Source of the DNA: Candidatus Saccharimonadota bacterium
Lineage (GTDB): Bacteria > Patescibacteriota > Saccharimonadia > Saccharimonadales > Saccharimonadaceae
NCBI GenBank assembly: GCA_017433855.1
Contig: JAFRGM010000004.1
Coordinates: 82,025 to 146,024, forward strand
Length of the DNA stretch: 64,000 nucleotides
Direction of reading: 5' to 3'
Shown: in pieces, positions 1-64,000 of the stretch
Numbering within the stretch: position 1 is the first letter of the stretch
Layout of the letters: each line of letters opens with the position of its first letter
The notes under the pieces: model-generated
Databases searched by the model: none
What the model saw: the letters and a program-made list of their open reading frames with translations, nothing else
What the model was told of the DNA's origin: nothing
Program-made: the position numbers and the translations under genes

Positions 1-320
1 GGACCAAAGAACTAAAGTTGAAAGACGTAATCATTAGGGAGGGGATGGCCAGAGTGTCTCAACGAAGGACCTCCGGAGCCTGGCAAGGCGAGGATGAGCG
101 GCGCTCGCCCGTGGCGACGGGCCGAGCGAACGCAGTCCAAGTTGAGAGCACTCTGGCCATCCCCATACTGGTTCGCTTGCGTCACCGCGCTCCGCTCATT
201 GCGGCAACTTTTGATGGCAAAACCTTGCATTTTGAATCCGAAGTTAAGCGCCCAGCCAGTGGCCAGTCCGCCGTTTTATACGACGGCGAAGTTTGCCTTG
301 GTGGTGGAATTATCGCATAA
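1..320 (+). CDS. mnmA: tRNA-specific 2-thiouridylase MnmA, 3' end only
   Basis: The window opens inside this gene; the reading frame begins at base 3 and only about the last 105 codons are present. The closing residues (VRLRHRAP, then GQSAVLYDGEVCLGGGII) are the C-terminal beta-barrel of MnmA, the ATP-dependent enzyme that puts sulfur on uridine 34 of tRNA. The catalytic part lies outside the window. Between KELKLKDVII and the barrel sits an in-frame stretch of about 41 residues with no counterpart in the family; it is encoded by the palindromic element at 41-164. A cysteine desulfurase-like gene that could supply sulfur lies at 50535-51698. The identity is firm although only a fragment is seen. 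Confidence 0.88.
   Translation, partial: TKELKLKDVIIREGMARVSQRRTSGAWQGEDERRSPVATGRANAVQVESTLAIPILVRLRHRAPLIAATFDGKTLHFESEVKRPASGQSAVLYDGEVCLGGGIIA
41..164 (+). repeat. Palindromic structured element, copy 1, inside mnmA
   Basis: Arms at 41-63 and 141-164 are inverted copies over 23 bp with one single-base bulge. They enclose a core at 67-138 closed by GGAC/GTCC. The core holds a small hairpin with a GGCA loop (about 76-87) and a larger hairpin (about 101-128) with a bulged C on its 3' side. The same core recurs at 32030-32101 and, more diverged, at 47761-47834 and 23620-23692, with different arms each time. Here the core points the same way as the host gene and is translated as part of it. 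No stop codon occurs in the mnmA frame. Confidence 0.85.
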
Positions 321-332
321 TTTGCCAAAGTG

Positions 333-389
333 TTGTAAAAAATACAATAAAAACCGCCAAAATACACCAATTTATTGTAAAAAATACAA
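333..389. promoter_or_regulatory. Pair of TTGTA-N5-TACAA palindromes (possible operator)
   Basis: Two identical 15-bp palindromes lie at 333-347 and 375-389. Their centres are 42 bp apart, close to four helical turns, just upstream of the promoter of the DUF1846 gene (extended -10 TGTTATAAT ending at 426). This spacing suits a dimeric repressor binding on one face of the DNA. A third copy with a different spacer is at 49441-49455. No regulator is identified in the window, so the operator role is inference. Confidence 0.5.
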
Positions 390-458
390 CACTTTTTCTT
401 TTTTCTTAAAATGCATATGTTATAATTGTTATGTAGTTTAAGGAGCGTATTTCACAAA

Positions 459-1924
459 ATGAAAACCAAAAAATGTTTTGATGCCAACAAATATCTAAAA
501 ATCCAAAAGCGCAAAATCAAACAACGCATTAATATGTTTGATAAGCTCTATCTCGAATTTGGTGGCAAACTAATTGATGATCAACACGCAGCGCGTACCC
601 TTCCTGGGTTTTCGCCCGACCTTAAAATCCGCCTCCTGCAAGAGTTCAAAGACGAAGCCGAAGTAATTTTGTGTATCAACGCGGAAGCTATCGAAAAATC
701 CAAAATTCGCGCCGACCACATGATTTCGTACGAAACCGAAGTTCTGCGCCTGATTGAGTTCTTGCGTGGTAAGGGCATCTATGTTAGCTCTGTGGTTATT
801 ACGCTTTATGCCGGTCAGAAAAAGGCTAAAGATTTTGCCGAAAAACTCAAAGATTACAAAGTCAAAACTTATTTCCATACTTTTACCAAGGGCTACCCTA
901 CTGATGTGGATACCATCGTGAGCGACGAAGGTTATGGTGCCAATCCCTACATCGAAACCACCAAAAAGCTCGTGGTGGTTTCGGCGCCAGGTCCTTGTTC
1001 TGGCAAACTTGCCACTGCACTATCGCAGCTATATCACGAATATAAGCGGGGTGTGGATGCTGGCTATGCCAAATTTGAGACGTTCCCGGTCTGGTCTTTG
1101 CCACTTAAGCATCCAGTCAATATTGCCTACGAAGCTGCTACGGCTGATCTTGGCGACAAAAATCTCATCGACCATTTTCATCTTGAAAAATACGGCATCA
1201 GTGCCGTCAATTACAATCGTGATCTTGAAACTTTCCCAGTTCTCAAAGAAATCTTGCGCCGCATCACTGGTAGAGATGTTTATTATTCGCCTACCGACAT
1301 GGGTGTCAATGTCATCGGCGAATGTATCACCGACGACAAGGCTATCCAAAAAGCCGCCAAAGACGAAATTGTGCGTCGCTACTATCGCGCCCTCGTAGAT
1401 CTCAAAAAGGGTGCTTGTACTACCGAAGTTCCAGAACGCATTAAGTTGCTCATGAATGAGCTCGGTGTTTCGGAAGACGACCGCACCGTAGTGATTCATG
1501 CCGAAGCCAAACGTGAAGCTGCGAGTAGGCCAGCTGCCGCTATTCAGGTTGGTCGCAAAATTGTCAGCGGCAAAGAGACCGATACACTTTCGCCCGTTTC
1601 CGCTACAATTCTTAATGCCATGAAACAAATGAACAAGATTCCAGACGAAGTAGATTTAATTTCGCCAGTCATTTTGGAGCAATTTTGGAAATCAAAAACA
1701 AGACCAGTAACTTCAAAGAAAGGCACTTAAAGCTCGGCGAAGTTTTGATTGCTTTATCAATTTGTTCTACCACCAACCCAATTGTCCAAAAAATTATCAA
1801 TAACCTTGATAAACTCGCCGGCGCCGAACTTCATGCTACCCACATGATAGCGGACGAAGAAATGGTGGTGCTAGCCAACCTTGGCATCAACGCTACCTGT
1901 GGCACTGAGCTTAATATGGACTAA
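459..1924 (+). CDS. DUF1846 family protein with a -1 frameshift near its 3' end
   Basis: The start is the ATG at 459 (MKTKKCFDANKYL), with AAGGAG at 440-445; an upstream in-frame TTG at 426 lies in the promoter. The N-terminal part (LYLEFGGKLIDDQHAARTLP) is typical of the uncharacterised DUF1846 family of about 490-500 residues. The starting frame stops early at 1730. The missing C-terminus (EVLIALSICSTTNP, then LGINATC) is read in the -1 frame from 1685 to 1924. The switch falls at the four T's at 1683-1686, where slipping back one base (TTT then TTG) restores about 488 residues. The cause may be a sequence error, recent inactivation or slippage. The 3' end overlaps the convergent neighbour by 4 bp. 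Confidence 0.8.
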
Positions 1925-2307
1925 TCAGTATCTTCAAATGGTCGAAACACCACTGTGTCGTTCAGTGTCAAAGTGGGTTCGTTTTGGTCGAGAATATATT
2001 CATAGGTATCATCCAATTTGTATAGCCAGTCAGTTTCAATTTTTAGCTCATTTCCTTCTATTGCCCAAATAAACTCATACTCGTTGGTATAATTGTTGGT
2101 GGTGAGAGTCCCTTTCCCCACTTCAGTAAAATTCCATATCACATCAGGCGCATCTTCACGTTCCCATTTACCGATTTCTACTAAATACTCTGCATCGCGT
2201 AGCCCAGGTTTATTGAAGATATTTACTAGCGCAAAAACCACCCCTGCTATCAAAGCTAACGCGCCAATTACTAATAAGATTATGCCAATACGTTTCTTTT
2301 TATCCAT
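1921..2307 (-). CDS. Membrane-anchored DUF5640-like protein
   Basis: A protein of 128 residues with a short basic N-terminus (MDKKKR), one hydrophobic membrane segment at about residues 7-30, and a small beta-rich outer domain ending VFRPFEDTD. The outer part resembles the lipocalin-like DUF5640 fold (threonine-rich strands, a WAIEGNELKIE-type strand), but this assignment is tentative. A TAAAAT box ends 6 bases before the ATG and there is no Shine-Dalgarno, so the mRNA is probably leaderless. It is transcribed convergently to the DUF1846 gene. Function unknown; probably exposed on the outer face of the membrane. Confidence 0.6.
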   Translation of the reverse strand: MDKKKRIGIILLVIGALALIAGVVFALVNIFNKPGLRDAEYLVEIGKWEREDAPDVIWNFTEVGKGTLTTNNYTNEYEFIWAIEGNELKIETDWLYKLDDTYEYILDQNEPTLTLNDTVVFRPFEDTD

Positions 2308-2327
2308 AACCTTATTTTACAACATAT

Positions 2328-3101
2328 TTAAGCGAAACTAAATAATTCTTCTGCATTATGCGTGGTGGTATGTTGGACGGTTGCATAAGGAACATCAAGT
2401 GTCCTGCTGAGCCACTCGGCTATATCTTTAATATGTGACGGTTCATTGGTGGTGCCACGATATCCGTCCGGAGCCAAAAACGGCGCATCTGTTTCTAGCA
2501 AGATTCTTTCTAGCGGCGGTAATGGTAAAGTTGTATAGGTGGATAATCCGTTTACTCCTACATAAAAAACAGTTTGTTCCAGTAAACGCTTCAAAGTTTT
2601 TTTGCTGTCCGTAAAAGAATGTAGTACCCCGCGAATATTTGGAAAATTTGCCACTACGCCAAAAAAATCGTCAAACGCATTGCGCACATGAAAAGATACT
2701 GGTAAGTTATTTGCGGTAGCAATCTGTAGCATTTCCTCGAGCAACTTAATCTGCGCCGTACGGTTATAGCCTTCGGTGTGATAGTCTAGCCCTACTTCAC
2801 CAATCGCCACCAGACGCTGCAACTTCTCTCGCGCCAAACTCTTAACCGCCGCAGCCACCGCGTCGGCATCTGCCGTTGCCCACTTCTCCCATTCTTCTGG
2901 GTGTACACCGTAAGTCCAATATACTTGCGAGTGCGCTTTGGCAAAGTCGCGCGCTGCTAAGGAATCGTCTGGGTCTGTGCCGATGCACACTATGCGTCGC
3001 ACATCATTGGCGCGAGCGTTTAGGAGCATCGCTTCGGCCTGTTCTGGCGTAAAAAACTCAGCATCATGCAAATGACAATGTGAGTCAATCAGATAACTCA
3101 T
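2328..3101 (-). CDS. tatD: TatD family metal-dependent DNase
   Basis: A protein of 257 residues with the TatD amidohydrolase-fold metal sites in order: DSHCHLHD at the N-terminus, AIGEVGLDYH near residue 107, FHVRNAFDD, the LHSFTDS histidine, and LLETDAPFLAP near the end. TatD enzymes are 3'-5' exonucleases or DNases in nucleic acid repair and turnover. The ATG overlaps the typA stop in ATGA, which implies translational coupling in a typA-tatD operon. Confidence 0.9.
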   Translation of the reverse strand: MSYLIDSHCHLHDAEFFTPEQAEAMLLNARANDVRRIVCIGTDPDDSLAARDFAKAHSQVYWTYGVHPEEWEKWATADADAVAAAVKSLAREKLQRLVAIGEVGLDYHTEGYNRTAQIKLLEEMLQIATANNLPVSFHVRNAFDDFFGVVANFPNIRGVLHSFTDSKKTLKRLLEQTVFYVGVNGLSTYTTLPLPPLERILLETDAPFLAPDGYRGTTNEPSHIKDIAEWLSRTLDVPYATVQHTTTHNAEELFSFA

Positions 3102-4927
3102 GCACGATTTTCTCGTTTACGCTTCACTGGGTCAAGCTGACGCTTGCGAAGCCGCAAAGATTTAGGAGTGACTTCTAGTAGTTCGTCGTCGAGCAAGAAG
3201 TCCAAACATTGTTCTAGCGATAACTGTGTGTATGGAGTTAACTGAATTGCTCCATCCGACGCGTGCGTCCGCATGTTTGTAAGTTGCTTTTCGCGGCAAA
3301 CATTAATATCTAGGTCATCTTTTTTGTTGGACAAACCCACAATCATACCTTGATAGACCGGTACCTGAGGTGGAATATACAAAATACCACGCGCCTGCGC
3401 CGAATCCAATGCGTAGGCTGTAGATACACCGCTTTCCGAAGCAATCAAAGCGCCATTTCTTTCTGGGCGATACTTTCCTTCTACCGGTCGATAACCACTT
3501 GGCAAGCTAGACATAATAATGGTGCCCTTGGTGGCGGTCAATAAATTATTGCGCAGCCCAATCAATGCTGCCGTTGAGATTTCATAAACAAATCGCGTGG
3601 CGCCTGTACTTGTTAGCTCTTGCGATTTTAGCTCAGCCTTTCTAATGCCAAGCTCCTGCGAAACTGCGCCCACAAATTCTGGCGATACTTCTAGCGTCAA
3701 AGATTCAATAGGTTCTTGTTTCACGCCATCAACCTCGCGATATACTACTTCTGGGCGACCTGCTTCTAGCTCGTAGCCCTCGCGCCGCATTGTTTCAATC
3801 AAGACGGACAAGTGCAACTCACCACGTCCGGACACCTTGTAGCCAAGTCCGTCTGGCTGGATTTTGAGCGCAATATTGGTTTCCAATTCTTTCTCCAATC
3901 GCTCTGCAATCTGTCTAGAGGTGGTAAACTCGCCCTCTTTACCTTTCAATGGTGAAGTATTTGGTCCAATATAAATAGACAGAGTTGGCGCCTCTAATTC
4001 AATCGTAGGTAGTGCCTCTGGCTTATCGCCAGTTGCAATCGTATCACTAATGTTAGCCTCGCTGATACCAGCAATTGCCACAATATCACCTGCAATCGCT
4101 TCAGTTATTTCTTCCCTCCCTAGACCCTTGTAGGCAAACAGCGTTTCAATCTTGCCGCGTTTTATTTGTGGTTGCGACTGCGATGCTGTTTGCAAAATAG
4201 AAACACTCTGGCCTTTTTTTAGCCTACCACGAAAGATTTTGCCAATGCAATATTTGCCAAGATAATTATCCGCCGCGAGCGCCGCTACTAACAACTGGGC
4301 AGATTCGGCACTAGGGTCAACATCTGGCGCTGGTATGTCATTGATAATTGCCTCAAAAATCACATGCAAGTCATTATCGAGTTCTGTCGTTTTGCCTGCG
4401 CGTCCCTCCCTTGCAATTGCGTAGTAAACCGGATAGTTGAGCTGCGATTCATCGGTGGCAAGTTCCAAAAATAGGCTTTCCACTTCACCTAGCACCTCTT
4501 CAATTCGCGCCGCCGGCTTATCAATCTTATTGATAATCACCACTGGCTTTAGGCCTAAGTCTAGAGCCTTAGATAGTACAAACTTCGTCTGTGGCATCGG
4601 CCCTTCCTGTGCATCTACAATCAGAAGCACGCCGTCCGCCATGTTTAGTGTCCGCTCTACTTCACCTGAAAAATCTGCGTGACCTGGTGTATCAATAATA
4701 TTGATTTTATAATCGTTATAGTATACGCAAGTCTGTTTTGCGGTAATTGTAATGCCACGTTCATGCTCCTGGTCCATCGAATCCATAATCAGAGTCTGTT
4801 GCATTTCAACCTGATTGTCCCGAAACGTGTGAGATTGCTTCAAAAGCCCATCCACCAAGGTCGTTTTACCATGGTCGACGTGTGCGATGATCGCTACATT
4901 TCTAATAAAGTCTTTATTCAAAATCAT
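3098..4927 (-). CDS. typA: Ribosome-associated GTPase TypA/BipA
   Basis: A translational GTPase of 609 residues. The G domain shows [11 protein letters not shown], the DTPGHADF switch and NKIDKP. The C-terminal part contains [18 protein letters not shown], typical of BipA. It assists 50S assembly and stress adaptation. The start is placed at 4927 ([14 protein letters not shown]); an upstream in-frame ATG would add residues unlike the family and would include the promoter. TTGTAT-N17-TATAAT (4935-4963) ends 7 bases before this ATG and there is no Shine-Dalgarno, so the mRNA is probably leaderless. The gene ends with TGA inside ATGA, which shows that TGA is a stop in this organism. Confidence 0.92.
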
Positions 4928-4994
4928 GAAAGCTATTATAGCATATTTTTCATCAAAATACAACCATAAAAAGACCAACCCTACCCCTAGAAAC

Positions 4995-5023
4995 TTGACT
5001 TTTTATACAATGTGTGCTATAAT
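4995..5023 (+). promoter_or_regulatory. Strong sigma70-like promoter, antisense to dCMP deaminase
   Basis: TTGACT (4995-5000), 17 bp, TATAAT (5018-5023), with an extended -10 TGC. It points rightward into the 3' end of the leftward deaminase gene. No rightward gene begins before 5683, so it would make an antisense or long leader transcript. It matches the house pattern TTGACT-N17-TATAAT seen at 33041-33069. Confidence 0.6.
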
Positions 5024-5027
5024 AGAA

Positions 5028-5576
5028 TTATTGGACCCATTTCTTCAATTTGCGATATTCTTCGGAGTCTTTGCTGTAAGAATCTAAAATATCTTCGATA
5101 TAGGTTTTACCATTGGTGATGTTGAGGGTTTCCACCTCTGGCATAGAGGTTAGCATCCGGATAATTGCCTCATCGGTTTCTGGGTTAGTCATAGAATGTT
5201 TAGGGTCAGACTTGTGCGAATGCACCCGAAGTTCTTCATACACAAAGCGCTTAATTCCCGCCTGGAGGCAATATTTGAGGCAGTTTTCGCAGGTTGCGAC
5301 CCTATTATAAATGGTGCAACCAGTGAGGTCGCGCTTAGCAAAAATCAGCGCGTTCATCTCGGAATGAATAGAAAAATAATACTTCATTGGGCGCTCGGCT
5401 AATGTCATTTTACTTTCATCAGCACCCTGCAACATACCGTTGTAGCCAAGCGATACTACGCGTTTGTTTTGGTCCACGATCACGCAGCCCATTTTAGATG
5501 ACGGGTCTTTTGATTTCAGCGCGACCGCTTCGGTGATTTTCATAAAATATTCATCCCACTCGCGTTGTTTTCCCAT
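5028..5576 (-). CDS. Deoxycytidylate (dCMP) deaminase family protein
   Basis: A zinc-dependent deaminase of 182 residues. The catalytic HSEMNALIFA (His and Glu) and the zinc ligands CENCLKYC are present, and GCVIVDQNKRVVSLGYNG is typical of the dCMP/ComEB-type family. It would convert dCMP to dUMP for thymidylate synthesis, in line with tdk and tmk nearby. A clear GGAGGAGAG precedes the ATG at 5576, with a TATAAT box about 25 bases upstream. Exact substrate (dCMP or deoxycytidine) is not certain. Confidence 0.85.
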   Translation of the reverse strand: MGKQREWDEYFMKITEAVALKSKDPSSKMGCVIVDQNKRVVSLGYNGMLQGADESKMTLAERPMKYYFSIHSEMNALIFAKRDLTGCTIYNRVATCENCLKYCLQAGIKRFVYEELRVHSHKSDPKHSMTNPETDEAIIRMLTSMPEVETLNITNGKTYIEDILDSYSKDSEEYRKLKKWVQ

Positions 5577-5682
5577 ACTCTCTCCTCCAAATTACTCTTA
5601 TTATAGCACAATTCTAGGTAGGGGGTTGATTTTTCTTGTGACTTGTGACTATAATCTGCCAAAACTTAAAATGGGAGTTAAA

Positions 5683-7323
5683 ATGAAATTCAAAAATCTT
5701 TTTCTGTCCGCGGTGTTGTTGGTGGCAAGCGTTATCGTGACTAGTCCCAGCGTCAGTGCTACTACTTGTCCGGAGCTAAAACTGGTCTTTGCACGTGGCT
5801 CTGGTGGCGAGCGTTGGCATGATCAAAACTACCTGGCCTTTAAGACGGCCCTAGAGTCTAAACTTTCACCCACGCGTCTTAATTATGAATTCGAGGATCT
5901 AGATTACGCCGCCGTGGGGTTAGATTTCTTCACTGCGCTCGGAGCCTTTTTTGGTGGTGGCGAAGCCTATCGTTTTGGGGATAGCGTCAATCAAGGAGTC
6001 GCAAATCTCATCAACCTCGTCAATCATCAATGCCCGCAAACCAAATATGTCATAGCCGGCTACTCGCAAGGCGCCATGGTAGTATCCAAAGCCTTAAAGG
6101 CTCTAGCTGCCGATAAAGTTATCTACGCGGCTACCTTTGGTGATCCTAAAATCTACCTCCCAGAAGGAGCCGGGCCCATGCCGGTAGCTTGCCAAGGACA
6201 GAACCTTTCTTCTTATCGTATCTACGTTCCGGACTGCTATGCTTATCTTGGCAAACTGGGCACACAGCTACCCTATCAACCAGCAAGTTTTGAAGGCAAA
6301 TATGGCACTTGGTGTAATAAAACCGATATTTTCTGCTCATCTTATCTTAGTATTACTAGCCACACTTCCTATGTGCGAGATAATCTGTACGAAGATGCCT
6401 CTAGGGTTATTTTTAGTAAAATCACCACCGCATTTGGGCTTGCAAATCACTACGTTTCTCCGCACGATACTGCAATCTTGATTGATGCTACTGGCTCCAT
6501 GGCAGGTCTTATTGAGCAATACAAAGCCGAGGCTCTAAACTTAGCCGAGCAGACAATAAACTCCGGAGGACGGGTAGCTCTCTACGATTACCGCGATCTA
6601 GATGACCCTTATGAGCCGCACGAGCATTGTGGGTTTGAAACTTGTACGCTCAGCCTAATCCAAACTTCTCTCAACCAAATTCGTGCCAATGGTGGCGGTG
6701 ATACACCAGAATCTTTACTCTCCGCCTCGTTGACTGTTATGAAAAAGCAAACTTGGCGGCAGGGCTCTACCAAATCTCTTGTAGTACTCACCGACGCCGG
6801 CTACCTTGACCCAGACCGCGACCTCACTACTTTTGCAGAAGTAGTGAAGCTCAGCAAACAAATTGATCCGGTTAATTTTTACATTATTACTACCGATGAG
6901 AATCTTCACGCCTATCAGAATCTAGCCAGTGCTACTGGTGGCCAAGTTGTATCATCAGCGAGCGATTTAAGTATTCTTACCAGCGACATTATTGCACGCT
7001 TCGATTCATTGCCACGCGTAGAAGAATCAACTGCCCCGCAAACCTATCTTAAAGTTGCACTGCTTTCCGTAGATGACAATTATGATAATATTACCTTACG
7101 TTTTCGCCCCGCCAGCGCTCAAACACTCGTAGTGATGAATGATGCCATTCTTGGCGTTACTGAGGCTAGCGAAATCACTATTGGCTCACTAGACCGCAGC
7201 CGCATCAACGAAATTGCCCTTTTGCCTATTTCCGAAACCGCTCGCGGCGAAGCGACGATTGTTAGCATAGAACCTTTAGTTCTCTTGGGTGCGCCAGATA
7301 CTGGACGTGCCACTACCAAATAA
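5683..7323 (+). CDS. Secreted cutinase-like serine esterase fused to a von Willebrand A domain
   Basis: A protein of 546 residues. A signal peptide (about 1-26) is cut near VSA. Residues about 28-235 resemble cutinases: the nucleophile elbow GYSQGA (Ser128), then Asp215 (DIFC) and His227 (SHTSYV) as the likely triad, with paired cysteines. Residues about 262-450 form a VWA domain with a metal-binding motif DATGSM (268-273), GGGDTPES and LTDAG. The C-terminal 100 residues are beta-rich and unassigned. The start at 5683 follows GGGAG; an in-frame ATG lies at 5671. Actinobacterial cutinase-like enzymes cut lipid or mycolate esters, so an attack on host envelope lipids is possible but inferred. 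The gene overlaps ung by 11 bp tail to tail. Confidence 0.85.
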   Translation: MKFKNLFLSAVLLVASVIVTSPSVSATTCPELKLVFARGSGGERWHDQNYLAFKTALESKLSPTRLNYEFEDLDYAAVGLDFFTALGAFFGGGEAYRFGDSVNQGVANLINLVNHQCPQTKYVIAGYSQGAMVVSKALKALAADKVIYAATFGDPKIYLPEGAGPMPVACQGQNLSSYRIYVPDCYAYLGKLGTQLPYQPASFEGKYGTWCNKTDIFCSSYLSITSHTSYVRDNLYEDASRVIFSKITTAFGLANHYVSPHDTAILIDATGSMAGLIEQYKAEALNLAEQTINSGGRVALYDYRDLDDPYEPHEHCGFETCTLSLIQTSLNQIRANGGGDTPESLLSASLTVMKKQTWRQGSTKSLVVLTDAGYLDPDRDLTTFAEVVKLSKQIDPVNFYIITTDENLHAYQNLASATGGQVVSSASDLSILTSDIIARFDSLPRVEESTAPQTYLKVALLSVDDNYDNITLRFRPASAQTLVVMNDAILGVTEASEITIGSLDRSRINEIALLPISETARGEATIVSIEPLVLLGAPDTGRATTK

Positions 7324-7960
7324 TGGGTTCCATGTCATGTTGTACCAAAAATTCGTTACAGCGTGAAAAATGGTGATTACCAAAAAATCCAGCGTGTGCC
7401 GAAAGCGGTGATGGATGCGCTGATTCCAAAATCAAATGACGAGAGCTATCTATTAAAGATTTTTTAGCCCTTGCGTCCCTCCCCCACAAAATAAAGACCA
7501 AATGCGGACGCTTACTATTAAGATATTCAATCGTAGCAGTCGTAAAAGTCTCCCAACCTCTTCCGCGGTGCGACCCGGCCTTGTGCGCCTCTACTGTTAG
7601 CACAGTATTAAGCAATAATACGCCTTGTTTTTGCCAATTGCGAAGACTTCCACCCGGATTTTCGTGGTGGCCAATATCGTTATCAATTTCCTTGTAAATA
7701 TTTACTAGTGACGGCGGTATCGGCTGTGAATTTGGCACCGAAAAAGCCAACCCTTCGGCCGCGCCAGGCGTATGATATGGATCCTGCCCAAGTATTACAA
7801 CTTTCACTTCATTCAAGTCGGTAGTGAATGCCGAAAACACTAAAGATTTCTTCGGAAAAATAGTTTTACATTCATATTCATTATGTAGAAATTGCGCCAA
7901 TTCCCGAAAATATGGCTTTTGAAACTCCGTATCTAAAAATTCCTTCCAACTCTCGTGCAT
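7313..7960 (-). CDS. ung: Uracil-DNA glycosylase, family 1
   Basis: A protein of 215 residues with the water-activating motif GQDPYH, the uracil-pocket segment LLLNTVLTVE and the DNA-intercalation motif HPSPLSAH. It removes uracil from DNA as the first step of base excision repair. It shares an 18-bp perfectly palindromic intergenic promoter with tdk. The TATAAT on its strand ends 8 bases before the ATG and there is no Shine-Dalgarno. Confidence 0.95.
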   Translation of the reverse strand: MHESWKEFLDTEFQKPYFRELAQFLHNEYECKTIFPKKSLVFSAFTTDLNEVKVVILGQDPYHTPGAAEGLAFSVPNSQPIPPSLVNIYKEIDNDIGHHENPGGSLRNWQKQGVLLLNTVLTVEAHKAGSHRGRGWETFTTATIEYLNSKRPHLVFILWGRDARAKKSLIDSSRHLILESAHPSPLSAHAGFFGNHHFSRCNEFLVQHDMEPIIW

Positions 7961-7978
7961 ATGCTATAATTATAGCAT
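7961..7978. promoter_or_regulatory. Perfectly palindromic bidirectional promoter between ung and tdk
   Basis: The whole intergenic region is the palindrome ATGCTATAATTATAGCAT; including both start codons it is a 24-bp palindrome (7958-7981). It supplies overlapping extended -10 boxes (TGC-TATAAT) on both strands, each ending 8 bases before an ATG. Any -35 elements must lie within the opposite gene. Confidence 0.8.
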
Positions 7979-8566
7979 ATGGCAAAACTATATTTTCGTT
8001 ATGGAGCGATTGGATGTTGCAAGACTATGCAGCTGCTCCAAGTGGCTTTTAATTACGAAGAGCGTGGCCACAAGGTCTGCGTCATTAAGCCGGCTACTGA
8101 TACCAAAAACGGCACTAAACTTTTAACCCGTATCGGCCCAGAACGAGAAACGAACTTCTGCTTCGATCGCAAAAAGGATTTATTCCAAGAACTTAGCGAG
8201 CATTTTAGCGACGTACACTGCGTATTGGTGGACGAAGCCCAGTTTCTAACCCCTACTCAGGCCGACCAACTCATGCAAGTAACTATCAAACTGGATATTC
8301 CGGTGATGGCTTACGGGTTGCGGCTCAATTTTCGGCGCGCCGATGATGGCTTTGAGGGCGCTACGCGACTTTTGCAAATTGCCCATGATATTGAGGAAAT
8401 TAAAACCATCTGCGAATGTGGACATAAAGCCACCTATAATTCTCGTTTTCTTAATGGTAAATTCGTTTCAGACGGCCCCGGGGTTCTAATTGACGGCACA
8501 ACCGAAATCGAATATCGCGCCCTCTGCCCAGCTTGCTACGAAAAATATCTACAAGGAGAAAAGTAA
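7979..8566 (+). CDS. tdk: Thymidine kinase, type II
   Basis: A protein of 195 residues. It makes dTMP from salvaged thymidine. The N-terminal P-loop reads GAIGCCKT, a variant that keeps the lysine and threonine but replaces the usual SGK serine-glycine pair. Walker B is VLVDEAQF. The zinc-binding lasso domain has CECGHKATYNSRF and a second CPAC pair. It starts at the palindromic promoter, apparently leaderless, and its stop TAA overlaps the tmk ATG by one base, so both thymidine-salvage kinases are co-expressed. Confidence 0.92.
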   Translation: MAKLYFRYGAIGCCKTMQLLQVAFNYEERGHKVCVIKPATDTKNGTKLLTRIGPERETNFCFDRKKDLFQELSEHFSDVHCVLVDEAQFLTPTQADQLMQVTIKLDIPVMAYGLRLNFRRADDGFEGATRLLQIAHDIEEIKTICECGHKATYNSRFLNGKFVSDGPGVLIDGTTEIEYRALCPACYEKYLQGEK

Positions 8567-9177
8567 TGTATATCGTAATCGAAGGCCAAGATGGTACTGG
8601 AAAATCTACTCAAGTACGCCTGCTAAAAGAATATTACGAAAAGCAAAACAAAGAAGTCGCAGTAATGGACGAGCCAGACGGTGACCTAGAAGTGGCACAT
8701 GATATTCATGACTTATTAGTTGTGCGTGGCAAACAATACAATATGGAACCAATGACAAATGTATTATTATTTACCGCTGCGCGTTCAGAACTTTGGCGAA
8801 AAATCGCTGAGCCAGTCTTAAAGCGTGATGGCATCGTCATCTCTGCACGCAATTACTGGTCGACATTGGCCTATCAAGGGTATGGCGAAGGTGTTTCAAA
8901 AAGTAAAATTATTAAAATTACCCACGAAGCCTTGCCAGACAAGTACTGTAAGCCTGACAAAAGTTTCATCCTGACCGTTTCAGATAAAATTCGCTTAGAG
9001 CGACAAGGCGAGCGTGGCAAGGCAATAGAAACTTTCGAGGCAAAACCGGATGACTTTCAACAAAGAGTTAACGCCGCCTATCCAAAAATCGCTAAAGAAT
9101 TTGACGTCCCAGTCATTGATGCTTCCGGCACTATCGACGAAGTTTTTGCAAAAATTCTAGAAGAACTAAATAAATAA
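8566..9177 (+). CDS. tmk: Thymidylate kinase
   Basis: A protein of 203 residues starting MYIVIEGQDGTGKST, with the P-loop at residues 7-14. A DEPDGD segment replaces the usual EPGGT of dTMP kinases. The ATG at 8566 shares a base with the tdk stop and is preceded by AAGGAG inside tdk. It converts dTMP to dTDP. With tdk and the dCMP deaminase this gives a salvage-based route to dTTP. Confidence 0.9.
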   Translation: MYIVIEGQDGTGKSTQVRLLKEYYEKQNKEVAVMDEPDGDLEVAHDIHDLLVVRGKQYNMEPMTNVLLFTAARSELWRKIAEPVLKRDGIVISARNYWSTLAYQGYGEGVSKSKIIKITHEALPDKYCKPDKSFILTVSDKIRLERQGERGKAIETFEAKPDDFQQRVNAAYPKIAKEFDVPVIDASGTIDEVFAKILEELNK

Positions 9178-9323
9178 ATAAATAAAATTACAAGCATTGA
9201 GCAAACCCGACAAAAATAACATTTTCACAAGTCGAGTACGGTACTGAAATACCGGCGCAGACTTGCCTGGAAATGTTATTTTTATCGGACGTGCAGCGAA
9301 AGCGAGTAATTTTATTTATTTAG
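9173..9323. repeat. Nested inverted repeats between tmk and the ABC exporter
   Basis: Outer arms at 9173-9191 and 9306-9323 (A/T-rich, 17 bp) enclose inner arms at 9207-9224 and 9271-9288 (about 17 of 18 bp). These enclose a short hairpin CAAGTC...CGGTA...TACCG...GACTTG. The convergent position means it can end transcripts from both sides. It does not share the core of the in-gene elements, but the architecture (long variable stem around a structured centre) is similar. Confidence 0.7.
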
Positions 9324-9359
9324 TTCCCCACCATGGCAGGCACCGAAAAAACTTATTAC

Positions 9360-11138
9360 CTAGTTCTCTGCAAATTGCGAATTATACAAGTCGGCATAGA
9401 ACCCACCGGCCTTTAGTAGCGAGTTATGATTTCCCTGCTCTACAATTTCGCCATCGCGCATCACTAAAATCAAATCCGCATTGCGAATCGTAGAAAGCCG
9501 ATGCGCAATTACAAAAGATGTCCTACCGCTCGTTAATTTTTCAAACGAGTCCTGAATCAAATGTTCGGTTCTGGTGTCTACGTTGGAAGTCGCCTCGTCC
9601 AAAATCATCATCGGCGGGTTAGCCACCATCGCACGCGCAATTGTTAGCAGCTGCTTTTCTCCTGCCGAAATATTGTCAGAGTCTTCCGAAATCATAGTGT
9701 TGTATCCATGCGGCAAGGCCTCCACGATGTGTTCAATATTACAAAACTTCGCCACCTCCTGTATGTCTTTGAGGGAAGCGTTTTTGCGCCCATACTTCAA
9801 GTTTTCTTCCACGCTGCCAGAAAATAGCCAAGTGTCTTGCAAGACCATACCAAACAATTGTCTAACATCTGCCCGCTTCATTTTATTGATTGGCACTCCA
9901 TCCACAGTAATGTATCCAGAAGTTGGCTCATAGAACCGCATTAGCAAATTGATTACGGTAGTTTTGCCGGCGCCGGTTGGCCCCACAATTGCGACATTGG
10001 TGCCAGATTTAACTTTCACTGAGAAGTGCTTGATGATTGGCGTTTTGCCATCATAGCTAAAGTCTACATCATGAAACTCTACTTCACCCTTAACCTTTGC
10101 AACTTCCATTGCTGGGTCTTCATCTGGCGTTTCTTCTTTTTCGCTTAAGAATTCAAAAATCCTTTCGCTAGCCGCCAAGATAGACTGAATTGTTGCGGTA
10201 GTCGAAGCAATTTCGGTAATTGGGCGATTAAACCTCGATACGTATTGAATAAAAGCCTGAATACTACCAATACTAAGATTGCCGTCAATCACAAACATAC
10301 CGCCCAAAATACAAATCGCAATATAACCTAGGTTCGTAAAAACGTGTGTTACCGGAAATGATAAAGAGGAGAAAACCTGCGCTCTTGTTGCGGCTTTTGC
10401 AAGTTTTTGGTTGGTGGCATTAAAACTGTCCGACGCGGTTTTTTCGTATGAATTAGATTTTATGATGATAATTCCCGCATAATCTTCTTCGATTTTGCTA
10501 TTAAGTGTACCCAAAGTATTTTGTTGTTCGCGGAAATACTTTTGTGCAAAATTGGTAATTCCGCCCACTACCAGCACTGAAATAGGTACCACTACAAACG
10601 ATACCAGCGATAATGGCACGCTGATGGTAAGCATCATAATCATTACGCCAATTAGAATTGTCAAACTCAACGATATGTCAGCAATTTCCTGGGACATCGA
10701 AGTCGTCAAAACGTCTACGTCATTAGTCATCCTGGATAATGTGTCGCCAAACTTATGCTTATCAAAATACGAAATCGGCAAGTTGGAAATTTTAGTGATT
10801 ATTTTCTCACGCAAATCTTTGGTGTAGTTGGCCGATACCACCGCCAACACAAACGCCTGCGCATATTGCAAAACTGCCGACAGCGCAAAAAGTATGATTA
10901 CCATAATAGCTTTACTGCCTACCGCGCCCCAGTCGATATTCGGATAAGTGTCAACCGCAATGTTGGTCATGTCGCCAAGTAGTTTCGGTACAAATAACCC
11001 TAGTACCGCCGAGCCTACCGCCAGTAATACTGATAGTAGAATTGGCAACCAATACGGTTTAACGGAATGCAGAAACTCTTTGAAAGCAAACTTGACATTC
11101 TTTGCTCTCATGGTTGTGGTTTTACCGTGTGGCTCCAT
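9360..11138 (-). CDS. ABC exporter half-transporter, consensus ATPase site
   Basis: A type I ABC exporter of 592 residues: six membrane helices in about 1-330, then a nucleotide-binding domain with Walker A GPTGAGKTT, a variant signature SAGEKQLLTIARA, Walker B ILDEATS with the catalytic Glu, and H-loop AHRLST. The start at 11138 follows AAAGGAG and overlaps the partner gene by 17 bp. The partner has a degenerate catalytic site, so the two probably form an asymmetric LmrCD/EfrAB-type heterodimer exporting drugs, lipids or peptides. The substrate is unknown. Confidence 0.9.
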   Translation of the reverse strand: MEPHGKTTTMRAKNVKFAFKEFLHSVKPYWLPILLSVLLAVGSAVLGLFVPKLLGDMTNIAVDTYPNIDWGAVGSKAIMVIILFALSAVLQYAQAFVLAVVSANYTKDLREKIITKISNLPISYFDKHKFGDTLSRMTNDVDVLTTSMSQEIADISLSLTILIGVMIMMLTISVPLSLVSFVVVPISVLVVGGITNFAQKYFREQQNTLGTLNSKIEEDYAGIIIIKSNSYEKTASDSFNATNQKLAKAATRAQVFSSLSFPVTHVFTNLGYIAICILGGMFVIDGNLSIGSIQAFIQYVSRFNRPITEIASTTATIQSILAASERIFEFLSEKEETPDEDPAMEVAKVKGEVEFHDVDFSYDGKTPIIKHFSVKVKSGTNVAIVGPTGAGKTTVINLLMRFYEPTSGYITVDGVPINKMKRADVRQLFGMVLQDTWLFSGSVEENLKYGRKNASLKDIQEVAKFCNIEHIVEALPHGYNTMISEDSDNISAGEKQLLTIARAMVANPPMMILDEATSNVDTRTEHLIQDSFEKLTSGRTSFVIAHRLSTIRNADLILVMRDGEIVEQGNHNSLLKAGGFYADLYNSQFAEN

Positions 11139-12873
11139 GCATCTCCTTTCTAAACTCAGCTTCCGATAATTGTGATTTTACGATCGATTGATATATCTTA
11201 CATTTGGCTAATAGCTCTCGGTGTGTACCCTTCCCCACCATCCGTCCTTTATCTAGCACCACGATTTGGTCAGCGTCTTTAATAGTGCTAACACGCTGTG
11301 CTACAATCAGCACTACCGCATCTTCTGTGATGGGCTTTAGTGCCGCCCTCAATCTTGCATCGGTTTTCATATCTAGCGCCGAAAAAGCATCATCAAATAC
11401 AAAGATATCAGGTTTTTTACAAACCGCTCTCGCAATAGAGAGCCGCTGCTTTTGTCCGCCCGACACATTCGTGCCGCCCTGCGCAATGCGAGCATCATAT
11501 CCGCCCGGCAGTTTTTCAATAAAGCCAGCCGCTTGAGCCACTTCCGCCGCTTTTCTCACATCATCCGAAGTTGCGTTCGGCGCACCAAATTTAATATTGG
11601 ATTTTACTGTCCCTGCAAACAGTACCCCACGTTGTGGCACTAGGCCAATCTTTCGCATTAAATCGTCTTTTTCGTAATCTTTTACGTTGATGCCATCTAC
11701 TAACACTTCGCCGCTCGTCGCTTCGTAAAACCTCGGTACTAGATTAATCAAAGTGGATTTTCCAGAGCCGGTAGAGCCAATGAAGGCCGTAGTCTTGCCA
11801 GCCTCCGCCCTAAAAGTAATGCCGTCTAGTACCTTCTCTGACGTATCCGAATATCTAAAATCTACCTTTCTAAACTCCACCGACGCCCGCTTTTCTGGCA
11901 GCCCATGCGTCTTTTTAGCGTAGTGGATTTTGGGGCTAGTCTTTAATACCTCGTTAATTCTTCCGGCCGACACATTGGCGCGCGGAATCATAATGAAAAA
12001 TAGCGACAACATTAAGAATGACATCATCACAAAAGTAACGTATTCAGCAAACGCTGTCATATTGCCAAGATACCTAAAATCTTGGTTGAGCAGCGAAATC
12101 CCAATCCAAGAACACAGCAAAGTTGTGCCGTTAAAAATGATATTAATTAGTGGGTTTTGCAACTCCAAGATTCTGTCTATAAAAATCAAAAGACGCGTTA
12201 ATTCATCATTGGCGCGGGTAAACTTTTTGTGCTCCAGTTTTTCGTTATTAAAAGCCCGCACTACTTTTAGCCCAGTAAGATTCTCGCGCGTAATAAGCGT
12301 AATTTTATCTACCAAATTTTGGAATATTTTGAACTTCGGCGCTACCACCGTCATAATCACAATTACCGAAATCACCACCGCAGCTATGCCCACTACGATA
12401 ATCCAGCTCATTTCTGGTGCTGTCTGCACTGCCATCACTAGGCCCATCACACAAAACAACGGCGCTCTTAGCAACATGGATAGCATCATGGTGATAATCA
12501 TTTGTATCTGGTTTACGTCATTGGTAGTGCGCGTAATCAAGCTGGCTGTACTGTAGTTTTTCAGACTTGTCATGTTAAAAGATAGTACTTTCTGAAAAAT
12601 CGCCGCACGCAAATCACGCGAAAAATACGCCCCCACCTTCGCCGAAAAATAGCTCGCCACAAAAGAAGTCAGCGCCGATATCATAGCCAGCAGTAGCATA
12701 ATGCCACCGTCGCGCCACACTACATCCATATCGCTTGCCACGATGCCGTTATTAATGATGTCGGCCATCATAGCTGGCAGCTGCAAAGTGGTATAAACTT
12801 GTGCCCCAGTCGCCACCAGTAAAATAATCACTTGCCACCAATAAGGTTTCAAAAAGCGTAACAATTTAAACAT
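11122..12873 (-). CDS. ABC exporter half-transporter, degenerate ATPase site
   Basis: A type I ABC exporter of 583 residues with Walker A GSTGSGKST and signature VSGGQKQRLSIARA. Walker B reads FVFDDAFSALD, with Asp in place of the catalytic Glu, and the switch region reads AQRVST instead of the usual H-loop His. That pattern marks the degenerate member of a heterodimer with the downstream gene. A TATAAT box ends 7 bases before the ATG, which suggests a leaderless mRNA for the two-gene operon. Confidence 0.9.
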   Translation of the reverse strand: MFKLLRFLKPYWWQVIILLVATGAQVYTTLQLPAMMADIINNGIVASDMDVVWRDGGIMLLLAMISALTSFVASYFSAKVGAYFSRDLRAAIFQKVLSFNMTSLKNYSTASLITRTTNDVNQIQMIITMMLSMLLRAPLFCVMGLVMAVQTAPEMSWIIVVGIAAVVISVIVIMTVVAPKFKIFQNLVDKITLITRENLTGLKVVRAFNNEKLEHKKFTRANDELTRLLIFIDRILELQNPLINIIFNGTTLLCSWIGISLLNQDFRYLGNMTAFAEYVTFVMMSFLMLSLFFIMIPRANVSAGRINEVLKTSPKIHYAKKTHGLPEKRASVEFRKVDFRYSDTSEKVLDGITFRAEAGKTTAFIGSTGSGKSTLINLVPRFYEATSGEVLVDGINVKDYEKDDLMRKIGLVPQRGVLFAGTVKSNIKFGAPNATSDDVRKAAEVAQAAGFIEKLPGGYDARIAQGGTNVSGGQKQRLSIARAVCKKPDIFVFDDAFSALDMKTDARLRAALKPITEDAVVLIVAQRVSTIKDADQIVVLDKGRMVGKGTHRELLAKCKIYQSIVKSQLSEAEFRKEMHGATR

Positions 12874-12892
12874 ATCTACTATTATACCGCAT

Positions 12893-14923
12893 TTACTCGC
12901 AAGTGCCTAGTTTTAAATCTTTTAAGAGTCCACGCATTTTCAAATAATGTTCCAAAGAATCATATTCGCCATGATTGTATTTGCCAGTCGCAATCTCAGT
13001 GGCCGCACTAATTCCGACATAACGATAGTGCCAAGTTTCAAATAGTCCCGTCGAACCATTTTCGTCCACATTAAGAGGCTCGCTCATCGGCCCGCCCGCC
13101 CAAGCCTCTGGGAACCTATCAATAAAACCATATTTATATGAATTTTCTCGTAGCCATTGCCAATCTGGGTGCTGACTGTAGTCGTCGGTGTTCAGTGCAC
13201 TGCCGTAGGCGGTATCGATTAAGTCGCAGGTTAATCCAGTATGATGATCGCTCGCGCCGGTGGCGGCGCATAGCCTTCCGCAACTTGTCCCCACCGACCT
13301 AAAACACGACATGGTGCCCATTTCGTGTCCTGGAAATGCTGCCCGATAATCTTCTAGCATTGTTGCTAAATGTTCTGCCGCTTCCGGGTCTAGTAAATTA
13401 TCGCCATTCCAGCTGTGCATTTCTGGTATGCCATAAGTTTTGGACAAGCTAATCATCTCGCCGCGTCTAGCGCTAATAAAATTCGTGTCCACTGTGTAGT
13501 TAGGGTTTATTAGCATCAATTTACCATATTTGATTGTGCAGTTATTAGACGGCGCATTGGTAATTGGCGTTAAAGTTTCTGTCGCCACGTTATCTTCAGA
13601 CTCCGTAGTATGATTTTCATTTTCAGGAGTAAGATTTTCCGCAGTTGCGTCCGAAGTATTTTCTTCCCTGTTATTTTCATCAAAATCATCTAAATCTTCA
13701 AAAGTATGATTTTCATCATCGGGAGTATGTTTTTGATAACCAAAAGCATGCAAAAATCTTTGCCATAGACTCGGCGTCGCTACATATTCATCCGCTGCAA
13801 CTGCGATGGAATAATTCTGGTGACCAAGTTGTATTTTTAGAGTGCCATTTTGGTCGGTCATAGCTAAATCGGCCCCAGCTTCAGCTCCATCCCAACCTAT
13901 ACCGGTAATTTTTTCGGTCGCTCTAATCGGTATCTTGCCGGTCCACCAACTATCATAGTAGCCTACCACCTCGCCAGTCTGCACTAAGTCGGTTTCTTTA
14001 AGGGTTTCCTGTGCGGATTTTACAATCGCTAGGCTGTCAGCAAACGAATCGCCACGCGTTTTGGCGCCCGTTAATGCTATCGTCACAATATGGTCGCCAA
14101 GATAATAACCACTCACTAGGCAGTAGCCCGATGCGTCACCGATATAGCCAGTTTTGATACCAGCCACCTGATTTTCGCCGAGTATCTGGTTGGTATTATG
14201 TAAAACTCCCGCTACTGGCACAGCACGTTCCTTTAACCCTACAATTTCTGCGAGTACGGGCTGCGCTAAAACCCTAGCCCCGATTTTTGCCAAGTCGGAG
14301 GTCGTACTGGTGGTGCTAGCGTCAAAACCACTTGCGTCTATTCCCACCGTAGTCTGCTGGATGCCCCACTCGCTGAGCATTTTAGTGGCATACTCGCGGT
14401 AGTTGTCTAGCGAGCCAAATGCCCAGATAGCGAGCGTATCCGCCATATTGTTAGATGACGGCAAAAACACTGAGGCTAATGCATTATATTGCGAAATCTC
14501 CTCGCCCACCGCTACCGCCGAGGTAGAACCGCCATTCTGTAAATACCAACTATACAAATTATAATACTCATCCGTAATAGTAATAGTTTCGCCCGCTTCG
14601 CCCAAGTTAAAAGGCTTCTTTTGCATGATAGCTAGCCCTAAAATCATCTTAGCGGTACTTGCTGTGGGGTAGATTTCGTCGCTATCGGCGTAAACAATAT
14701 CGCCGTCCACCGCTATTGCATAGCGGCTACTGCTTAGCCCTTCTAGTGTATCAACCTGCGCAAACGCTGGTGCGGTATAATTCACTACAAGCTGTAGCTC
14801 GTTGTCGCTTGTAACCATCCGGATAACTATGAAGGTCAAAATCCCGACTAAAGCAATCGCCACTGGCAGCTTCCACCACTTAAGAAAAGACTTTCGTCGT
14901 CTAGCTTGTGGATTATTTGGCAT
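12893..14923 (-). CDS. Double D,D-carboxypeptidase: serine (DacA-like) plus zinc (VanY-like) domains
   Basis: A protein of 676 residues with an N-terminal membrane anchor (about 17-37). Residues about 60-330 are a penicillin-binding-protein-5-type serine peptidase: TASTAKM (SxxK), SSNNMAD (SxN) and a KTGYIG (KTG) box. An acidic Asn/Glu/Thr-rich linker (about 385-450) follows. Residues about 460-650 are a LAS/VanY metallopeptidase: SDHHTGLTCDL (HxxxxxxD) and ETWHYRYVG. Both activities trim the terminal D-Ala of peptidoglycan stem peptides. Having serine and zinc enzymes in one chain is unusual. The gene overlaps the upstream flippase-like gene by 11 bp. Confidence 0.9.
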   Translation of the reverse strand: MPNNPQARRRKSFLKWWKLPVAIALVGILTFIVIRMVTSDNELQLVVNYTAPAFAQVDTLEGLSSSRYAIAVDGDIVYADSDEIYPTASTAKMILGLAIMQKKPFNLGEAGETITITDEYYNLYSWYLQNGGSTSAVAVGEEISQYNALASVFLPSSNNMADTLAIWAFGSLDNYREYATKMLSEWGIQQTTVGIDASGFDASTTSTTSDLAKIGARVLAQPVLAEIVGLKERAVPVAGVLHNTNQILGENQVAGIKTGYIGDASGYCLVSGYYLGDHIVTIALTGAKTRGDSFADSLAIVKSAQETLKETDLVQTGEVVGYYDSWWTGKIPIRATEKITGIGWDGAEAGADLAMTDQNGTLKIQLGHQNYSIAVAADEYVATPSLWQRFLHAFGYQKHTPDDENHTFEDLDDFDENNREENTSDATAENLTPENENHTTESEDNVATETLTPITNAPSNNCTIKYGKLMLINPNYTVDTNFISARRGEMISLSKTYGIPEMHSWNGDNLLDPEAAEHLATMLEDYRAAFPGHEMGTMSCFRSVGTSCGRLCAATGASDHHTGLTCDLIDTAYGSALNTDDYSQHPDWQWLRENSYKYGFIDRFPEAWAGGPMSEPLNVDENGSTGLFETWHYRYVGISAATEIATGKYNHGEYDSLEHYLKMRGLLKDLKLGTCE

Positions 14924-15965
14924 TTTTCTCCAATCTCATTTTTAGGTACGTTAGTGGCCCAATTGCGATATAAATATAGTACGAGAATAGGCGCCATACC
15001 AGCATCGCCCAAAAAATATAACCAGTAGATAGTGAGGAAAACACCGCAAAGAAAGTACCCTCCGCGGCCACGGAGTTGCCAGGGGTTGGCACAAAATACA
15101 CCGCACTTGTCACCGCTACCGTAGTGGCTAAGCATCTAAAAAAGTCCATGTCGCCGCCAAAGGCTTTAAGTACAAAATATGGAATTGCTGCCACTAAAAA
15201 CTGGAACAAAAACGCCAGCACGATAATCTTCATTAAAAGCCCACGCGTCTGCATAATCATTTTAATGGAATTAGCGTATTCATTAAGCTCAGTCTCGAGC
15301 TTGCTAAGTGCAGCTTCGCGGTCCTTAATGATGCGTATCTTAGCGAGCATCTGTATCAAAAATTGCAAAAACCGCATGGTGGCTTTTGGAAAATAGCTAA
15401 TCGCCGCAATCATAACCGGCCAAAACGCATAAAACAACAAGCCAATTAGTGCTGTCACAAGTAATGCTGGATTTTCATGAAAAACTCCACCAAAAGCAAA
15501 ACAAATTGCCGCCAGTATTAAAAACCCAACTTGCCCTATAATCATTGCTACAATCGGAATGGATGTGTCATAGCCATGTGGCAGACTGCTGTTTTTGCGC
15601 ATATAATATATTTGAAAAGGCTGTCCACCAATTGCTGCCGGTGTTATGTTGTCGTAATACTTACCAAGCATCGTCACCCGCCAGGCAATCTTCCACAACT
15701 CATGGCGGTTTGGCCGTTTGTCTGGCTCGTAAGATTTCTGCATCATCAGCGCGTATTTTGCTACGTTGATAGCCGTTGCAAGCACAAAACTTAGTATCGC
15801 CGGTATTAGCATCCACCAGTTAAGTTTAACCTCAGACAATTCCGCTGCATTTTTAGAGTTGCCAAATTCTTTAACTGCAGTTACTGCGATTACCGCAATA
15901 TTTAGTACCACAAATAGCACTATCAAAATAATGCGTTTTGAGTTCCGAAGAGATTTTTTAGCCAT
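14913..15965 (-). CDS. Flippase-like membrane protein (LPG synthase TM region family)
   Basis: A protein of 350 residues with about eight hydrophobic segments and the hallmark ITPAAIGGQPFQIYYM of the lysylphosphatidylglycerol-synthase membrane region (UPF0104/AglD-like). The catalytic aminoacyl-transfer domain of MprF is absent, so only the flippase-like part is present. A role in moving a lipid or lipid-linked intermediate across the membrane is inferred. It sits in a chain AI-2E-type gene, this gene, carboxypeptidase, with 1- and 11-bp overlaps. Confidence 0.8.
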   Translation of the reverse strand: MAKKSLRNSKRIILIVLFVVLNIAVIAVTAVKEFGNSKNAAELSEVKLNWWMLIPAILSFVLATAINVAKYALMMQKSYEPDKRPNRHELWKIAWRVTMLGKYYDNITPAAIGGQPFQIYYMRKNSSLPHGYDTSIPIVAMIIGQVGFLILAAICFAFGGVFHENPALLVTALIGLLFYAFWPVMIAAISYFPKATMRFLQFLIQMLAKIRIIKDREAALSKLETELNEYANSIKMIMQTRGLLMKIIVLAFLFQFLVAAIPYFVLKAFGGDMDFFRCLATTVAVTSAVYFVPTPGNSVAAEGTFFAVFSSLSTGYIFWAMLVWRLFSYYIYIAIGPLTYLKMRLEKNAK

Positions 15966-17071
15966 TATTCCCTTGCAGTCCTGATATTAGGATATTCGTC
16001 CATTAGTACTCTTATGCAGCCAGCAATCGGTACCGCCACGATGGCGCCGAGTAGCCCAAACATATACATACCAATTACGATTGCTACCAATATCACTACG
16101 GCCGGCAAGTTTAGAGCGTTACCCTGAATCTTTGGCGCAATAACATTGTTTTCAATTTGCGCATAGATAATGTAAATTACCGCAAAAATCACTGCCGCAA
16201 TTGGGCTAGAAAAGAGTAATAGTAAAGTCACCAAAGTACCACCAATGAATTGCCCAAACATTGGAATCAAATAGAACAGCATTGTAATAAGACCCATTGG
16301 TACAGCAATACCAGATGGCACTGCGGTAAATAATGACAAACAAAATACAATTAGCGCCGATGCTACACCATCTATCATTGCCACAATAGCCTGATGTGAA
16401 ACATAAGTAGACACTACATTAGCCATGCGCGACACCACGCGCTTAGCTACCGCCACAGGTTTCCTGTCTTCTTCGGCTGAACCAATTGCGCGCCAAAAAG
16501 CCTCCATTATACTTGGGCCTTCCAGCAGGAACAACAAGGTCAAAACTAGCACTAGCACCACCTTCATTACTACGTCCGCAACGCTGCTTACACTAGATAC
16601 GAGATTGTTGCCAAGCACTCCTAGCAAATTGTTGGATAAGTCATTAACGGCCTTGATTATTTCAGCGTGTAAATCGTCGATACCAAGATTTCGCCCAATT
16701 TCGTTAATGCCGTCCCACCCACCAAAAGTATTCTCAAAAGTTTCTGGGAAGTTTTGAACAAATTTAGAGGTTTCATTTACGACTACCGGCCCAATAATAG
16801 CAAGGATGCCGCCAATTACAATTACTACAATCAAATAGGCGAGCACCGCAGAGGCAGTTTGGTGCTTTTTTTCGGTGCCAAAATGTTTGATAAAAAAGTT
16901 ATTAACTGTGCGCACGAGTGGTTTTAGGGCCAGAGCTAGAAAAATTGATAGACCAACTACGATGAGTCCCGTCATTGCAGAATACACAAACAACAAAACT
17001 AGCCCAATACCAAGTGGTACCAGCCAAAACTTCACAAATGTTTTCAGATCAGTTTCAATAATTTTAGACAT
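15965..17071 (-). CDS. AI-2E family transporter (PF01594-type permease)
   Basis: A protein of 368 residues with the layout of the AI-2E family: paired N-terminal helices (about 15-50), a helix near 70-95, a soluble middle segment (about 105-150), and four C-terminal helices that include PSGIAVPMGLITMLFYLIP and FGLLGAIVAVPIAG. Members export small solutes or exchange ions, and the name does not prove autoinducer transport. GAGGAGG lies just before the ATG with a TACAAT box upstream. It is the first gene of a three-gene envelope operon. Confidence 0.85.
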   Translation of the reverse strand: MSKIIETDLKTFVKFWLVPLGIGLVLLFVYSAMTGLIVVGLSIFLALALKPLVRTVNNFFIKHFGTEKKHQTASAVLAYLIVVIVIGGILAIIGPVVVNETSKFVQNFPETFENTFGGWDGINEIGRNLGIDDLHAEIIKAVNDLSNNLLGVLGNNLVSSVSSVADVVMKVVLVLVLTLLFLLEGPSIMEAFWRAIGSAEEDRKPVAVAKRVVSRMANVVSTYVSHQAIVAMIDGVASALIVFCLSLFTAVPSGIAVPMGLITMLFYLIPMFGQFIGGTLVTLLLLFSSPIAAVIFAVIYIIYAQIENNVIAPKIQGNALNLPAVVILVAIVIGMYMFGLLGAIVAVPIAGCIRVLMDEYPNIRTARE

Positions 17072-17118
17072 AAACCTCCTCTATAGATTTATTGTATCAC
17101 AAATGTTATAATATGAAA

Positions 17119-17691
17119 ATGAAATTGTTGATGCATACCTGCTGTGCACCATGTAGTGTGTATTGTATAGATAGTTTGCGTGCCGAAGGCATCGAGCCGA
17201 CAGTTTTTTGGTACAACCCAAACATCCACCCCTACATCGAATATAAAACCCGCCGCGACTGTCTAAAAGATTATTGCAATTCTATTGGCGCCGAGGCTAT
17301 TTTTATGGAAGATTATGGTCTCGACGAATTCTGCAAAAATGTCGTAAACGATATCCCCAACCGGTGCGTTAATTATTGCTATAAGAAGCGCCTTACTGAG
17401 ACTGTTCGCTACGCCGCCAAACACGGCTATGATACTTTTACTACTACTTTATTGGTTTCGCCCTATCAAAAACACGAAGAGCTAATTAAAGTCTGCCAAG
17501 AACTCGAAGCCCTATCCGGAGTAAAGTTTTTGTATCGCGATTTTCGCATAGGTTTTCGTGAGGGGCAGGCTAAAGCGCGTGCGCTTGGTATGTATATGCA
17601 AAAATACTGCGGTTGCATTTTCTCCGAAGAAGACCGCTACCGTAAGCAAATAGACCGTGACCTCGCAAATTGCCCAATATTAGTAGAATAA
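17119..17691 (+). CDS. queH: Epoxyqueuosine reductase QueH
   Basis: A protein of 190 residues with MKLLMHTCCAPCS at the start and further cysteine pairs (CVNYCYKKR, KYCGC), the iron-sulfur ligands and redox cysteines of QueH (formerly DUF208). It reduces epoxyqueuosine to queuosine in tRNA. An extended -10 TGTTATAAT (to 17112) abuts an in-frame ATG at 17113; the second ATG at 17119, 6 bases away, fits a leaderless start and the family N-terminus. QueA and Tgt are at 34800-36982, so the last three steps of the pathway are covered. Confidence 0.9.
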   Translation: MKLLMHTCCAPCSVYCIDSLRAEGIEPTVFWYNPNIHPYIEYKTRRDCLKDYCNSIGAEAIFMEDYGLDEFCKNVVNDIPNRCVNYCYKKRLTETVRYAAKHGYDTFTTTLLVSPYQKHEELIKVCQELEALSGVKFLYRDFRIGFREGQAKARALGMYMQKYCGCIFSEEDRYRKQIDRDLANCPILVE

Positions 17692-17725
17692 AATACTACA
17701 ATATATTTTAAGATTATTTCAAGAC

Positions 17726-17754
17726 TAGACACTTTTAGCATAATATATTACAAT
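17726..17754 (+). promoter_or_regulatory. Promoter of the FISUMP surface-protein gene
   Basis: TAGACA (17726-17731), 17 bp, TACAAT (17749-17754). The predicted start near 17761 coincides with the first base of the inverted-repeat arm GCTACAG at 17761-17773, giving a leader of about 220 nt. Confidence 0.5.
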
Positions 17755-17760
17755 GTAATT

Positions 17761-17983
17761 GCTACAGTTCGAATAATTTTAAAAGATCGTGTGATCGTTT
17801 ATGAATGATTGCTCGGAACAATGGACCATAAAAATGACACCAGGATGGCTGTCGCGTATGGTTGATTGTTTCACGATCAATTGTTCGGACTGTAGCACCA
17901 TCGTGGTGTCATTTTTGTGCATGACCCTAATACAAGAATGACACCGCACTGTGGTTTATGGTGCTAACGGGTCGTGAGGTAAA
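17761..17983 (+). promoter_or_regulatory. Structured 5' leader with two interleaved stems
   Basis: Arm A (17761-17773) pairs with A' (17884-17896) over 13 bp with one mismatch. Arm B (17830-17842, extended by GATGG) pairs with B' (17904-17916, preceded by CCATC) and ends in TTTTT. The order is A-B-A'-B', so the stems interlock and may exclude each other. B/B' looks like an intrinsic terminator. A further GAACAAT/ATTGTTC pair (17816-17822 with 17880-17886) adds another alternative. This could be an attenuator or riboswitch-like control of the downstream surface protein. No known class is recognised. Confidence 0.5.
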
Positions 17984-19663
17984 ATGTCACATTCGGTCAA
18001 ACATATTTACAAGCTAGCTAAGTATTGCATGGGTGGTGCGCTAGCAATTGGTATTATTAATATATTTATGGAAGCATCCACTATGGCAGCTACCAATACT
18101 GCCGTTAATGCTTCGGTCAGTGTGGTTAGTTCTTGTAGCATGACGGCCACCACCAACACTACCCATTCCGCCACTTTGATTAATGGTCAAGAAAGCACCG
18201 CCGTCTCAGCTTACGAAAGCGGCATTGGTAAAACCACTATCTCCACTTCTTGTAACGATAGTGGCGGGTTCTCTATCTACACCGTGGGCTATACTGGGTC
18301 CACCATTGGCACTACTAATAGTAATAAATTAGTTGGCGCCAATACTGGCTTTACCATTCCTACCGGCACTGGTACTTCAGCCTCAAATTGGTCCATGAAA
18401 GTGGAAACTGCGCCAGGAGCAGCCGGCTCGCTCGCGGCCACCATAGATAATGGATTTAATGAATACCGCGAGGTGCCACTCAACTACACTAGAGCCGCAT
18501 ACTTAGAATCAGCCACCTATGCTGGCGCGCCTACGCTTGTGACTACCACCTATCGTGCCTACATTTCACCAATGCAAGCAGCGGACAACTACGCCGGCAA
18601 GGTTCGCTATGTTCTCGTCCATCCATCTAGTGCTGTAGCCCAGACTACCTTTGAATCTGCTTTCGCTATGGCTGGTAAAAGTACGTATACAAATAAGGCA
18701 GGAGTGGATACAGGTCATTACGCTATGCAAGATATGACCTCAAGTATTTGCAACAGCGTAGTAGACTATGGTACCGAAACTCAGCTCATAGATACTAGAG
18801 ACGAAAAGTTATATTGGGTACTTAAAGCTGCAGATGGTAAATGCTGGATGACGCAAAACCTAGACCTAGACCTAGAAACTAGCTCAAATAGTGTCGCCGC
18901 TCTTACTTCTCTTAATACAGATCTCAACGTCTATAATGATGATATTTATAACGCCAACTATGGCTATACCTACAATGAAGGTACTGGCGTAATCACTTGG
19001 ACTCCTAGCTCACCAACATATACATCTGATGCAAAGCACGCGAATGGTACTGCTTCCGGCACTACTATAAGCTGGTCAAACACGAGTACTACCCCACGCT
19101 CCGTAAATCTCACTGTAAATGGTAAAGATATTTATCAAAAGGATGGTTCTACCTTCTCCTCAGCTACTTGCAATTACTATACTACTCCATCTTGTCTAGG
19201 TAGCAATAAAAACTTCAATACTGAACCTTTTGCAGTGAATGGTGAACATGGTAAACTAGGCAACTACTATAACTGGTCTGCCGCGGTAGCATCTAATAAT
19301 ACATCCTCTAGAACAGCCAGTACCTATAATGCTATTGCCGATAATCCCAAGAACTCCATCTGCCCTAAAGGCTGGCGCCTAACCAGAAGTTCCGCCACTG
19401 CCGCCTACAATGACTTTAAATCTCTTTACACAGCCTACAGTAGTTTCAGCGCCAAAGCCAATGGCTACCCTCTCTGGTTAGTGCGCGCAGGCCGCGTCGG
19501 AAACGGCACGCTCGTCAATAGTGGCTACGTCGGCTACTATTGGTCATCTGCGGTCAGTAGTGCTAGCGACGCGTACTACCTGTACGTCCGTAGCGACAAT
19601 TTCGATTCGTCCAACAGCTACGATCGCGTCTACGGGTTCTCGGTGCGTTGCGTGGCGCGGTAG
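17984..19663 (+). CDS. Surface protein with C-terminal FISUMP/C-type-lectin-like domain, probable DGR target
   Basis: A protein of 559 residues with an N-terminal membrane or signal segment (about 16-35) and long Ser/Thr/Asn-rich repeats. The C-terminal domain (about 250-559) is FISUMP-like: KCWMTQNLDLDLE, NSICPKGWRLTR, GYYWSSAV, ending GFSVRCVAR. The last 40 codons before that ending are almost all NNC/NNT types at the positions that vary in diversity-generating-retroelement proteins. No reverse transcriptase or template repeat is visible in the window. The RBS (GTGAGG) is weak and the leader is structured. It probably acts as a variable adhesin; this is inferred. Confidence 0.75.
   Translation: MSHSVKHIYKLAKYCMGGALAIGIINIFMEASTMAATNTAVNASVSVVSSCSMTATTNTTHSATLINGQESTAVSAYESGIGKTTISTSCNDSGGFSIYTVGYTGSTIGTTNSNKLVGANTGFTIPTGTGTSASNWSMKVETAPGAAGSLAATIDNGFNEYREVPLNYTRAAYLESATYAGAPTLVTTTYRAYISPMQAADNYAGKVRYVLVHPSSAVAQTTFESAFAMAGKSTYTNKAGVDTGHYAMQDMTSSICNSVVDYGTETQLIDTRDEKLYWVLKAADGKCWMTQNLDLDLETSSNSVAALTSLNTDLNVYNDDIYNANYGYTYNEGTGVITWTPSSPTYTSDAKHANGTASGTTISWSNTSTTPRSVNLTVNGKDIYQKDGSTFSSATCNYYTTPSCLGSNKNFNTEPFAVNGEHGKLGNYYNWSAAVASNNTSSRTASTYNAIADNPKNSICPKGWRLTRSSATAAYNDFKSLYTAYSSFSAKANGYPLWLVRAGRVGNGTLVNSGYVGYYWSSAVSSASDAYYLYVRSDNFDSSNSYDRVYGFSVRCVAR
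19531..19663 (+). other. Candidate DGR variable region (VR)
   Basis: The 3'-terminal stretch encodes GYYWSSAV then DAYYLYVRSD, DSSNSYDRVY and GFSVRCVAR. Variable positions carry TAC, GAC, CGT, AGC, GTC and GAT codons, as expected if adenines of AAC/AAT template codons were mutagenised. The constant GC-rich end (19634-19660) would serve as the initiation-of-homing site. The template is not in this window. Confidence 0.55.
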
Positions 19664-19700
19664 GGCGCTTCACCACCACCGTGTTAAAAGCCGCCACACA

Positions 19701-19730
19701 AAATACCCCCCATATTCGGGGGAGTATTTT
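19701..19730. terminator. Bidirectional terminator
   Basis: AAATAC and five C's pair with five G's and AGTATTT around a short loop, between convergent genes. T runs exit on both sides. Confidence 0.85.
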
Positions 19731-20430
19731 ATACTTCATTAGCCTGGCGAAAGCCGTCATAGAAGTTTTCGGAAATCTTTGGATGCCCAATCTTGTTGGC
19801 AGCTTTAACCACTTCCGTAATATCGTCTGTGATTTTGAAAATGCCAGTATCATTTTTTGCAATTACACCCATCTCTAGCATCTTCTTAATTATCTTGTCA
19901 AATGTCTTCCAGTAAGCCTTCCCCACTAAAAACACAGGCATTTTTGGCATTTTATCCTCTTGCATTAAACAAAGAATCTCGGACAATTCATCCATAGTGC
20001 CAAACCCACCCGGGAAAAACACAAACACCTTCGCCGCCATCGCAAGCGAAACCTTGCGTGCAAAAAAGTATTCAAAGGTTAAGCAATCTGTCAGATATGG
20101 GTTAGGAAATTGCTCGTGTTTCAATGTGATATTTAGGCCAATCGTCCTACCGCCAATCTCATAAGCCCCACGCGAAGCCGCTTCCATAATGCCTGGCCCA
20201 CCCCCAGTAACTACTGTGTGGCCATTTTTTGCAAGTAAACCACCAAGTTTATAGGCCATCACACAGTATTTATTGTCTTGCGGTAACCTTGCCGATCCAA
20301 AAATAGTTACACCCTGCGGGAATGAACGCACAATTTGGAGACCGCCACCAAGGTCTTTCGCGTACATATTGGCCCGTTCCAAATCCGCTACGGACAGTTT
20401 TTTTAGGAGTTCTTCTTCAGTTTTTAACAT
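19729..20430 (-). CDS. LOG family protein (Rossmann-fold nucleotide-binding)
   Basis: A protein of 233 residues with the LOG/TIGR00730 motifs GGGPGIMEAASRGA (about residues 77-90) and PGGFGTMDE. Family members hydrolyse nucleoside 5'-monophosphates to base and ribose 5-phosphate. It is the last gene of the gap-rpiB-rpe-pfkB operon, 11 bp after pfkB. Release of ribose 5-phosphate would feed directly into RpiB and Rpe encoded upstream. Confidence 0.88.
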   Translation of the reverse strand: MLKTEEELLKKLSVADLERANMYAKDLGGGLQIVRSFPQGVTIFGSARLPQDNKYCVMAYKLGGLLAKNGHTVVTGGGPGIMEAASRGAYEIGGRTIGLNITLKHEQFPNPYLTDCLTFEYFFARKVSLAMAAKVFVFFPGGFGTMDELSEILCLMQEDKMPKMPVFLVGKAYWKTFDKIIKKMLEMGVIAKNDTGIFKITDDITEVVKAANKIGHPKISENFYDGFRQANEV

Positions 20431-20441
20431 ATTCCCTTTCT

Positions 20442-21410
20442 TTAGATTTTCTGTATCGGCATTGGATGTAAGTCCACTAAGCTATCTAACGCACCGGCAT
20501 TGGCTCCAATCTTGCGTACCACGGCCGTCGAGTTGGCCGCAGCATACACCAAAGCCTGACGGAAACTTTTGCCGCTAGCATAAGCCGCCAAAAACCCTGC
20601 ACCAAACGCGTCGCCCGCCCCAGTTGCATCCTTAACTTTTACATCTTCGTAAATGCCAAAACGGTAACTATCTCGTGTTTCGTAATTTCCGGCAATACCA
20701 CCCATTTGTCCGTCTGTAATAATCGTAATCGGCGCATAGCCATTGAGGTGATAAAGAAGCTCGGCTAGCATATTACCTGGCACCAGCTTTGCCGCCTCGG
20801 ACTTATTTACTAGCAGCACGCTCACTTTGCCTAGCAGCTTCAAAAGCTTCTTAGGCTCCGCCAGTTCTTTTGCGCCAGGGTTAAACATAATTTTAGTGCC
20901 GAGCGACCAAGCCTTGTTAAAAAACTTTTCCAAAGTTGCTAAATCGCCATTTAGAGTTGTTGCATAAAGCCAATCTGGCTGTGCTAGGTCTAAATCTGCC
21001 GGCGAGATATTATCAAATCTCCCGCTCGCCCCACGACAAGTAAAAATAGTGCGCTCCCCGCCCTTAGAGTCCAACATCACTACCGAGGTGCCAGTCGCCT
21101 GCCCCGCTACGTAATTCATGTAGCTATTGTCAATCGCCTCAGCATCGAGCTTCCGCATAATTGCATCGCCCGCCACATCTTCGCCAATATTACTCAGTAG
21201 TATTGTGTCGTGTCCAAATCGACTCAGGCTAATCGCAACGTTAAGTCCGCCCCCACCCACGTCATATTTAATGCGGTCGATATCAACCTTGCTACCCACT
21301 GCAATTTTGCCATAAATCGCAGTATCGCCAATCTCAAGTGGCGTCAAATCGTCACGATCAATAAGATACAAATCCTGTAAAGCTGCGCCTAGTATCGCGA
21401 CCCTTGCCAT
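20442..21410 (-). CDS. PfkB family carbohydrate kinase
   Basis: A protein of 322 residues. The N-terminal glycine-rich motif (GGGGLNVAISLSRFG) and the C-terminal signature DATGAGDAFGAGF with the catalytic Asp define a ribokinase/PfkB sugar kinase. The substrate (ribose, adenosine or another sugar) cannot be read from the sequence. It overlaps rpe by one base. Operon partners suggest a role in pentose or nucleoside use. Confidence 0.88.
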   Translation of the reverse strand: MARVAILGAALQDLYLIDRDDLTPLEIGDTAIYGKIAVGSKVDIDRIKYDVGGGGLNVAISLSRFGHDTILLSNIGEDVAGDAIMRKLDAEAIDNSYMNYVAGQATGTSVVMLDSKGGERTIFTCRGASGRFDNISPADLDLAQPDWLYATTLNGDLATLEKFFNKAWSLGTKIMFNPGAKELAEPKKLLKLLGKVSVLLVNKSEAAKLVPGNMLAELLYHLNGYAPITIITDGQMGGIAGNYETRDSYRFGIYEDVKVKDATGAGDAFGAGFLAAYASGKSFRQALVYAAANSTAVVRKIGANAGALDSLVDLHPMPIQKI

Positions 21411-22066
21411 TATAATACTACTCCGTTTTTATCAATTTCCGCGACCAGCTGTTCGTACATGCTCATTGGGTTTTGTGCCGTTGATAGCGCCGAGCCCACA
21501 TTGATTACATCGAGGTCTGCGTGTGCTAAAGCGCGCAAGTTGGTCAAATTCGCCCCACCGTCCCAACCAATCTCAAGCTCGGCTTTCATGGCTCTTATCA
21601 ACGGGATTTTTTCCGTCTGCATCATATCGGCCGCGCCACCCTGCTCGCCTAAAGCTCCTGCAAAAACCAACACATGGTCTACGGCTTTGATGTATTCTTC
21701 TACGTTGCCAGGATAAGTGGATGGCAGCAAGGCCACACCAGTTTTAATACCATGCGCCTTTAGTTCATCAAATAGAGGCAGTAGATTTTCTTTGGCCTCG
21801 GCATGAAAGATGCATAAAGATGGTTGCAATTTCAAAATTGTATCCATACTCTGTGATGGATTTTCTACCATCATATGCAAATCTGCCGTCCAGCCTTGCG
21901 GCCACCAAATATTAGTCACATCCAATGTTTCATTTTTAGCAAAAATACCATCCGTCACATCAATTTGCACGCGCCGCGTATACAGATTAATACGCTCAAT
22001 TTGTGCCCTGTAATCCACCTTGTTATTGGAAAGTACCGTCGGTACAATCGTCACGCTTCTAATCAT
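21410..22066 (-). CDS. rpe: Ribulose-phosphate 3-epimerase-like protein
   Basis: A protein of 218 residues with a TIM-barrel layout like Rpe: VQIDVTDGIF, DLHMMVENPS, CIFHAEA, and IGWDGGANLTN with NVGSAL near the end. The metal-binding Asp and His residues appear at the expected places, although several motifs deviate from classical Rpe (LHMMVE instead of VHLMV). It interconverts ribulose 5-phosphate and xylulose 5-phosphate. ATG at 22066 follows GAAGGTGG; a GTG at 22075 is an alternative. It overlaps rpiB by 8 bp. Confidence 0.75.
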   Translation of the reverse strand: MIRSVTIVPTVLSNNKVDYRAQIERINLYTRRVQIDVTDGIFAKNETLDVTNIWWPQGWTADLHMMVENPSQSMDTILKLQPSLCIFHAEAKENLLPLFDELKAHGIKTGVALLPSTYPGNVEEYIKAVDHVLVFAGALGEQGGAADMMQTEKIPLIRAMKAELEIGWDGGANLTNLRALAHADLDVINVGSALSTAQNPMSMYEQLVAEIDKNGVVL

Positions 22067-22511
22067 ATCGCCCACCTTCGTCTAAACGGTTAATCCTGCG
22101 CACCCTCCGTTCCACCGGTTCAAAAGGTGTATTTAGGAAAGTTTCGGTAATTTCTTCGGCGCTCCGTTCGTCTGTAAAATGCGCCGACAGACACAAAACA
22201 TTGGCATCATCGTGCTCACGAGCTAGCCTAGCGGATTCTATGCTTCCACAATGTGCCGCCCGTATTCCTCGGAAACGATTTGCCTGCATAGTCATACCGT
22301 GTGCCGAATCACAAACCAGTACTCCAAATGCACCACGATTTTCGCGCACATTTTGCGCCACACTTATCGCTGCATCATTAAAATCATCTCCGTTTTCGGC
22401 AATTTCGTAGGCGCCCAAATCGTAGACAGAGTGACCCTTTTGTTGCAAAAAACTTAGCAAATGTTGCTTTAGTTGGAACCCGCGATAATCTGCACCGAGG
22501 TAGATTTCCAT
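22059..22511 (-). CDS. rpiB: Ribose-5-phosphate isomerase B-like (RpiB/LacAB family)
   Basis: A protein of 150 residues. It keeps the RpiB fold motifs: LGADYRGFQLK, the catalytic-type Cys in LVCDSAHGMTMQANRFRGIR, and HDDANVLCLSA. The usual GSGIG phosphate loop is changed to DSAHG. It interconverts ribose and ribulose 5-phosphate. It shares one base with the gap stop (TAATG) and is followed by rpe. Confidence 0.82.
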   Translation of the reverse strand: MEIYLGADYRGFQLKQHLLSFLQQKGHSVYDLGAYEIAENGDDFNDAAISVAQNVRENRGAFGVLVCDSAHGMTMQANRFRGIRAAHCGSIESARLAREHDDANVLCLSAHFTDERSAEEITETFLNTPFEPVERRVRRINRLDEGGRYD

Positions 22512-23515
22512 TATTCTTCACCCCCATAATCTACGGCAAGCTCCACGAGGCGATTAGAATACCCCCATTCGTTATCATACCAGGCTACTACTTTTATCAT
22601 GTTTCCGCCTACCACGTCAATTAAAGGCAAATCAACGATGGCGGAACGCGGGTCGCCAATAAAATCAGATGATACTAATTCTTCTTCACTTACCCCTATG
22701 ATGCCATCATAATATGGCTCTGCTGCGGTCTTCTTAAATAATTCTACCAGCTCTTCTTTGGTGGTGTCGCGCTTCAAGACTGCGGTAATGTCGGAGAGTG
22801 ACACTACTGGTGTCGGTACTCTTACGGATAACCCGTTAAACTTGCCTTGCAAACTCGGAATTGTAATAGCTGCCGCCTTTGATGCGCCGGTAGTGGTGGG
22901 GACGATGTTTTCGGCTGCCGAGCGCGCTTCGCGCAAATCTTTAGCCGGTGCATCCAAAATGCGCTGCGACCCAGTATAGGAGTGTACCGTCGTCATCATG
23001 GCTTTCTCAATACCAAAATTGTCTTCCAAAACCTTCATAATTGGCGCAATACAGTTGGTGGTACACGACGCATTCGAGATAATTTCGTCGCCCGGTTCCA
23101 AAATATCTTCATTGACACCAAGCACGATGGTCTTTGCTCCCTCGCCCTTAGCCGGCGCAGAAATCACTACGCGCTTCGCACCAGCCGTAATGTGCGCCCG
23201 GGCATCTTCGGGCTTTGTAAAAAATCCAGTAGATTCAATCACGACATCTACGCCCAAGTCCTTCCACGGCAAGCGAGCTGGTTCTTTTTCGGCAAAAACT
23301 GGTATCTTATCTCCGTCTATTATGAGATTGTTTTCGTCGCTTTTCACATCACGCTCGTAGATTCCATAAGAAGAATCATATTTCAAAAGATGCGCTAAGG
23401 TTTTGGCGTCGGTAATATCATTGATAGCAACAACTTTAGCATCTTTGCGCTCGTTTAGAATCTTAAACGCATTACGCCCAATTCTGCCAAACCCGTTAAT
23501 CGCAACCTTAATCAT
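22511..23515 (-). CDS. gap: Glyceraldehyde-3-phosphate dehydrogenase, type I
   Basis: A protein of 334 residues with NGFGRIGRN, an acidic NAD-selecting segment INDITD, the active-site SNASCTTNC and the partner HSYTGSQ. It is the central glycolytic oxidoreductase. AGGAGG precedes the ATG, with TATAAT about 20 bases further upstream. It leads a five-gene sugar-phosphate operon. Confidence 0.96.
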   Translation of the reverse strand: MIKVAINGFGRIGRNAFKILNERKDAKVVAINDITDAKTLAHLLKYDSSYGIYERDVKSDENNLIIDGDKIPVFAEKEPARLPWKDLGVDVVIESTGFFTKPEDARAHITAGAKRVVISAPAKGEGAKTIVLGVNEDILEPGDEIISNASCTTNCIAPIMKVLEDNFGIEKAMMTTVHSYTGSQRILDAPAKDLREARSAAENIVPTTTGASKAAAITIPSLQGKFNGLSVRVPTPVVSLSDITAVLKRDTTKEELVELFKKTAAEPYYDGIIGVSEEELVSSDFIGDPRSAIVDLPLIDVVGGNMIKVVAWYDNEWGYSNRLVELAVDYGGEE

Positions 23516-23601
23516 AAACCTCCTATAATTCTAATGCTATTATATCACAATTTTATACACTTTGTGAATATAAAAATAGGCAGAAATACATCTTGTTGGC
23601 A

Positions 23602-23709
23602 ACAAAAAACACCTTTCAAGGGGCTTTCGCGACTAACGAGGAGCGAGTGAGCGCCGGTCCGCCCATAACGATGGGCCGGACCAAGCGTCCCCGAAAAGGT
23701 GTTTTTTGT
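23602..23709 (+). repeat. Palindromic structured element, copy 4, downstream of rpsG
   Basis: Arms at 23602-23617 and 23693-23709 (A/T-rich, about 16 bp) enclose a core closed by GGGG/CCCC. The core's large hairpin (GGTCCGCCCAT, AACG, ATGGGCCGGACC) has the same shape and bulged C as copies 1-3 but different bases in its stems. The small hairpin is degraded. Read from the left strand it ends in a T run, so it can end transcripts from rpsL-rpsG. Confidence 0.75.
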
Positions 23710-23730
23710 CTTCCCGATGGGGGGAGTTTT

Positions 23731-24207
23731 TTAACGAGCAAAGTGCGCAAACGCACGGTTTGCTTCTGCCATACGGTGACAATCTTCTTTCTTTTTGAAA
23801 GCTGCACCGGTTTCGTTGTAAGCATCAACGATTTCTGCTTCAAGACGCTTAGCATATGGCATGCCACTGCGTGCGCGCGCCGACTGCACTAGCCAAGTGA
23901 AGGCAAAATGCATTTGACGGTGGCCCTGAATTGGGAACGGAATCTGATAGTTTGCACCACCAACACGGCGAGATTTCACCTCGAAATCTGGCGAAACGTT
24001 AGCGATAGCCTTTTCTAGTACTTCAACTGGGTTCTCAGAATCAAGTTTTTTAGCGGCACCCTCAATCGCAGCATATACCGCGCGTTCAGCAGCTTGCTTC
24101 TTGCCATCTAACATTGATTTGTTGATGAGCCTTTGTACCAAAATTGACTGATATTTACGATCTGGATTAACTTTACGCTCCAAAGATTTAGTAGTTTTGC
24201 GTGGCAT
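23731..24207 (-). CDS. rpsG: 30S ribosomal protein S7
   Basis: A protein of 158 residues with typical S7 motifs: NKSMLDGKKQAAERAVY, RRVGGANYQIP and MAEANRAFAHF. It nucleates assembly of the 30S head. It lies 2 bp after rpsL. The usual fusA gene does not follow; a palindromic element does. Confidence 0.97.
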   Translation of the reverse strand: MPRKTTKSLERKVNPDRKYQSILVQRLINKSMLDGKKQAAERAVYAAIEGAAKKLDSENPVEVLEKAIANVSPDFEVKSRRVGGANYQIPFPIQGHRQMHFAFTWLVQSARARSGMPYAKRLEAEIVDAYNETGAAFKKKEDCHRMAEANRAFAHFAR

Positions 24208-24209
24208 AA

Positions 24210-24623
24210 TTACTTACCCTCCTTTTTAGCGCCGTACTTAGAACGACCCTGTTTGCGCCCTTGTACGCCCTGAAGATCCAAAGTGCCGCGTACGATATGA
24301 TAACGCACACCAGGCAAATCTGGCACACGACCACCGCGTACTAATACTACGGCGTGTTCCTGTAGGTTATGACCTTCGCCACCAATATAAGCCCAAACTT
24401 CCTGACCGTTGGTTAGGCGCACACGCGCAACTTTACGCATAGCGGAGTTTGGTTTTTTCGGGGTCTTAGTAGTAACTTTAATACAGACACCACGCTTCAA
24501 AGGTGAAGCCTTTTCGTAACGCTTTGTTTTAAGCGTGTTCACAATGGAACCAAGCGCTGGAGATTTCGATTTTTTCGTCAGCTTCTTGCGAGGCTTACGA
24601 ATCAACTGATTGATAGTTGGCAT
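24210..24623 (-). CDS. rpsL: 30S ribosomal protein S12
   Basis: A protein of 137 residues with [26 protein letters not shown] and [12 protein letters not shown]. Both lysines where streptomycin-resistance changes usually occur are unmodified. It carries the longer N-terminal loop (about residues 25-40) seen in many Gram-positive S12 proteins. It is led by a promoter at 24703-24731 and a leader hairpin. Confidence 0.97.
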
Positions 24624-24654
24624 TAAAAATCCTCTTAATTTAACTTTAATATAC

Positions 24655-24685
24655 CTCGTTTGTGTCTACAGCAATAACAAACGAG
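24655..24685 (-). promoter_or_regulatory. Leader hairpin of the rpsL-rpsG operon
   Basis: A 9-bp perfect stem (CTCGTTTGT/ACAAACGAG) in the 5' leader between the promoter and rpsL. It may serve autoregulation by S7 or S12, as in other bacteria, but no known motif is recognised. Confidence 0.45.
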
Positions 24686-24702
24686 CTGAAACTCTTATCT
24701 TA

Positions 24703-24731
24703 ATTATAGCACACTTTTCTTAAAAAGTAAA
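24703..24731 (-). promoter_or_regulatory. rpsL promoter
   Basis: TTTACT, 17 bp, and an extended -10 GTGTGC-TATAAT on the lower strand. It resembles the other strong promoters in the window. Confidence 0.65.
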
Positions 24732-24734
24732 TAT

Positions 24735-26012
24735 CTACTTATTAACGCTTACGAGATAATCCAAGGTTTTCTCAATCGTCATCCGGTTTTTGATGTCCAT
24801 TTTTACGTTAGGATCCTTAATGGACTTCAAAGCCTCTGGTGACCTCTTGTAAACCTCTTTCAGTTCGGCAATTTTCTCGGCGACCTCGTCGTCTGAAACT
24901 GAGATTTTTTCCGCATTGGCTAAGTTTTGCAAAACCAAAGAGCCCTTTACGCGCTGCGTAGCGATTTCGCGAGCTTTCTTCTCCCAAGACTCAGCGGTTT
25001 CACCTGCCCGAGCAATGTACTCTTCAAAAGTTACACCATTAGACGTAGCGTTTCTCGTAACATCGTCACGCATCATGCGCATTTGGTCGTCAATTAGGAT
25101 TTCTGGTGCCGGCACAGTAGATTTCTTCACTAATGCCTCCACGAGATCATTCTTAAAGTTTTCGGTGTTCTGGCGTTCGGTCTGCGCCGAAAGATTCTTC
25201 TTAATGTCTTCTTTTAGCGCCTTTAGGTCCTCGAACGGTCCAACCTTCTTGGCTAATTCGTCGTTGATTTCTGGCTTCACTACTTCGTTGACCTGCTTGA
25301 GTAGAACCTCAAATGTAGTCTTGGCGCCAGCCAAATCTTTCACACCATAATCTTTTGGGAAGGTAAGCTCTAGTTCAAACTTATCACCTGGCTCGTGACC
25401 CACGATTCCATCTTCAAAACCAGGAATGAAAGTACCAGAACCAAGACCCAAGCGATAATCTTTGGCGGAACCGCCCTCAAAAGCCTTGCCGTCTTTCTTG
25501 CCTACAAAGTCAATAATCACCTCGTCGGTGAGTTTTGCTGCACGCTTAGTGACTTTTTTCTCGGCAAAAGATTGGGCGAGATTGTCTAGTACACCCTGGA
25601 TATCTTTCTCAGTAATCTTCACCTCTTTCATCTTGACGCCAAGTTTCTTGTAGTCGCCGAGCTTCACCTCAGGAATAATATCGGCCGTAGCTGTATACTC
25701 CAAAACTTCACCCGGAACGTATTTGGTGATATTAGCACCAGGTAGCGCCAAAGGTTGCTTTGAGTTTTCCATAAAAGCAGTAATAATTGTAGTGCGCACT
25801 GCAATATCGGCAGTCTCGGCATTGAGGTCGTTTTCTGGAATAAATTTCTTGGCAACCTCAGTTGGAACTTTGCCTTTACGGAAACCTTCTACGCGTACCT
25901 CTTTAGCGAGTTTATCTAGCGCCTTCTCGGCTGCACTGGTTAAATCTTTACTGTCTAATGTCACTGTTATTTCCACACGAGAATCGGACAATTTCTTCAC
26001 TTTTGTTTTCAT
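24735..26012 (-). CDS. tig: Trigger factor, ribosome-bound chaperone and prolyl isomerase
   Basis: A protein of 425 residues starting MKTKVKKLSD at 26012 after AGGAG; an upstream in-frame start would include the promoter. The ribosome-binding signature GFRKGKVP lies near residue 43. The FKBP domain (about 155-245) has FIPGFEDGIVGHEPGD. The helical C-terminal cradle follows. It helps nascent chains fold at the exit tunnel. Confidence 0.95.
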   Translation of the reverse strand: MKTKVKKLSDSRVEITVTLDSKDLTSAAEKALDKLAKEVRVEGFRKGKVPTEVAKKFIPENDLNAETADIAVRTTIITAFMENSKQPLALPGANITKYVPGEVLEYTATADIIPEVKLGDYKKLGVKMKEVKITEKDIQGVLDNLAQSFAEKKVTKRAAKLTDEVIIDFVGKKDGKAFEGGSAKDYRLGLGSGTFIPGFEDGIVGHEPGDKFELELTFPKDYGVKDLAGAKTTFEVLLKQVNEVVKPEINDELAKKVGPFEDLKALKEDIKKNLSAQTERQNTENFKNDLVEALVKKSTVPAPEILIDDQMRMMRDDVTRNATSNGVTFEEYIARAGETAESWEKKAREIATQRVKGSLVLQNLANAEKISVSDDEVAEKIAELKEVYKRSPEALKSIKDPNVKMDIKNRMTIEKTLDYLVSVNK

Positions 26013-26053
26013 AAAAACTCCTATATTTACTATATTATAACATAAAATATGCA

Positions 26054-27631
26054 CTATAGCGCAATCTTACCGGCTGTATTGCGAAAATGCCTAAGTGTAA
26101 ATCTTGCATCGGCGCCTAGCTTTACCGCCGGATTCATAATATCATATTTGTCGAAAACTTTTTTAATTCCTAGATAAGTAGTTTTTACCGCATCTGGCAT
26201 TTCGGCATTGGTCACCAGGGCCTTTACGCGACCCTCTGGTGCTCCGAAAGTTAGTTCGCCACGCTGTCTTTTAATGATATATGCACCGGCCCGCAAGAAT
26301 GCTGTAGCCTTTTTGTTGAAATCATTTTCGTCCACATCAAATTTTGGCCTCAAATGATAATTCTCTGCACTATACGACCCATACAGCTTCAAATCTAAGT
26401 TTAGTCCATTTCCCACCACTTCAAGGTCGTTAATAAAGCTAGACATATTTCGTCTTGGCACATAAAAATCCGTCACAATTGGTGGACGCTCTTCACTCCT
26501 GGCCTGGTTCAAGAAACAACCAAGCGAATTCTGTAATTCATTTAGTGCTACCTCGGTGGCCGGCGATTCTATAATCAATCTAGAAGTTTTTGGTAATCGT
26601 CGTTCTAATTTTGCTAACTTTTTCAGCGCGTGAGCGCGTCTAGTGTCATATTCTGCATATACCACAAATCCAGATTCTAGCGAACTCGTAATATCGCTAA
26701 GACGTTTGCCAGTCTCCTCGGCGATTCGGATAATGTCAATATCATAAATATCTAACACTCTAGGGTGCAAACGATTTGCCGCCTCCAAAAACACTTCAGC
26801 ATCATGGTAATCTTCAAAAGTTGCAGCTACGCGCTTCGCTGGTTTTCGTATTGGTACAGCACGCAAAATTACTTCAGTAATCACACCTAAAGTCCCTTGC
26901 GCGCCAAAGAATAGCGGCAGTAGATTAAAGGTCTTTTTGGAACTAACTTTAGTGATATTATGATAGCCGGCCTGTCCCTTTGTCGTGGCAATTTCGTTTA
27001 GTGCCTCTGTATGAGCTGCGATTTCACTAATCTTACGATAGATTGTCCCCTCTAGTGATTTTTCACTAGCTTTTCTCGTGAGCGTTCGTCGGTTCAAAGT
27101 TTCGGTCTGCAAGATGTCGCCATTGGATAGCACCACCTCAATTCGCTCTACATATTTGGCAATGCCATCGTATTTGCCATCGCATGGACTCACGGGGCAA
27201 TTAGATATAAGCCCGCCAATCGTGTTGTTTTCGTGTTCTTCAATCGGAATGGTTAGACCACTCAGTGACAGGGCGGTATTTAGCTCTTTTAGGGTAATGC
27301 CGGCCTGCACTCTCACTAGACGTTCACGACGATCCGCTTCCAGTAGGCGATTTAACTTCTCTGTAGAAATCACCATGCCATTACCGAGATCTGCCCCAGT
27401 TTCGTCTAAGCCAGCTCCCCGCACCGTTACGGGTAGATTGATACCCTTTGCCGCTAGCTGATAGCTAAATCTTAATAATTTACGCACATCATCAGTAGAT
27501 TCTGGTAAAGCTACAATACGAGGCTTAATTTTTAGCACGGAGCGATCTACCGCGTATGCATCAAGAATATCTTGCGAATCAAAAACATTCCCTACTGTCA
27601 ACTGATTTAGATACCTCGCAATTTTACCCAT
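26054..27631 (-). CDS. FAD-linked oxidase, D-lactate/glycolate dehydrogenase-like
   Basis: A protein of 525 residues. The FAD-binding PCMH domain (about 15-220) shows ALPESTDDVRKLL, VTVRGAGLDETGADLG and the ENNTIGGLISN loop. The C-terminal FAD-oxidase domain ends NPAVKLGADARF. The family includes D-lactate dehydrogenase, GlcD and alkyl-DHAP synthase, and the substrate is not certain. ATG at 27631 comes 10 bases after a TATAAT box, so the leader is only a few bases long. Confidence 0.82.
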   Translation of the reverse strand: MGKIARYLNQLTVGNVFDSQDILDAYAVDRSVLKIKPRIVALPESTDDVRKLLRFSYQLAAKGINLPVTVRGAGLDETGADLGNGMVISTEKLNRLLEADRRERLVRVQAGITLKELNTALSLSGLTIPIEEHENNTIGGLISNCPVSPCDGKYDGIAKYVERIEVVLSNGDILQTETLNRRTLTRKASEKSLEGTIYRKISEIAAHTEALNEIATTKGQAGYHNITKVSSKKTFNLLPLFFGAQGTLGVITEVILRAVPIRKPAKRVAATFEDYHDAEVFLEAANRLHPRVLDIYDIDIIRIAEETGKRLSDITSSLESGFVVYAEYDTRRAHALKKLAKLERRLPKTSRLIIESPATEVALNELQNSLGCFLNQARSEERPPIVTDFYVPRRNMSSFINDLEVVGNGLNLDLKLYGSYSAENYHLRPKFDVDENDFNKKATAFLRAGAYIIKRQRGELTFGAPEGRVKALVTNAEMPDAVKTTYLGIKKVFDKYDIMNPAVKLGADARFTLRHFRNTAGKIAL

Positions 27632-27687
27632 CCTACTTATGATTATATCACATCGTTCCATTTTGTTGTAATTTTCTTAATTTTAAA

Positions 27688-27709
27688 ATCCCCCTGTTGC
27701 CAGGGGGAT
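27688..27709 (-). terminator. Terminator of the orphan gene 27743-28192
   Basis: ATCCCCCTG, TTGC, CAGGGGGAT stem-loop followed on the lower strand by TTTTAAAATT. A second hairpin (27712-27742, GCCAATCAC/GTGATTGGC) lies directly after the stop codon. Confidence 0.8.
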
Positions 27710-27742
27710 GCGCCAATCACTTGCTAGCCATTAGTGATTGGC

Positions 27743-28192
27743 TCAGACGCGGGAAAGAAGTTTGATGCGTGACTGCAACTTTTTTCTGAGACTCAGCTCG
27801 TGCAGTATCAGCTTGGTGATTTGGCCGTTGTCGGCCTTCTCCGGGATAATCGTAACCGGGAAGAAGTCTTCGGGCGCGCCGGAGATGCCTTCAATCTGCT
27901 CCAGTTGCGTCTGGAGACTCAAACGATCTTGCAGAATCTCCTGCAGCAGGCTGTAGGGCGGGCTCCATACTGCGCCAATAAACTTCACGGCCTCCGAACC
28001 ATCGTTCAGGACGGCCTCCGCCATTTCGCTGTCCAGCTGGCTCATCACTCGCAGGCTGACGTGTCCGGTGATTAACTTTTTCAGGCTACGCGTCATCAGG
28101 TCGCCGTTGTTGCTCGTGATGCGATAGCTGAAGCGACGACGCTTGCCGGCGCACTCCACCTCGACGGTTACGTATCTTTCCTTGCTCTTCAT
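27743..28192 (-). CDS. Hypothetical protein, atypical composition
   Basis: A protein of 149 residues not recognised: a basic N-terminus (KSKERYVTVEVECAGKRRR), then mixed alpha/beta sequence, with no membrane segment. The start at 28192 follows a strong GGGGGAG. It has its own promoter (TTGCCA-N17-TACAAT, 28273-28301), a leader of about 75 nt and its own terminator. Codon use is G/C-rich (CTG, CGC, CAG) and the stop is TGA, unlike most neighbours. This resembles a recently acquired moron-like unit. Confidence 0.75.
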   Translation of the reverse strand: MKSKERYVTVEVECAGKRRRFSYRITSNNGDLMTRSLKKLITGHVSLRVMSQLDSEMAEAVLNDGSEAVKFIGAVWSPPYSLLQEILQDRLSLQTQLEQIEGISGAPEDFFPVTIIPEKADNGQITKLILHELSLRKKLQSRIKLLSRV

Positions 28193-28272
28193 AAAGAACT
28201 CCCCCAAATTAAATTCAAAGGCCATCTCCCCGCATTAGCTAGCACGATTAGATGAAGACCTTTGTTAAACAT

Positions 28273-28301
28273 ATTGTACCACAAAAATTATTCTTTGGCA
28301 A
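28273..28301 (-). promoter_or_regulatory. Promoter of the orphan gene 27743-28192
   Basis: TTGCCA, 17 bp, TACAAT on the lower strand; the start site falls about 75 nt before the gene. Confidence 0.65.
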
Positions 28302-28333
28302 GAAAAAACACCCAACAGAGTGCTTGCTAATTG

Positions 28334-28360
28334 GTGCTTGGTACCCGAGACAGGACTTGA
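28334..28360 (-). repeat. Partial copy of the tRNA-Leu 3' end
   Basis: 27 bp repeating 28396-28422 with one mismatch: the T-arm end, the acceptor strand, CCA and five bases beyond. It lies about 62 bp downstream of the tRNA. The bases between form a hairpin with the copy (GGACTTG/CAAGTCC). Confidence 0.85.
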
Positions 28361-28400
28361 TTCGTAAGAACAAGTCCGTAGTATGCACTAAAATAGTGCT

Positions 28401-28485
28401 TGGTGCCCGAGACAGGACTTGAACCTGCACACCTAATGGCATATGCTCCTAAGGCATACGTGTATACCAATTTCACCACTCGGGC
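28401..28485 (-). tRNA. tRNA-Leu (anticodon UAG), CCA encoded
   Basis: 85 nt with acceptor stem GCCCGAG/CTCGGGC, a long variable arm, T-loop GGTTCAAGTCC and the encoded CCA. The anticodon loop CTTAGGA gives UAG, reading CUA/CUN leucine codons. The long variable arm is typical of class II leucine tRNAs. A duplicated 3' tail lies downstream at 28334-28360. Confidence 0.95.
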
Positions 28486-28516
28486 CTAACACAATTTTAG
28501 CATAGTAAGCCCAAAA

Positions 28517-28538
28517 AAGCAATCCCAAGGACTGCTTT
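28517..28538 (-). terminator. Terminator after the NTG-anchored surface protein gene
   Basis: AGCAGTCC pairs with GGATTGCT (one G-T pair) and is followed by TTTTTT on the lower strand. Confidence 0.75.
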
Positions 28539-28594
28539 TATGGCGCCGCAAAGGCTCAAATTTTATGTCAGATCCTTAAGCCTCGTGCCTAAGT

Positions 28595-28984
28595 TTAAGC
28601 GCGACGTTTATTCAATACAACGGTCGTCACTACGGTGGTTAAAGCACCTAGGCCTAATGCTATTGGCAGTAAATCTTCTGGCCCGGTGTTTGGCACGCTA
28701 GTTGGAGTGACTATTGCAGGGCTAGTTGTTTTGGCGGTAGTGTTAGACGCGGCCGCATTCGTGTTTGATGCACTCTTGGTGGTTGTTGCGGGCTTCTCAG
28801 TCTCTTTTTTATCTTCCACCAAAGTAAACTCAGTGTTCTCTTCGCCACCAAGATTTACGCTAGTTTTATTGGTCGCCACCACCACGATAGACACGATTAG
28901 CGCCAAGATAACCGCCACAGTTGCCACTGCAAAAATAATAACTTTACGGCGTTCTTTGGCTTGCATTTCATCTGGATTATACAT
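28595..28984 (-). CDS. Small surface protein with LPXTG-like sorting tail
   Basis: A protein of 129 residues starting at 28984 after AAGGAG. It has an N-terminal membrane segment (about 18-40), a low-complexity Thr/Ser/Asn/Ala region, and a C-terminal VPNTG, hydrophobic stretch and RR tail that follow the pattern of a sortase signal. Having both an N-terminal anchor and a C-terminal sorting-like tail is typical of small wall-linked stalk proteins. No sortase is in the window, so anchoring is inferred. Promoter TTGATT-N17/18-TATAAT lies just upstream. Confidence 0.7.
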   Translation of the reverse strand: MYNPDEMQAKERRKVIIFAVATVAVILALIVSIVVVATNKTSVNLGGEENTEFTLVEDKKETEKPATTTKSASNTNAAASNTTAKTTSPAIVTPTSVPNTGPEDLLPIALGLGALTTVVTTVVLNKRRA

Positions 28985-29046
28985 GAAAAACTCCTTATTC
29001 ACACCATTATATCACACTTTTGCTAAAAAATCAAGATTATTGTTTA

Positions 29047-29568
29047 CTACTTATGGTAAGCTGATAAACGCGCCGCTGCATATTGACGAGTTTTTTCCAG
29101 GTTAAGACCGCTTATTATAGGGGCCTCTTTTGGGTGCGACAAAACTAATATGCCGTTTGGCGCTAGCCAATCCGCTACCCGCGCCAAGTCCTCCGATACG
29201 AAATTATCGTACGGTGGATCCGCCAAAATTATATCAAAAGTCATATCGGTAGTAAAAACCGCCACATCGCCTCTAACCACCTCACAGTTCTCCGCTCCAA
29301 GCTCCATGATATTCTGCCGAACACAGTCTAGTGCGGTGGGATTTTTTTCTACAAAAACTATTTTGCTTGCTCCACGGCTCGCCGCCTCTAGGCCCAAAGC
29401 GCCGCTACCAGCATAGAGGTCTAATACCGTTCGGCCATCCAAGGAATTACCAACCATATTAAACAATGCCAGCCGTTCTCGCTCGCCCATTGGATGAGTT
29501 TTGCCTCCGGGCGTCAAAATCTTTCTCCCCCTCAGTTTCCCGGCTGTAATCTTGACAAATTCACTCAT
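29047..29568 (-). CDS. rsmD: 16S rRNA (guanine-966-N2)-methyltransferase RsmD
   Basis: A protein of 173 residues with the SAM-binding motif LDLYAGSGALGLEAASRG, the N-terminal RGRKILTP and the catalytic DPPY. It methylates G966 of 16S rRNA. It lies 20 bp after recG and is probably co-transcribed. Confidence 0.92.
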   Translation of the reverse strand: MSEFVKITAGKLRGRKILTPGGKTHPMGERERLALFNMVGNSLDGRTVLDLYAGSGALGLEAASRGASKIVFVEKNPTALDCVRQNIMELGAENCEVVRGDVAVFTTDMTFDIILADPPYDNFVSEDLARVADWLAPNGILVLSHPKEAPIISGLNLEKTRQYAAARLSAYHK

Positions 29569-29588
29569 ATCAATATAATTCAGAATCC

Positions 29589-31646
29589 TTAGTTTAATGT
29601 GGTTAGCTGTTGATATTTTGAAATCCCAGCCGCCAATTCCTTATATTCTAACACATTTTTACCGGTTTGTAAAAATAATTCTACGTCAGCTTGCGCCCTG
29701 TGGATGAGCTTTGTATCAGAAAGCGATGCAATTCTAAGATCTAATGCGCCGTGTTGCAATGCTCCATAGATTTCTCCGGGGCCTCTTATTTTCAAATCTA
29801 TCTCAGCCAAATGGAAGCCATCGCTAGATTTGGCAATTTCGCGTAGCCGCATTGATGGTTTAGTATCACCGGAAGTTAAAAGTACACAATAAGATTTTGA
29901 CGCACCGCGCCCCACTCGGCCACGCAGCTGATGTAATTGTGCTAGGCCATACGAATCGGCATTTTCTATCACCATAAAGGTAGCAGTGGGTACGTCCACC
30001 CCCACTTCTACCACCGTTGTAGAAACCAAAATATCAATTTCCCCGCGCGCAAAACGTTCCATGATGTCATCTTTTTCTGCCGGCTTCATTTTGCCATGCA
30101 AAAACTCCACCTTCGCCCGAGGAAAAGCCTGTTGCAACTTGCGCGTCCGTGTTTTAACTGAAGTCGCTTCCGACACCGTGCTGTCATCAATAGCCTTACA
30201 AATCCAATAAATCTGCTGCCCCTTTGCCCGCGAGCCCTTGGCTAAACCTTTTGCGTCTGGTGGCAATGTCATCGTTGCGGCGATTTTTGGATAAAGTCGC
30301 TCTTTAGTGTCCACTTCCGTTAAGATAGAAGTTTCAATCGGCTGACGTCCTGCTGGCAGCTCATTTAGCACGGATACGTCTAGGTCGCCGAACACTGTTA
30401 ATTGTAAAGAACGCGGAATCGGTGTGGCTGTCATAGCAAGTAGATGCGGCGCCAGCCCAGCGGGTGATTTTAGGGCTAATTTTTGCCTCTGCCCCACCCC
30501 AAATCGGTGTTGTTCATCAATCACCACTAGCCCCAATCGCTTAAACTCCGTATCGTCGGTAAGTAGCGCATGGGTGCCAATTACTACGTCTACCTCACCA
30601 TCCAAAATCCGCCTTTTAAGCTCCGGCTTCTTTTTGGTGGCACCAGTGAGGAGCGCCACTTTTATATCGAATTGTTCTAGTAGTGCCGCCAAACCTTCAA
30701 AATGCTGATTTGCCAAAATCGCCGTTGGAGCAATTAGTGCTACCTGTAGCCCACTCAGCACCGCTTCATAAGCGGCCAGCGCCGCTACCATTGTTTTGCC
30801 AGAACCCACATCGCCCTGCAACAATCTATTCATGGGAATATCGCGCTCCATATCTTGAAAAATCTCCCAAGCCGCCAATCGCTGTGCATTGGTAAGCCGA
30901 AACGGCAATTTTGCCACAAAAGCACGAATTTTCTCGGCATCAAATTTTGCTGGTAGCGCCTTTAACTTGTCGTTTTCGCGTCGGTTGAGCTTAGCCGCCA
31001 AAATCAGTGCAAATAATTCCTCATAAGCCAAATACTCCCGCGCCCTTGTTGCGTCGGCTATAGAATTGGGAAAATGCACCCGAAACAAAGCATCTTTTCG
31101 CACGCCAGCGCGCACGGTTGGCAACAAATCTGGTATAGCACTAAACTTATCACGCGCCCCATTCATTAATTTTTTGAAATCATAAGATTTTAACGTACCG
31201 TGTGCTTTGTAGACTGGGTTAATGCCAGCTTCCGGGTCTATATCTGTCACGAGTGCCGCCGCCGGCGACGACAACTGGTAGCGATTGTTTTTTAGTTCAT
31301 AATTCCCAGTAAAATAATACTCTTTGGTCGGGTCAAATTGTTTGGCTCGGTAAGCCTGATTAAACCACACTACTTTCACCGCGCCAGTATTGTCACGCAC
31401 TACCCCCTCAGTGATCGATAAATTACGCCGCCTAGCTCGGCGCGTGCTCAGCGAGTCAATCTTCCCCTTCACCACTACTTTGCCAGGCCGCATCGCTGCA
31501 ATCGTAGTAGCCATCTGAAAACTCTCATACTCGCGTGGCAAATTATAAAAAAAATCCCGCAGAGTTTTGATGCCGGCTCTTTTAAGTATTTCTGCTTTTT
31601 TGGGACCTACCCCCTTTAGCTCTTCTACTCCGCTCGTTAAATCCAT
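29589..31646 (-). CDS. recG: ATP-dependent DNA helicase RecG
   Basis: A protein of 685 residues: an N-terminal wedge domain with LKGVGPKKAEILKRAG, Walker A GDVGSGKTMVA, DEQHRFGVGQR, ATPIPRSL and a C-terminal helicase domain with QLRGRVGRG. It regresses stalled forks and processes branched DNA. TATAAT ends 6 bases before the ATG and there is no Shine-Dalgarno. Confidence 0.95.
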   Translation of the reverse strand: MDLTSGVEELKGVGPKKAEILKRAGIKTLRDFFYNLPREYESFQMATTIAAMRPGKVVVKGKIDSLSTRRARRRNLSITEGVVRDNTGAVKVVWFNQAYRAKQFDPTKEYYFTGNYELKNNRYQLSSPAAALVTDIDPEAGINPVYKAHGTLKSYDFKKLMNGARDKFSAIPDLLPTVRAGVRKDALFRVHFPNSIADATRAREYLAYEELFALILAAKLNRRENDKLKALPAKFDAEKIRAFVAKLPFRLTNAQRLAAWEIFQDMERDIPMNRLLQGDVGSGKTMVAALAAYEAVLSGLQVALIAPTAILANQHFEGLAALLEQFDIKVALLTGATKKKPELKRRILDGEVDVVIGTHALLTDDTEFKRLGLVVIDEQHRFGVGQRQKLALKSPAGLAPHLLAMTATPIPRSLQLTVFGDLDVSVLNELPAGRQPIETSILTEVDTKERLYPKIAATMTLPPDAKGLAKGSRAKGQQIYWICKAIDDSTVSEATSVKTRTRKLQQAFPRAKVEFLHGKMKPAEKDDIMERFARGEIDILVSTTVVEVGVDVPTATFMVIENADSYGLAQLHQLRGRVGRGASKSYCVLLTSGDTKPSMRLREIAKSSDGFHLAEIDLKIRGPGEIYGALQHGALDLRIASLSDTKLIHRAQADVELFLQTGKNVLEYKELAAGISKYQQLTTLN

Positions 31647-31664
31647 AGCCTAATTATAACACAG

Positions 31665-32438
31665 CTACTTAGCCGTCCCACTGTGCTCGGCGCGCCATTT
31701 TGCAATTTCGCCATGATTACCCGAAAGTAAAACATCCGGCACCTTCATCCCGCGAAAATCATAAGGCTTTGTGTATTGCGGATACTCCAAATTGTCTCCA
31801 TCTGAGAATGATTCAATTTGCGCCGACTGCTCCCCACCAAGTACCCCAGGAATCAAACGTACCACCGAATCAATAATAATCAGCGCCGGCAACTCGCCGC
31901 CCGTTAGTACATACTTCCCGAGTGAAATTTTATAGTCTACAATTGACAATATTCGTTCATCATATCCCTCATAATGTGGACACAAAATAATGTAATGTGT
32001 GTCTGGCGTGGCCGAAATACCTTCGCGAAGGGCCTCCGGAGCCTGGCAAGGCGAGGATGAGCGGCGCCCACCCGTGGCGACGGGCTGGGCGAACGCAGCC
32101 CGAGCGGAGGTTGTTTTAACCAGCATTCCTGCCATACGTTGCGCCATCTCTTGATTCCAAATTTGCCCTACCGGAGTTGGCAAAATCACTTTAGCCATAG
32201 GATCTTTGGCTTTCACCGATTCTATCGCATTAAAAACCGGCTCACATCTAAGCAGCATCCCATCTCCGCCACCGTACGGCGTGTCGTCTACCGAGCGGTG
32301 CGGCCCCAGGCCAAATTCCCGCAGATTCACAAACTCAAACCGGGCAAGCCCCTTTTCTGCGGCCTTCCACATCATTGAGGTCTTGAGATATGGCTCCAGT
32401 GCCTCCGGGAACAAAGTGATAATCGTAAACTTAATCAT
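31665..32438 (-). CDS. trmD: tRNA (guanine-37-N1)-methyltransferase TrmD with inserted element
   Basis: A protein of 257 residues. The SPOUT methyltransferase motifs are intact: TIITLFPEAL, DDTPYGGGDGML, CPHYEGYDER, and the knot GKYVLTGGELPA with SVVRLIPGVLGG. It makes m1G37 in tRNA and is normally essential. Residues about 106-145 (VKTTSARAAFAQPVATGG and onward) have no equivalent in the family and come from the palindromic element at 32015-32115, inserted just before the knot. Without them the protein would be about 217 residues. TATAAT ends 6 bases before the ATG, so the mRNA is probably leaderless. Confidence 0.95.
   Translation of the reverse strand: MIKFTIITLFPEALEPYLKTSMMWKAAEKGLARFEFVNLREFGLGPHRSVDDTPYGGGDGMLLRCEPVFNAIESVKAKDPMAKVILPTPVGQIWNQEMAQRMAGMLVKTTSARAAFAQPVATGGRRSSSPCQAPEALREGISATPDTHYIILCPHYEGYDERILSIVDYKISLGKYVLTGGELPALIIIDSVVRLIPGVLGGEQSAQIESFSDGDNLEYPQYTKPYDFRGMKVPDVLLSGNHGEIAKWRAEHSGTAK
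32015..32115 (+). repeat. Palindromic structured element, copy 2, inside trmD
   Basis: The core (32030-32101) is nearly identical to that in mnmA. Most differences are compensatory: GGGC/GCCC replaces GGAC/GTCC, and GCCCA/TGGGC replaces GCTCG/CGAGC in the large hairpin. The outer arms (ACCTTCGC at 32019-32026 with GCGGAGGT at 32104-32111) are unrelated to those of copy 1 but still pair. The element lies antisense to trmD and stays open in the trmD frame. Confidence 0.88.
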
Positions 32439-32460
32439 TCCTATATTATATCATAAAAAT

Positions 32461-32483
32461 ACCGCCGCGTAAAACGCGACGGT
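32461..32483 (-). terminator. Terminator of the DUF5680 gene
   Basis: ACCGTCGCGT, TTT, ACGCGGCGGT on the lower strand, followed by ATTTTTAT. Confidence 0.8.
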
Positions 32484-32495
32484 AATTTTGGGATT

Positions 32496-32990
32496 TTACC
32501 AGAGATTCACGAAGCCACCCGTATAGGTGCAGGTATAAACTCGCCGGTTGGCGAGATCACGAATCTCCTCGGAACCACTGAAGTCGGCAATCGTGCCGCG
32601 ACACTGATTCCGGTACAGGAAATCGTTCGGATGCTGATACAGCTCCGGACCGCGCACGGGCCGGTTGGACGGCGTAACCTTAAGCGCCGCCTTCAGACAG
32701 TTCATCACCTCTTCCTTGATGGAGGCGTAGCGCTCCTCAAGGCGGCCGCGATAAACCATCGTCCAGCATACTACCGACTTGTAAGAGACGGTCGTGATGC
32801 CACTAAAAGGCTCGCCACCGTACCAGGTGTCCTCGTAGTACCAGTCCCCATCATCGAACGTACTGATAAAACTGCCGTTTGCCAAGTCCACCGGCTCCGC
32901 AGCTCCATAGTTGGCGTTTGCGAGCGCAGTGTTCAGAAAGGCAATCAGCTCGTCCGCTTTCTTCTCTGCAAAATTCTTACCAAGGTACAT
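32496..32990 (-). CDS. DUF5680 family protein, atypical composition
   Basis: A protein of 164 residues recognised as DUF5680 from DGDWYYEDTWYGGEPFSG, VCWTMVYRG, PVRGPELY and the ending VYTCTYTGGF. Its function is unknown; relatives are small soluble proteins often next to transferred genes. The start at 32990 follows GGGGG after a leader containing a GTAGC/GCTAC hairpin. It has its own promoter (33041-33069) and terminator, and a higher G/C content and codon use than trmD and obgE beside it. Confidence 0.75.
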   Translation of the reverse strand: MYLGKNFAEKKADELIAFLNTALANANYGAAEPVDLANGSFISTFDDGDWYYEDTWYGGEPFSGITTVSYKSVVCWTMVYRGRLEERYASIKEEVMNCLKAALKVTPSNRPVRGPELYQHPNDFLYRNQCRGTIADFSGSEEIRDLANRRVYTCTYTGGFVNLW

Positions 32991-33040
32991 TATTGTAATC
33001 CCCCTACAATAAAATCTAGTAGCCAAGGCTACCATCTCTT

Positions 33041-33069
33041 ATTATAGCACACTTTTGTAAAAAAGTCAA
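33041..33069 (-). promoter_or_regulatory. DUF5680 gene promoter
   Basis: TTGACT, 17 bp, extended -10 TGC-TATAAT on the lower strand. Confidence 0.75.
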
Positions 33070-33082
33070 TACACACACCATA

Positions 33083-33237
33083 AAAAAGAGATAGCCTGAA
33101 TTCTATCTCTTTTCGCTGATGCGCGCCCACCCTTGGGGCACATTGGTTTGTTTTAATCCGCTGTTTTTGTTTTTATTAATGTAAGTCTCCACACTCCACT
33201 AACTACTCAGTGGAACCCCTGTGAAGCGTACCAGCTT
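33083..33237 (-). ncRNA. Unidentified small RNA of about 155 nt
   Basis: A perfect consensus promoter (TTGACA-N17-TATAAT, 33244-33272) drives a stretch with no plausible reading frame, ending in a strong terminator (AAAGAGATAG/CTATCTCTTT plus T run, 33085-33113). Its ends pair (GCTGGTACGC with GCGCATCAGC). Inside lie GGGGT/GCCCC, a CACTGAGTAGTTAGTG hairpin and an A-rich loop. The layout of a long interrupted rod recalls 6S RNA, but I cannot match the class. SRP RNA, tmRNA and RNase P RNA hallmarks are absent. Confidence 0.7.
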
Positions 33238-33243
33238 ACTTTT

Positions 33244-33272
33244 ATTATAAGCATAAGCGTTTAGATTGTCAA
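33244..33272 (-). promoter_or_regulatory. Consensus promoter of the small RNA
   Basis: TTGACA, 17 bp, TATAAT: the only perfect match to the housekeeping consensus noticed in the window. Confidence 0.85.
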
Positions 33273-33288
33273 GGCTTTTTTACTAAAA

Positions 33289-34725
<1,437 letters not shown>

Positions 34726-34799
34726 TTATCACTTTTCAAGACAAACTCGCAAATTACACTAACTAGCTATTAGCGCAAAATTATGCTATAATATACATT

Positions 34800-36982
<2,183 letters not shown>

Positions 36983-37046
36983 TCAGCTAGATTGTGCCAT
37001 TATAGTCTGCGCCTAAACCAAAGCTGAATCAACTACGCCAATACAT

Positions 37047-38387
37047 TTAGACATATTGCCAAACTATGCCGTCAGCCGTGTCTTTCACCGCCACCCCCTC
37101 ATCAAGCAGTTGGTCGCGTAGCTTATCAGATTTCGCGTAGTCCTTGGCCTTGCGCGCCGCTGCACGTTCCGACATTAGCGCCTGGATATTTGCCGAAAGA
37201 TTAGGGGTGTCGGCTATTAATCTTAGCCCAAATAACTCGTCTACTCTTTTCCAATCGTCAAACGAAAGTTCAGCGTTATCAATTAGCGCAAAAGCCTTGG
37301 CGGAGTTCAGGTTGTCATTAACTGCCTCTAGCACCTCATCAAATATATCATCGCCCACTATCTCCTTTTGGTAGCAAAGCGCAATGCGGCTGCGCCAATT
37401 TGCTCTGCGGTTGTGCGCCGACCATAAACCGTCAAAAGTAAAATTACGCGCACCCTGATAGTGTCCAGACAGTAGCCACATCTTGTAATCCATCGGCGAA
37501 AAACCACGCGTTTCTAAATCTTCAAGCGTATAAGTATTGCCGATTGATTTTGAGATTTTAAGTCCATCCACCGTAATAAAATCGCAGTGGAGCCAGTACC
37601 GTGCTAATTTATGTTGATAGGCGGCATAGGTCTCAGCAATTTCGTTGGTGTGATGCACCGGCACATGGTCAATCCCGCCAGTGTGAATATCTATTGGCTC
37701 CCCCAGCTCCTTGTGAATAATTGCCGCACATTCCAGATGCCAGCCAGGATAACCTGGGCGACCTAGATAATCCCAACGCATCGCATGTTTTTCGCCGGGT
37801 TTAATGAATTTCCATACTGCAAAATCTGATGCATTACGCTTTTCGGTAGAAAACTCTACCCTCGCGCCAGCTTTTAGCTCGTCGAGCTTTAATTTTGCGA
37901 AATCAGCGTACTCAGGAAACTTAGAGGTATCAAAATACACTCAATCTTCAGTCTCGTAGTGATAACAGTTTTTAGTCATCAAATCTACAGCCTCTATATC
38001 CTCGGCAATATAATTTGTTGCGCGAGCCACCACATCGGCTGGCAGAAGTTCAAGTTTTCGATAATTCTCCAGATAAATATTACTGTAATAATCAGCAACT
38101 TCCCAAACGCTTTTACCTTCACGCGCGGCACCCTTTTCTAGTTTATCTTCGCCTTCGTCGCCATCCGACACCAAATGCCCTACATCCGTCAAGTTCAAAA
38201 CGCGCTTCACTTTGTAGCCATCGGCTTTCAGTACGCGTACCAACAAATCCCAAAATGTATAAGCGGCATAGTTGCCAATGTGCGGCGTATTATAAACCGT
38301 AGGCCCGCAAGTGTAGATTTTTACGACATCCCCCAGTGGCTTAAAAACTTCAACCTTATGCGTTGCGGTGTTATAAAGTTTTAGCAT
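37047..38387 (-). CDS. cysS: Cysteinyl-tRNA synthetase interrupted by one in-frame TGA
   Basis: The frame is open from ATG 38387 to TAA 37047 except for a TGA at 37941-37943. Upstream are the zinc Cys and ATP motif (TCGPTVYNTPHIGN). Downstream are zinc ligands (HLECAA, HHTNEIAE) and KISKS. The TGA falls in ED*VYFDTSKFPEY, where relatives usually have Gly. The total is 446 codons, full family length, with no other damage. A GTG directly follows the TGA (TGAGTG), so restarting is possible. The alternatives are a sequence error, a fresh mutation, readthrough or recoding. It overlaps the upstream hydrolase by 17 bp. Confidence 0.88.
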
Positions 38388-39132
38388 CTAATCTCTCCTC
38401 TAAAATCTCACGCAATTTTGTATATTTAGGACGCGACATTCCATGTCGACCAAGCGTCTTTACCTTAGTCAAACATTTGTTTTGTTTTATAAGATTTGGA
38501 ATATTGAAACTTGCAATAATCGGGTCGGCATCTCCGTAAATTAAAGTCGTCGGAATTGTAATACCTTTCAAGGTGTCATAGTTCTTACGATTCATTACGA
38601 TGTATTCCATCGAATTGTTGAAGGCTCTATCGGTTAAGATTTTCTTATTCTTCACGCTAACCGCGTCCTTAAAGCCTTTAATAGCTACCGCAAAGGCCGG
38701 ATTATCTAAATCTGCCTCAGTATAAACCGGCGGTGAACATAGAATTAGCTCTTGCACAGCCTTTTTATGTGTAGCCGCATACCTAGTAGCGATTAATGTC
38801 CCCATCGAATGCCCGACCAACACAAGCGGTGTGTCAATCTGAAGATTTTTCAGCGAACGATTAAGCGCCCCTAACTGCTCGTCATAATTATACTTTAGCT
38901 TGGCGCTTTTATAGGCTGAGCCAGACCCCAGCAGGTCAAAGGTTACAAACCTTACATCATTCAAAGATTTTGTTCCTTCAAGATATTTCAAAGCATTCCT
39001 AAAAGTAGTGGAATCACTAGCTATGCCATGTATCATCACTACGGTCAGTTTTGGCTTTTTGGATGCACAAAAATCATGAGTTTTTTTAAGCTCTAGCGGT
39101 TTATTTAATAAATCGTATTTTATACTAAACAT
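38371..39132 (-). CDS. Alpha/beta hydrolase
   Basis: A protein of 253 residues with an oxyanion-hole HGIASDS, nucleophile elbow GHSMGT (Ser near residue 106), an acidic YGDADPI and His in GRHGMS. It is an esterase or lipase-like enzyme of unknown substrate. The start at 39132 overlaps the end of the DHH gene and follows GTGAGG. Sitting between nrnA and cysS, it is probably in the same transcript. Confidence 0.82.
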   Translation of the reverse strand: MFSIKYDLLNKPLELKKTHDFCASKKPKLTVVMIHGIASDSTTFRNALKYLEGTKSLNDVRFVTFDLLGSGSAYKSAKLKYNYDEQLGALNRSLKNLQIDTPLVLVGHSMGTLIATRYAATHKKAVQELILCSPPVYTEADLDNPAFAVAIKGFKDAVSVKNKKILTDRAFNNSMEYIVMNRKNYDTLKGITIPTTLIYGDADPIIASFNIPNLIKQNKCLTKVKTLGRHGMSRPKYTKLREILEERLDAKTL

Positions 39133-40135
39133 TATTCGCCTCACTTAGTTCTGCCCGCATTTCATCCATCAAGGTTGGCACGATCTTTATTAGCTCGCTT
39201 AATACTTCTTCGTAAGACGTGTCATAAGTCCTAAAACCTGCCGCATAGGCATGGCCGCCTCCACCAAAATAGCCGGCAATTTTTTCGGCAATTGCCATGT
39301 CATTCATGCATCGAATCTTACCCGTCACCTTACCGTCCGGGTAGGTCTTAATTGCTACCGCCACCTTTACACCTTCTACCATTCTTAATTCTTCCAAAAT
39401 CAACACATTAGGGTTATACTCGTCAGAATATTCCGCGATATCATCCCACGGAATATGCACTGTGGCTAACGCTCCATCTAAAGCATAATCAACTCGCTTA
39501 ATTAGCTCTGCTTTGTAATCTAGAATGCGTGGAGTTTTCTTCATGAACTCCCGCCGGGCTTCTTCCAGTACGGAAATCTTTGAGCCAAGCTCGGTTAATT
39601 CGGCGCAGACATTAAAGGTATGTGCCGTGACAGAGGATGCGGTCAGCCCCAAAGTATCTGACATAATTCCCATAAAAATCGCATCTGCCGCCGGTACGCC
39701 AATTTCCAAATTGCAATCCTTTGCTATGTCGTAAATCAGCTCCGCACAGGCCGGACGCACATCAATGATGCTCTCGTGCGTAAAATTCAAATCATCTGCC
39801 GTTTCGTGATGGTCAATCACCATTACGGGAGCCGTGTACAAACGGTTGCGAATTGCAGTATCTTCGAGTAGTTTCGACAATAAAACCTCCGCTGCCGTAT
39901 CAACAATAATATAACCATCCGCCTTGAAGTCAAAATCACTCGTAATTCTTGACCAGTCTGTAAAATAATGTAGATATTTTGGAATATCTATTGGACAATA
40001 CAAAGAAACCTCATGTCCAGCCAGCAAATAATCAAGCGCAATCGCCGACCCCATCGAATCACCATCTGGATTTTCAGCCTGAATCACACAAATTGTTTTC
40101 TTATCTTGGATAAACTCCGTAAAATTTTTGTACAT
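39125..40135 (-). CDS. nrnA: DHH/DHHA1 phosphoesterase, NrnA-like
   Basis: A protein of 336 residues with the DHH motifs AENPDGDSMGSA, VDTAAEV and VIDHHETAD, and the DHHA1 motif GYFGGGGHAYAAG. NrnA-type enzymes degrade nanoRNA and can dephosphorylate pAp. TATAAT ends 7 bases before the ATG, so the mRNA is probably leaderless; that box overlaps the pgsA stop. Confidence 0.87.
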   Translation of the reverse strand: MYKNFTEFIQDKKTICVIQAENPDGDSMGSAIALDYLLAGHEVSLYCPIDIPKYLHYFTDWSRITSDFDFKADGYIIVDTAAEVLLSKLLEDTAIRNRLYTAPVMVIDHHETADDLNFTHESIIDVRPACAELIYDIAKDCNLEIGVPAADAIFMGIMSDTLGLTASSVTAHTFNVCAELTELGSKISVLEEARREFMKKTPRILDYKAELIKRVDYALDGALATVHIPWDDIAEYSDEYNPNVLILEELRMVEGVKVAVAIKTYPDGKVTGKIRCMNDMAIAEKIAGYFGGGGHAYAAGFRTYDTSYEEVLSELIKIVPTLMDEMRAELSEANNV

Positions 40136-40143
40136 ATATTATA

Positions 40144-40707
40144 TTATAGCACAAGTCTACGACCCTTTATAAGGTAGTCAGCTCCAGACAACACAGTTAG
40201 AATCACTACTATGTATAATAGCACTCCATTTATCACTGTAAAGATATTGCTGCCCACAATTATATTTAGCAGAATTAGAGTTATGGTTATCATCTGCACT
40301 AAAGTTTTGAGTTTGCCGTATTTTGATGCTGCGATTGTCACCTGCTTAGTGGCGGCCATCATTCTGAGCCCATCCACCGCGAAATCGCGCACCAGTATCA
40401 CCCCAAACATCCAAATTGGCACATAGCTGAGTACTACCAAAGCTAGGAAAGTTAAGTTTACCAATATCTTGTCGGCCAAAGGATCAAGAAATTTACCGAG
40501 ATTAGTAACTTGTCCGGTGTTCCTAGCGAGTTTTCCATCAATAAAATCCGTTACGCTCGCCAACACAAAACAGACTATCGTAATAATCTGCGCTGGCAAA
40601 CTATCCATAAATATACATACCACCACTGGTATCACAAGTAGTATTCTTAAAATTGTCAGTAGCGTCGGGATGTTTAAATTACAGCTTTTCTTGGTTCTAC
40701 TTTCCAT
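40144..40707 (-). CDS. pgsA: CDP-diacylglycerol-glycerol-3-phosphate 3-phosphatidyltransferase
   Basis: A membrane protein of 187 residues with the CDP-alcohol phosphotransferase signature DFIDGKLAR...GKFLDPLADK. It makes phosphatidylglycerol phosphate from CDP-DAG and glycerol 3-phosphate. The start at 40707 follows AGGAG inside the yqeG end (34-bp overlap). With yqeG and cdsA it forms a pathway-ordered operon. Confidence 0.92.
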   Translation of the reverse strand: MESRTKKSCNLNIPTLLTILRILLVIPVVVCIFMDSLPAQIITIVCFVLASVTDFIDGKLARNTGQVTNLGKFLDPLADKILVNLTFLALVVLSYVPIWMFGVILVRDFAVDGLRMMAATKQVTIAASKYGKLKTLVQMITITLILLNIIVGSNIFTVINGVLLYIVVILTVLSGADYLIKGRRLVL

Positions 40708-41102
40708 GCTCTCACTCCTGCAAATTTTGCTGCCAAAACATCCGTATGCCACTTATCGCCTAGCATCACCGTTTGTTCTGGTCTAAAATGGTATTTGTCC
40801 ATTGCCGCAGTTAATTTGCTGGACAATGGCTTCTTTGCCCACCACACACAAGGCACATCAATTGGCTCACAAAATCTTTGCATCATTTTCTTGCGCCCGT
40901 TATTGGAGATGATCACAATCATAATTCCAGCTTTTTTACAATCGCTGATCCACTTTGCGAGTTCGTCCGCTGGTTCTTTCTCTGAGTGTAAGCGTAAAGT
41001 ATTATCCAAATCACAGAGCAATAACTTTACGTTAGCATCCTTTAAGATTTTTGGCGTAACGTCTTCAAATTTTTCAAACTTTTTATCTGCATGTAGTAAC
41101 AT
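40674..41102 (-). CDS. YqeG-type HAD phosphatase, likely phosphatidylglycerophosphatase
   Basis: A protein of 142 residues with HAD motifs LLCDLDNTL, IISNNGRKK and MLGDKWHTDV. YqeG relatives include the yeast phosphatidylglycerophosphate phosphatase Gep4. Its position between cdsA (2 bp away) and pgsA (34-bp overlap) supports the same role here: removing the phosphate from PgsA's product. Confidence 0.85.
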   Translation of the reverse strand: MLLHADKKFEKFEDVTPKILKDANVKLLLCDLDNTLRLHSEKEPADELAKWISDCKKAGIMIVIISNNGRKKMMQRFCEPIDVPCVWWAKKPLSSKLTAAMDKYHFRPEQTVMLGDKWHTDVLAAKFAGVRAWKVEPRKAVI

Positions 41103-41104
41103 TT

Positions 41105-41794
41105 TTATCCTATCATTAAACTAATAATTAACAAAACACTTGTAGTGAAGGCGGTAGAGTCAATTCTGTCAAGAAAACCACCATGCCCCTCGTTTCCGCC
41201 CACTAAATTCTCCAAAATCCTGCAATACTTATTCTTAATAACAATTTCATTAGAATCCTTTACGCCAAAGGTACGCTTCAGGTGACTCTCAAACAAGTCG
41301 CCAGCTAATGCGAGCGGCCCACATAATAGATATAAATAATCCGTCGCAAAAGCTCCCCGCACCGCCATTAGAATTGTGACTAACCCAGTAGCGGTTATTA
41401 GCCCCAAAATCGTGCCTTCCCAAGTTTTATTTTTGGAGATTTTCGGAAACGGCCGCGCTGCGCCAAAAACTTTGCCACCAAAGATATTACCAAACACGTA
41501 TGCAAAAATATCGTAGCCTGGTACACCTAAGATCACATACCAAAACTGAGACACGCTAGTCTGAGCCACGAAAATCACCCCACCTATCAAAAACAGCATT
41601 TCTAATGCCGCTAACACGATATTTATCGGCTGAGATTTTTTAGAAAAGAAACTGCAAAGCTCCACCGCGGCTACCACGCTAAATAATGTAAATAGAATCC
41701 TGAATGGTATCGCATCAAAGACATACAGCGACACAAGCGCTACGGCAAACATACCCACCGTCACTATTGCTCGCACCTTAAAATTCTTACTCAT
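41105..41794 (-). CDS. cdsA: Phosphatidate cytidylyltransferase
   Basis: A membrane protein of 229 residues ending with the CdsA signature: KTWEG, LAGDLFESHLKR, GVKD and GHGGFLDRIDS. It makes CDP-diacylglycerol. It is first in the cdsA-yqeG-pgsA operon. TATAAT ends 6 bases before the ATG, so the mRNA is probably leaderless; it diverges from the acyl-CoA ligase across a 49-bp gap. Confidence 0.93.
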   Translation of the reverse strand: MSKNFKVRAIVTVGMFAVALVSLYVFDAIPFRILFTLFSVVAAVELCSFFSKKSQPINIVLAALEMLFLIGGVIFVAQTSVSQFWYVILGVPGYDIFAYVFGNIFGGKVFGAARPFPKISKNKTWEGTILGLITATGLVTILMAVRGAFATDYLYLLCGPLALAGDLFESHLKRTFGVKDSNEIVIKNKYCRILENLVGGNEGHGGFLDRIDSTAFTTSVLLIISLMIG

Positions 41795-41843
41795 GTCTAA
41801 ATTATAACATATATTTTGGCTGGGTTATGCTACAATATAAAGT

Positions 41844-43574
41844 ATGTTGGAGTTCATCTATCGCAAGCTCAAAAAGACCGTCCGTGCCATCGATATGCAT
41901 ATCGAGCGCCGCAAATATGGTTACATTGAGAAATTACCCAAAGACATTGAATATCCAGAGGGTGGATTATATGATGTGGTTTACGAATCTAGCTGCAAGT
42001 GGCCGCACAATACCGCTATAGAATATTACAGTTCTCAAGTCACCTACAAAGAGCTCATCAGAAAAATCGATCGCGTGGCTCGCTCTCTCAAGCAAATTGG
42101 TGTTCGAAAAGGCGACTACGTCACAGTATGTATGCCGAATACTCCAGAAGCGGTCTACATGTTCTATGCGATTAACGAAGTCGGTGCCATTGCAAATATG
42201 ATTCATCCACTTTCTTCCGAGAAAGAAATCGAAGAATACATCAACAAGGCTCACTCCAAAGTTATGTTGGTGGTAGATATCACCTATCCCAAGGTGGAAA
42301 ATATCATCAAGAATACTCCGCTCGAACAAGTGATTGTCGTATCGCCAACCCGCTCCATGGATTTTATCGTACGCGCTATTTATCATCTCACTAAAGGTCG
42401 CAAGAACCACATCAAAAAGACTCAAATCATTACCACTTGGAATCATTTTTTGGCACAAGGCAGTAAGTTTGTCGGCAATCCACATGCGCGTGTCAACGCG
42501 AACGACCCAGCCGTAATTCTCTACTCTGGCGGCACTACAGGCAAACCAAAGGGCGTAGTCCTTACAAACCTCAATTTTAATTCGCAGGCCTTGGGCGCAA
42601 AATATCTCGTACCAGAATTACTAAAAACGCGTTACTCCATGCTTACCTTCCTGCCAAATTTTCATGCCTTTGGATTAGGGGTTTGCATGCACATTCCATT
42701 CTACTGTGGTATGCGCATCGTTTTAATTCCGCAGTTCAACGCCAAAAAACTAAAATCTTACATCAAAAAGTTCCATATTAATATCCTAGTGGGTGTCCCT
42801 ACAGTTTATGAGTATATGGCCAAAATAAAGTTTTCAGCACACGAGCTACGGCGTATCAAAGGTGCGGTTTCTGGCGGCGATATGGCTAGTCAGGCACTCA
42901 AAAAGGAAGTTAATCAATTCTTCCGCGACCATGGCTCCAAAGCTATGATACATAATGGCTACGGACTTACCGAGGCTGCTGGGGGCATGGTTTTTTCGCC
43001 CGCTTCTATTGCGGCCGAGCAGGATGTCATTGGTTATCCACTGCCAGATAGCGAAGTTTTAATTTTAGATCTAAAAACCCATCGGCCAGTCGGGCCCAAT
43101 ATTGATGGCGAGATCCTCGTTCGTGGGCTCACAGTTATGAAGGGGTATCTAGACAACAAAAAAGCCACAGACGATACCTTTATTACAATTGGCAACAAAA
43201 AATATCTCAAGACCGGAGATATCGGACACGTCGACGAACGTGGCGTTGTGTTTTTTAAAGCACGCCTCAAGCGCTTAATTATCACGAATGGCTACAATGT
43301 TTATCCAGGCAACGTTGAATCCGTCACCATGAAGTCAAAATTAGTAGATAAATGTGCCTGCATTGGCGTGCCAGACAAATTGCGCGGTGAAATTGTGCGC
43401 ATCTATATTGTCCCAAAAGAGGGCACATCGGAGCACGCCATTCGTAAGGATTTAGCTAAGTTATATCGCGAATATCTCGCCAAATACGAAATCCCACGCG
43501 AAATTAAAATTATCTCCGAGATTCCTAAGACGAAGCTCGGCAAAGTAGACTTTATAGCGCTCGCCAAACTCTAA
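41844..43574 (+). CDS. Long-chain acyl-CoA synthetase-like AMP-forming ligase
   Basis: A protein of 576 residues with the adenylation motifs YSGGTTGKPKGVVLTN, GYGLTEAAG, LKTGDIG and the C-terminal KTKLGKVDF lysine. It activates fatty acids with ATP. An organism lacking fatty acid synthesis could use it to take host acyl chains toward the adjacent CdsA-PgsA lipid pathway; that link is inferred. TACAAT ends 7 bases before the ATG, so the mRNA is probably leaderless. Confidence 0.88.
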   Translation: MLEFIYRKLKKTVRAIDMHIERRKYGYIEKLPKDIEYPEGGLYDVVYESSCKWPHNTAIEYYSSQVTYKELIRKIDRVARSLKQIGVRKGDYVTVCMPNTPEAVYMFYAINEVGAIANMIHPLSSEKEIEEYINKAHSKVMLVVDITYPKVENIIKNTPLEQVIVVSPTRSMDFIVRAIYHLTKGRKNHIKKTQIITTWNHFLAQGSKFVGNPHARVNANDPAVILYSGGTTGKPKGVVLTNLNFNSQALGAKYLVPELLKTRYSMLTFLPNFHAFGLGVCMHIPFYCGMRIVLIPQFNAKKLKSYIKKFHINILVGVPTVYEYMAKIKFSAHELRRIKGAVSGGDMASQALKKEVNQFFRDHGSKAMIHNGYGLTEAAGGMVFSPASIAAEQDVIGYPLPDSEVLILDLKTHRPVGPNIDGEILVRGLTVMKGYLDNKKATDDTFITIGNKKYLKTGDIGHVDERGVVFFKARLKRLIITNGYNVYPGNVESVTMKSKLVDKCACIGVPDKLRGEIVRIYIVPKEGTSEHAIRKDLAKLYREYLAKYEIPREIKIISEIPKTKLGKVDFIALAKL

Positions 43575-43640
43575 ACCAATCACTCGCACTGATGTAGTGA
43601 CAAGCTCTGCCCTAGTATTTTGATGCAGGATTTTGTAGGT

Positions 43641-44246
43641 CTACAAGCTGGTGCGGTTTTCTAGTGCAGCGGAGAGCGTGATTTGATCCGCATACGACAG
43701 GTCAACACCTAGTGGCAAGCCTCGCGCCAGCCGAGTTATCTTTAGCGTCGGCTTGGACTCATGTAAAATCTTTTCAAGTAGCAGCGCAGTGGATTCACCT
43801 TCTACTGATGGGTTCGTAGCGATAATCACTTCGCGCACATTGTCGCGTTCTAGCCTTTCGGTTAGCTCGCGAATATGCAATTGCTCCGGTGTAATACCAT
43901 CAATCGGCGACAGCGCTCCCCCTAGCACATGATATACGCCCTTAAACCCTTTCGTTGCCTCAATGGCATAAATATCAAGTGGCTCCTCTACCACAAGTAT
44001 TGTGGATTTATCTCTACTTGGGTCTGTATACAGCGGCGACATCTCCTCATCGGCGTCAATTAGCGCAAAAGTTACCGGGCAAGATTTTACCCCGCTATGT
44101 AAATTACTCAAGGTCTCAGCAATCCCCTCCGCTATTTTCGGATTGGCCTTAAAAAGATAGTACCCGTACCGTTCTGCTGTACGGGGACCAACGCCTGGTA
44201 ACATCCCTAACGCATCAATTGCATCACTAAGAGCCTTTGGCAACAT
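43641..44246 (-). CDS. recR: Recombination protein RecR without zinc finger
   Basis: A protein of 201 residues with a helix-hairpin-helix (LPGVGPRTAERYGYYL) and a Toprim domain (VVEEPLDIYAIE, ATNPSVEGESTA, TRLARGLPLGVDLSYAD). The usual four-cysteine finger (CPxC...CxxC) has only one Cys left (KSCPVTFALIDAD). It mediates RecA loading at gaps with RecO/RecF. AAGGAT precedes the ATG, with TATAAT upstream. Confidence 0.92.
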   Translation of the reverse strand: MLPKALSDAIDALGMLPGVGPRTAERYGYYLFKANPKIAEGIAETLSNLHSGVKSCPVTFALIDADEEMSPLYTDPSRDKSTILVVEEPLDIYAIEATKGFKGVYHVLGGALSPIDGITPEQLHIRELTERLERDNVREVIIATNPSVEGESTALLLEKILHESKPTLKITRLARGLPLGVDLSYADQITLSAALENRTSL

Positions 44247-44307
44247 AATTGCCCTATCCTTTCATTATATCACACTTAAGCTAAAAAGTCAAGTTTACCC
44301 CTGTTAT

Positions 44308-44604
44308 CTAGAAACCCAAACCAGATAAACCGCCCATCAAAGGCTTCATTTTGTCAGTAGCAATTTCCTGTGCCTTTGCGAAACCATCACGCATACAATT
44401 TTCAATCCAACGCTCTAGCTCGTGGATGTCATCTAGGTCAACCCTGCTCGGGTCAATTTTTACTTTCTTTACCTTCAGCTCACCAGTAATCTGCACGGTT
44501 ACTGCGCCATCGCCAGCCTCAACCTCTACGATTTCATTCTTAAGGTCTTTTTGCGCTTTGCGTAGTTGGTTCAATAATTTCATTTGGTCCAAAGTCTGTC
44601 CCAT
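44308..44604 (-). CDS. ybaB: YbaB/EbfC family nucleoid-associated protein
   Basis: A protein of 98 residues with an N-terminal helix (LLNQLRKAQKDLKNEI) and strands (DGAVTVQITGELKVKKVKID), typical of this DNA-binding dimer. It commonly neighbours dnaX and recR, as here. AAAGGAG precedes the ATG. Confidence 0.9.
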   Translation of the reverse strand: MGQTLDQMKLLNQLRKAQKDLKNEIVEVEAGDGAVTVQITGELKVKKVKIDPSRVDLDDIHELERWIENCMRDGFAKAQEIATDKMKPLMGGLSGLGF

Positions 44605-44613
44605 GTCACTCCT

Positions 44614-46047
44614 TTATTCTGTTTTACGGTATAGATATATTATATCAGACTTTTCTTTCATTGACGAGGTAATAATTTGCTCTAGCTTATAGTTTGGGTT
44701 ATCAGTTGTGCCGTATAGCACAGCCATGCCTTCTGTGCGTACCTCATCGGTACTCCCCACAATCGTCAAATCTGTCGAATCTTCCAGTATTTTATAAAAA
44801 TCATAATGGTCACTCACGACCAAAGTTTCGTCTTTTAGGTGAGCGTGGATGATATTAAGATCATATCGGTATTCATTAGCTACGCTTGGGTTATAACGGT
44901 AACCGTAGACATATTGCAACAAACTTGGCACCAACATTACGGAAAACAGAATCGCAAGCGGCAAAAAACCCGCAATGCGTGCATAGGGATTCTCTGGAAA
45001 TAACCCGTACCATTTTTCCAACAAATATTTCAAACCGTGCGCCACTAAAATAGCGATTGGCAAAATGAAAAACACGATTGCGCTCGGGTTAAACCCAGCA
45101 ATAATCAATGTAAACACCAGAAGCAGTGAGGCAATAGAGTTTCTGGAAGCGAAAAAACCTTTCGTGGTACTAAATAACCCGATTAGTGCTAAGGCAAAAA
45201 TTGGCAAACTCATTAGTGGCGCCAAAAACACACTTACAACCTTACCTTGCCAAGAAAATACCGGTGATAAAGCAGCCCAGATATTTGAGAAAAAGCTACT
45301 CGGCTCAAAATTCTTTGCAAATAGTAATTCCATAATTGTATCCGGCCGGCTTACAATGTTCATACCAAGTAGTATGGTGCCACCGATAATTACTAAAATC
45401 ACCAGCCCAAGTGGAATCTTGGGTAGACTCTTTACTACAAATCTAAGATGTGGTTGCATCAATACGAACAACACGCAGAAAATTGCAAAATACACCATAT
45501 ATGGCGTAAAGATGGCAAAAAGCAGTGCCACTGCAAAAAGGAACGAATAAAGCGGCTTTGGGCGCTTCTCCCCTTGAATCTTAGAACCAAGCCAAAGAAG
45601 CAATGTCGGCCAAAACACCACCATAATTAGGGGTGTTCCCGACCCCGCCAAAAACAAAAATGGCGTAGATAGAACCACTAGACATGACGCCAGTAACGAA
45701 ACATTGTTTTTGAACCAGCGATTTAGCACCAATATCAAAAGTAGACCGAGGCACAAACCTATAATAATGCTTGGCAGTTTGATGGCATAAGGTGTTAGAC
45801 CAAAGACTACAATCGACAGTTTTTGCAATAAACGATAAGGCAAATCTACTAAATCGCCGGTAAGAGGAGCATCAAAATCTAGAGCGTAGGAACTTACTGC
45901 GGATTGAATCTCCCCCTCAGACAAACCATACTGAGCAACTAACGGCATACCAAACAGCAGACCCACAAAAGCCAAGCCGAGCAATGCATAACCAATTACA
46001 AACCGATGTTTGTATAGAAAGAGTCTAGAAATAATTATTTTCTTCAC
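44614..46047 (-). CDS. GT-C type membrane glycosyltransferase (PMT/ArnT-like)
   Basis: A protein of 477 residues with about ten membrane segments. An early outside loop (GLSEGEIQSAVSSYALDFD) occupies the place of the catalytic acidic loop of GT-C enzymes, and the C-terminal domain is soluble. It probably glycosylates lipids or proteins with a polyprenyl-linked sugar; donor and acceptor are unknown. The start codon is GTG at 46047, 6 bases after TATAAT, so it is probably leaderless with a promoter inside the dnaB end. Confidence 0.65.
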   Translation of the reverse strand: MKKIIISRLFLYKHRFVIGYALLGLAFVGLLFGMPLVAQYGLSEGEIQSAVSSYALDFDAPLTGDLVDLPYRLLQKLSIVVFGLTPYAIKLPSIIIGLCLGLLLILVLNRWFKNNVSLLASCLVVLSTPFLFLAGSGTPLIMVVFWPTLLLWLGSKIQGEKRPKPLYSFLFAVALLFAIFTPYMVYFAIFCVLFVLMQPHLRFVVKSLPKIPLGLVILVIIGGTILLGMNIVSRPDTIMELLFAKNFEPSSFFSNIWAALSPVFSWQGKVVSVFLAPLMSLPIFALALIGLFSTTKGFFASRNSIASLLLVFTLIIAGFNPSAIVFFILPIAILVAHGLKYLLEKWYGLFPENPYARIAGFLPLAILFSVMLVPSLLQYVYGYRYNPSVANEYRYDLNIIHAHLKDETLVVSDHYDFYKILEDSTDLTIVGSTDEVRTEGMAVLYGTTDNPNYKLEQIITSSMKEKSDIIYLYRKTE

Positions 46048-46059
46048 TATTCTATTATA

Positions 46060-47427
46060 CTATTCTTCTCGTGTTTTATCAAGCGACATAAAACGTAGTA
46101 GTTCTGGGTGGAAGTATAATTCAATCTTGCCGATGGCGCCATGACGGTGCTTTTGCACTAGCAACTCGGTAATATGCGTTTCCTCATAATTATCATCATT
46201 TTGACGGTAATAATCTGGGCGGTGCAAAAACATCACAAGGTCAGCGTCCTGCTCAATGGAGCCAGACTCACGCAAATCGGATAGCACTGGTCGTGGATCA
46301 TCACGCCCGGTAACGTTACGTGATAGCTGCGCCAAAGCAATCACTGGTATTTCAAGTTCACGCGCCAAAATCTTTAGGCCACGCGATATCTCCGTCACCT
46401 CTTGCACACGCTGCCCCTTATAGCGGTCGGAGCCTTGAATCAACGTCAAGTAGTCTACAATCACAATACCAATATCGTGATCGTGTGCTGCGCGTCGGGC
46501 CTTATTGCGTAAGTCCATAATAGTCATTGAGCTAGTATCATCAATGTAAATTGGTAGCTCATCCATTTCACCCATAGCATCATTAATGCGTGAAAATTCA
46601 TCATCAGTGAGGTTGCCAGTACGCATCTTCCAGTTGTCTACGCCAGATACATCCGAAATCATCCGATCCACAATTTCATTGGCCGCCATCTCCATCGAAA
46701 AGAACAGCACCCCACGATTATTAATGCTTGCAATGTTATAGGCTAAGTTCTGCGCAAAAGTTGTCTTACCCATTGCTGGACGTGCACCAATAATAATTAA
46801 ATCACCCTTCTGGAAACCAGCCGTTTTCTTATCGAGATCGCGAAACCCAGTTTTAAGACCTCGGAGTGCACCCTTATTTTTGTGTAACTCTTCAATTCTA
46901 TCGAACGCATCTGCAAGCAGCTTGTCCATCGGTGTATAGTCGGTCTTGATGATTTTATCAGAAACCTCAAAAAGCTTCTTTTCTGCAGCACCCACAAGGT
47001 CGCTCACATTAGCATCTTCCTCGTAAGCCTTTTCAACAATCTCGGTGCCAGCCTCAATTAGGCGCCGCCTGGTCGAGGCTCGTTCTATAATCTCAGCATA
47101 AGCTCTTGCGTGTGATGCTGCGGGTACAAAATTAGAAAGCTCCGTCAAATATGGCGCCCCACCAATACCTTTGAGCTGTTTTGAACGTTTTAACTCGGAA
47201 GTAATAGTAAGTAGGTCGATTGGCTGATGTTGGTCATATAAATCCAGCATCGTTTTATAAATTATTTGATGCTTTTCATCATAAAAATCATTCGGCCGTA
47301 CTATATTTAGTACATCCGTCAAGGCTTTTTCCGAAATCATTACCGCACCAAGTAAAGATTTTTCAGCCACAATGTCCTGTGGTGGTATTCTGCCACTACG
47401 ATTAGAACGGGTCGTCTCCTCCATCAT
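46060..47427 (-). CDS. dnaB: Replicative DNA helicase DnaB
   Basis: A protein of 455 residues: an N-terminal DnaG-binding domain (EKSLLGAVMI...), RecA-like Walker A GARPAMGKTTFA, and VIVDYLTLIQG with LSDLRESGSIEQDAD. It unwinds the fork. It overlaps dnaX by 26 bp, with GGAGGTGAGG in the dnaX end acting as ribosome-binding site. Confidence 0.96.
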   Translation of the reverse strand: MMEETTRSNRSGRIPPQDIVAEKSLLGAVMISEKALTDVLNIVRPNDFYDEKHQIIYKTMLDLYDQHQPIDLLTITSELKRSKQLKGIGGAPYLTELSNFVPAASHARAYAEIIERASTRRRLIEAGTEIVEKAYEEDANVSDLVGAAEKKLFEVSDKIIKTDYTPMDKLLADAFDRIEELHKNKGALRGLKTGFRDLDKKTAGFQKGDLIIIGARPAMGKTTFAQNLAYNIASINNRGVLFFSMEMAANEIVDRMISDVSGVDNWKMRTGNLTDDEFSRINDAMGEMDELPIYIDDTSSMTIMDLRNKARRAAHDHDIGIVIVDYLTLIQGSDRYKGQRVQEVTEISRGLKILARELEIPVIALAQLSRNVTGRDDPRPVLSDLRESGSIEQDADLVMFLHRPDYYRQNDDNYEETHITELLVQKHRHGAIGKIELYFHPELLRFMSLDKTREE

Positions 47428-48808
47428 TTTTTACCTCACCTCCCATTATATCAGACATTTTTGAAATTACGTCGTCTTTGTTGATATTTTTATATTCGTT
47501 ATAATCATGGATTATCACTTTTAACCCATCGGCCGCATCAATTAGTATTTTTTTGTGAGCGTCTTTCGATAAACTTATTTGGGTAAAACTCTTATTTGGA
47601 TAAATATTCAAAGTATCCTTAGTGGCAATATATTTACAATTTTCAACCTGTGTCCCCACACCGCTATCGGCAGATTTCACTCTTCCCACAAACTCCGCCC
47701 AGTTGAAATTTACGCTAGGTAGATTTGGAGTTGATGGTGGGGTGTCCACGTCTCGGCTTGGGGGATTTCGGAGCGCGGCAGCGCGAGAATTAGCGCCGTC
47801 CGCCCGTGGCGACGGGCCGGACGGACGCGACCCCAAGCGAGAGGTGGATACCTCTGCAACCTGCTTCTCTACACTCGGCGTAACTTTGTCCGGATACAGC
47901 GCCACTAGTAACTTCGCTTCTGCATAAGGCGCTTTTACGTCTGGTAGTTTCGCCAGCAATGGCAAAAGTTGTGCCTCTGGCTGCGCTACAATTCTAGCAA
48001 TCATCTCCTCTACCAAGGTTTCAACCTTGACACCAGACTGCAAAAGCTCTTTCAGTGCACTTGTTGTAGCGTCAAAAGCTCCACTCTTGTAATCTTCCAG
48101 TAAAGTCTGTATCTTTTCTTCACCCGGCAAACCCATTACTGATACTACTAAATCTTTCGTAATCTCACCGTCGGATAAAGTAGAAATCTGATCCAGTAGT
48201 GACAAAGAATCCCGGAATGAACCGCCACCGCGTCGTACGATTATTTGGAGCGCATCATCAGCTATTTTAATACCTTCCGAGTCGCAGATTTTCTTTAGGT
48301 GCTTAAACATTACTGCTTCATCTGCCAGCTTAAAGGTGAAAGTCTGTGCACGGGATGTAATTGTTACTGGCACCTTATAGGCATCCGTTGTAGCCATTAT
48401 AAAAATTACGTGCTGAGGCGGCTCTTCTAAGGTTTTTAGGAGCGCATTAAAGGCCTCTTTCGTCAACATGTGCACTTCATCGATAATGTAAACTTTATAC
48501 TTACCACTAGTTGGAGCAATTGCAACCTTTTCGCGTAGTTCCCTAATGTTATCAATACCACGATTGCTAGCGCCATCAATCTCAATAATGTCAACATAGT
48601 CATCTTCTAGCTCATACTTGAAACCATTTACCTCATGTGCTAAAATTCGTGCAACGCTAGTCTTGCCGCAACCTCTTGGCCCCACAAAAAGATAGGCATG
48701 GCTTACCCTACCATTTTTAAGTGCACTACTAAGTGGCCCTACAACCTGGTCCTGTCCAATAACGTCGGCTAATTTAGTTGGCCTATACTTCCGGTAGAGT
48801 GATTTCAT
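47402..48808 (-). CDS. dnaX: DNA polymerase III subunit gamma/tau with inserted element
   Basis: A protein of 468 residues. The clamp-loader ATPase is intact: Walker A GPRGCGKTS, DEVHML, the SRAQTF sensor and RDSLSLLDQ. The zinc-binding cysteines normally between Walker A and DEVH are missing (HEVNGFKYELEDDYVD). Residues about 319-356 come from the palindromic element at 47741-47853, inserted in the linker after the collar domain. The start codon overlaps the upstream stop in ATGA. Confidence 0.94.
   Translation of the reverse strand: MKSLYRKYRPTKLADVIGQDQVVGPLSSALKNGRVSHAYLFVGPRGCGKTSVARILAHEVNGFKYELEDDYVDIIEIDGASNRGIDNIRELREKVAIAPTSGKYKVYIIDEVHMLTKEAFNALLKTLEEPPQHVIFIMATTDAYKVPVTITSRAQTFTFKLADEAVMFKHLKKICDSEGIKIADDALQIIVRRGGGSFRDSLSLLDQISTLSDGEITKDLVVSVMGLPGEEKIQTLLEDYKSGAFDATTSALKELLQSGVKVETLVEEMIARIVAQPEAQLLPLLAKLPDVKAPYAEAKLLVALYPDKVTPSVEKQVAEVSTSRLGSRPSGPSPRADGANSRAAALRNPPSRDVDTPPSTPNLPSVNFNWAEFVGRVKSADSGVGTQVENCKYIATKDTLNIYPNKSFTQISLSKDAHKKILIDAADGLKVIIHDYNEYKNINKDDVISKMSDIMGGEVKNDGGDDPF
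47741..47853 (+). repeat. Palindromic structured element, copy 3, inside dnaX
   Basis: Arms at 47741-47764 and 47831-47853 pair over about 22 bp with two imperfections. The core keeps the GGCA-loop hairpin (here GCGC/GCGC) and the large hairpin (CGTCCG/CGGACG around CCCGT-GGCG-ACGGG with the same bulged C). Stem bases differ from copies 1 and 2 but pairing is kept. It lies antisense to dnaX and is translated as part of it. Confidence 0.85.
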
Positions 48809-49323
48809 AGTGCAGCTTCAACCGCCGCCCAAGTTGCGTCGTCGTTGCTGGCCGGAATCGTCACCGACACCTGCGACCCTTCGTGTAATCTGAAATAAGT
48901 TACTGAAGCATACAAAATCTGGTACTCTTTACCTGCCACCTCTACAAAGTATTTATCGTCATGATGAGTCAGAGTCACAATTACGGTCTTGCGTTCTACC
49001 GGCCCGATTTGCTTATACGTAAACTTGCCATCATCCGAAATGGTGAGCTTCATAATATCGCCCTCTACGAGCTTAGACTTTGAAGCATAATTGGCCGGCA
49101 CTGGATAATTCTTACCATCTGGGCCAATCATAATTTGTCCATCAAAAATCCCCTCAATCACCTTGCCCTCAGGCCCAGAAACAATGGTTTCTCTAGGTGT
49201 AGTAATGGTATTTCCGTCACCCAAAATAGAAATCAAAAGCTCTTTAGCTGCAGCAAGATTAGTTTCCGCATCAGTTATCAACCCCCGCAAACGTTTTATT
49301 TGTTTTTCTGGTATTTCAGACAT
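48805..49323 (-). CDS. Hypothetical protein upstream of dnaX
   Basis: A protein of 172 residues: an N-terminal helical segment (about 1-35), then a beta-rich region with VIEGIFDGQIMIGPDGKNYP and GDIMKLTISDDGKF, resembling small beta-barrel or KOW-like strands. I do not recognise the family. It is translationally coupled to dnaX (ATGA), which suggests a role around replication or translation. Promoter TTGACT and TATAAT lie at about 49355-49385. Confidence 0.7.
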   Translation of the reverse strand: MSEIPEKQIKRLRGLITDAETNLAAAKELLISILGDGNTITTPRETIVSGPEGKVIEGIFDGQIMIGPDGKNYPVPANYASKSKLVEGDIMKLTISDDGKFTYKQIGPVERKTVIVTLTHHDDKYFVEVAGKEYQILYASVTYFRLHEGSQVSVTIPASNDDATWAAVEAAL

Positions 49324-49440
49324 CACCTCGCGTTCCTGTCTATGTATAGTATTAATATTATATTATACCTTCACCACCCAAAAGTCAATAATCTTTTGGT
49401 AAAGTTTTCCACCAAATTAACAGTGGTAGAACGCAAAATG

Positions 49441-49455
49441 TTGTAAATTTTACAA
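49441..49455. promoter_or_regulatory. Third TTGTA-N5-TACAA palindrome
   Basis: TTGTA-AATTT-TACAA, with the same half-sites as the pair at 333-389. It lies about 56 bp upstream of the promoter of the hypothetical gene before dnaX. Confidence 0.35.
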
Positions 49456-49460
49456 TAAGC

Positions 49461-50516
49461 CTATTTGCTCTGCCAAAGCCCAGTATGCTTGGACCCATCG
49501 TAAATCATTGTTGGGATACCCTTAATTTTAAGAGTCTGTTCAATTAGTTCCTTATTTTCCGTCATTTTAGTGGTAGTTTCTGGGTAGTAAGCTATTTCGT
49601 GAATGGTTTTGAGCCCATCTTCGGCGATGCCAGCTTCCTTAAGCCACCATTCTAGGAGATAGATGGTTTCAGTATTCGTAAAATCTTCACTATTTAATAC
49701 TGTCTGGTAAATCACGCCGTCTTCATTTTTATCTGTAAAGATATGGTCTAAAATCTTAATGGCCAGCCCAGCCTCAATTTGCTCGGCGGCAAACATATAA
49801 CGCACTACTGTCTCGGAGTTCTTAAACTTATAATTGCCGTCCGCATCCTGTATGGCGAAAGGTACCAAATGCACATCATATTCATCGAAAAACCCTGCAG
49901 CTTTTTGATTGCGATAAGAAGCCATACAAACAGAACAACCCGGATCAAAAATATCAATCGCAATGGGCTTATCCGCATTCGTAGAAGTGTTCACTGAAAC
50001 ATAATTAAAATCATATTCATTTGCATTGTAAGTTTTGAACTTTTCCGGGATAGCTTCAAATATCTCACCCCATTCTGTAAACCATCTGCCAGTGGCCTCA
50101 AAGACATTTTTTGGCTCCGACTCGTCTATCGAACAAACTTCTGCACTAAGCGTACAAGCCGACGGCTTCGTCACATTGCAGCTACCTAGTGCCCAGAGTG
50201 CAAGTAAGGACTTAATAGCAGTCAAAACCGCCCAAACCGCCACAACCACAATCAGCACCGAAATAATCTCAATCAAAACCGACAACGGCTTCACCCACTT
50301 TGGATGTTTGACGATAACTCGCGACAAAATTGTATTTTTAACGTCATCCTTAAAGCCAGTTTCACATTTTTGTAGTCGCACTTTTTTCCATAAACACCCC
50401 CAAGCCTTCTTAAACAGTTTTAGATAATTCTTACCTACCGTCGGCTTAAAAATTGATATTACGGCCACAAAACCCCCAATCAATGCCAAAATAATAAAAG
50501 CAGCTATACACACCAT
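49461..50516 (-). CDS. Membrane-anchored thioredoxin/DsbA-like protein
   Basis: A protein of 351 residues with N-terminal membrane segments (about 1-22 and 78-112). The extracellular thioredoxin-fold domain has an active-site DPGCSVCM (about residue 195) and the cis-proline loop GIPTMIYDG near the end. It would oxidise or isomerise disulfides in exported proteins such as the cysteine-paired secreted factors here. Start codon ATG; no clear Shine-Dalgarno. Confidence 0.78.
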   Translation of the reverse strand: MVCIAAFIILALIGGFVAVISIFKPTVGKNYLKLFKKAWGCLWKKVRLQKCETGFKDDVKNTILSRVIVKHPKWVKPLSVLIEIISVLIVVVAVWAVLTAIKSLLALWALGSCNVTKPSACTLSAEVCSIDESEPKNVFEATGRWFTEWGEIFEAIPEKFKTYNANEYDFNYVSVNTSTNADKPIAIDIFDPGCSVCMASYRNQKAAGFFDEYDVHLVPFAIQDADGNYKFKNSETVVRYMFAAEQIEAGLAIKILDHIFTDKNEDGVIYQTVLNSEDFTNTETIYLLEWWLKEAGIAEDGLKTIHEIAYYPETTTKMTENKELIEQTLKIKGIPTMIYDGSKHTGLWQSK

Positions 50517-50534
50517 AATAATTTTATTTTACCA

Positions 50535-51698
50535 TTAGTTCAATACTTTGGAAAGTACCTTTTTAGTCTTCTCAATATCGCTACCCTTGGTATGTAGCCC
50601 TAACGAAAAACGCATCAGCGGTGGCATCTTTAGTATATGATCCAAGTAATAATGTGCGCAAAAATATCCAGTGCGCCCCATGATATTCTCACGCGACAAG
50701 GCTTCGCCGAGCAAGTGCGAATCAATACCTTCAACATAAAACGACATTGTTGGGTTGGCTTCATTATTCACTAAATGCACTTTGGGCGAATTTGCTAGAA
50801 ACTCATACAAATCATCATAATAATTGTGAAAATCTTGCCAGGCTTTTTGGGGTACACCCATTAGCCAATCTAGTGCGGCATTAAGTCCCACGATTTCGCC
50901 CCAAGCCATCAAACCAGATTCAAATCTTGTATATTTATGATCTTTACGTTCCGAGGATAGCAGGAAGGAATCTTTATTTACGTCATCTACCATGCCGCCT
51001 CCAAGCCAATATGGCAACAGCATTTCATTTAGGCTATCATTCCACACAACCACTCCCAGCGACGGAGCATACATTTTGTGTGCTGAAAAACAAATTGCAT
51101 CAACCTCTATGCCACGTAACACTTCTGCCGAGTGTGCCATCGCTTGTGCCGCGTCAATGATTAGGATTCCACCCGCCTTATGAACTGCCTTATTTAAGGC
51201 ACCCAGATTTTTAAGGGTTCGTCCGTCAAAATTCGATGCCGCATTTACCACTACGACCGCCTTCCTAAAATCGCATCCAGCAAGGTTTATACTACCGTCT
51301 GGCTCGCGTTCAATCACCTCGCGGGGCAAGCCAGTGCGCTCGCTCATTGCCATCGTAGCCAAAAACGGCGAATTATGTTCAATGTCACTAGTAATAATCT
51401 TCCCAAACTTGCTCGTGTCTATTTGCGACAAAATCAAATTGATACCATAAGTCGTATTAAGCGTAAACGATACATTGTACCTGCGCCCCTTTAGCTTCAA
51501 ATATTTTAATACCTTATTCCGGCAATCCTCTACCAAGGCATCAGTTTCGCGCCCCCAACGATACTTTACACGCTCGCCGCAAGAATTGTGTTTTAGATAA
51601 TAATCATTTATCGCATCAATAACTGGCCGCGGCCGCAAAGATTGGCAGGCAGCGTCAAAATATACTTCGCCATCAATTAGATAATCAAAATCTTTCAT
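50535..51698 (-). CDS. Cysteine desulfurase-like class V aminotransferase
   Basis: A protein of 387 residues with the PLP lysine in SAHKMYAPSLG, IIDAAQAMAH, and a cysteine in GRTGYFCAHYYL at the place of the SufS/CsdA active Cys. It probably releases sulfur from cysteine for thiolation (MnmA) or Fe-S use (QueH). TATAAT ends 6 bases before the ATG at 51698, so the mRNA is probably leaderless; the upstream in-frame start would include the promoter. Confidence 0.82.
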   Translation of the reverse strand: MKDFDYLIDGEVYFDAACQSLRPRPVIDAINDYYLKHNSCGERVKYRWGRETDALVEDCRNKVLKYLKLKGRRYNVSFTLNTTYGINLILSQIDTSKFGKIITSDIEHNSPFLATMAMSERTGLPREVIEREPDGSINLAGCDFRKAVVVVNAASNFDGRTLKNLGALNKAVHKAGGILIIDAAQAMAHSAEVLRGIEVDAICFSAHKMYAPSLGVVVWNDSLNEMLLPYWLGGGMVDDVNKDSFLLSSERKDHKYTRFESGLMAWGEIVGLNAALDWLMGVPQKAWQDFHNYYDDLYEFLANSPKVHLVNNEANPTMSFYVEGIDSHLLGEALSRENIMGRTGYFCAHYYLDHILKMPPLMRFSLGLHTKGSDIEKTKKVLSKVLN

Positions 51699-51766
51699 AT
51701 TATCATTATACCAAAAAATCACCCTTGCGAGTGATTTCTGGTAACATTAGCCGACCAAGTATTGAA

Positions 51767-52138
51767 TTAAGCTAATTCAACAGTAGCACCAGCTTCTTCG
51801 AGTGCTTTCTTCATCGCTTCAGCGTCAGCCTTTGCGACTTTCTCCTTTACGGTAGCAGGAGCGCCGTCTACGATAGCCTTAGCTTCGCCAAGACCAAGAC
51901 CGGTAGCTTCCTTTACAGCCTTGATGACTGCAATCTTCTGTGCGCCAGCATCCTTGAGTACTACGTCGTATTCAGACTTCTCGTCGGCGCCAGCAGCACC
52001 AGCATCACTAGCCACTGCAACAACAGCTGCAGCTGGCTCAATGCCGTATTCATCTTTCAAAACAGTTTTGAGTTCATTGACCTCAAGCACAGTCATATTG
52101 ACAAGCTCTTCAGCCAACTTTTTGATATCAGTTGCCAT
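51767..52138 (-). CDS. rplL: 50S ribosomal protein L7/L12
   Basis: A protein of 123 residues with an N-terminal dimer domain ([14 protein letters not shown]), an alanine-rich hinge and the C-terminal factor-binding domain ([20 protein letters not shown]). It forms the ribosomal stalk. It is 23 bp after rplJ. Confidence 0.97.
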
Positions 52139-52161
52139 AAAATTCCTTTCTTAGAAATATC

Positions 52162-52719
52162 TTAAGCGGTTGCTTCTTTAGCTTCTTCGGTAGTAGCAGC
52201 TTCAGCGGCTTCAGCCGGTTTTGCTGCAACAGTCTCAGGCTTGTTCTCAAGACCAGAAACGATGCCATTGATGCCAGACAACAACGTGTCCACCACCTGT
52301 GCGATAAGTTCGTTCTTGGTTGGGAGAGATCCAAGCGTTTTTACTTCCTCGGTTGAAAGGCTATTGCCCTCTGCGTTGAAGCCACCAATTAGTTCCATTT
52401 TGTCGTGGGTCTTAGCAAATTTGGTTAAGACCTTAGCCGCGTCAAAATCTTCATCGGTGCCAAGCGCATAGAGTAATTGACCAGTCAAATTAGAAGTTTC
52501 CGTATCTTTATAAGCCGCGATTTCTTTCATCGCCACTTTTACAAGACGGTTCTTTACTACCTTAATCTTCACGTTAGACTCGCGAGCAAGTCTGCGCAAT
52601 TCCTGTAGTTCTTTTACGGATAGCCCTTGATACTTTGCGTAGACTACCATTTTGGAGTCAGATAGAAGTGTGGTTAAATCAGCAACCAACGTGTTCTTTT
52701 TATCTCTTGAAATTGCCAT
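52162..52719 (-). CDS. rplJ: 50S ribosomal protein L10
   Basis: A protein of 185 residues starting MAISRDKKNTLVADL, with VYAKYQGLSVKELQELRR typical of L10. It anchors L7/L12 to the ribosome. It is led by an L10-type leader RNA. The C-terminus is Ala/Glu-rich. Confidence 0.96.
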   Translation of the reverse strand: MAISRDKKNTLVADLTTLLSDSKMVVYAKYQGLSVKELQELRRLARESNVKIKVVKNRLVKVAMKEIAAYKDTETSNLTGQLLYALGTDEDFDAAKVLTKFAKTHDKMELIGGFNAEGNSLSTEEVKTLGSLPTKNELIAQVVDTLLSGINGIVSGLENKPETVAAKPAEAAEAATTEEAKEATA

Positions 52720-52837
52720 AAAAAGTTCCTTTGGTTATTTATTATTAGGGTCGGCTAATTGTTAAATAGCGTCACCAAATATACAAGTAATTCCTCGGTG
52801 GCAAATTAAGCATACGCAGCCACTGTCTTTGGTAACT
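52720..52837 (-). promoter_or_regulatory. L10 (rplJ) leader RNA
   Basis: The leader contains ACCAAAGACAGTGGCTG and TTGCCACCGAGGAA, matching the conserved halves of the ribosomal L10 leader that L10-(L12)4 binds to repress its own operon. Coupled to the promoter at 52844-52872. Confidence 0.75.
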
Positions 52838-52843
52838 CCTTCC

Positions 52844-52872
52844 ATTATAGCACACTTTGCTTAAAAAATCAA
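52844..52872 (-). promoter_or_regulatory. rplJ-rplL promoter
   Basis: TTGATT, 17 bp, extended -10 GTGTGC-TATAAT on the lower strand. Confidence 0.8.
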
Positions 52873-52917
52873 GAGTTTTACCATGTCACCCCAGTTAAAA
52901 ACGGGTATTTTTTTACA

Positions 52918-53484
52918 TCATTCACGCCTAGTGGTGGCAAATTGCACCCCGGTACCGACTGCTGTTATGCCCACAAGTAAAGGCATATAGAGTGTAGTCG
53001 GATCCAGCCCATTGGCCCAGTGAAAAATGCAAATCACAAGAGCGTACGCACCGGCTGCCGCCGTAGCCAAGACAATCGCCGGCTTCATCAACATGGTCGA
53101 AACACCAGCCAGAACCACGCCCACTACACCACCGATTAACATTGTCTGCATTTCCGTGCCAAAATACTGCGCCGTAATAGCAAGTGTTATGCCAAACACA
53201 ATACCACCCACACAAATTTTCTCGACGGTAAATCCCATCAGCCCAAGCAACAACCCACCGGCCAGCGGTAAGAGATTCTGCCAAAGTTCATTTTCTACAA
53301 TCTGCGGCACCGCTTCGCCAAGTGTCGGCAAAAGATATTGCACTAGCCTAAAACCAAGCAAAAACAAAACAATAAAAAAGCCGATTTTCTTGATCTTATA
53401 CCCGGCGAACAGAACTAAAGCACCAACAATTGCTAGTGCTACAACTTCCGCTTCGTTTAGTTCGCTAAAATATGCCAACTCCAT
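52918..53484 (-). CDS. Multi-pass membrane protein (TMEM198/DUF4203-like)
   Basis: A protein of 188 residues with about seven hydrophobic segments rich in Gly and Ala (GGLLLGLMGF, GGVVGVVLAGVSTMLM), ending in TTRRE. The pattern resembles DUF4203 membrane proteins; function unknown. TATAAT ends 6 bases before the ATG, so the mRNA is probably leaderless. The stop is TGA. Confidence 0.7.
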   Translation of the reverse strand: MELAYFSELNEAEVVALAIVGALVLFAGYKIKKIGFFIVLFLLGFRLVQYLLPTLGEAVPQIVENELWQNLLPLAGGLLLGLMGFTVEKICVGGIVFGITLAITAQYFGTEMQTMLIGGVVGVVLAGVSTMLMKPAIVLATAAAGAYALVICIFHWANGLDPTTLYMPLLVGITAVGTGVQFATTRRE

Positions 53485-53549
53485 GAATCAATTATAGCAC
53501 AAGAACAAAAAATATCTGGAGTGATATTTCCCCAGATATTTTTAGTCGA

Positions 53550-54446
53550 TTAGTTGTAAAGATTTTCAACGTTAATCGAAGGGCCCATCGTGGTAGTAAC
53601 AAACACGCTCTTTACATAAGAACCCTTGAGCGAGTTTGGCTTCTGTGCTCTAAGTGAGTCAAAGAATGCATTGGCATTTTCAAGTAACTTATCTGCGCCA
53701 AACGAAACTTTGCCAAGACCAATGTGCACAATGGCCTGCTTATCTACGCGGTATTCTACCTTACCAGCTTTAGATTCTTTTACAGCTTTTGCTACATCCA
53801 TAGTCACGGTGCCAGCCTTAGGATTTGGCATCAAGCCTTTCGGGCCAAGCAATCTAGCGAACTTACCAAGTTTAGGCATGTATTGTGGGGTAGAAATCAA
53901 TACGTCAAAGTCAATCGTGCCTTTTTCAAGTTGCTTCAAGAACTCTTCATCCTCGGCAATATCAGCCCCAGCTTCTTTAGCTGCCTTGCAAACATCAAGT
54001 GGTGCAAATACAGCTACGCGCACAGTCTTACCATTGCCATTTGGCAAAACAATCGTGGTGCGAATGTTTTGGTCGGCCTGACGCGGATCTACGCCAAGTC
54101 TTACGTGCGCTTCAAGTGCGGCATCAAATTTTACTGGACTAGTCTTGATCGCTAGCTCAATAGCATCCTTTAAGCTGTAAGCCTTGTTCTTCTCAATAAG
54201 TTTTGCAACTTCTTGATACTTCTTGCCACGACGCTCAATGCGTGGGCGGGTTACTGGCTTTTCGCCTTTTGGCTTCTCAGCCGCATCCTCGGCCGCGCGC
54301 TCAAGTTTGCGAGCTTGGCGCTCTTCCTCAGCCTTGACTTCCTCAATGTGTTTTTTAGATTTTTTGCCAGACTTTGCAAAAGTCTCGTTCTCTGCAGTAT
54401 CCACTACTTCTGTAGTTTCAACGATTTTAGCCTCTTCTTCGGCCAT
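53550..54446 (-). CDS. rplA: 50S ribosomal protein L1 with long charged N-terminal extension
   Basis: A protein of 298 residues. The L1 body starts near residue 72 (GKKYQEVAKLIEKNKAYSL) and carries FARLLGPKGLMPNPKAGT. The first 70 residues are a Glu/Lys/Ala-rich extension absent from typical L1 of about 230 residues. It forms the L1 stalk. It follows rplK by 49 bp. Confidence 0.96.
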   Translation of the reverse strand: MAEEEAKIVETTEVVDTAENETFAKSGKKSKKHIEEVKAEEERQARKLERAAEDAAEKPKGEKPVTRPRIERRGKKYQEVAKLIEKNKAYSLKDAIELAIKTSPVKFDAALEAHVRLGVDPRQADQNIRTTIVLPNGNGKTVRVAVFAPLDVCKAAKEAGADIAEDEEFLKQLEKGTIDFDVLISTPQYMPKLGKFARLLGPKGLMPNPKAGTVTMDVAKAVKESKAGKVEYRVDKQAIVHIGLGKVSFGADKLLENANAFFDSLRAQKPNSLKGSYVKSVFVTTTMGPSINVENLYN

Positions 54447-54495
54447 AATTATCCTTTCTGTGGTACAAACGGGCTAGACCCTCCCACATTAATTG

Positions 54496-54924
54496 TTATT
54501 CTTCTACTGTTACGCCCATCGAACGCGCAGTACCAGCTACTATCTTCACTGCTGCATCCAAATCATTAGCGTTAAGTTGCTCCATTTTCTTCTGAGCGAT
54601 TTCTTCAAGTTGTGCACGAGTAATCTTGCCAACTTTGTCTACATTTGGCTTACCAGAACCCTTCTCAATCTTGATTGCCTCACGAATCAAATCGTCTACT
54701 GGCTGACCGAGACAAGTCCAGTCAAATGTTCTATCTTCAAATACGCGGATGTGAACAATCACGTTCTTCCCCATGTATTCCTTGGTCTTTTCGTTAAATG
54801 GGTTGATGAAATCCATCATATTAAGACCCCACTGACCAAGTGTTGAACCTACCGGAGGCCCAGCAGTAGCTTTTCCGCCAGGAATCCTGAGTTTCAAATT
54901 ACCGATAACTTTCTTTTCTGCCAT
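54496..54924 (-). CDS. rplK: 50S ribosomal protein L11
   Basis: A protein of 142 residues with KLRIPGGKATAGPPVGSTLGQ and GTARSMGV. It binds the GTPase centre of 23S rRNA. GAGGAA precedes the ATG; a TATAAT promoter is near 54975. Confidence 0.97.
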   Translation of the reverse strand: MAEKKVIGNLKLRIPGGKATAGPPVGSTLGQWGLNMMDFINPFNEKTKEYMGKNVIVHIRVFEDRTFDWTCLGQPVDDLIREAIKIEKGSGKPNVDKVGKITRAQLEEIAQKKMEQLNANDLDAAVKIVAGTARSMGVTVEE

Positions 54925-54981
54925 CGCAAATTCCTCGATTAATTATTATTTTAGAAGCATTATGTAACATCTATAATTATA

Positions 54982-55527
54982 TCACAATTGCTTAACTTGT
55001 AAAGCATCAAGTTCTACTGGTGTTTCGCGTCCAAACATAGATACCATCACCTTGAGCTTGCCCTTAGCAGCGTCAATCTCGGATACGGTACCTTCAAAGC
55101 CCTTGAATGGTCCGTCCGTAATGGATACTACCTCGCCAATTTCGTACTTTACTGAGAACTTCGGGTCCTCCACGCCCATGCGCTTCTTAATCTTAGCAAT
55201 TTCCTTCTCGGATACTGGGGTCGGCTGCGTACCATTGCCGATAAAACCAGTTACGCCTGGAGTATTACGAATGATATACCAAGTTTCATCCGACAATTTC
55301 ATGTCAACCAGCACATAACCCTGTAAGATTTTGCGATCAACTACCTTACGCTTGCCGTTTCTAATTTCGATCTGTTTCTCTTTTGGCACAATTGCTTCAA
55401 AGATCTTATCTGCCATCTCTACCGTGTTGGTTCTCTGGTTGATGGAGTCGGCTACCTTGTCTTCGTAGCCACTATAAGTTGAAATCGCATACCACGACCT
55501 CGTTGCATCATCTCTGTTTACTGCCAT
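54982..55527 (-). CDS. nusG: Transcription termination/antitermination protein NusG
   Basis: A protein of 181 residues: NGN domain (WYAISTYSGYEDKVADSI, YVLVDMKL, RNTPGVTGFIG) and C-terminal KOW domain (EVVSITDGPFKGFEGTV). It couples RNA polymerase with ribosomes or Rho. It is 12 bp after secE. Confidence 0.96.
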   Translation of the reverse strand: MAVNRDDATRSWYAISTYSGYEDKVADSINQRTNTVEMADKIFEAIVPKEKQIEIRNGKRKVVDRKILQGYVLVDMKLSDETWYIIRNTPGVTGFIGNGTQPTPVSEKEIAKIKKRMGVEDPKFSVKYEIGEVVSITDGPFKGFEGTVSEIDAAKGKLKVMVSMFGRETPVELDALQVKQL

Positions 55528-55539
55528 GTAATCCTTTCT

Positions 55540-55791
55540 TTAATTACCTAAAATCATGCCAAATAGCCACCTAAATAGCAAATCTAGTAGCGTAATCAAT
55601 ACTACAAATAATGCTGTATATACTAAGACGGCAAGTAACATTTTCCATGTTGCTTTGCGGCTCGGCCAGCGAACTTGTCGTATTTCTCGCCAGGAGTCAC
55701 GCAAATATCTAAAAAACGCCACAAACGGCCGGAAAAGTATAAAAACTTTTTTGCCGGACTTTTTGTCCTTTTGCTTCTTTTCTTTAGGCAT
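55540..55791 (-). CDS. secE: Preprotein translocase subunit SecE
   Basis: A protein of 83 residues with a lysine-rich N-terminus, YLRDSWREIRQVRWPSRKATWK and a single membrane segment. It is a component of the SecYEG channel. AAAGGAG precedes the ATG. The secE-nusG order is conserved in bacteria. Confidence 0.93.
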   Translation of the reverse strand: MPKEKKQKDKKSGKKVFILFRPFVAFFRYLRDSWREIRQVRWPSRKATWKMLLAVLVYTALFVVLITLLDLLFRWLFGMILGN

Positions 55792-55875
55792 TTCGCTCCT
55801 TTATTATCAAAAATAGTCTGATACCAGACTTGTCAATAGTATAACCCATTTCAAGTCAAATTTCAAGAGATTTTA

Positions 55876-57531
55876 CTAATTTTGTGGCAAAATCAATTCG
55901 CAGTATTCACGGAACATACGCGTGCCAGAAATAGTTGGCAAAAACCCAGTGAGCTGTGACTGAATAATATCAGCAAGGTCGTAATCACTCTCCCACATAC
56001 TAAGAGCGTGCTTCATCCAGGTATAAAGCGAATCTAGCTCTTCGTCAAAATTCTCACCAGTCACAGGCATATAGTATTTTGATTCTACATCAGCCACACC
56101 GCCATCGGGCGTAGAAATCAAAAAGTTCATGTTCGCCACGTCTTTCATCCATGATGTGCCGCAAGCCTCTAGCCCCACCACCGGCAGATTTAGTGCAAAA
56201 TTACTACCCACCGACAGCGCATAGGCCACTTCTTCGTCATAATCGGCAATATAGTGCACATGAGACTTAAGATAGTCATCGTTTTTTACCTTTTCCAGAA
56301 TCTCTTGCAGTTTAGCACTCATCGCCGTGTCGCCATTATGCACTCTCCCAGACAAAATGTAGTGCGCATTATATGGCTCTAAAATCTCACGCAAACGTTT
56401 GATGTCTGTAAACGGCATTTCTGGTCGCTTATAGTCTACGAAACGACGCTTAAACACAAAAATCATCTCATCATCGCCAAAATACGGCGACTCGCCATTT
56501 TGGTCTGGGCGCATAGCTAAAGTTTCATTTAAGATTCGGCGCCCCTCTGCCTTGAAATTACGAATTTCGTCGGCCGTGATTTGCTTTAACTTCTCGGCAT
56601 AATCATCAGTAAGTCGTAATTTGTCGTCCATTAGACCGAGCCCACAGTAATATTCTATTAAACTTGGTAATACCCATTTTTTCATATCTACTCCATTCGT
56701 TATGGGTTTAAAGTTTACCCTATCACCGGCAATGTCGTGATAGTTCGCAAGTCTCGCGTGTAATTTTGACACGCCATTATGCTGTCCAGTTAGCTCAATA
56801 ATTACGCTAGACAGCTTTAATTTACCATCTTCAAATTGGCTCTTTAGCCACCGCTTTACAGCCCTAGCCTTAAGGTTGGGAAAAACATATCGTTCAAATT
56901 GCTCAAAACTAAACTCCGCCTCTGCTGCCTGCACTAAAGTATGATTCGTGTACAGCGCGTGCATCCGCACATATACGATTGCCTCGTACAAATTAACACC
57001 AGAGCTAACTAAATCATCTAGTCGTGCAAGTGCGGCAAAAAATGTCGGTACTTCATTAAGTTGCATCGCATTTGGCCGTATGCCGGTCAGTTTTAGTGCT
57101 TTGTACCCACCAAAACCTAAAGCTACTTCTTGGTATAGTCTATGGTCGGAACCAGACAGCCCTTGATACAGAACTCCAAAATTTGGCTCAGTCACCGCCA
57201 AAATAATGCTAGCGCCGAGCTTTTTACCGACAACATCCAGCTTGCATACCTCGCCATTGCACTTAATATACACCGTATCTAACAATTTATAACCATAATC
57301 ATGATAGTCTACGGGAGTAGTTTCGTCGACAAGTTTACCATTAACCATTTTTTGGTGACATACCTTAGGATAAAATGGTGTAACAATTACAAACGGCACA
57401 TCCAAACTCTCTGCAATTCGCCGCGTATCAGCCGCCAAAACGCCCAAACCGCCACCACCGCGGATACCGTTCTCTTGATCGTAATATTCCAACGACCAAT
57501 AAGTGTACATTTTGGGCACCTCGTTCTTCAT
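55876..57531 (-). CDS. Alpha-glucan phosphorylase-like protein (GT35)
   Basis: A protein of 551 residues with GGLGVLAADTRR, QLNEVPTFFA, RRFVDYKRPEM and EACGTSWMKDVANMNFL, where the Lys corresponds to the PLP lysine of phosphorylases. It is shorter than GlgP (about 800) and closer to the compact glucan phosphorylases. It would release glucose 1-phosphate from glycogen or host glucan. TATAAT ends 7 bases before the ATG, so the mRNA is probably leaderless. It lies 18 bp after the acyltransferase gene. Confidence 0.82.
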   Translation of the reverse strand: MKNEVPKMYTYWSLEYYDQENGIRGGGGLGVLAADTRRIAESLDVPFVIVTPFYPKVCHQKMVNGKLVDETTPVDYHDYGYKLLDTVYIKCNGEVCKLDVVGKKLGASIILAVTEPNFGVLYQGLSGSDHRLYQEVALGFGGYKALKLTGIRPNAMQLNEVPTFFAALARLDDLVSSGVNLYEAIVYVRMHALYTNHTLVQAAEAEFSFEQFERYVFPNLKARAVKRWLKSQFEDGKLKLSSVIIELTGQHNGVSKLHARLANYHDIAGDRVNFKPITNGVDMKKWVLPSLIEYYCGLGLMDDKLRLTDDYAEKLKQITADEIRNFKAEGRRILNETLAMRPDQNGESPYFGDDEMIFVFKRRFVDYKRPEMPFTDIKRLREILEPYNAHYILSGRVHNGDTAMSAKLQEILEKVKNDDYLKSHVHYIADYDEEVAYALSVGSNFALNLPVVGLEACGTSWMKDVANMNFLISTPDGGVADVESKYYMPVTGENFDEELDSLYTWMKHALSMWESDYDLADIIQSQLTGFLPTISGTRMFREYCELILPQN

Positions 57532-57549
57532 GTTTATGATTATATCACA

Positions 57550-58503
57550 TTAAAACCAAAAATTGTGCGGAAGATTGTCTGCAATTCTTTGATGAAAATC
57601 ATAATCAAAGTCCGGCAGCTTGCTGACACCCTTTTTGTAGTATTTTTTACGCACCTCATCGGCCGTAAAAATCTGACCTGGAATTAGCTTGTATGGCTTA
57701 AAAAAGTTCAATTTCCTACCATAATTATCTGGCGGCACAATCGACATTGGCATAAAATCACAGTTTACATCTTTGTCTTTCAATAAGTCCAACGCCAGCA
57801 CAGACATAGTAGGGATGATTGGTTCAGTTCTATCATAAACTTCTTTGCTTTTGAAGACCGTTGCCTGCCGCCCTGCGCTCGGCGCCACAAAAATCACCCC
57901 GCCGTCCTTCATAGTCTGGCGACAAAGCTCCATATACAAATCCTTAAAACCGTGCTTCAGTTTTGAACCAGCCTCAAACTCAGGCGTACCTTTGCGTAGC
58001 TCCAGTTTCAGCCAAGTAGAAGGCGTAATCATTGGTGTAATAATAATACCAAGACTTAGAATTCGGTCATAATCCTTGGCAATGGATTCATACCATGGCA
58101 GATTAACTGGAAACAGCATCGGCTTATCGCCCATTACGTCCATCTTCATCATTAAAATTCGCGCAATTTCACCGAGCGACGGGTGGTTAAAACCCACCAC
58201 CAAGCCCTTGTCGGAATCTTTTGGAAACCCCTCATATTCGCCAGGAGTTATAACGGATAACCTTTTTATAAGTTTGGCCCGAGCATTTTTAATATGTTCG
58301 GCTGAATTGTTTTTAGGTCCAGTCGTGCCAAGCACGTAGTCAATAGCCGCATTGCACGCCGCACCCACCGGCAGCATTTCGCGCAGTAAATTGTCTTTAT
58401 GAAAAGTTTTCAGTAGTGAATAATTTTCGTGATTTATTTTATCGACAATTTCCGCAGGCGTTAAAGTTTGCAATTGTGCTGGAGAAAATAATTTCTTGCT
58501 CAT
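57550..58503 (-). CDS. PlsC-like acyltransferase
   Basis: A protein of 317 residues. A GFNHPSLGE motif resembles the NHxxxxD/E acyltransferase active site, and FVAPSAGRQ sits where the PEG motif is expected. It probably acylates glycerol phosphate or a related lipid, fitting the acyl-CoA ligase and the CdsA-PgsA set. TATAAT ends 6 bases before the ATG, so the mRNA is probably leaderless. Confidence 0.65.
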   Translation of the reverse strand: MSKKLFSPAQLQTLTPAEIVDKINHENYSLLKTFHKDNLLREMLPVGAACNAAIDYVLGTTGPKNNSAEHIKNARAKLIKRLSVITPGEYEGFPKDSDKGLVVGFNHPSLGEIARILMMKMDVMGDKPMLFPVNLPWYESIAKDYDRILSLGIIITPMITPSTWLKLELRKGTPEFEAGSKLKHGFKDLYMELCRQTMKDGGVIFVAPSAGRQATVFKSKEVYDRTEPIIPTMSVLALDLLKDKDVNCDFMPMSIVPPDNYGRKLNFFKPYKLIPGQIFTADEVRKKYYKKGVSKLPDFDYDFHQRIADNLPHNFWF

Positions 58504-58524
58504 AATTTCATTATAACATAAAAA

Positions 58525-58554
58525 TAACCCCCGGGTCGAAAAGCCCGAGGGTTA
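58525..58554 (-). terminator. Terminator with no obvious gene
   Basis: TAACCC, CGGGT, loop, GCCCG, GGGTTA stem-loop followed by TATTTTTAT on the lower strand. The stretch to its right (58555-58690) is richer in G/C and holds only a short frame ending FFLHHLF. It may be the tail of a lost gene or encode a peptide of about 30 residues; I cannot choose. Confidence 0.6.
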
Positions 58555-58697
58555 AGAGGTTTAGAAAAGGTGATGCAGGAAGAACGTCAAGGACGTAGCC
58601 GTAGAAACCACTGCCATGATTTTGATGCAGAAATTGAAAACATAATCCCAATCGTCCACAGACCTGTTAGCAAAATCAAGGCAAAAGCATTTCTCTA

Positions 58698-58725
58698 TTG
58701 ATTTTTTCCAAAAGTTTGATATAAT
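58698..58725 (+). promoter_or_regulatory. tRNA-Gln promoter
   Basis: TTGATT, 16 bp, TATAAT; the predicted start lies about 7 bases before the tRNA. Confidence 0.65.
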
Positions 58726-58738
58726 AATAGTACACCGA

Positions 58739-58813
58739 TGGGGATTCGCCAAGTGGTAAGGCAGTGGGTTCTGGTCCCACCATTCGGGGGTTCGAATCCC
58801 TCATCCCCAGCCA
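58739..58813 (+). tRNA. tRNA-Gln (anticodon CUG), CCA encoded
   Basis: Acceptor stem TGGGGAT/ATCCCCA, anticodon arm GTGGG-TTCTGGT-CCCAC giving CUG, T-arm GGGGGTTCGAATCCC and an encoded CCA. It reads CAG. A terminator follows at 58828-58846. Confidence 0.95.
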
Positions 58814-58827
58814 GGAATGTAAAAAAT

Positions 58828-58846
58828 GACCCGAAGGGTCGTTTTT
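58828..58846 (+). terminator. tRNA-Gln terminator
   Basis: GACCC-GAA-GGGTC hairpin followed by GTTTTTT. An exact second copy is at 58954-58973. Confidence 0.85.
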
Positions 58847-58886
58847 TAGATTCCTCGTTAGAGGAATCAGGGATTAGAGCCCCCAG

Positions 58887-58979
58887 GCGGGTTCGCATCC
58901 CACACGAAGTGTGGGATTCTACATCCCTCATCCCCAGCCAGGAATGTAAAAATGACCCGAAGGGTCGTTTTTTTGATTC
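58887..58979 (+). repeat. Duplicated 3' end of tRNA-Gln with terminator
   Basis: 58923-58979 repeats 58796-58853 (end of the T arm, acceptor, CCA and terminator) almost exactly. The T-arm part of the copy (GCGGGTTCGCATCCC, from 58887) is interrupted by a hairpin (TCCCACACGAAGTGTGGGA). It is not a functional tRNA because the 5' half is absent. Confidence 0.85.
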
Positions 58980-59041
58980 TGATATTGTTTTTAGCCCGAG
59001 TATGTTATAATGGGGTTATGTTTGGAGGCAATTCATAGCAA

Positions 59042-60004
59042 ATGACGGCGGCGGCAAGTTTGAGACAAACTAGAATGACGATACTTTTGTCACTCAACGC
59101 GGCGGCAGTGATGATTGCCGGTGTGCTTATTGCTGGGGCAATTCTTCTCAATGGCGGGATGGACTTTAGGGTAGTATCCGAACGCACCGACGATAACGGT
59201 GGCGCAGTGGAAGCGCCAGAGCTTATTGATGCGGAAAGCAACTCAGAAACTGCGCTCACTGACGAGCAAAAAACCTATGTTACTTCGGTACATGTAGTGA
59301 ATGGTACATCCTCAGCACCAGTGCCAAGTGGTGAGCTTTGGGCAGAGGATTCAATTTCAATTTACGAATCAGCCAACTACGATATCTGTGTCGGCGGCGA
59401 ACTCTCTGGGCTAGGTGAAATGTATTGGCAAACCAGCAATACGGAAGTAATCTCGGGTTTCTTCTCTGGTGCAAGAACATGGCTTGGATATTCCAATGAT
59501 ACCTGTAGATTCCCAATGATTGTGGGCACTGGCACCACAACTATTACTGCCGGTACCTATGATGGCACACGTCGTGACTCTATAGAAGTAACAGTTGTAG
59601 AGATACCAAAAATCAAATGGGAATACGAGGTGCTGTCACTGGTTAACCAAGAGCGTGTGCGCAACGGGCTCGATAAACTTAGTTGGGGTGAAACCTGTAC
59701 CAATGCCGCAGAAGTGCGTGCAGAGGAGCTAGTTACATTATATTCACACACAAGGCCAGATGGCTCATCATGGGAAACAGCTTGCGATCCACCAGACACC
59801 AACCGCACTTACATTGAGGGCGAGAACTTAGTCGTGGGCAATTCTGCAGTTTCACCAGAAACCACAGTGGCAGCCTGGATGAATTCAGAAAAGCACCGCG
59901 AAAACATCTTAAATCCGAATTTCACGAAGCTCGCGGTAGGATTTTATTTTGACCCCAGTTCGACATATAAGACACATTGGTCACAGTATTTCTCGAACTT
60001 CTAG
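59042..60004 (+). CDS. Secreted CAP/SCP-domain protein
   Basis: A protein of 320 residues: a membrane or signal segment (about 13-37), a beta-rich middle with one cysteine pair (about 115-155), and a C-terminal CAP domain (about 195-320) with VLSLVNQERVRNGLDKL, SHTRPDGSSW, GENLV and EKHRENILNP. Putative CAP residues His, Glu and His are kept. CAP proteins are extracellular and bind lipids or act on partners; a host-facing role is inferred. GGAGG lies 13 bases before the ATG, after TGTTATAAT. Confidence 0.82.
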   Translation: MTAAASLRQTRMTILLSLNAAAVMIAGVLIAGAILLNGGMDFRVVSERTDDNGGAVEAPELIDAESNSETALTDEQKTYVTSVHVVNGTSSAPVPSGELWAEDSISIYESANYDICVGGELSGLGEMYWQTSNTEVISGFFSGARTWLGYSNDTCRFPMIVGTGTTTITAGTYDGTRRDSIEVTVVEIPKIKWEYEVLSLVNQERVRNGLDKLSWGETCTNAAEVRAEELVTLYSHTRPDGSSWETACDPPDTNRTYIEGENLVVGNSAVSPETTVAAWMNSEKHRENILNPNFTKLAVGFYFDPSSTYKTHWSQYFSNF

Positions 60005-60051
60005 TGGTGGTTCTTTATGTATGATATAATTAATATAACAAAGGAGGTTTT

Positions 60052-61413
60052 GTGCAATTAACTACGTTATTACTAGTCGTCGTGGCGATACTTACTGCAC
60101 TTTCTGGTATTGCGGTTTTCTCCGGTGCGCATAAGGGCGACCGCGTGCAGGCATTCTTGTTCTTCTTCACCACCTTAGCCGCACTGGTATGGGCAGTGGG
60201 GATTGGTATCTTTCTGTCATTACCAGTAGATGCAGGGGCAGAGATTACACAAGTCTCAATTTACATGATTTATATCGGGGCGCCAGTAATGAGCTGGGGG
60301 CTTATGGCCTACACCTGCCACAAATATCTCCCTGGCAAAATTGGCATGGGAATACTCGGCATCATTTGTTTAACCCTTGTCGCAATCATCCTTATAAACC
60401 CAGATGTATTATACAGTAGTTACGAATTAAACAATATCTCTGGTAACATTGTACATGTTAAGCAAGACGCCTTCTATATTATATATGGCATCTATCACTT
60501 TATTGCCGTGGGGCTATACATGACTGGCCTGTGGTACGCGGCGCACACAGCCAAATCCATCCTAGTAAAAAAAGCACACCTCATGGTGCTAATTGGATTC
60601 ACCATTACAGGTGTCTTAGCTCTGGTCTTTGATTTTATCTTGCCATATTTTGGTAAATACGACACCATCTGGGTTGGGGTGTTCGCAATGAGCATAGCAT
60701 GGATATTCCACTACTACGCAATTTTACGATACAGATTACTAGACCTGTCTAGCCCATGGCTCAAGGGTTTCTCGCACATAATTGTAATGTCGCTTGCGGC
60801 TATTATGTATCTAGTAATATTCTTTATCATTTTTGCAGCGCTCTTCAAAGTGCCAGCCCCGTCAACGCAGGTTATCGTACTAAATATATTAATGATTATA
60901 GCAGTGATGCTACTCTTTCCTGCGCTTAACGAACTCAGTACGTTTATTGGCTCACTATCATCTACGGACGAAGTGGACGTAGCGTATATTGTAAAAAAAC
61001 TAACAGGGCTAGTAGGCTATGACGTAAACCTTAACGAGATTGCATCATTCCTAGCAGATCATATGCATTTTCAATATGTGGGTTTCGTGGAGAACGACGA
61101 AATATACGGCTCCAAAAATATCAAGTTCTCACCAGAAGTAATTGCCGAAATTGAAAAACTCAGAAAAAGCAATGGTGGAATCTGGCTCGAACCTAACGAA
61201 CAACTAGCTACCGCGCTTAAAAAAGCAGAAATTGCCGGTGTGGCGGAGCTTCGCGATAGCAAAGGTCGCGTAGTGGGGCAGGTACTAATCGGTAAATCTA
61301 CCGGACATGTCAATTTCAGCGACCGAGATTTGGTGCCAGTAGAAATCATCATGCAGGTTTTGCCAGCTATTATGCATCCAGGCAACCACAGAATCAAAAA
61401 ACATTTATTATAG
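60052..61413 (+). CDS. 7TM sensor-like protein without kinase domain
   Basis: A protein of 453 residues with seven or eight membrane helices (about 1-290), similar to the N-terminal 7TM region of some histidine kinases. A soluble GAF-like region follows (about 330-453; MHFQYVGFVEND, VVGQVLIG). No H-box or ATPase motifs are present, so it cannot phosphorylate by itself. The start codon is GTG at 60052 after AAGGAGG. It lies 47 bp downstream of the CAP gene and may be co-expressed. Confidence 0.72.
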   Translation: MQLTTLLLVVVAILTALSGIAVFSGAHKGDRVQAFLFFFTTLAALVWAVGIGIFLSLPVDAGAEITQVSIYMIYIGAPVMSWGLMAYTCHKYLPGKIGMGILGIICLTLVAIILINPDVLYSSYELNNISGNIVHVKQDAFYIIYGIYHFIAVGLYMTGLWYAAHTAKSILVKKAHLMVLIGFTITGVLALVFDFILPYFGKYDTIWVGVFAMSIAWIFHYYAILRYRLLDLSSPWLKGFSHIIVMSLAAIMYLVIFFIIFAALFKVPAPSTQVIVLNILMIIAVMLLFPALNELSTFIGSLSSTDEVDVAYIVKKLTGLVGYDVNLNEIASFLADHMHFQYVGFVENDEIYGSKNIKFSPEVIAEIEKLRKSNGGIWLEPNEQLATALKKAEIAGVAELRDSKGRVVGQVLIGKSTGHVNFSDRDLVPVEIIMQVLPAIMHPGNHRIKKHLL

Positions 61414-61419
61414 CCAAAG

Positions 61420-61447
61420 AAAACCCCGGACTTTAGTCCGGGGTTTT
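61420..61447. terminator. Bidirectional terminator
   Basis: AAAACCCCGGAC/GTCCGGGGTTTT stem with a short loop between convergent genes. Confidence 0.9.
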
Positions 61448-61465
61448 GTAGGAGGATAAGGATGT

Positions 61466-62566
61466 TCAAGCGAATTTGAATTTCTGCAGTGTGAGGCGAA
61501 CGCTAGTAACGCCCCACGGCTCAATCAAGGTGGGTTCGACGCCCACAATGTCCATATAGAACATGTGGCCAAGCGTTTTATTGACGGCGGCCAGTGTTTT
61601 TCTGGCTGAGGCAATAGCATCGTCGACACTGTTGAAAATTACCATCGGTTTTGCGGGGTTGTAGGGCCAGTTCTGAGTCTTGATAACACGGCGCATAGAC
61701 TCCGTCCAAAGCAGGCAGTCATATTTCATATAGCCATTAGACTTCAGGAGCGCCGTTGCCGCCAGAATGGCGCCGGTCAGCTGATGTTCGTTTTCCTCAT
61801 CAAGATACATCGAGACGCCGTGCATCCAGACGAGGTCCTGAGTATTGAGTAGCTCATGATGCTTGGGTGCGTTGGCGAGCGATTCGTGAATATAGTTCAC
61901 GTTGCTAGGCGTGTCAAACAGCTCATCCAGAGGACTGACCGGGCCATCGTCGAAAACAGTGAGTTTTTCAATGGTATGCATTAGACCATACAGGCGTTCC
62001 GGTACATTTCCGCCACCAAAAGAAGTAACGTTTTTGCAATAATGATGATGCGCAAACTGTACGATACTGCGAGCCTTTATCCGCTCATTGATATTCATGC
62101 CCTCGAAGTACGACATTTGAAACCAAATGTCGTCTTCCGGAACCTTGCGGAATATCCCGCGCAAATCCTTACCGTAGTTGTGCAGATAGCCCATCACTTC
62201 TGCGATGCGCCGATCCCAAACGGCAAAATAAAACTGGAGCATAAAGTCGCTGCTCGGAACGTCAAAATATTCGAAATTCTCAAGCAGGCCGGGGTCCTCA
62301 AGGTGGTCGGAGACCTCTTTCATGCGCTTTGCGATTGCTTCCTCGGTAAAATCGCCACGAGTCCTTAAAGCCTCCTCGACCCGAGTCAACATTTTGTGCT
62401 TCCGAACCTCGCCAGCTTTAGTGGCGGAGATGCCGAGAAGCTCACCATTGGCATATGCGGTAGAAACATTGGCTTGATTAATGGCCCACTCCTCTAGAAA
62501 CTCGACCGGAAGATGGCCGTAGTCTCTGGAAGTAGCACCACGCCCAACTCTCCAGGCATTACTCAT
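61466..62566 (-). CDS. Hypothetical protein, atypical composition
   Basis: A soluble protein of 366 residues that I do not recognise. Visible traits are a basic N-terminus (NAWRVGRGATSRDYG), a His-rich QFAHHHYCKN segment near residue 170, and mixed helices. There is no signal peptide or membrane segment. The start at 62566 follows AGGAGG; promoter TTGTGT-N17-TACAAT is at 62626-62654, giving a leader of about 55 nt. Codon use is G/C-rich and the stop is TGA. It forms a self-contained unit between terminators, like the genes at 27743 and 32496. Confidence 0.75.
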   Translation of the reverse strand: MSNAWRVGRGATSRDYGHLPVEFLEEWAINQANVSTAYANGELLGISATKAGEVRKHKMLTRVEEALRTRGDFTEEAIAKRMKEVSDHLEDPGLLENFEYFDVPSSDFMLQFYFAVWDRRIAEVMGYLHNYGKDLRGIFRKVPEDDIWFQMSYFEGMNINERIKARSIVQFAHHHYCKNVTSFGGGNVPERLYGLMHTIEKLTVFDDGPVSPLDELFDTPSNVNYIHESLANAPKHHELLNTQDLVWMHGVSMYLDEENEHQLTGAILAATALLKSNGYMKYDCLLWTESMRRVIKTQNWPYNPAKPMVIFNSVDDAIASARKTLAAVNKTLGHMFYMDIVGVEPTLIEPWGVTSVRLTLQKFKFA

Positions 62567-62625
62567 AATAATTCCTCCTATTCTAAAAATGCTTAGGCTT
62601 GTCCACCCATAATCCTACGTATCAT

Positions 62626-62654
62626 ATTGTAGCACAGCTACCACCTTTACACAA
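62626..62654 (-). promoter_or_regulatory. Promoter of the orphan gene 61466-62566
   Basis: TTGTGT, 17 bp, TACAAT with TGTGC before the -10 on the lower strand. Confidence 0.65.
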
Positions 62655-62683
62655 GGCTAGAGCCGAAACCCGCCCTTTAGTCC

Positions 62684-64000
62684 CTACTCGCTTCTTAGCG
62701 CTTCCACTGGGTCCTTCTTGGCAGCAGCCCGAGCAGGAATTAGCCCGCCAAGTAGTGTGAGCATCACCGAAATTACAATCAGAATCATTGCTGATACTGG
62801 CGCAAGTTGTGCATACAGTTCTACATCACCAATAAACGCGTGCAGCACCACATTGATTACAGGAATCAACAAATACGAAATCACAATTCCAAACACTCCG
62901 GACAGTAGCCCTACGATAAATGTCTCAGCGTTAAAAATTGACGAAATGTTATGTTTGCTGGCACCAATCGCCCTCAGGATGCCGATTTCTTTCGTGCGTT
63001 CATATACCGAAATGTAAGTGATTATTCCAATCATAATTGATGACACCACAAGCGAAATTGATACAAACGCAATTAAGACATACGAAACCGCATCAACTAT
63101 TACCTTTACACTGTTCATCAGCAGCCCGGTAGTATCGGTGTATTCAATCACCCTATCATTCTGACCAAACTCACGCATTAAATCATTATATCTATCAATA
63201 AAACTCATAAAATCCGTCTTGCCGTCAAACGAGGTAAAGTAAAACGATAGCTGTGTCGGCTCAGCTAAATCTTGATAGCCTAATTTTATGAGATTGGTAG
63301 CGTATGTCGATTCGGTTTCGGTAAACATAGCAGTCACAATCCTTGTTAACTCGTCTTGTGAAAAGTTCAGTGTAAAAGCACCGAGCAGCGCATTCGGATC
63401 AATGCCAAAACCTGTCGCAAATGTCTCCGTCAGATAGTTAGTAAGTTCCCCTACTTTTGTCAAAATCTCTTTCTGCATCACGAACTTGGTAGAAGCCTCA
63501 GCAAGCATCTTCATGCTGCCAACCACCGGTGCAGTTTCCGCAAAATCTTCATAGCTCATCCCTCCAGCATTTGCTAGCACGTAGCCATCCAGTAGTGCCA
63601 AGTAGGTTGTTCTCAAATTGTCTGCCGGTATCAAATAGCTTTCCGCTAAACCATCAAAATCCTGCGTCGATAGATATTCACTCACTACCGCTTGACGCTT
63701 TTCGGTATCGGTCATTAGTTCCGGCAAAGTCACCTCGCCAGCTACAACTTTCTCTTGTATGTAGTCCTCTACCCCAGCCGCCAGCTCACTTAGCTTCGTG
63801 AAATAGGCAGCCTCCGCCGGCGCAATATCAGTAGTAATCTCACCGGAAATCTCCGCCATATACTCTGCCGTTTTCTGCGAGACAGCATTTTGGTCGATAT
63901 TCACCTTAATTGCCGCACCGAGCTTGCCCGAGTCTACTTTTACCAAATCTTCAAAAGTCAAGTTAAGATTGTTCCCCTTCTCTCCAAACTTTGTATCAGA
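62684..64000 (-). CDS. ABC transporter permease, FtsX/MacB type, 5' end outside window
   Basis: The frame is open to the right edge, so the N-terminus is missing. About 439 residues remain: a large extracellular region (to about residue 290), then three membrane helices with SVYERTKEIGILRAIGASKHNI and the ending GGLIPARAAAKKDPVEALRSE, the hallmark of FtsX-like permeases. It would work with an ATPase encoded upstream, outside the window, in peptide or lipoprotein export or cell-wall hydrolase control. Confidence 0.88.
   Translation of the reverse strand, partial: SDTKFGEKGNNLNLTFEDLVKVDSGKLGAAIKVNIDQNAVSQKTAEYMAEISGEITTDIAPAEAAYFTKLSELAAGVEDYIQEKVVAGEVTLPELMTDTEKRQAVVSEYLSTQDFDGLAESYLIPADNLRTTYLALLDGYVLANAGGMSYEDFAETAPVVGSMKMLAEASTKFVMQKEILTKVGELTNYLTETFATGFGIDPNALLGAFTLNFSQDELTRIVTAMFTETESTYATNLIKLGYQDLAEPTQLSFYFTSFDGKTDFMSFIDRYNDLMREFGQNDRVIEYTDTTGLLMNSVKVIVDAVSYVLIAFVSISLVVSSIMIGIITYISVYERTKEIGILRAIGASKHNISSIFNAETFIVGLLSGVFGIVISYLLIPVINVVLHAFIGDVELYAQLAPVSAMILIVISVMLTLLGGLIPARAAAKKDPVEALRSE

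Follow-up and report, generated by a model that had tools for sequence, protein, structure and literature searches.

The 3' end of a gene for a secreted FISUMP-domain protein in a CPR bacterium (Candidatus Saccharimonadota, assembly GCA_017433855.1) is very probably the variable region (VR) of a diversity-generating retroelement (DGR) target that is rewritten in trans, one of ten such targets served by a reverse transcriptase (RT) and template repeat (TR) in the unassembled part of the genome. The VR lies at 19493-19639 on the forward strand of the window, by which we mean the whole 64,000-nucleotide stretch of contig JAFRGM010000004.1 that was analysed. The region carries the mutation fingerprint of a DGR, is shared by ten targets and is homogenised at silent sites, and sister species carry complete cassettes acting on the same gene family. 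The RT and TR are probably present in this organism, and active.

Results

The target gene (17984-19663, forward strand) encodes a 559-aa protein. Its N-terminus is hydrophobic, its C-terminal domain is of the FISUMP type, and the part in between is of unknown family. The protein scored 48.7 bits with TIGR02145 (cut-off 41.65), which places it in the FISUMP family, and 22 bits with the Pfam family Fib_succ_major (PF09603), under the gathering score of 33.9. An earlier note made from the sequence alone was thus right about the FISUMP type, and the reading frame does end in the GFSVRCVAR that it had pointed out. The neighbours are ordinary, a QueH-type gene on the 5' side and a lysine-decarboxylase-family gene on the 3' side, with no retroelement. 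A check after the stop codon, which covered the window copy alone, revealed a 12-bp inverted repeat 3' of the gene (19700-19730, strand not assigned) that is probably a terminator and has no sequence-level counterpart in the other paralogs. Elsewhere in the window, 52710-52850 on the reverse strand is a ribosomal protein L10 leader (Rfam RF00557), as expected in a ribosomal operon. The closest named relatives of the organism are animal-gut Saccharibacteria.

In a structure model of the full-length protein (pLDDT 70), the C-terminal part weakly matched the C-terminal domain of Legionella Lcl (8q4e, Z 6.4) and the N-terminal part showed a weak likeness to pilin/adhesin-type beta sandwiches (Z about 7-8, Foldseek E not below 0.01); Foldseek against the PDB gave no match with E < 0.001. 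A model of the C-terminal domain alone reached pLDDT 36 and was dropped. The target protein may be an adhesin or a receptor-binding protein, with the varied residues on its surface.

The assembly that holds the window comprises 596,208 bases in 11 contigs and is 85.8% complete. Ten loci on contigs C2, C4, C5 and C8 share the C-terminus: nine full-length genes, including the one in the window, and one that is truncated because the start of contig C8 falls inside it. Over the last 300 aa, the other full-length paralogs share 57-79% identity with the window protein. Homology stops at the stop codon, and the 3' flanks of all ten genes are unrelated. A copied hairpin after the stop codon has been reported for the DGR of Bordetella phage BPP-1; when we compared the 3' flanks of the ten genes for a hairpin of this kind, they had nothing in common.

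In the comparison of the ten paralogs, hypervariable codons began at 19493, and the last of them was 19637-19639. The codon cluster that the earlier note had seen within 19531-19663 is real, but these limits were too narrow for the variable region, and the contrast that the note drew with A-rich codons in the remainder of the gene does not decide the matter. Between pairs of paralogs, identity at codon positions 1, 2 and 3 was 0.78, 0.81 and 0.55 upstream of the VR and 0.60, 0.68 and 0.86 inside it, the opposite of normal coding DNA, where position 3 varies most. For distant paralogs such as L001 and L008, position-3 identity rose from 0.43 upstream to 0.89 in the VR. Over the 24 hypervariable codon columns, agreement at the third base was 0.925, compared with 0.713 ± 0.009 after permutation (0 of 10,000 permutations reached the observed value). 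Some of these columns end nearly always in T and others in C, regardless of the amino acid, and codon bias therefore cannot be the cause. The fixed third bases fit the proposal that the codons arose by A-to-N changes of AAC or AAT. Read from the sequences, the VRs would be copies of a common template in which the first two bases of AAY codons were randomised; the VRs differ in length and in having an ACG CTC or a TCG CTT version, and the template may have been one or two to three near-alike versions. The alignment of the ten 3' ends and flanks also defined a constant, GC-rich 3' end of the VR, TCGGTGCGTTGCGTGGCGCGG plus the stop codon (19640-19663, forward strand), a candidate homing start site by analogy with known DGRs.

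To avoid circularity, we scored this variability against outside templates, namely TRs located beside the RTs of congeneric species, and called a column variable when at least three bases occurred in it. With the TR of genome G033 as the reference, 39 of 59 columns at adenines were variable versus 4 of 118 at other bases (p = 7.5e-20), and four more outside templates gave p values between 2e-10 and 3e-17. Adenine-specific variability, found with the templates of other species, thus upholds the claim that this region is a DGR target.

Six complete cassettes in sister species each combine RT, TR and FISUMP target in the space of a few kb, and over these six systems the mismatches between TR and VR number 125 at adenines and 2 elsewhere. 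In all six (L077, L078, L079, L081, L082 and L083), the TR is located downstream of the RT gene, in the opposite reading direction. At a further locus, L012, RT and TR run in one direction, unlike in the six cassettes, and a 318-aa reading frame directly upstream of the RT (L012:129-1085) had no Pfam match and may encode an unrecognised accessory protein. The sister RTs carry the motifs VIGNxTSQ and YVDD, and their best PDB match was to chains 8ub7-8ube (E = 1e-39), which we take to be the BPP-1 complex. The RVT_1 cut-off was exceeded in 23 of 60 relatives, all but one of them from this genus.

The template repeat beside an RT that the earlier note had proposed as a check was thus found in sister species, and it was missing from the 86% of the same genome that is assembled. 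RVT_1, one sister RT and a genus RT profile, which detected the RTs of G009, G033 and G021 as positive controls, found no RT in the assembly. Nor was a TR found there: with the window VR and the inferred TR as queries, the matches were the ten VRs and three short chance sites. The VR/TR core pattern was also absent from the viral contigs searched. None of the ten targets has a cassette nearby, so the missing ~14% probably holds a core locus. This part is the most likely place for the RT and TR, and all ten targets would then be remote, as the earlier note had supposed for this one; the ten paralogs are dispersed and none adjoins an RT or a TR. In relative G028, many contigs (C4, C19, C27, C29, C36 and C38) end near a FISUMP target, which suggests that repeated FISUMP genes break assemblies and hide DGR loci.

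The missing RT and TR count against this reading, as does the VR of one paralog (L004, G000:C5:64621-65526), which carries an in-frame TAA. This codon is not obtainable by A-to-N change of AAY alone and so implies a further change or an AAA-bearing template. The main rival to the preferred reading is that the DGR which wrote the ten VRs has recently been lost from the lineage and that the targets are now static. The absence of RT and TR from 86% of the genome fits such a loss, as do the stop in L004 and several changes off adenine in the VR of L006. Several near-complete members of the genus have FISUMP paralogs and no RT, which means that loss of the element does happen. Against this, most VRs are near-identical at silent sites even though the gene beside them is nearly saturated, and a loss would therefore have to be very recent.

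Relatives provided a control for this silent-site signal. From upstream into the VR, position-3 identity changed by +0.30 in this genome and by -0.06 to +0.10 in other genomes of the genus (+0.10 in G004, 0.00 in G028, -0.04 in G009, -0.06 in G026, and +0.10 in G018 from three usable sequences only). Dispersed paralogs in other genomes of the genus thus show little or no silent homogenisation, and G004, G026 and G018, which lack an RT, do not have it at the level seen here. We consider recent loss unlikely. Of the genomes compared, this one thus bears the plainest mark of recent copying into scattered targets. Hypervariability of the protein at codon positions 1 and 2 is common in the genus, also in genomes without an RT, and FISUMP ends that are merely hypervariable should therefore not count as active DGR targets.

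An origin without any DGR, by gene conversion among paralogs with diversifying selection on surface residues, is favoured by the hypervariability of positions 1 and 2 in genomes that have no RT, and gene conversion could make the 3' ends alike. This origin is nevertheless highly improbable, as conversion would not pick the adenine columns of foreign templates or fix third bases precisely where the first two are random, and proven cassettes in the genus act on the same gene family. The DGR reading thus remains well supported, which makes this a large case of a DGR with remote targets, a kind already known.

The new and unexpected part is a structured RNA leader common to all nine intact targets and present nowhere else in the genome. 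In the window it spans about 220 nt (17759-17979, forward strand, like all elements given here), and it was recognised by its folding score, by covariation and by its presence before the nine intact targets. The 200 bases upstream of the start codon folded far better than shuffled sequences (z = -5.9). A -10-like box, TACAAT (17749-17754), has the same spacing in sister leaders when judged by eye, and the transcript probably starts near the 5' arm of the helix P1. The P1 arms are at 17759-17778 and 17879-17897; segment A (17832-17848) lies in the P1 apex and is followed after P1 by segment B (17898-17916), a loop (17917-17927), segment C (17934-17945) and the pre-Shine-Dalgarno element GGGTCGTGAGG (17969-17979), with the ATG at 17984. 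The leader core TTTTTGTGCATGACCCTA has nine genomic copies (one with two mismatches), each preceding an intact target. A covariance model recovered the same nine leaders and three extra matches, of which the two listed are the opposite strand of a palindrome.

The P1 arms differ in sequence between leaders, and the own 3' arm was the best partner of the 5' arm in 14 of 14 leaders from two species, with a mean pairing energy of -40 kcal/mol versus -17 kcal/mol for swapped arms. Within P1, nine consecutive pairs chosen by eye held in 126 of 126 cells. Segments A and B covary as well, and so do B and C (14 leaders; 0 of 20,000 permutations), and segment B can form pairs with either A or C, though not with both at once. 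In this genome the loop TGACCC is complementary to GGGTCR immediately 5' of the Shine-Dalgarno sequence, and at the same site some relatives have GCCTTTT versus AAAAGGC, or GTATGACCTT versus AAGGTCATAC. A pseudoknot between loop and Shine-Dalgarno region, read by eye and not evident in all relatives, is therefore possible.

The leader model matched 29 of 170 genomes of the genus. The reading frame downstream of the leader was homologous to the target family in all 12 loci with a BLAST match, and a few leader loci had no downstream reading frame or no match. A DGR RT occurred in 20 of the 28 other leader-bearing genomes. Rfam gave no family at the gathering score, and a lax search gave only sub-threshold chance matches to miRNAs. 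The leader would most likely act in cis, as a switch of translation or attenuation that the targets have in common. We suggest more tentatively that the ten proteins form a regulon in which the RNA switch, through A:B or B:C pairing and the loop pseudoknot, sets which of them are made, or how many.

Discussion

In the mechanism that we propose, a DGR-type RT would copy an RNA transcript of the TR and misread its adenines, and the resulting cDNA would replace the homologous 3' ends of the ten dispersed genes for secreted FISUMP proteins. About 24 codons, mostly AAC or AAT in the TR, would be randomised in this way and the remainder reset to the template.

Saccharibacteria live on other bacteria and adapt to the surfaces of these hosts. 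If our reading is true, a set of ten secreted proteins that a single template system rewrites, in a genome of 0.6 Mb, would be a strong candidate for host recognition. Silent-site homogenisation together with adenine-restricted change makes target sets recognisable in fragmentary genomes without an RT. By its own account, a large DGR survey (PMC8144416) does not capture this class. With a leader in common, DGR targets can be tested directly for coordinated or selective expression, and if the targets do form a regulon, a CPR epibiont would combine targeted hypermutation with RNA-controlled expression in one system of antigenic or host variation. Our literature searches found no paper that names DGR and FISUMP together, and none that names Saccharibacteria, structured RNA and covariation together.

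The closest parallel is the TvpA DGR of Treponema denticola, in which one TR and RT serve seven dispersed targets in strain ATCC35405 (Le Coq and Ghosh 2011; PMC4891356). Variation there falls mostly at template adenines, TvpA has a C-lectin fold and several targets are lipoproteins (PMC4891356). In both systems several dispersed surface-protein genes would be served by a single TR and RT. They differ in that TR and RT were found in T. denticola and the present assembly has no RT, and in that here ten targets in a 0.6-Mb genome have FISUMP domains and share an RNA leader. DGRs of CPR/Patescibacteria have RTs of clades 2 and 5F, and several systems in one genome have been reported (PMC8144416, PMC10907252); the present one resembles them as a cellular DGR of the same superphylum. 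The commonest CPR target architecture reported, as cited in PMC10907252, is a CLec domain fused to an AAA ATPase, unlike the FISUMP domain here. Roux et al. stated that their own search would miss remote targets (PMC8144416). In Thiohalocapsa PB-PSB1, incomplete DGR loci have been described and candidate remote targets explored as trans-diversified (PMC10907252). Incomplete loci and candidate remote targets are features shared with our case; the Thiohalocapsa system differs in its putative conflict-system targets and in belonging to a multicellular bacterium with a 7.95-Mb genome. The likeness to the DGR of phage BPP-1 is one of RT family, judged from the PDB chains that the RTs of sister species match best. 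The phage DGR acts on a single target in cis, and the six sister cassettes are unlike it in that their TR follows the 3' end of the RT gene, with the reading direction reversed.

Follow-up and report, generated by a model that had tools for sequence, protein, structure and literature searches.

The cysteinyl-tRNA synthetase (CysRS) gene cysS of the Saccharibacteria draft genome studied here is interrupted once by an in-frame TGA, which is probably a base error of the draft assembly in an otherwise ordinary single-copy gene. We take the TGA most likely to be an error in the sequence or else a fresh mutation, not a novel use of the genetic code. The genome consists of 596,208 bases in 11 contigs with an estimated completeness of 85.76%, and those of its relatives that carry a name are assigned to Candidatus Saccharibacteria, with ruminant guts as the source of many. 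The window is the whole stretch of 64,000 nucleotides that was analysed, at positions 82025-146024 of contig C2, and the cysS reading frame occupies 38387-37047 of its minus strand. As an earlier note on this DNA had claimed, the TGA (37943-37941) is seen on this strand within the CysRS frame, and it is followed directly and in frame by a GTG (37940-37938). The open reading frames on its two sides (38387-37941, 148 aa and 37940-37047, 297 aa) are two halves of one CysRS according to NCBIfam and Pfam models. If the TGA is read through, the product has 446 aa and aligns end to end, at 77% identity, with the CysRS of G061, the nearest sequenced relative and our reference, which agrees with the claim that both halves are intact and together of full length. 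The read-through CysRS scores 259 bits with PF01406, and over its full length 334.8 with TIGR00435, slightly less than the cut-off of 340. The catalytic motifs of class I CysRS are present as HIGN (residues 36-39) and KISKS (residues 277-281), and the zinc ligands are present by motif position, C27 in the first half and C220, H245 and E249 in the second. We take the ligand set to be the Cys, Cys, His, Glu of E. coli CysRS with C27 as the counterpart of its first ligand. The earlier note had placed HIGH in the first half, and the zinc ligands together with KMSKS in the second; this stands for the HIGH-type and KMSKS-type motifs but not for all of the zinc ligands. As the zinc site is split across the halves, neither half has the full site. 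In its full-length match, its two motifs, its zinc-ligand positions and its C-terminal domain the read-through product resembles the CysRS family (TIGR00435/PF01406), from which it differs by the single in-frame TGA at a near-invariant Gly. A search for a second cysS, which the note had proposed as a check, found none in the genome (85.8% complete); the weaker matches are intact frames that score below the family cut-off.

For the cysS alignment 140 loci were fetched, with one genome per species for the relatives, and these gave 114 distinct aligned sequences including the present one (113 others). The column of the TGA holds Gly in 112 of the 113 relatives and Ala in the remaining one. The statement that relatives commonly have Gly at this site was thus correct as to the residue but understated how nearly invariant it is. 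The Gly codons themselves vary freely at this position (30 GGA, 29 GGC, 27 GGT and 26 GGG). A single base change leads from TGA to GGA but to no other Gly codon; among the Gly codons of eight genes of the window, GGA is the least used (22 of 262). Most parsimoniously, one wrong base in the assembly would have turned a GGA into the TGA, and the living cell, with a sense codon at Gly149, would then make a normal one-chain CysRS. A cysS match was obtained in 166 of 174 genomes of the same genus and in all 60 genomes of another comparison, and among the matches listed the stop occurs in both cases in the present genome only. To judge the state of the gene we looked at the 204 columns that are conserved at 90% or more, where the present CysRS shows 6 departures as against a mean of 5.1 (SD 4.95) among 89 relatives; at least 6 departures occur in 23 of these. 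Also the ratio of identity between the N-terminal and the C-terminal half is 1.020, compared to 1.005 +/- 0.032 in the relatives. Since neither the conserved columns nor the two halves depart from the normal, cysS has not undergone a long decay, and a long-standing pseudogene was rejected. Among the six departures are two rare replacements, G141C and T143H, that lie at most 8 residues before the stop (window 37959-37967); this cluster would fit either a local run of errors or the relaxation of a new tail.

Lone in-frame stops in essential genes of metagenome-assembled genomes (MAGs) should first be weighed against the rate of one-base breaks in the same assembly. We compared 350.6 kb of the present assembly with the open reading frames from about 501 kb of G061 at an identity threshold of at least 45%, which gave a match for 193 of 463 frames and 61,385 compared residues. 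Nine of the 193 genes were flagged, and five of these, cysS included, were judged to be real breaks (Table 1). Apart from the TGA of cysS, these are a TAG in ssb and one-base-deletion frameshifts in a DUF1846 gene, in a putative NUDIX gene and in an uncharacterised gene. In ssb the intact C-terminus is aligned after the stop, and where the TAG stands 28 of 31 relatives have Lys and the other 3 have Arg. No second ssb was found in the genome, nor was the stop seen in other genomes of the genus among the matches listed (60 genomes, 55 with a match). In the DUF1846 gene, frame +3 covers residues 2-420 of the relative and frame +2 covers residues 408-487 of its 487. By frame arithmetic all three frameshifts amount to one missing base or, less simply, to two added ones. 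In the reverse survey, in which the present frames were compared with G061, 3 of 190 were flagged, of which none or one is a real break. The doubtful case at C2:62385 is a short Ser/Pro-rich frame that is probably antisense and was scored as 0 or 1, while the other two flags were dropped as N-terminal start differences. Set against the reverse survey, the surplus of breaks in the present assembly is not significant (Fisher p = 0.061 with 0/190, or 0.215 with 1/190) and is only suggestive.

Table 1. Location of the cysS parts and of the other single-base breaks. Plain coordinates refer to the window; those with a contig name (C) refer to that contig.
Feature	Position	Strand	Remarks
cysS N-terminal part	37944..38387	-	148 aa; HIGN, C27; PF01406 positions 9-125; NCBIfam cysteine--tRNA ligase models
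In-frame TGA replacing near-invariant Gly codon (Gly149)	37941..37943	-	Gly in 112/113 distinct relatives
cysS C-terminal part	37047..37940	-	297 aa, GTG first; C220, H245, E249, KISKS, CysS_C domain; PF01406 129-296, PF23493
DUF1846 gene, one-base-deletion frameshift near 1680-1685	426..1924	+	PF08903/PF20921; NCBIfam PRK13663
Uncharacterised gene, frameshift	C2 ~71393-71396 (L214)		comparison with G061
Putative NUDIX gene, frameshift	C1 ~73938-73962 (in L260)		NUDIX name from reading of the sequence
ssb, TAG at codon 94 (C8:34657-34659)	C8:34378-34827 (L217:14378-14827)

That two single-copy core genes carry two different stops while their conservation is otherwise normal points to base errors of the assembly, and less to very recent mutations. 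The TGA, its place, the single copy, the conserved halves and the further breaks are shown by the data, whereas the step from there to an error of sequencing or consensus, as opposed to a real mutation, is one that we infer. Growth is not expected of a cell that lacks CysRS and full-length SSB. As only 185 of the 4005 single substitutions in cysS (about 4.6%) create a stop, the two visible stops would, if errors are random, be accompanied by tens of substitutions that go unseen among the 61,385 residues compared. The scattered single-base breaks, with three frameshifts that each fit one missing base, resemble the uncorrected base errors of MAGs as treated in PMC8103633, where insertions and deletions are the commonest error type in nanopore-only MAGs. 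The present case differs from that description in that the changes in cysS and ssb are substitutions, and the present assembly may not be a nanopore one. Against a base error also stand the non-significant excess given above and the G141C/T143H cluster near the stop, for which a single wrong base does not account. Moreover, deletions outnumber substitutions among the breaks, and yet it is cysS and ssb that carry substitutions. A genuine nonsense mutation of very recent date, or a variant of a minor strain that was taken into the consensus, would leave cysS newly broken or barely alive through leaky reading of UGA. Such an event would agree with the normal conservation of both CysRS halves and with the widespread occurrence of in-frame stops in bacterial genes, which are mostly short-lived on the time scale of SNPs according to PMC7918605. 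We consider it unlikely, as cysS and ssb were each found once and are normally essential for growth, so that a double loss in one cell is improbable, and the frameshifts in conserved genes elsewhere would demand a third to fifth real event.

Were the TGA real, the CysRS would be one that is naturally made of two chains, or else UGA would be recoded in a phylum with the standard code. One might suppose that UGA is translated as Gly in the manner of genetic code 25, that it encodes selenocysteine, or that readthrough takes place specifically at the cysS codon. The TGA does occupy the position of a Gly codon, and PMC10746230 and PMC8406219 agree with the earlier note that UGA is Gly in the sister phyla Gracilibacteria and Absconditabacteria. 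For Saccharibacteria, as opposed to these, PMC10746230 has genes predicted with code 11. The present genome also departs from code 25 in that UGA serves as a normal stop: where the C-terminus of a gene matches that of the relative G061 (165 genes), 19 end with TGA, 47 with TAG and 99 with TAA, which bears out the statement that TGA ends other genes here. The gene prfB for RF2 is intact (435.6 bits, open frame of 362 aa). A UCA-anticodon tRNA, which the note had advised looking for, was absent among 42 tRNA genes, as was a CUA anticodon (genes found with Rfam, anticodons from ARAGORN, genome 85.8% complete). For tRNA-Sec the best RF01852 match reached 42.8 bits as against the gathering score of 47, and lies at a site that ARAGORN calls tRNA-Ser(cga). 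Code 25 would place many in-frame UGA codons at Gly sites across the genome, but in the 193 genes compared no in-frame TGA other than that of cysS was judged real; among the five breaks the one further in-frame stop is the TAG of ssb. The two single-base stops together with the three one-base deletions are fitted better by base errors than by biological recoding. On the basis of the tRNAs, RF2, the terminal stops and tRNA-Sec, recoding to Gly or selenocysteine as well as suppression were rejected, and we hold them to be extremely improbable. The view of the earlier note that a one-base error or a fresh mutation is the simplest explanation is hence favoured by the absence of a UCA anticodon among the tRNA genes found, by UGA working as a stop with RF2 intact, and by the further single-base breaks including the ssb TAG.

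The note had also remarked that a TGA-GTG junction would allow restart into a two-part enzyme. Termination at the TGA and restart at the GTG would yield chains of 148 and 297 aa that together form an active CysRS, and the contiguous, in-frame layout with both halves intact is indeed as described. A precedent is found in Aquifex aeolicus, in which LeuRS is naturally made of two chains (alpha-beta), and artificially split class I synthetases exist. The present break resembles the Aquifex case in that a class I enzyme is interrupted after its HIGH motif and before its KMSKS motif, but differs from it in being known from the sequence of a single genome with no conservation of the split. Neither the 113 distinct aligned relatives nor the same-genus matches listed show a split gene. 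Beyond its layout the restart finds no support. Of the 113 relatives, 65 have Val at codon 150 and 21 have GTG itself, so that the GTG was inherited as a Val codon and the TGA-GTG junction, although it looks designed, need not be. Upstream of the GTG, pairing with the anti-SD is predicted to be weak, at about -3.3 kcal/mol compared to -8.9 for the ATG of cysS; other start sites of the window give values between +1.4 and -8.3 kcal/mol, a rough comparison as some of these starts are approximate and two are off a start codon. A two-part enzyme would also leave the ssb TAG and the frameshifts unaccounted for. We therefore find a restart into an active two-part enzyme highly unlikely. The fuller form of this reading, in which the TGA is real and fixed, the CysRS of the lineage is made in two chains by UGA stop and GTG restart, and G141C and T143H belong to a relaxed new C-terminal tail, appears extremely unlikely. 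Among the matches listed, a literature search returned nothing on point for a split or recoded cysS, and for split class I synthetases one review that is off point by its abstract.

Four flags of the forward survey were dropped. The stop at C2:31115 lies within an N-terminal alignment gap beside a tRNA-Leu gene, that at C10:14572 lies within a gapped C-terminal region, and the flag at C1:32975 looks in our judgement like a low-complexity antisense reading. A possible break in the gene at window 2310-3092, which is presumably TatD-like, was likewise rejected, as the flag is the natural end of the gene. The flag at C8:97162 was set aside because it falls in a conserved stretch upstream of a gene start. 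This stretch (C8:97135-97315, L220:17135-17315) is about 90% identical to positions 15532-15716 of contig C6 of G061, while the flank is about 68% identical. It contains an inverted repeat and lies directly upstream of a gene that, from a reading of its sequence, appears to have NUDIX-like and RNase H-like parts. Rfam gave no match for the stretch at the gathering score and one chance-level match below it. The stretch may be a small RNA or leader that has so far not been described.
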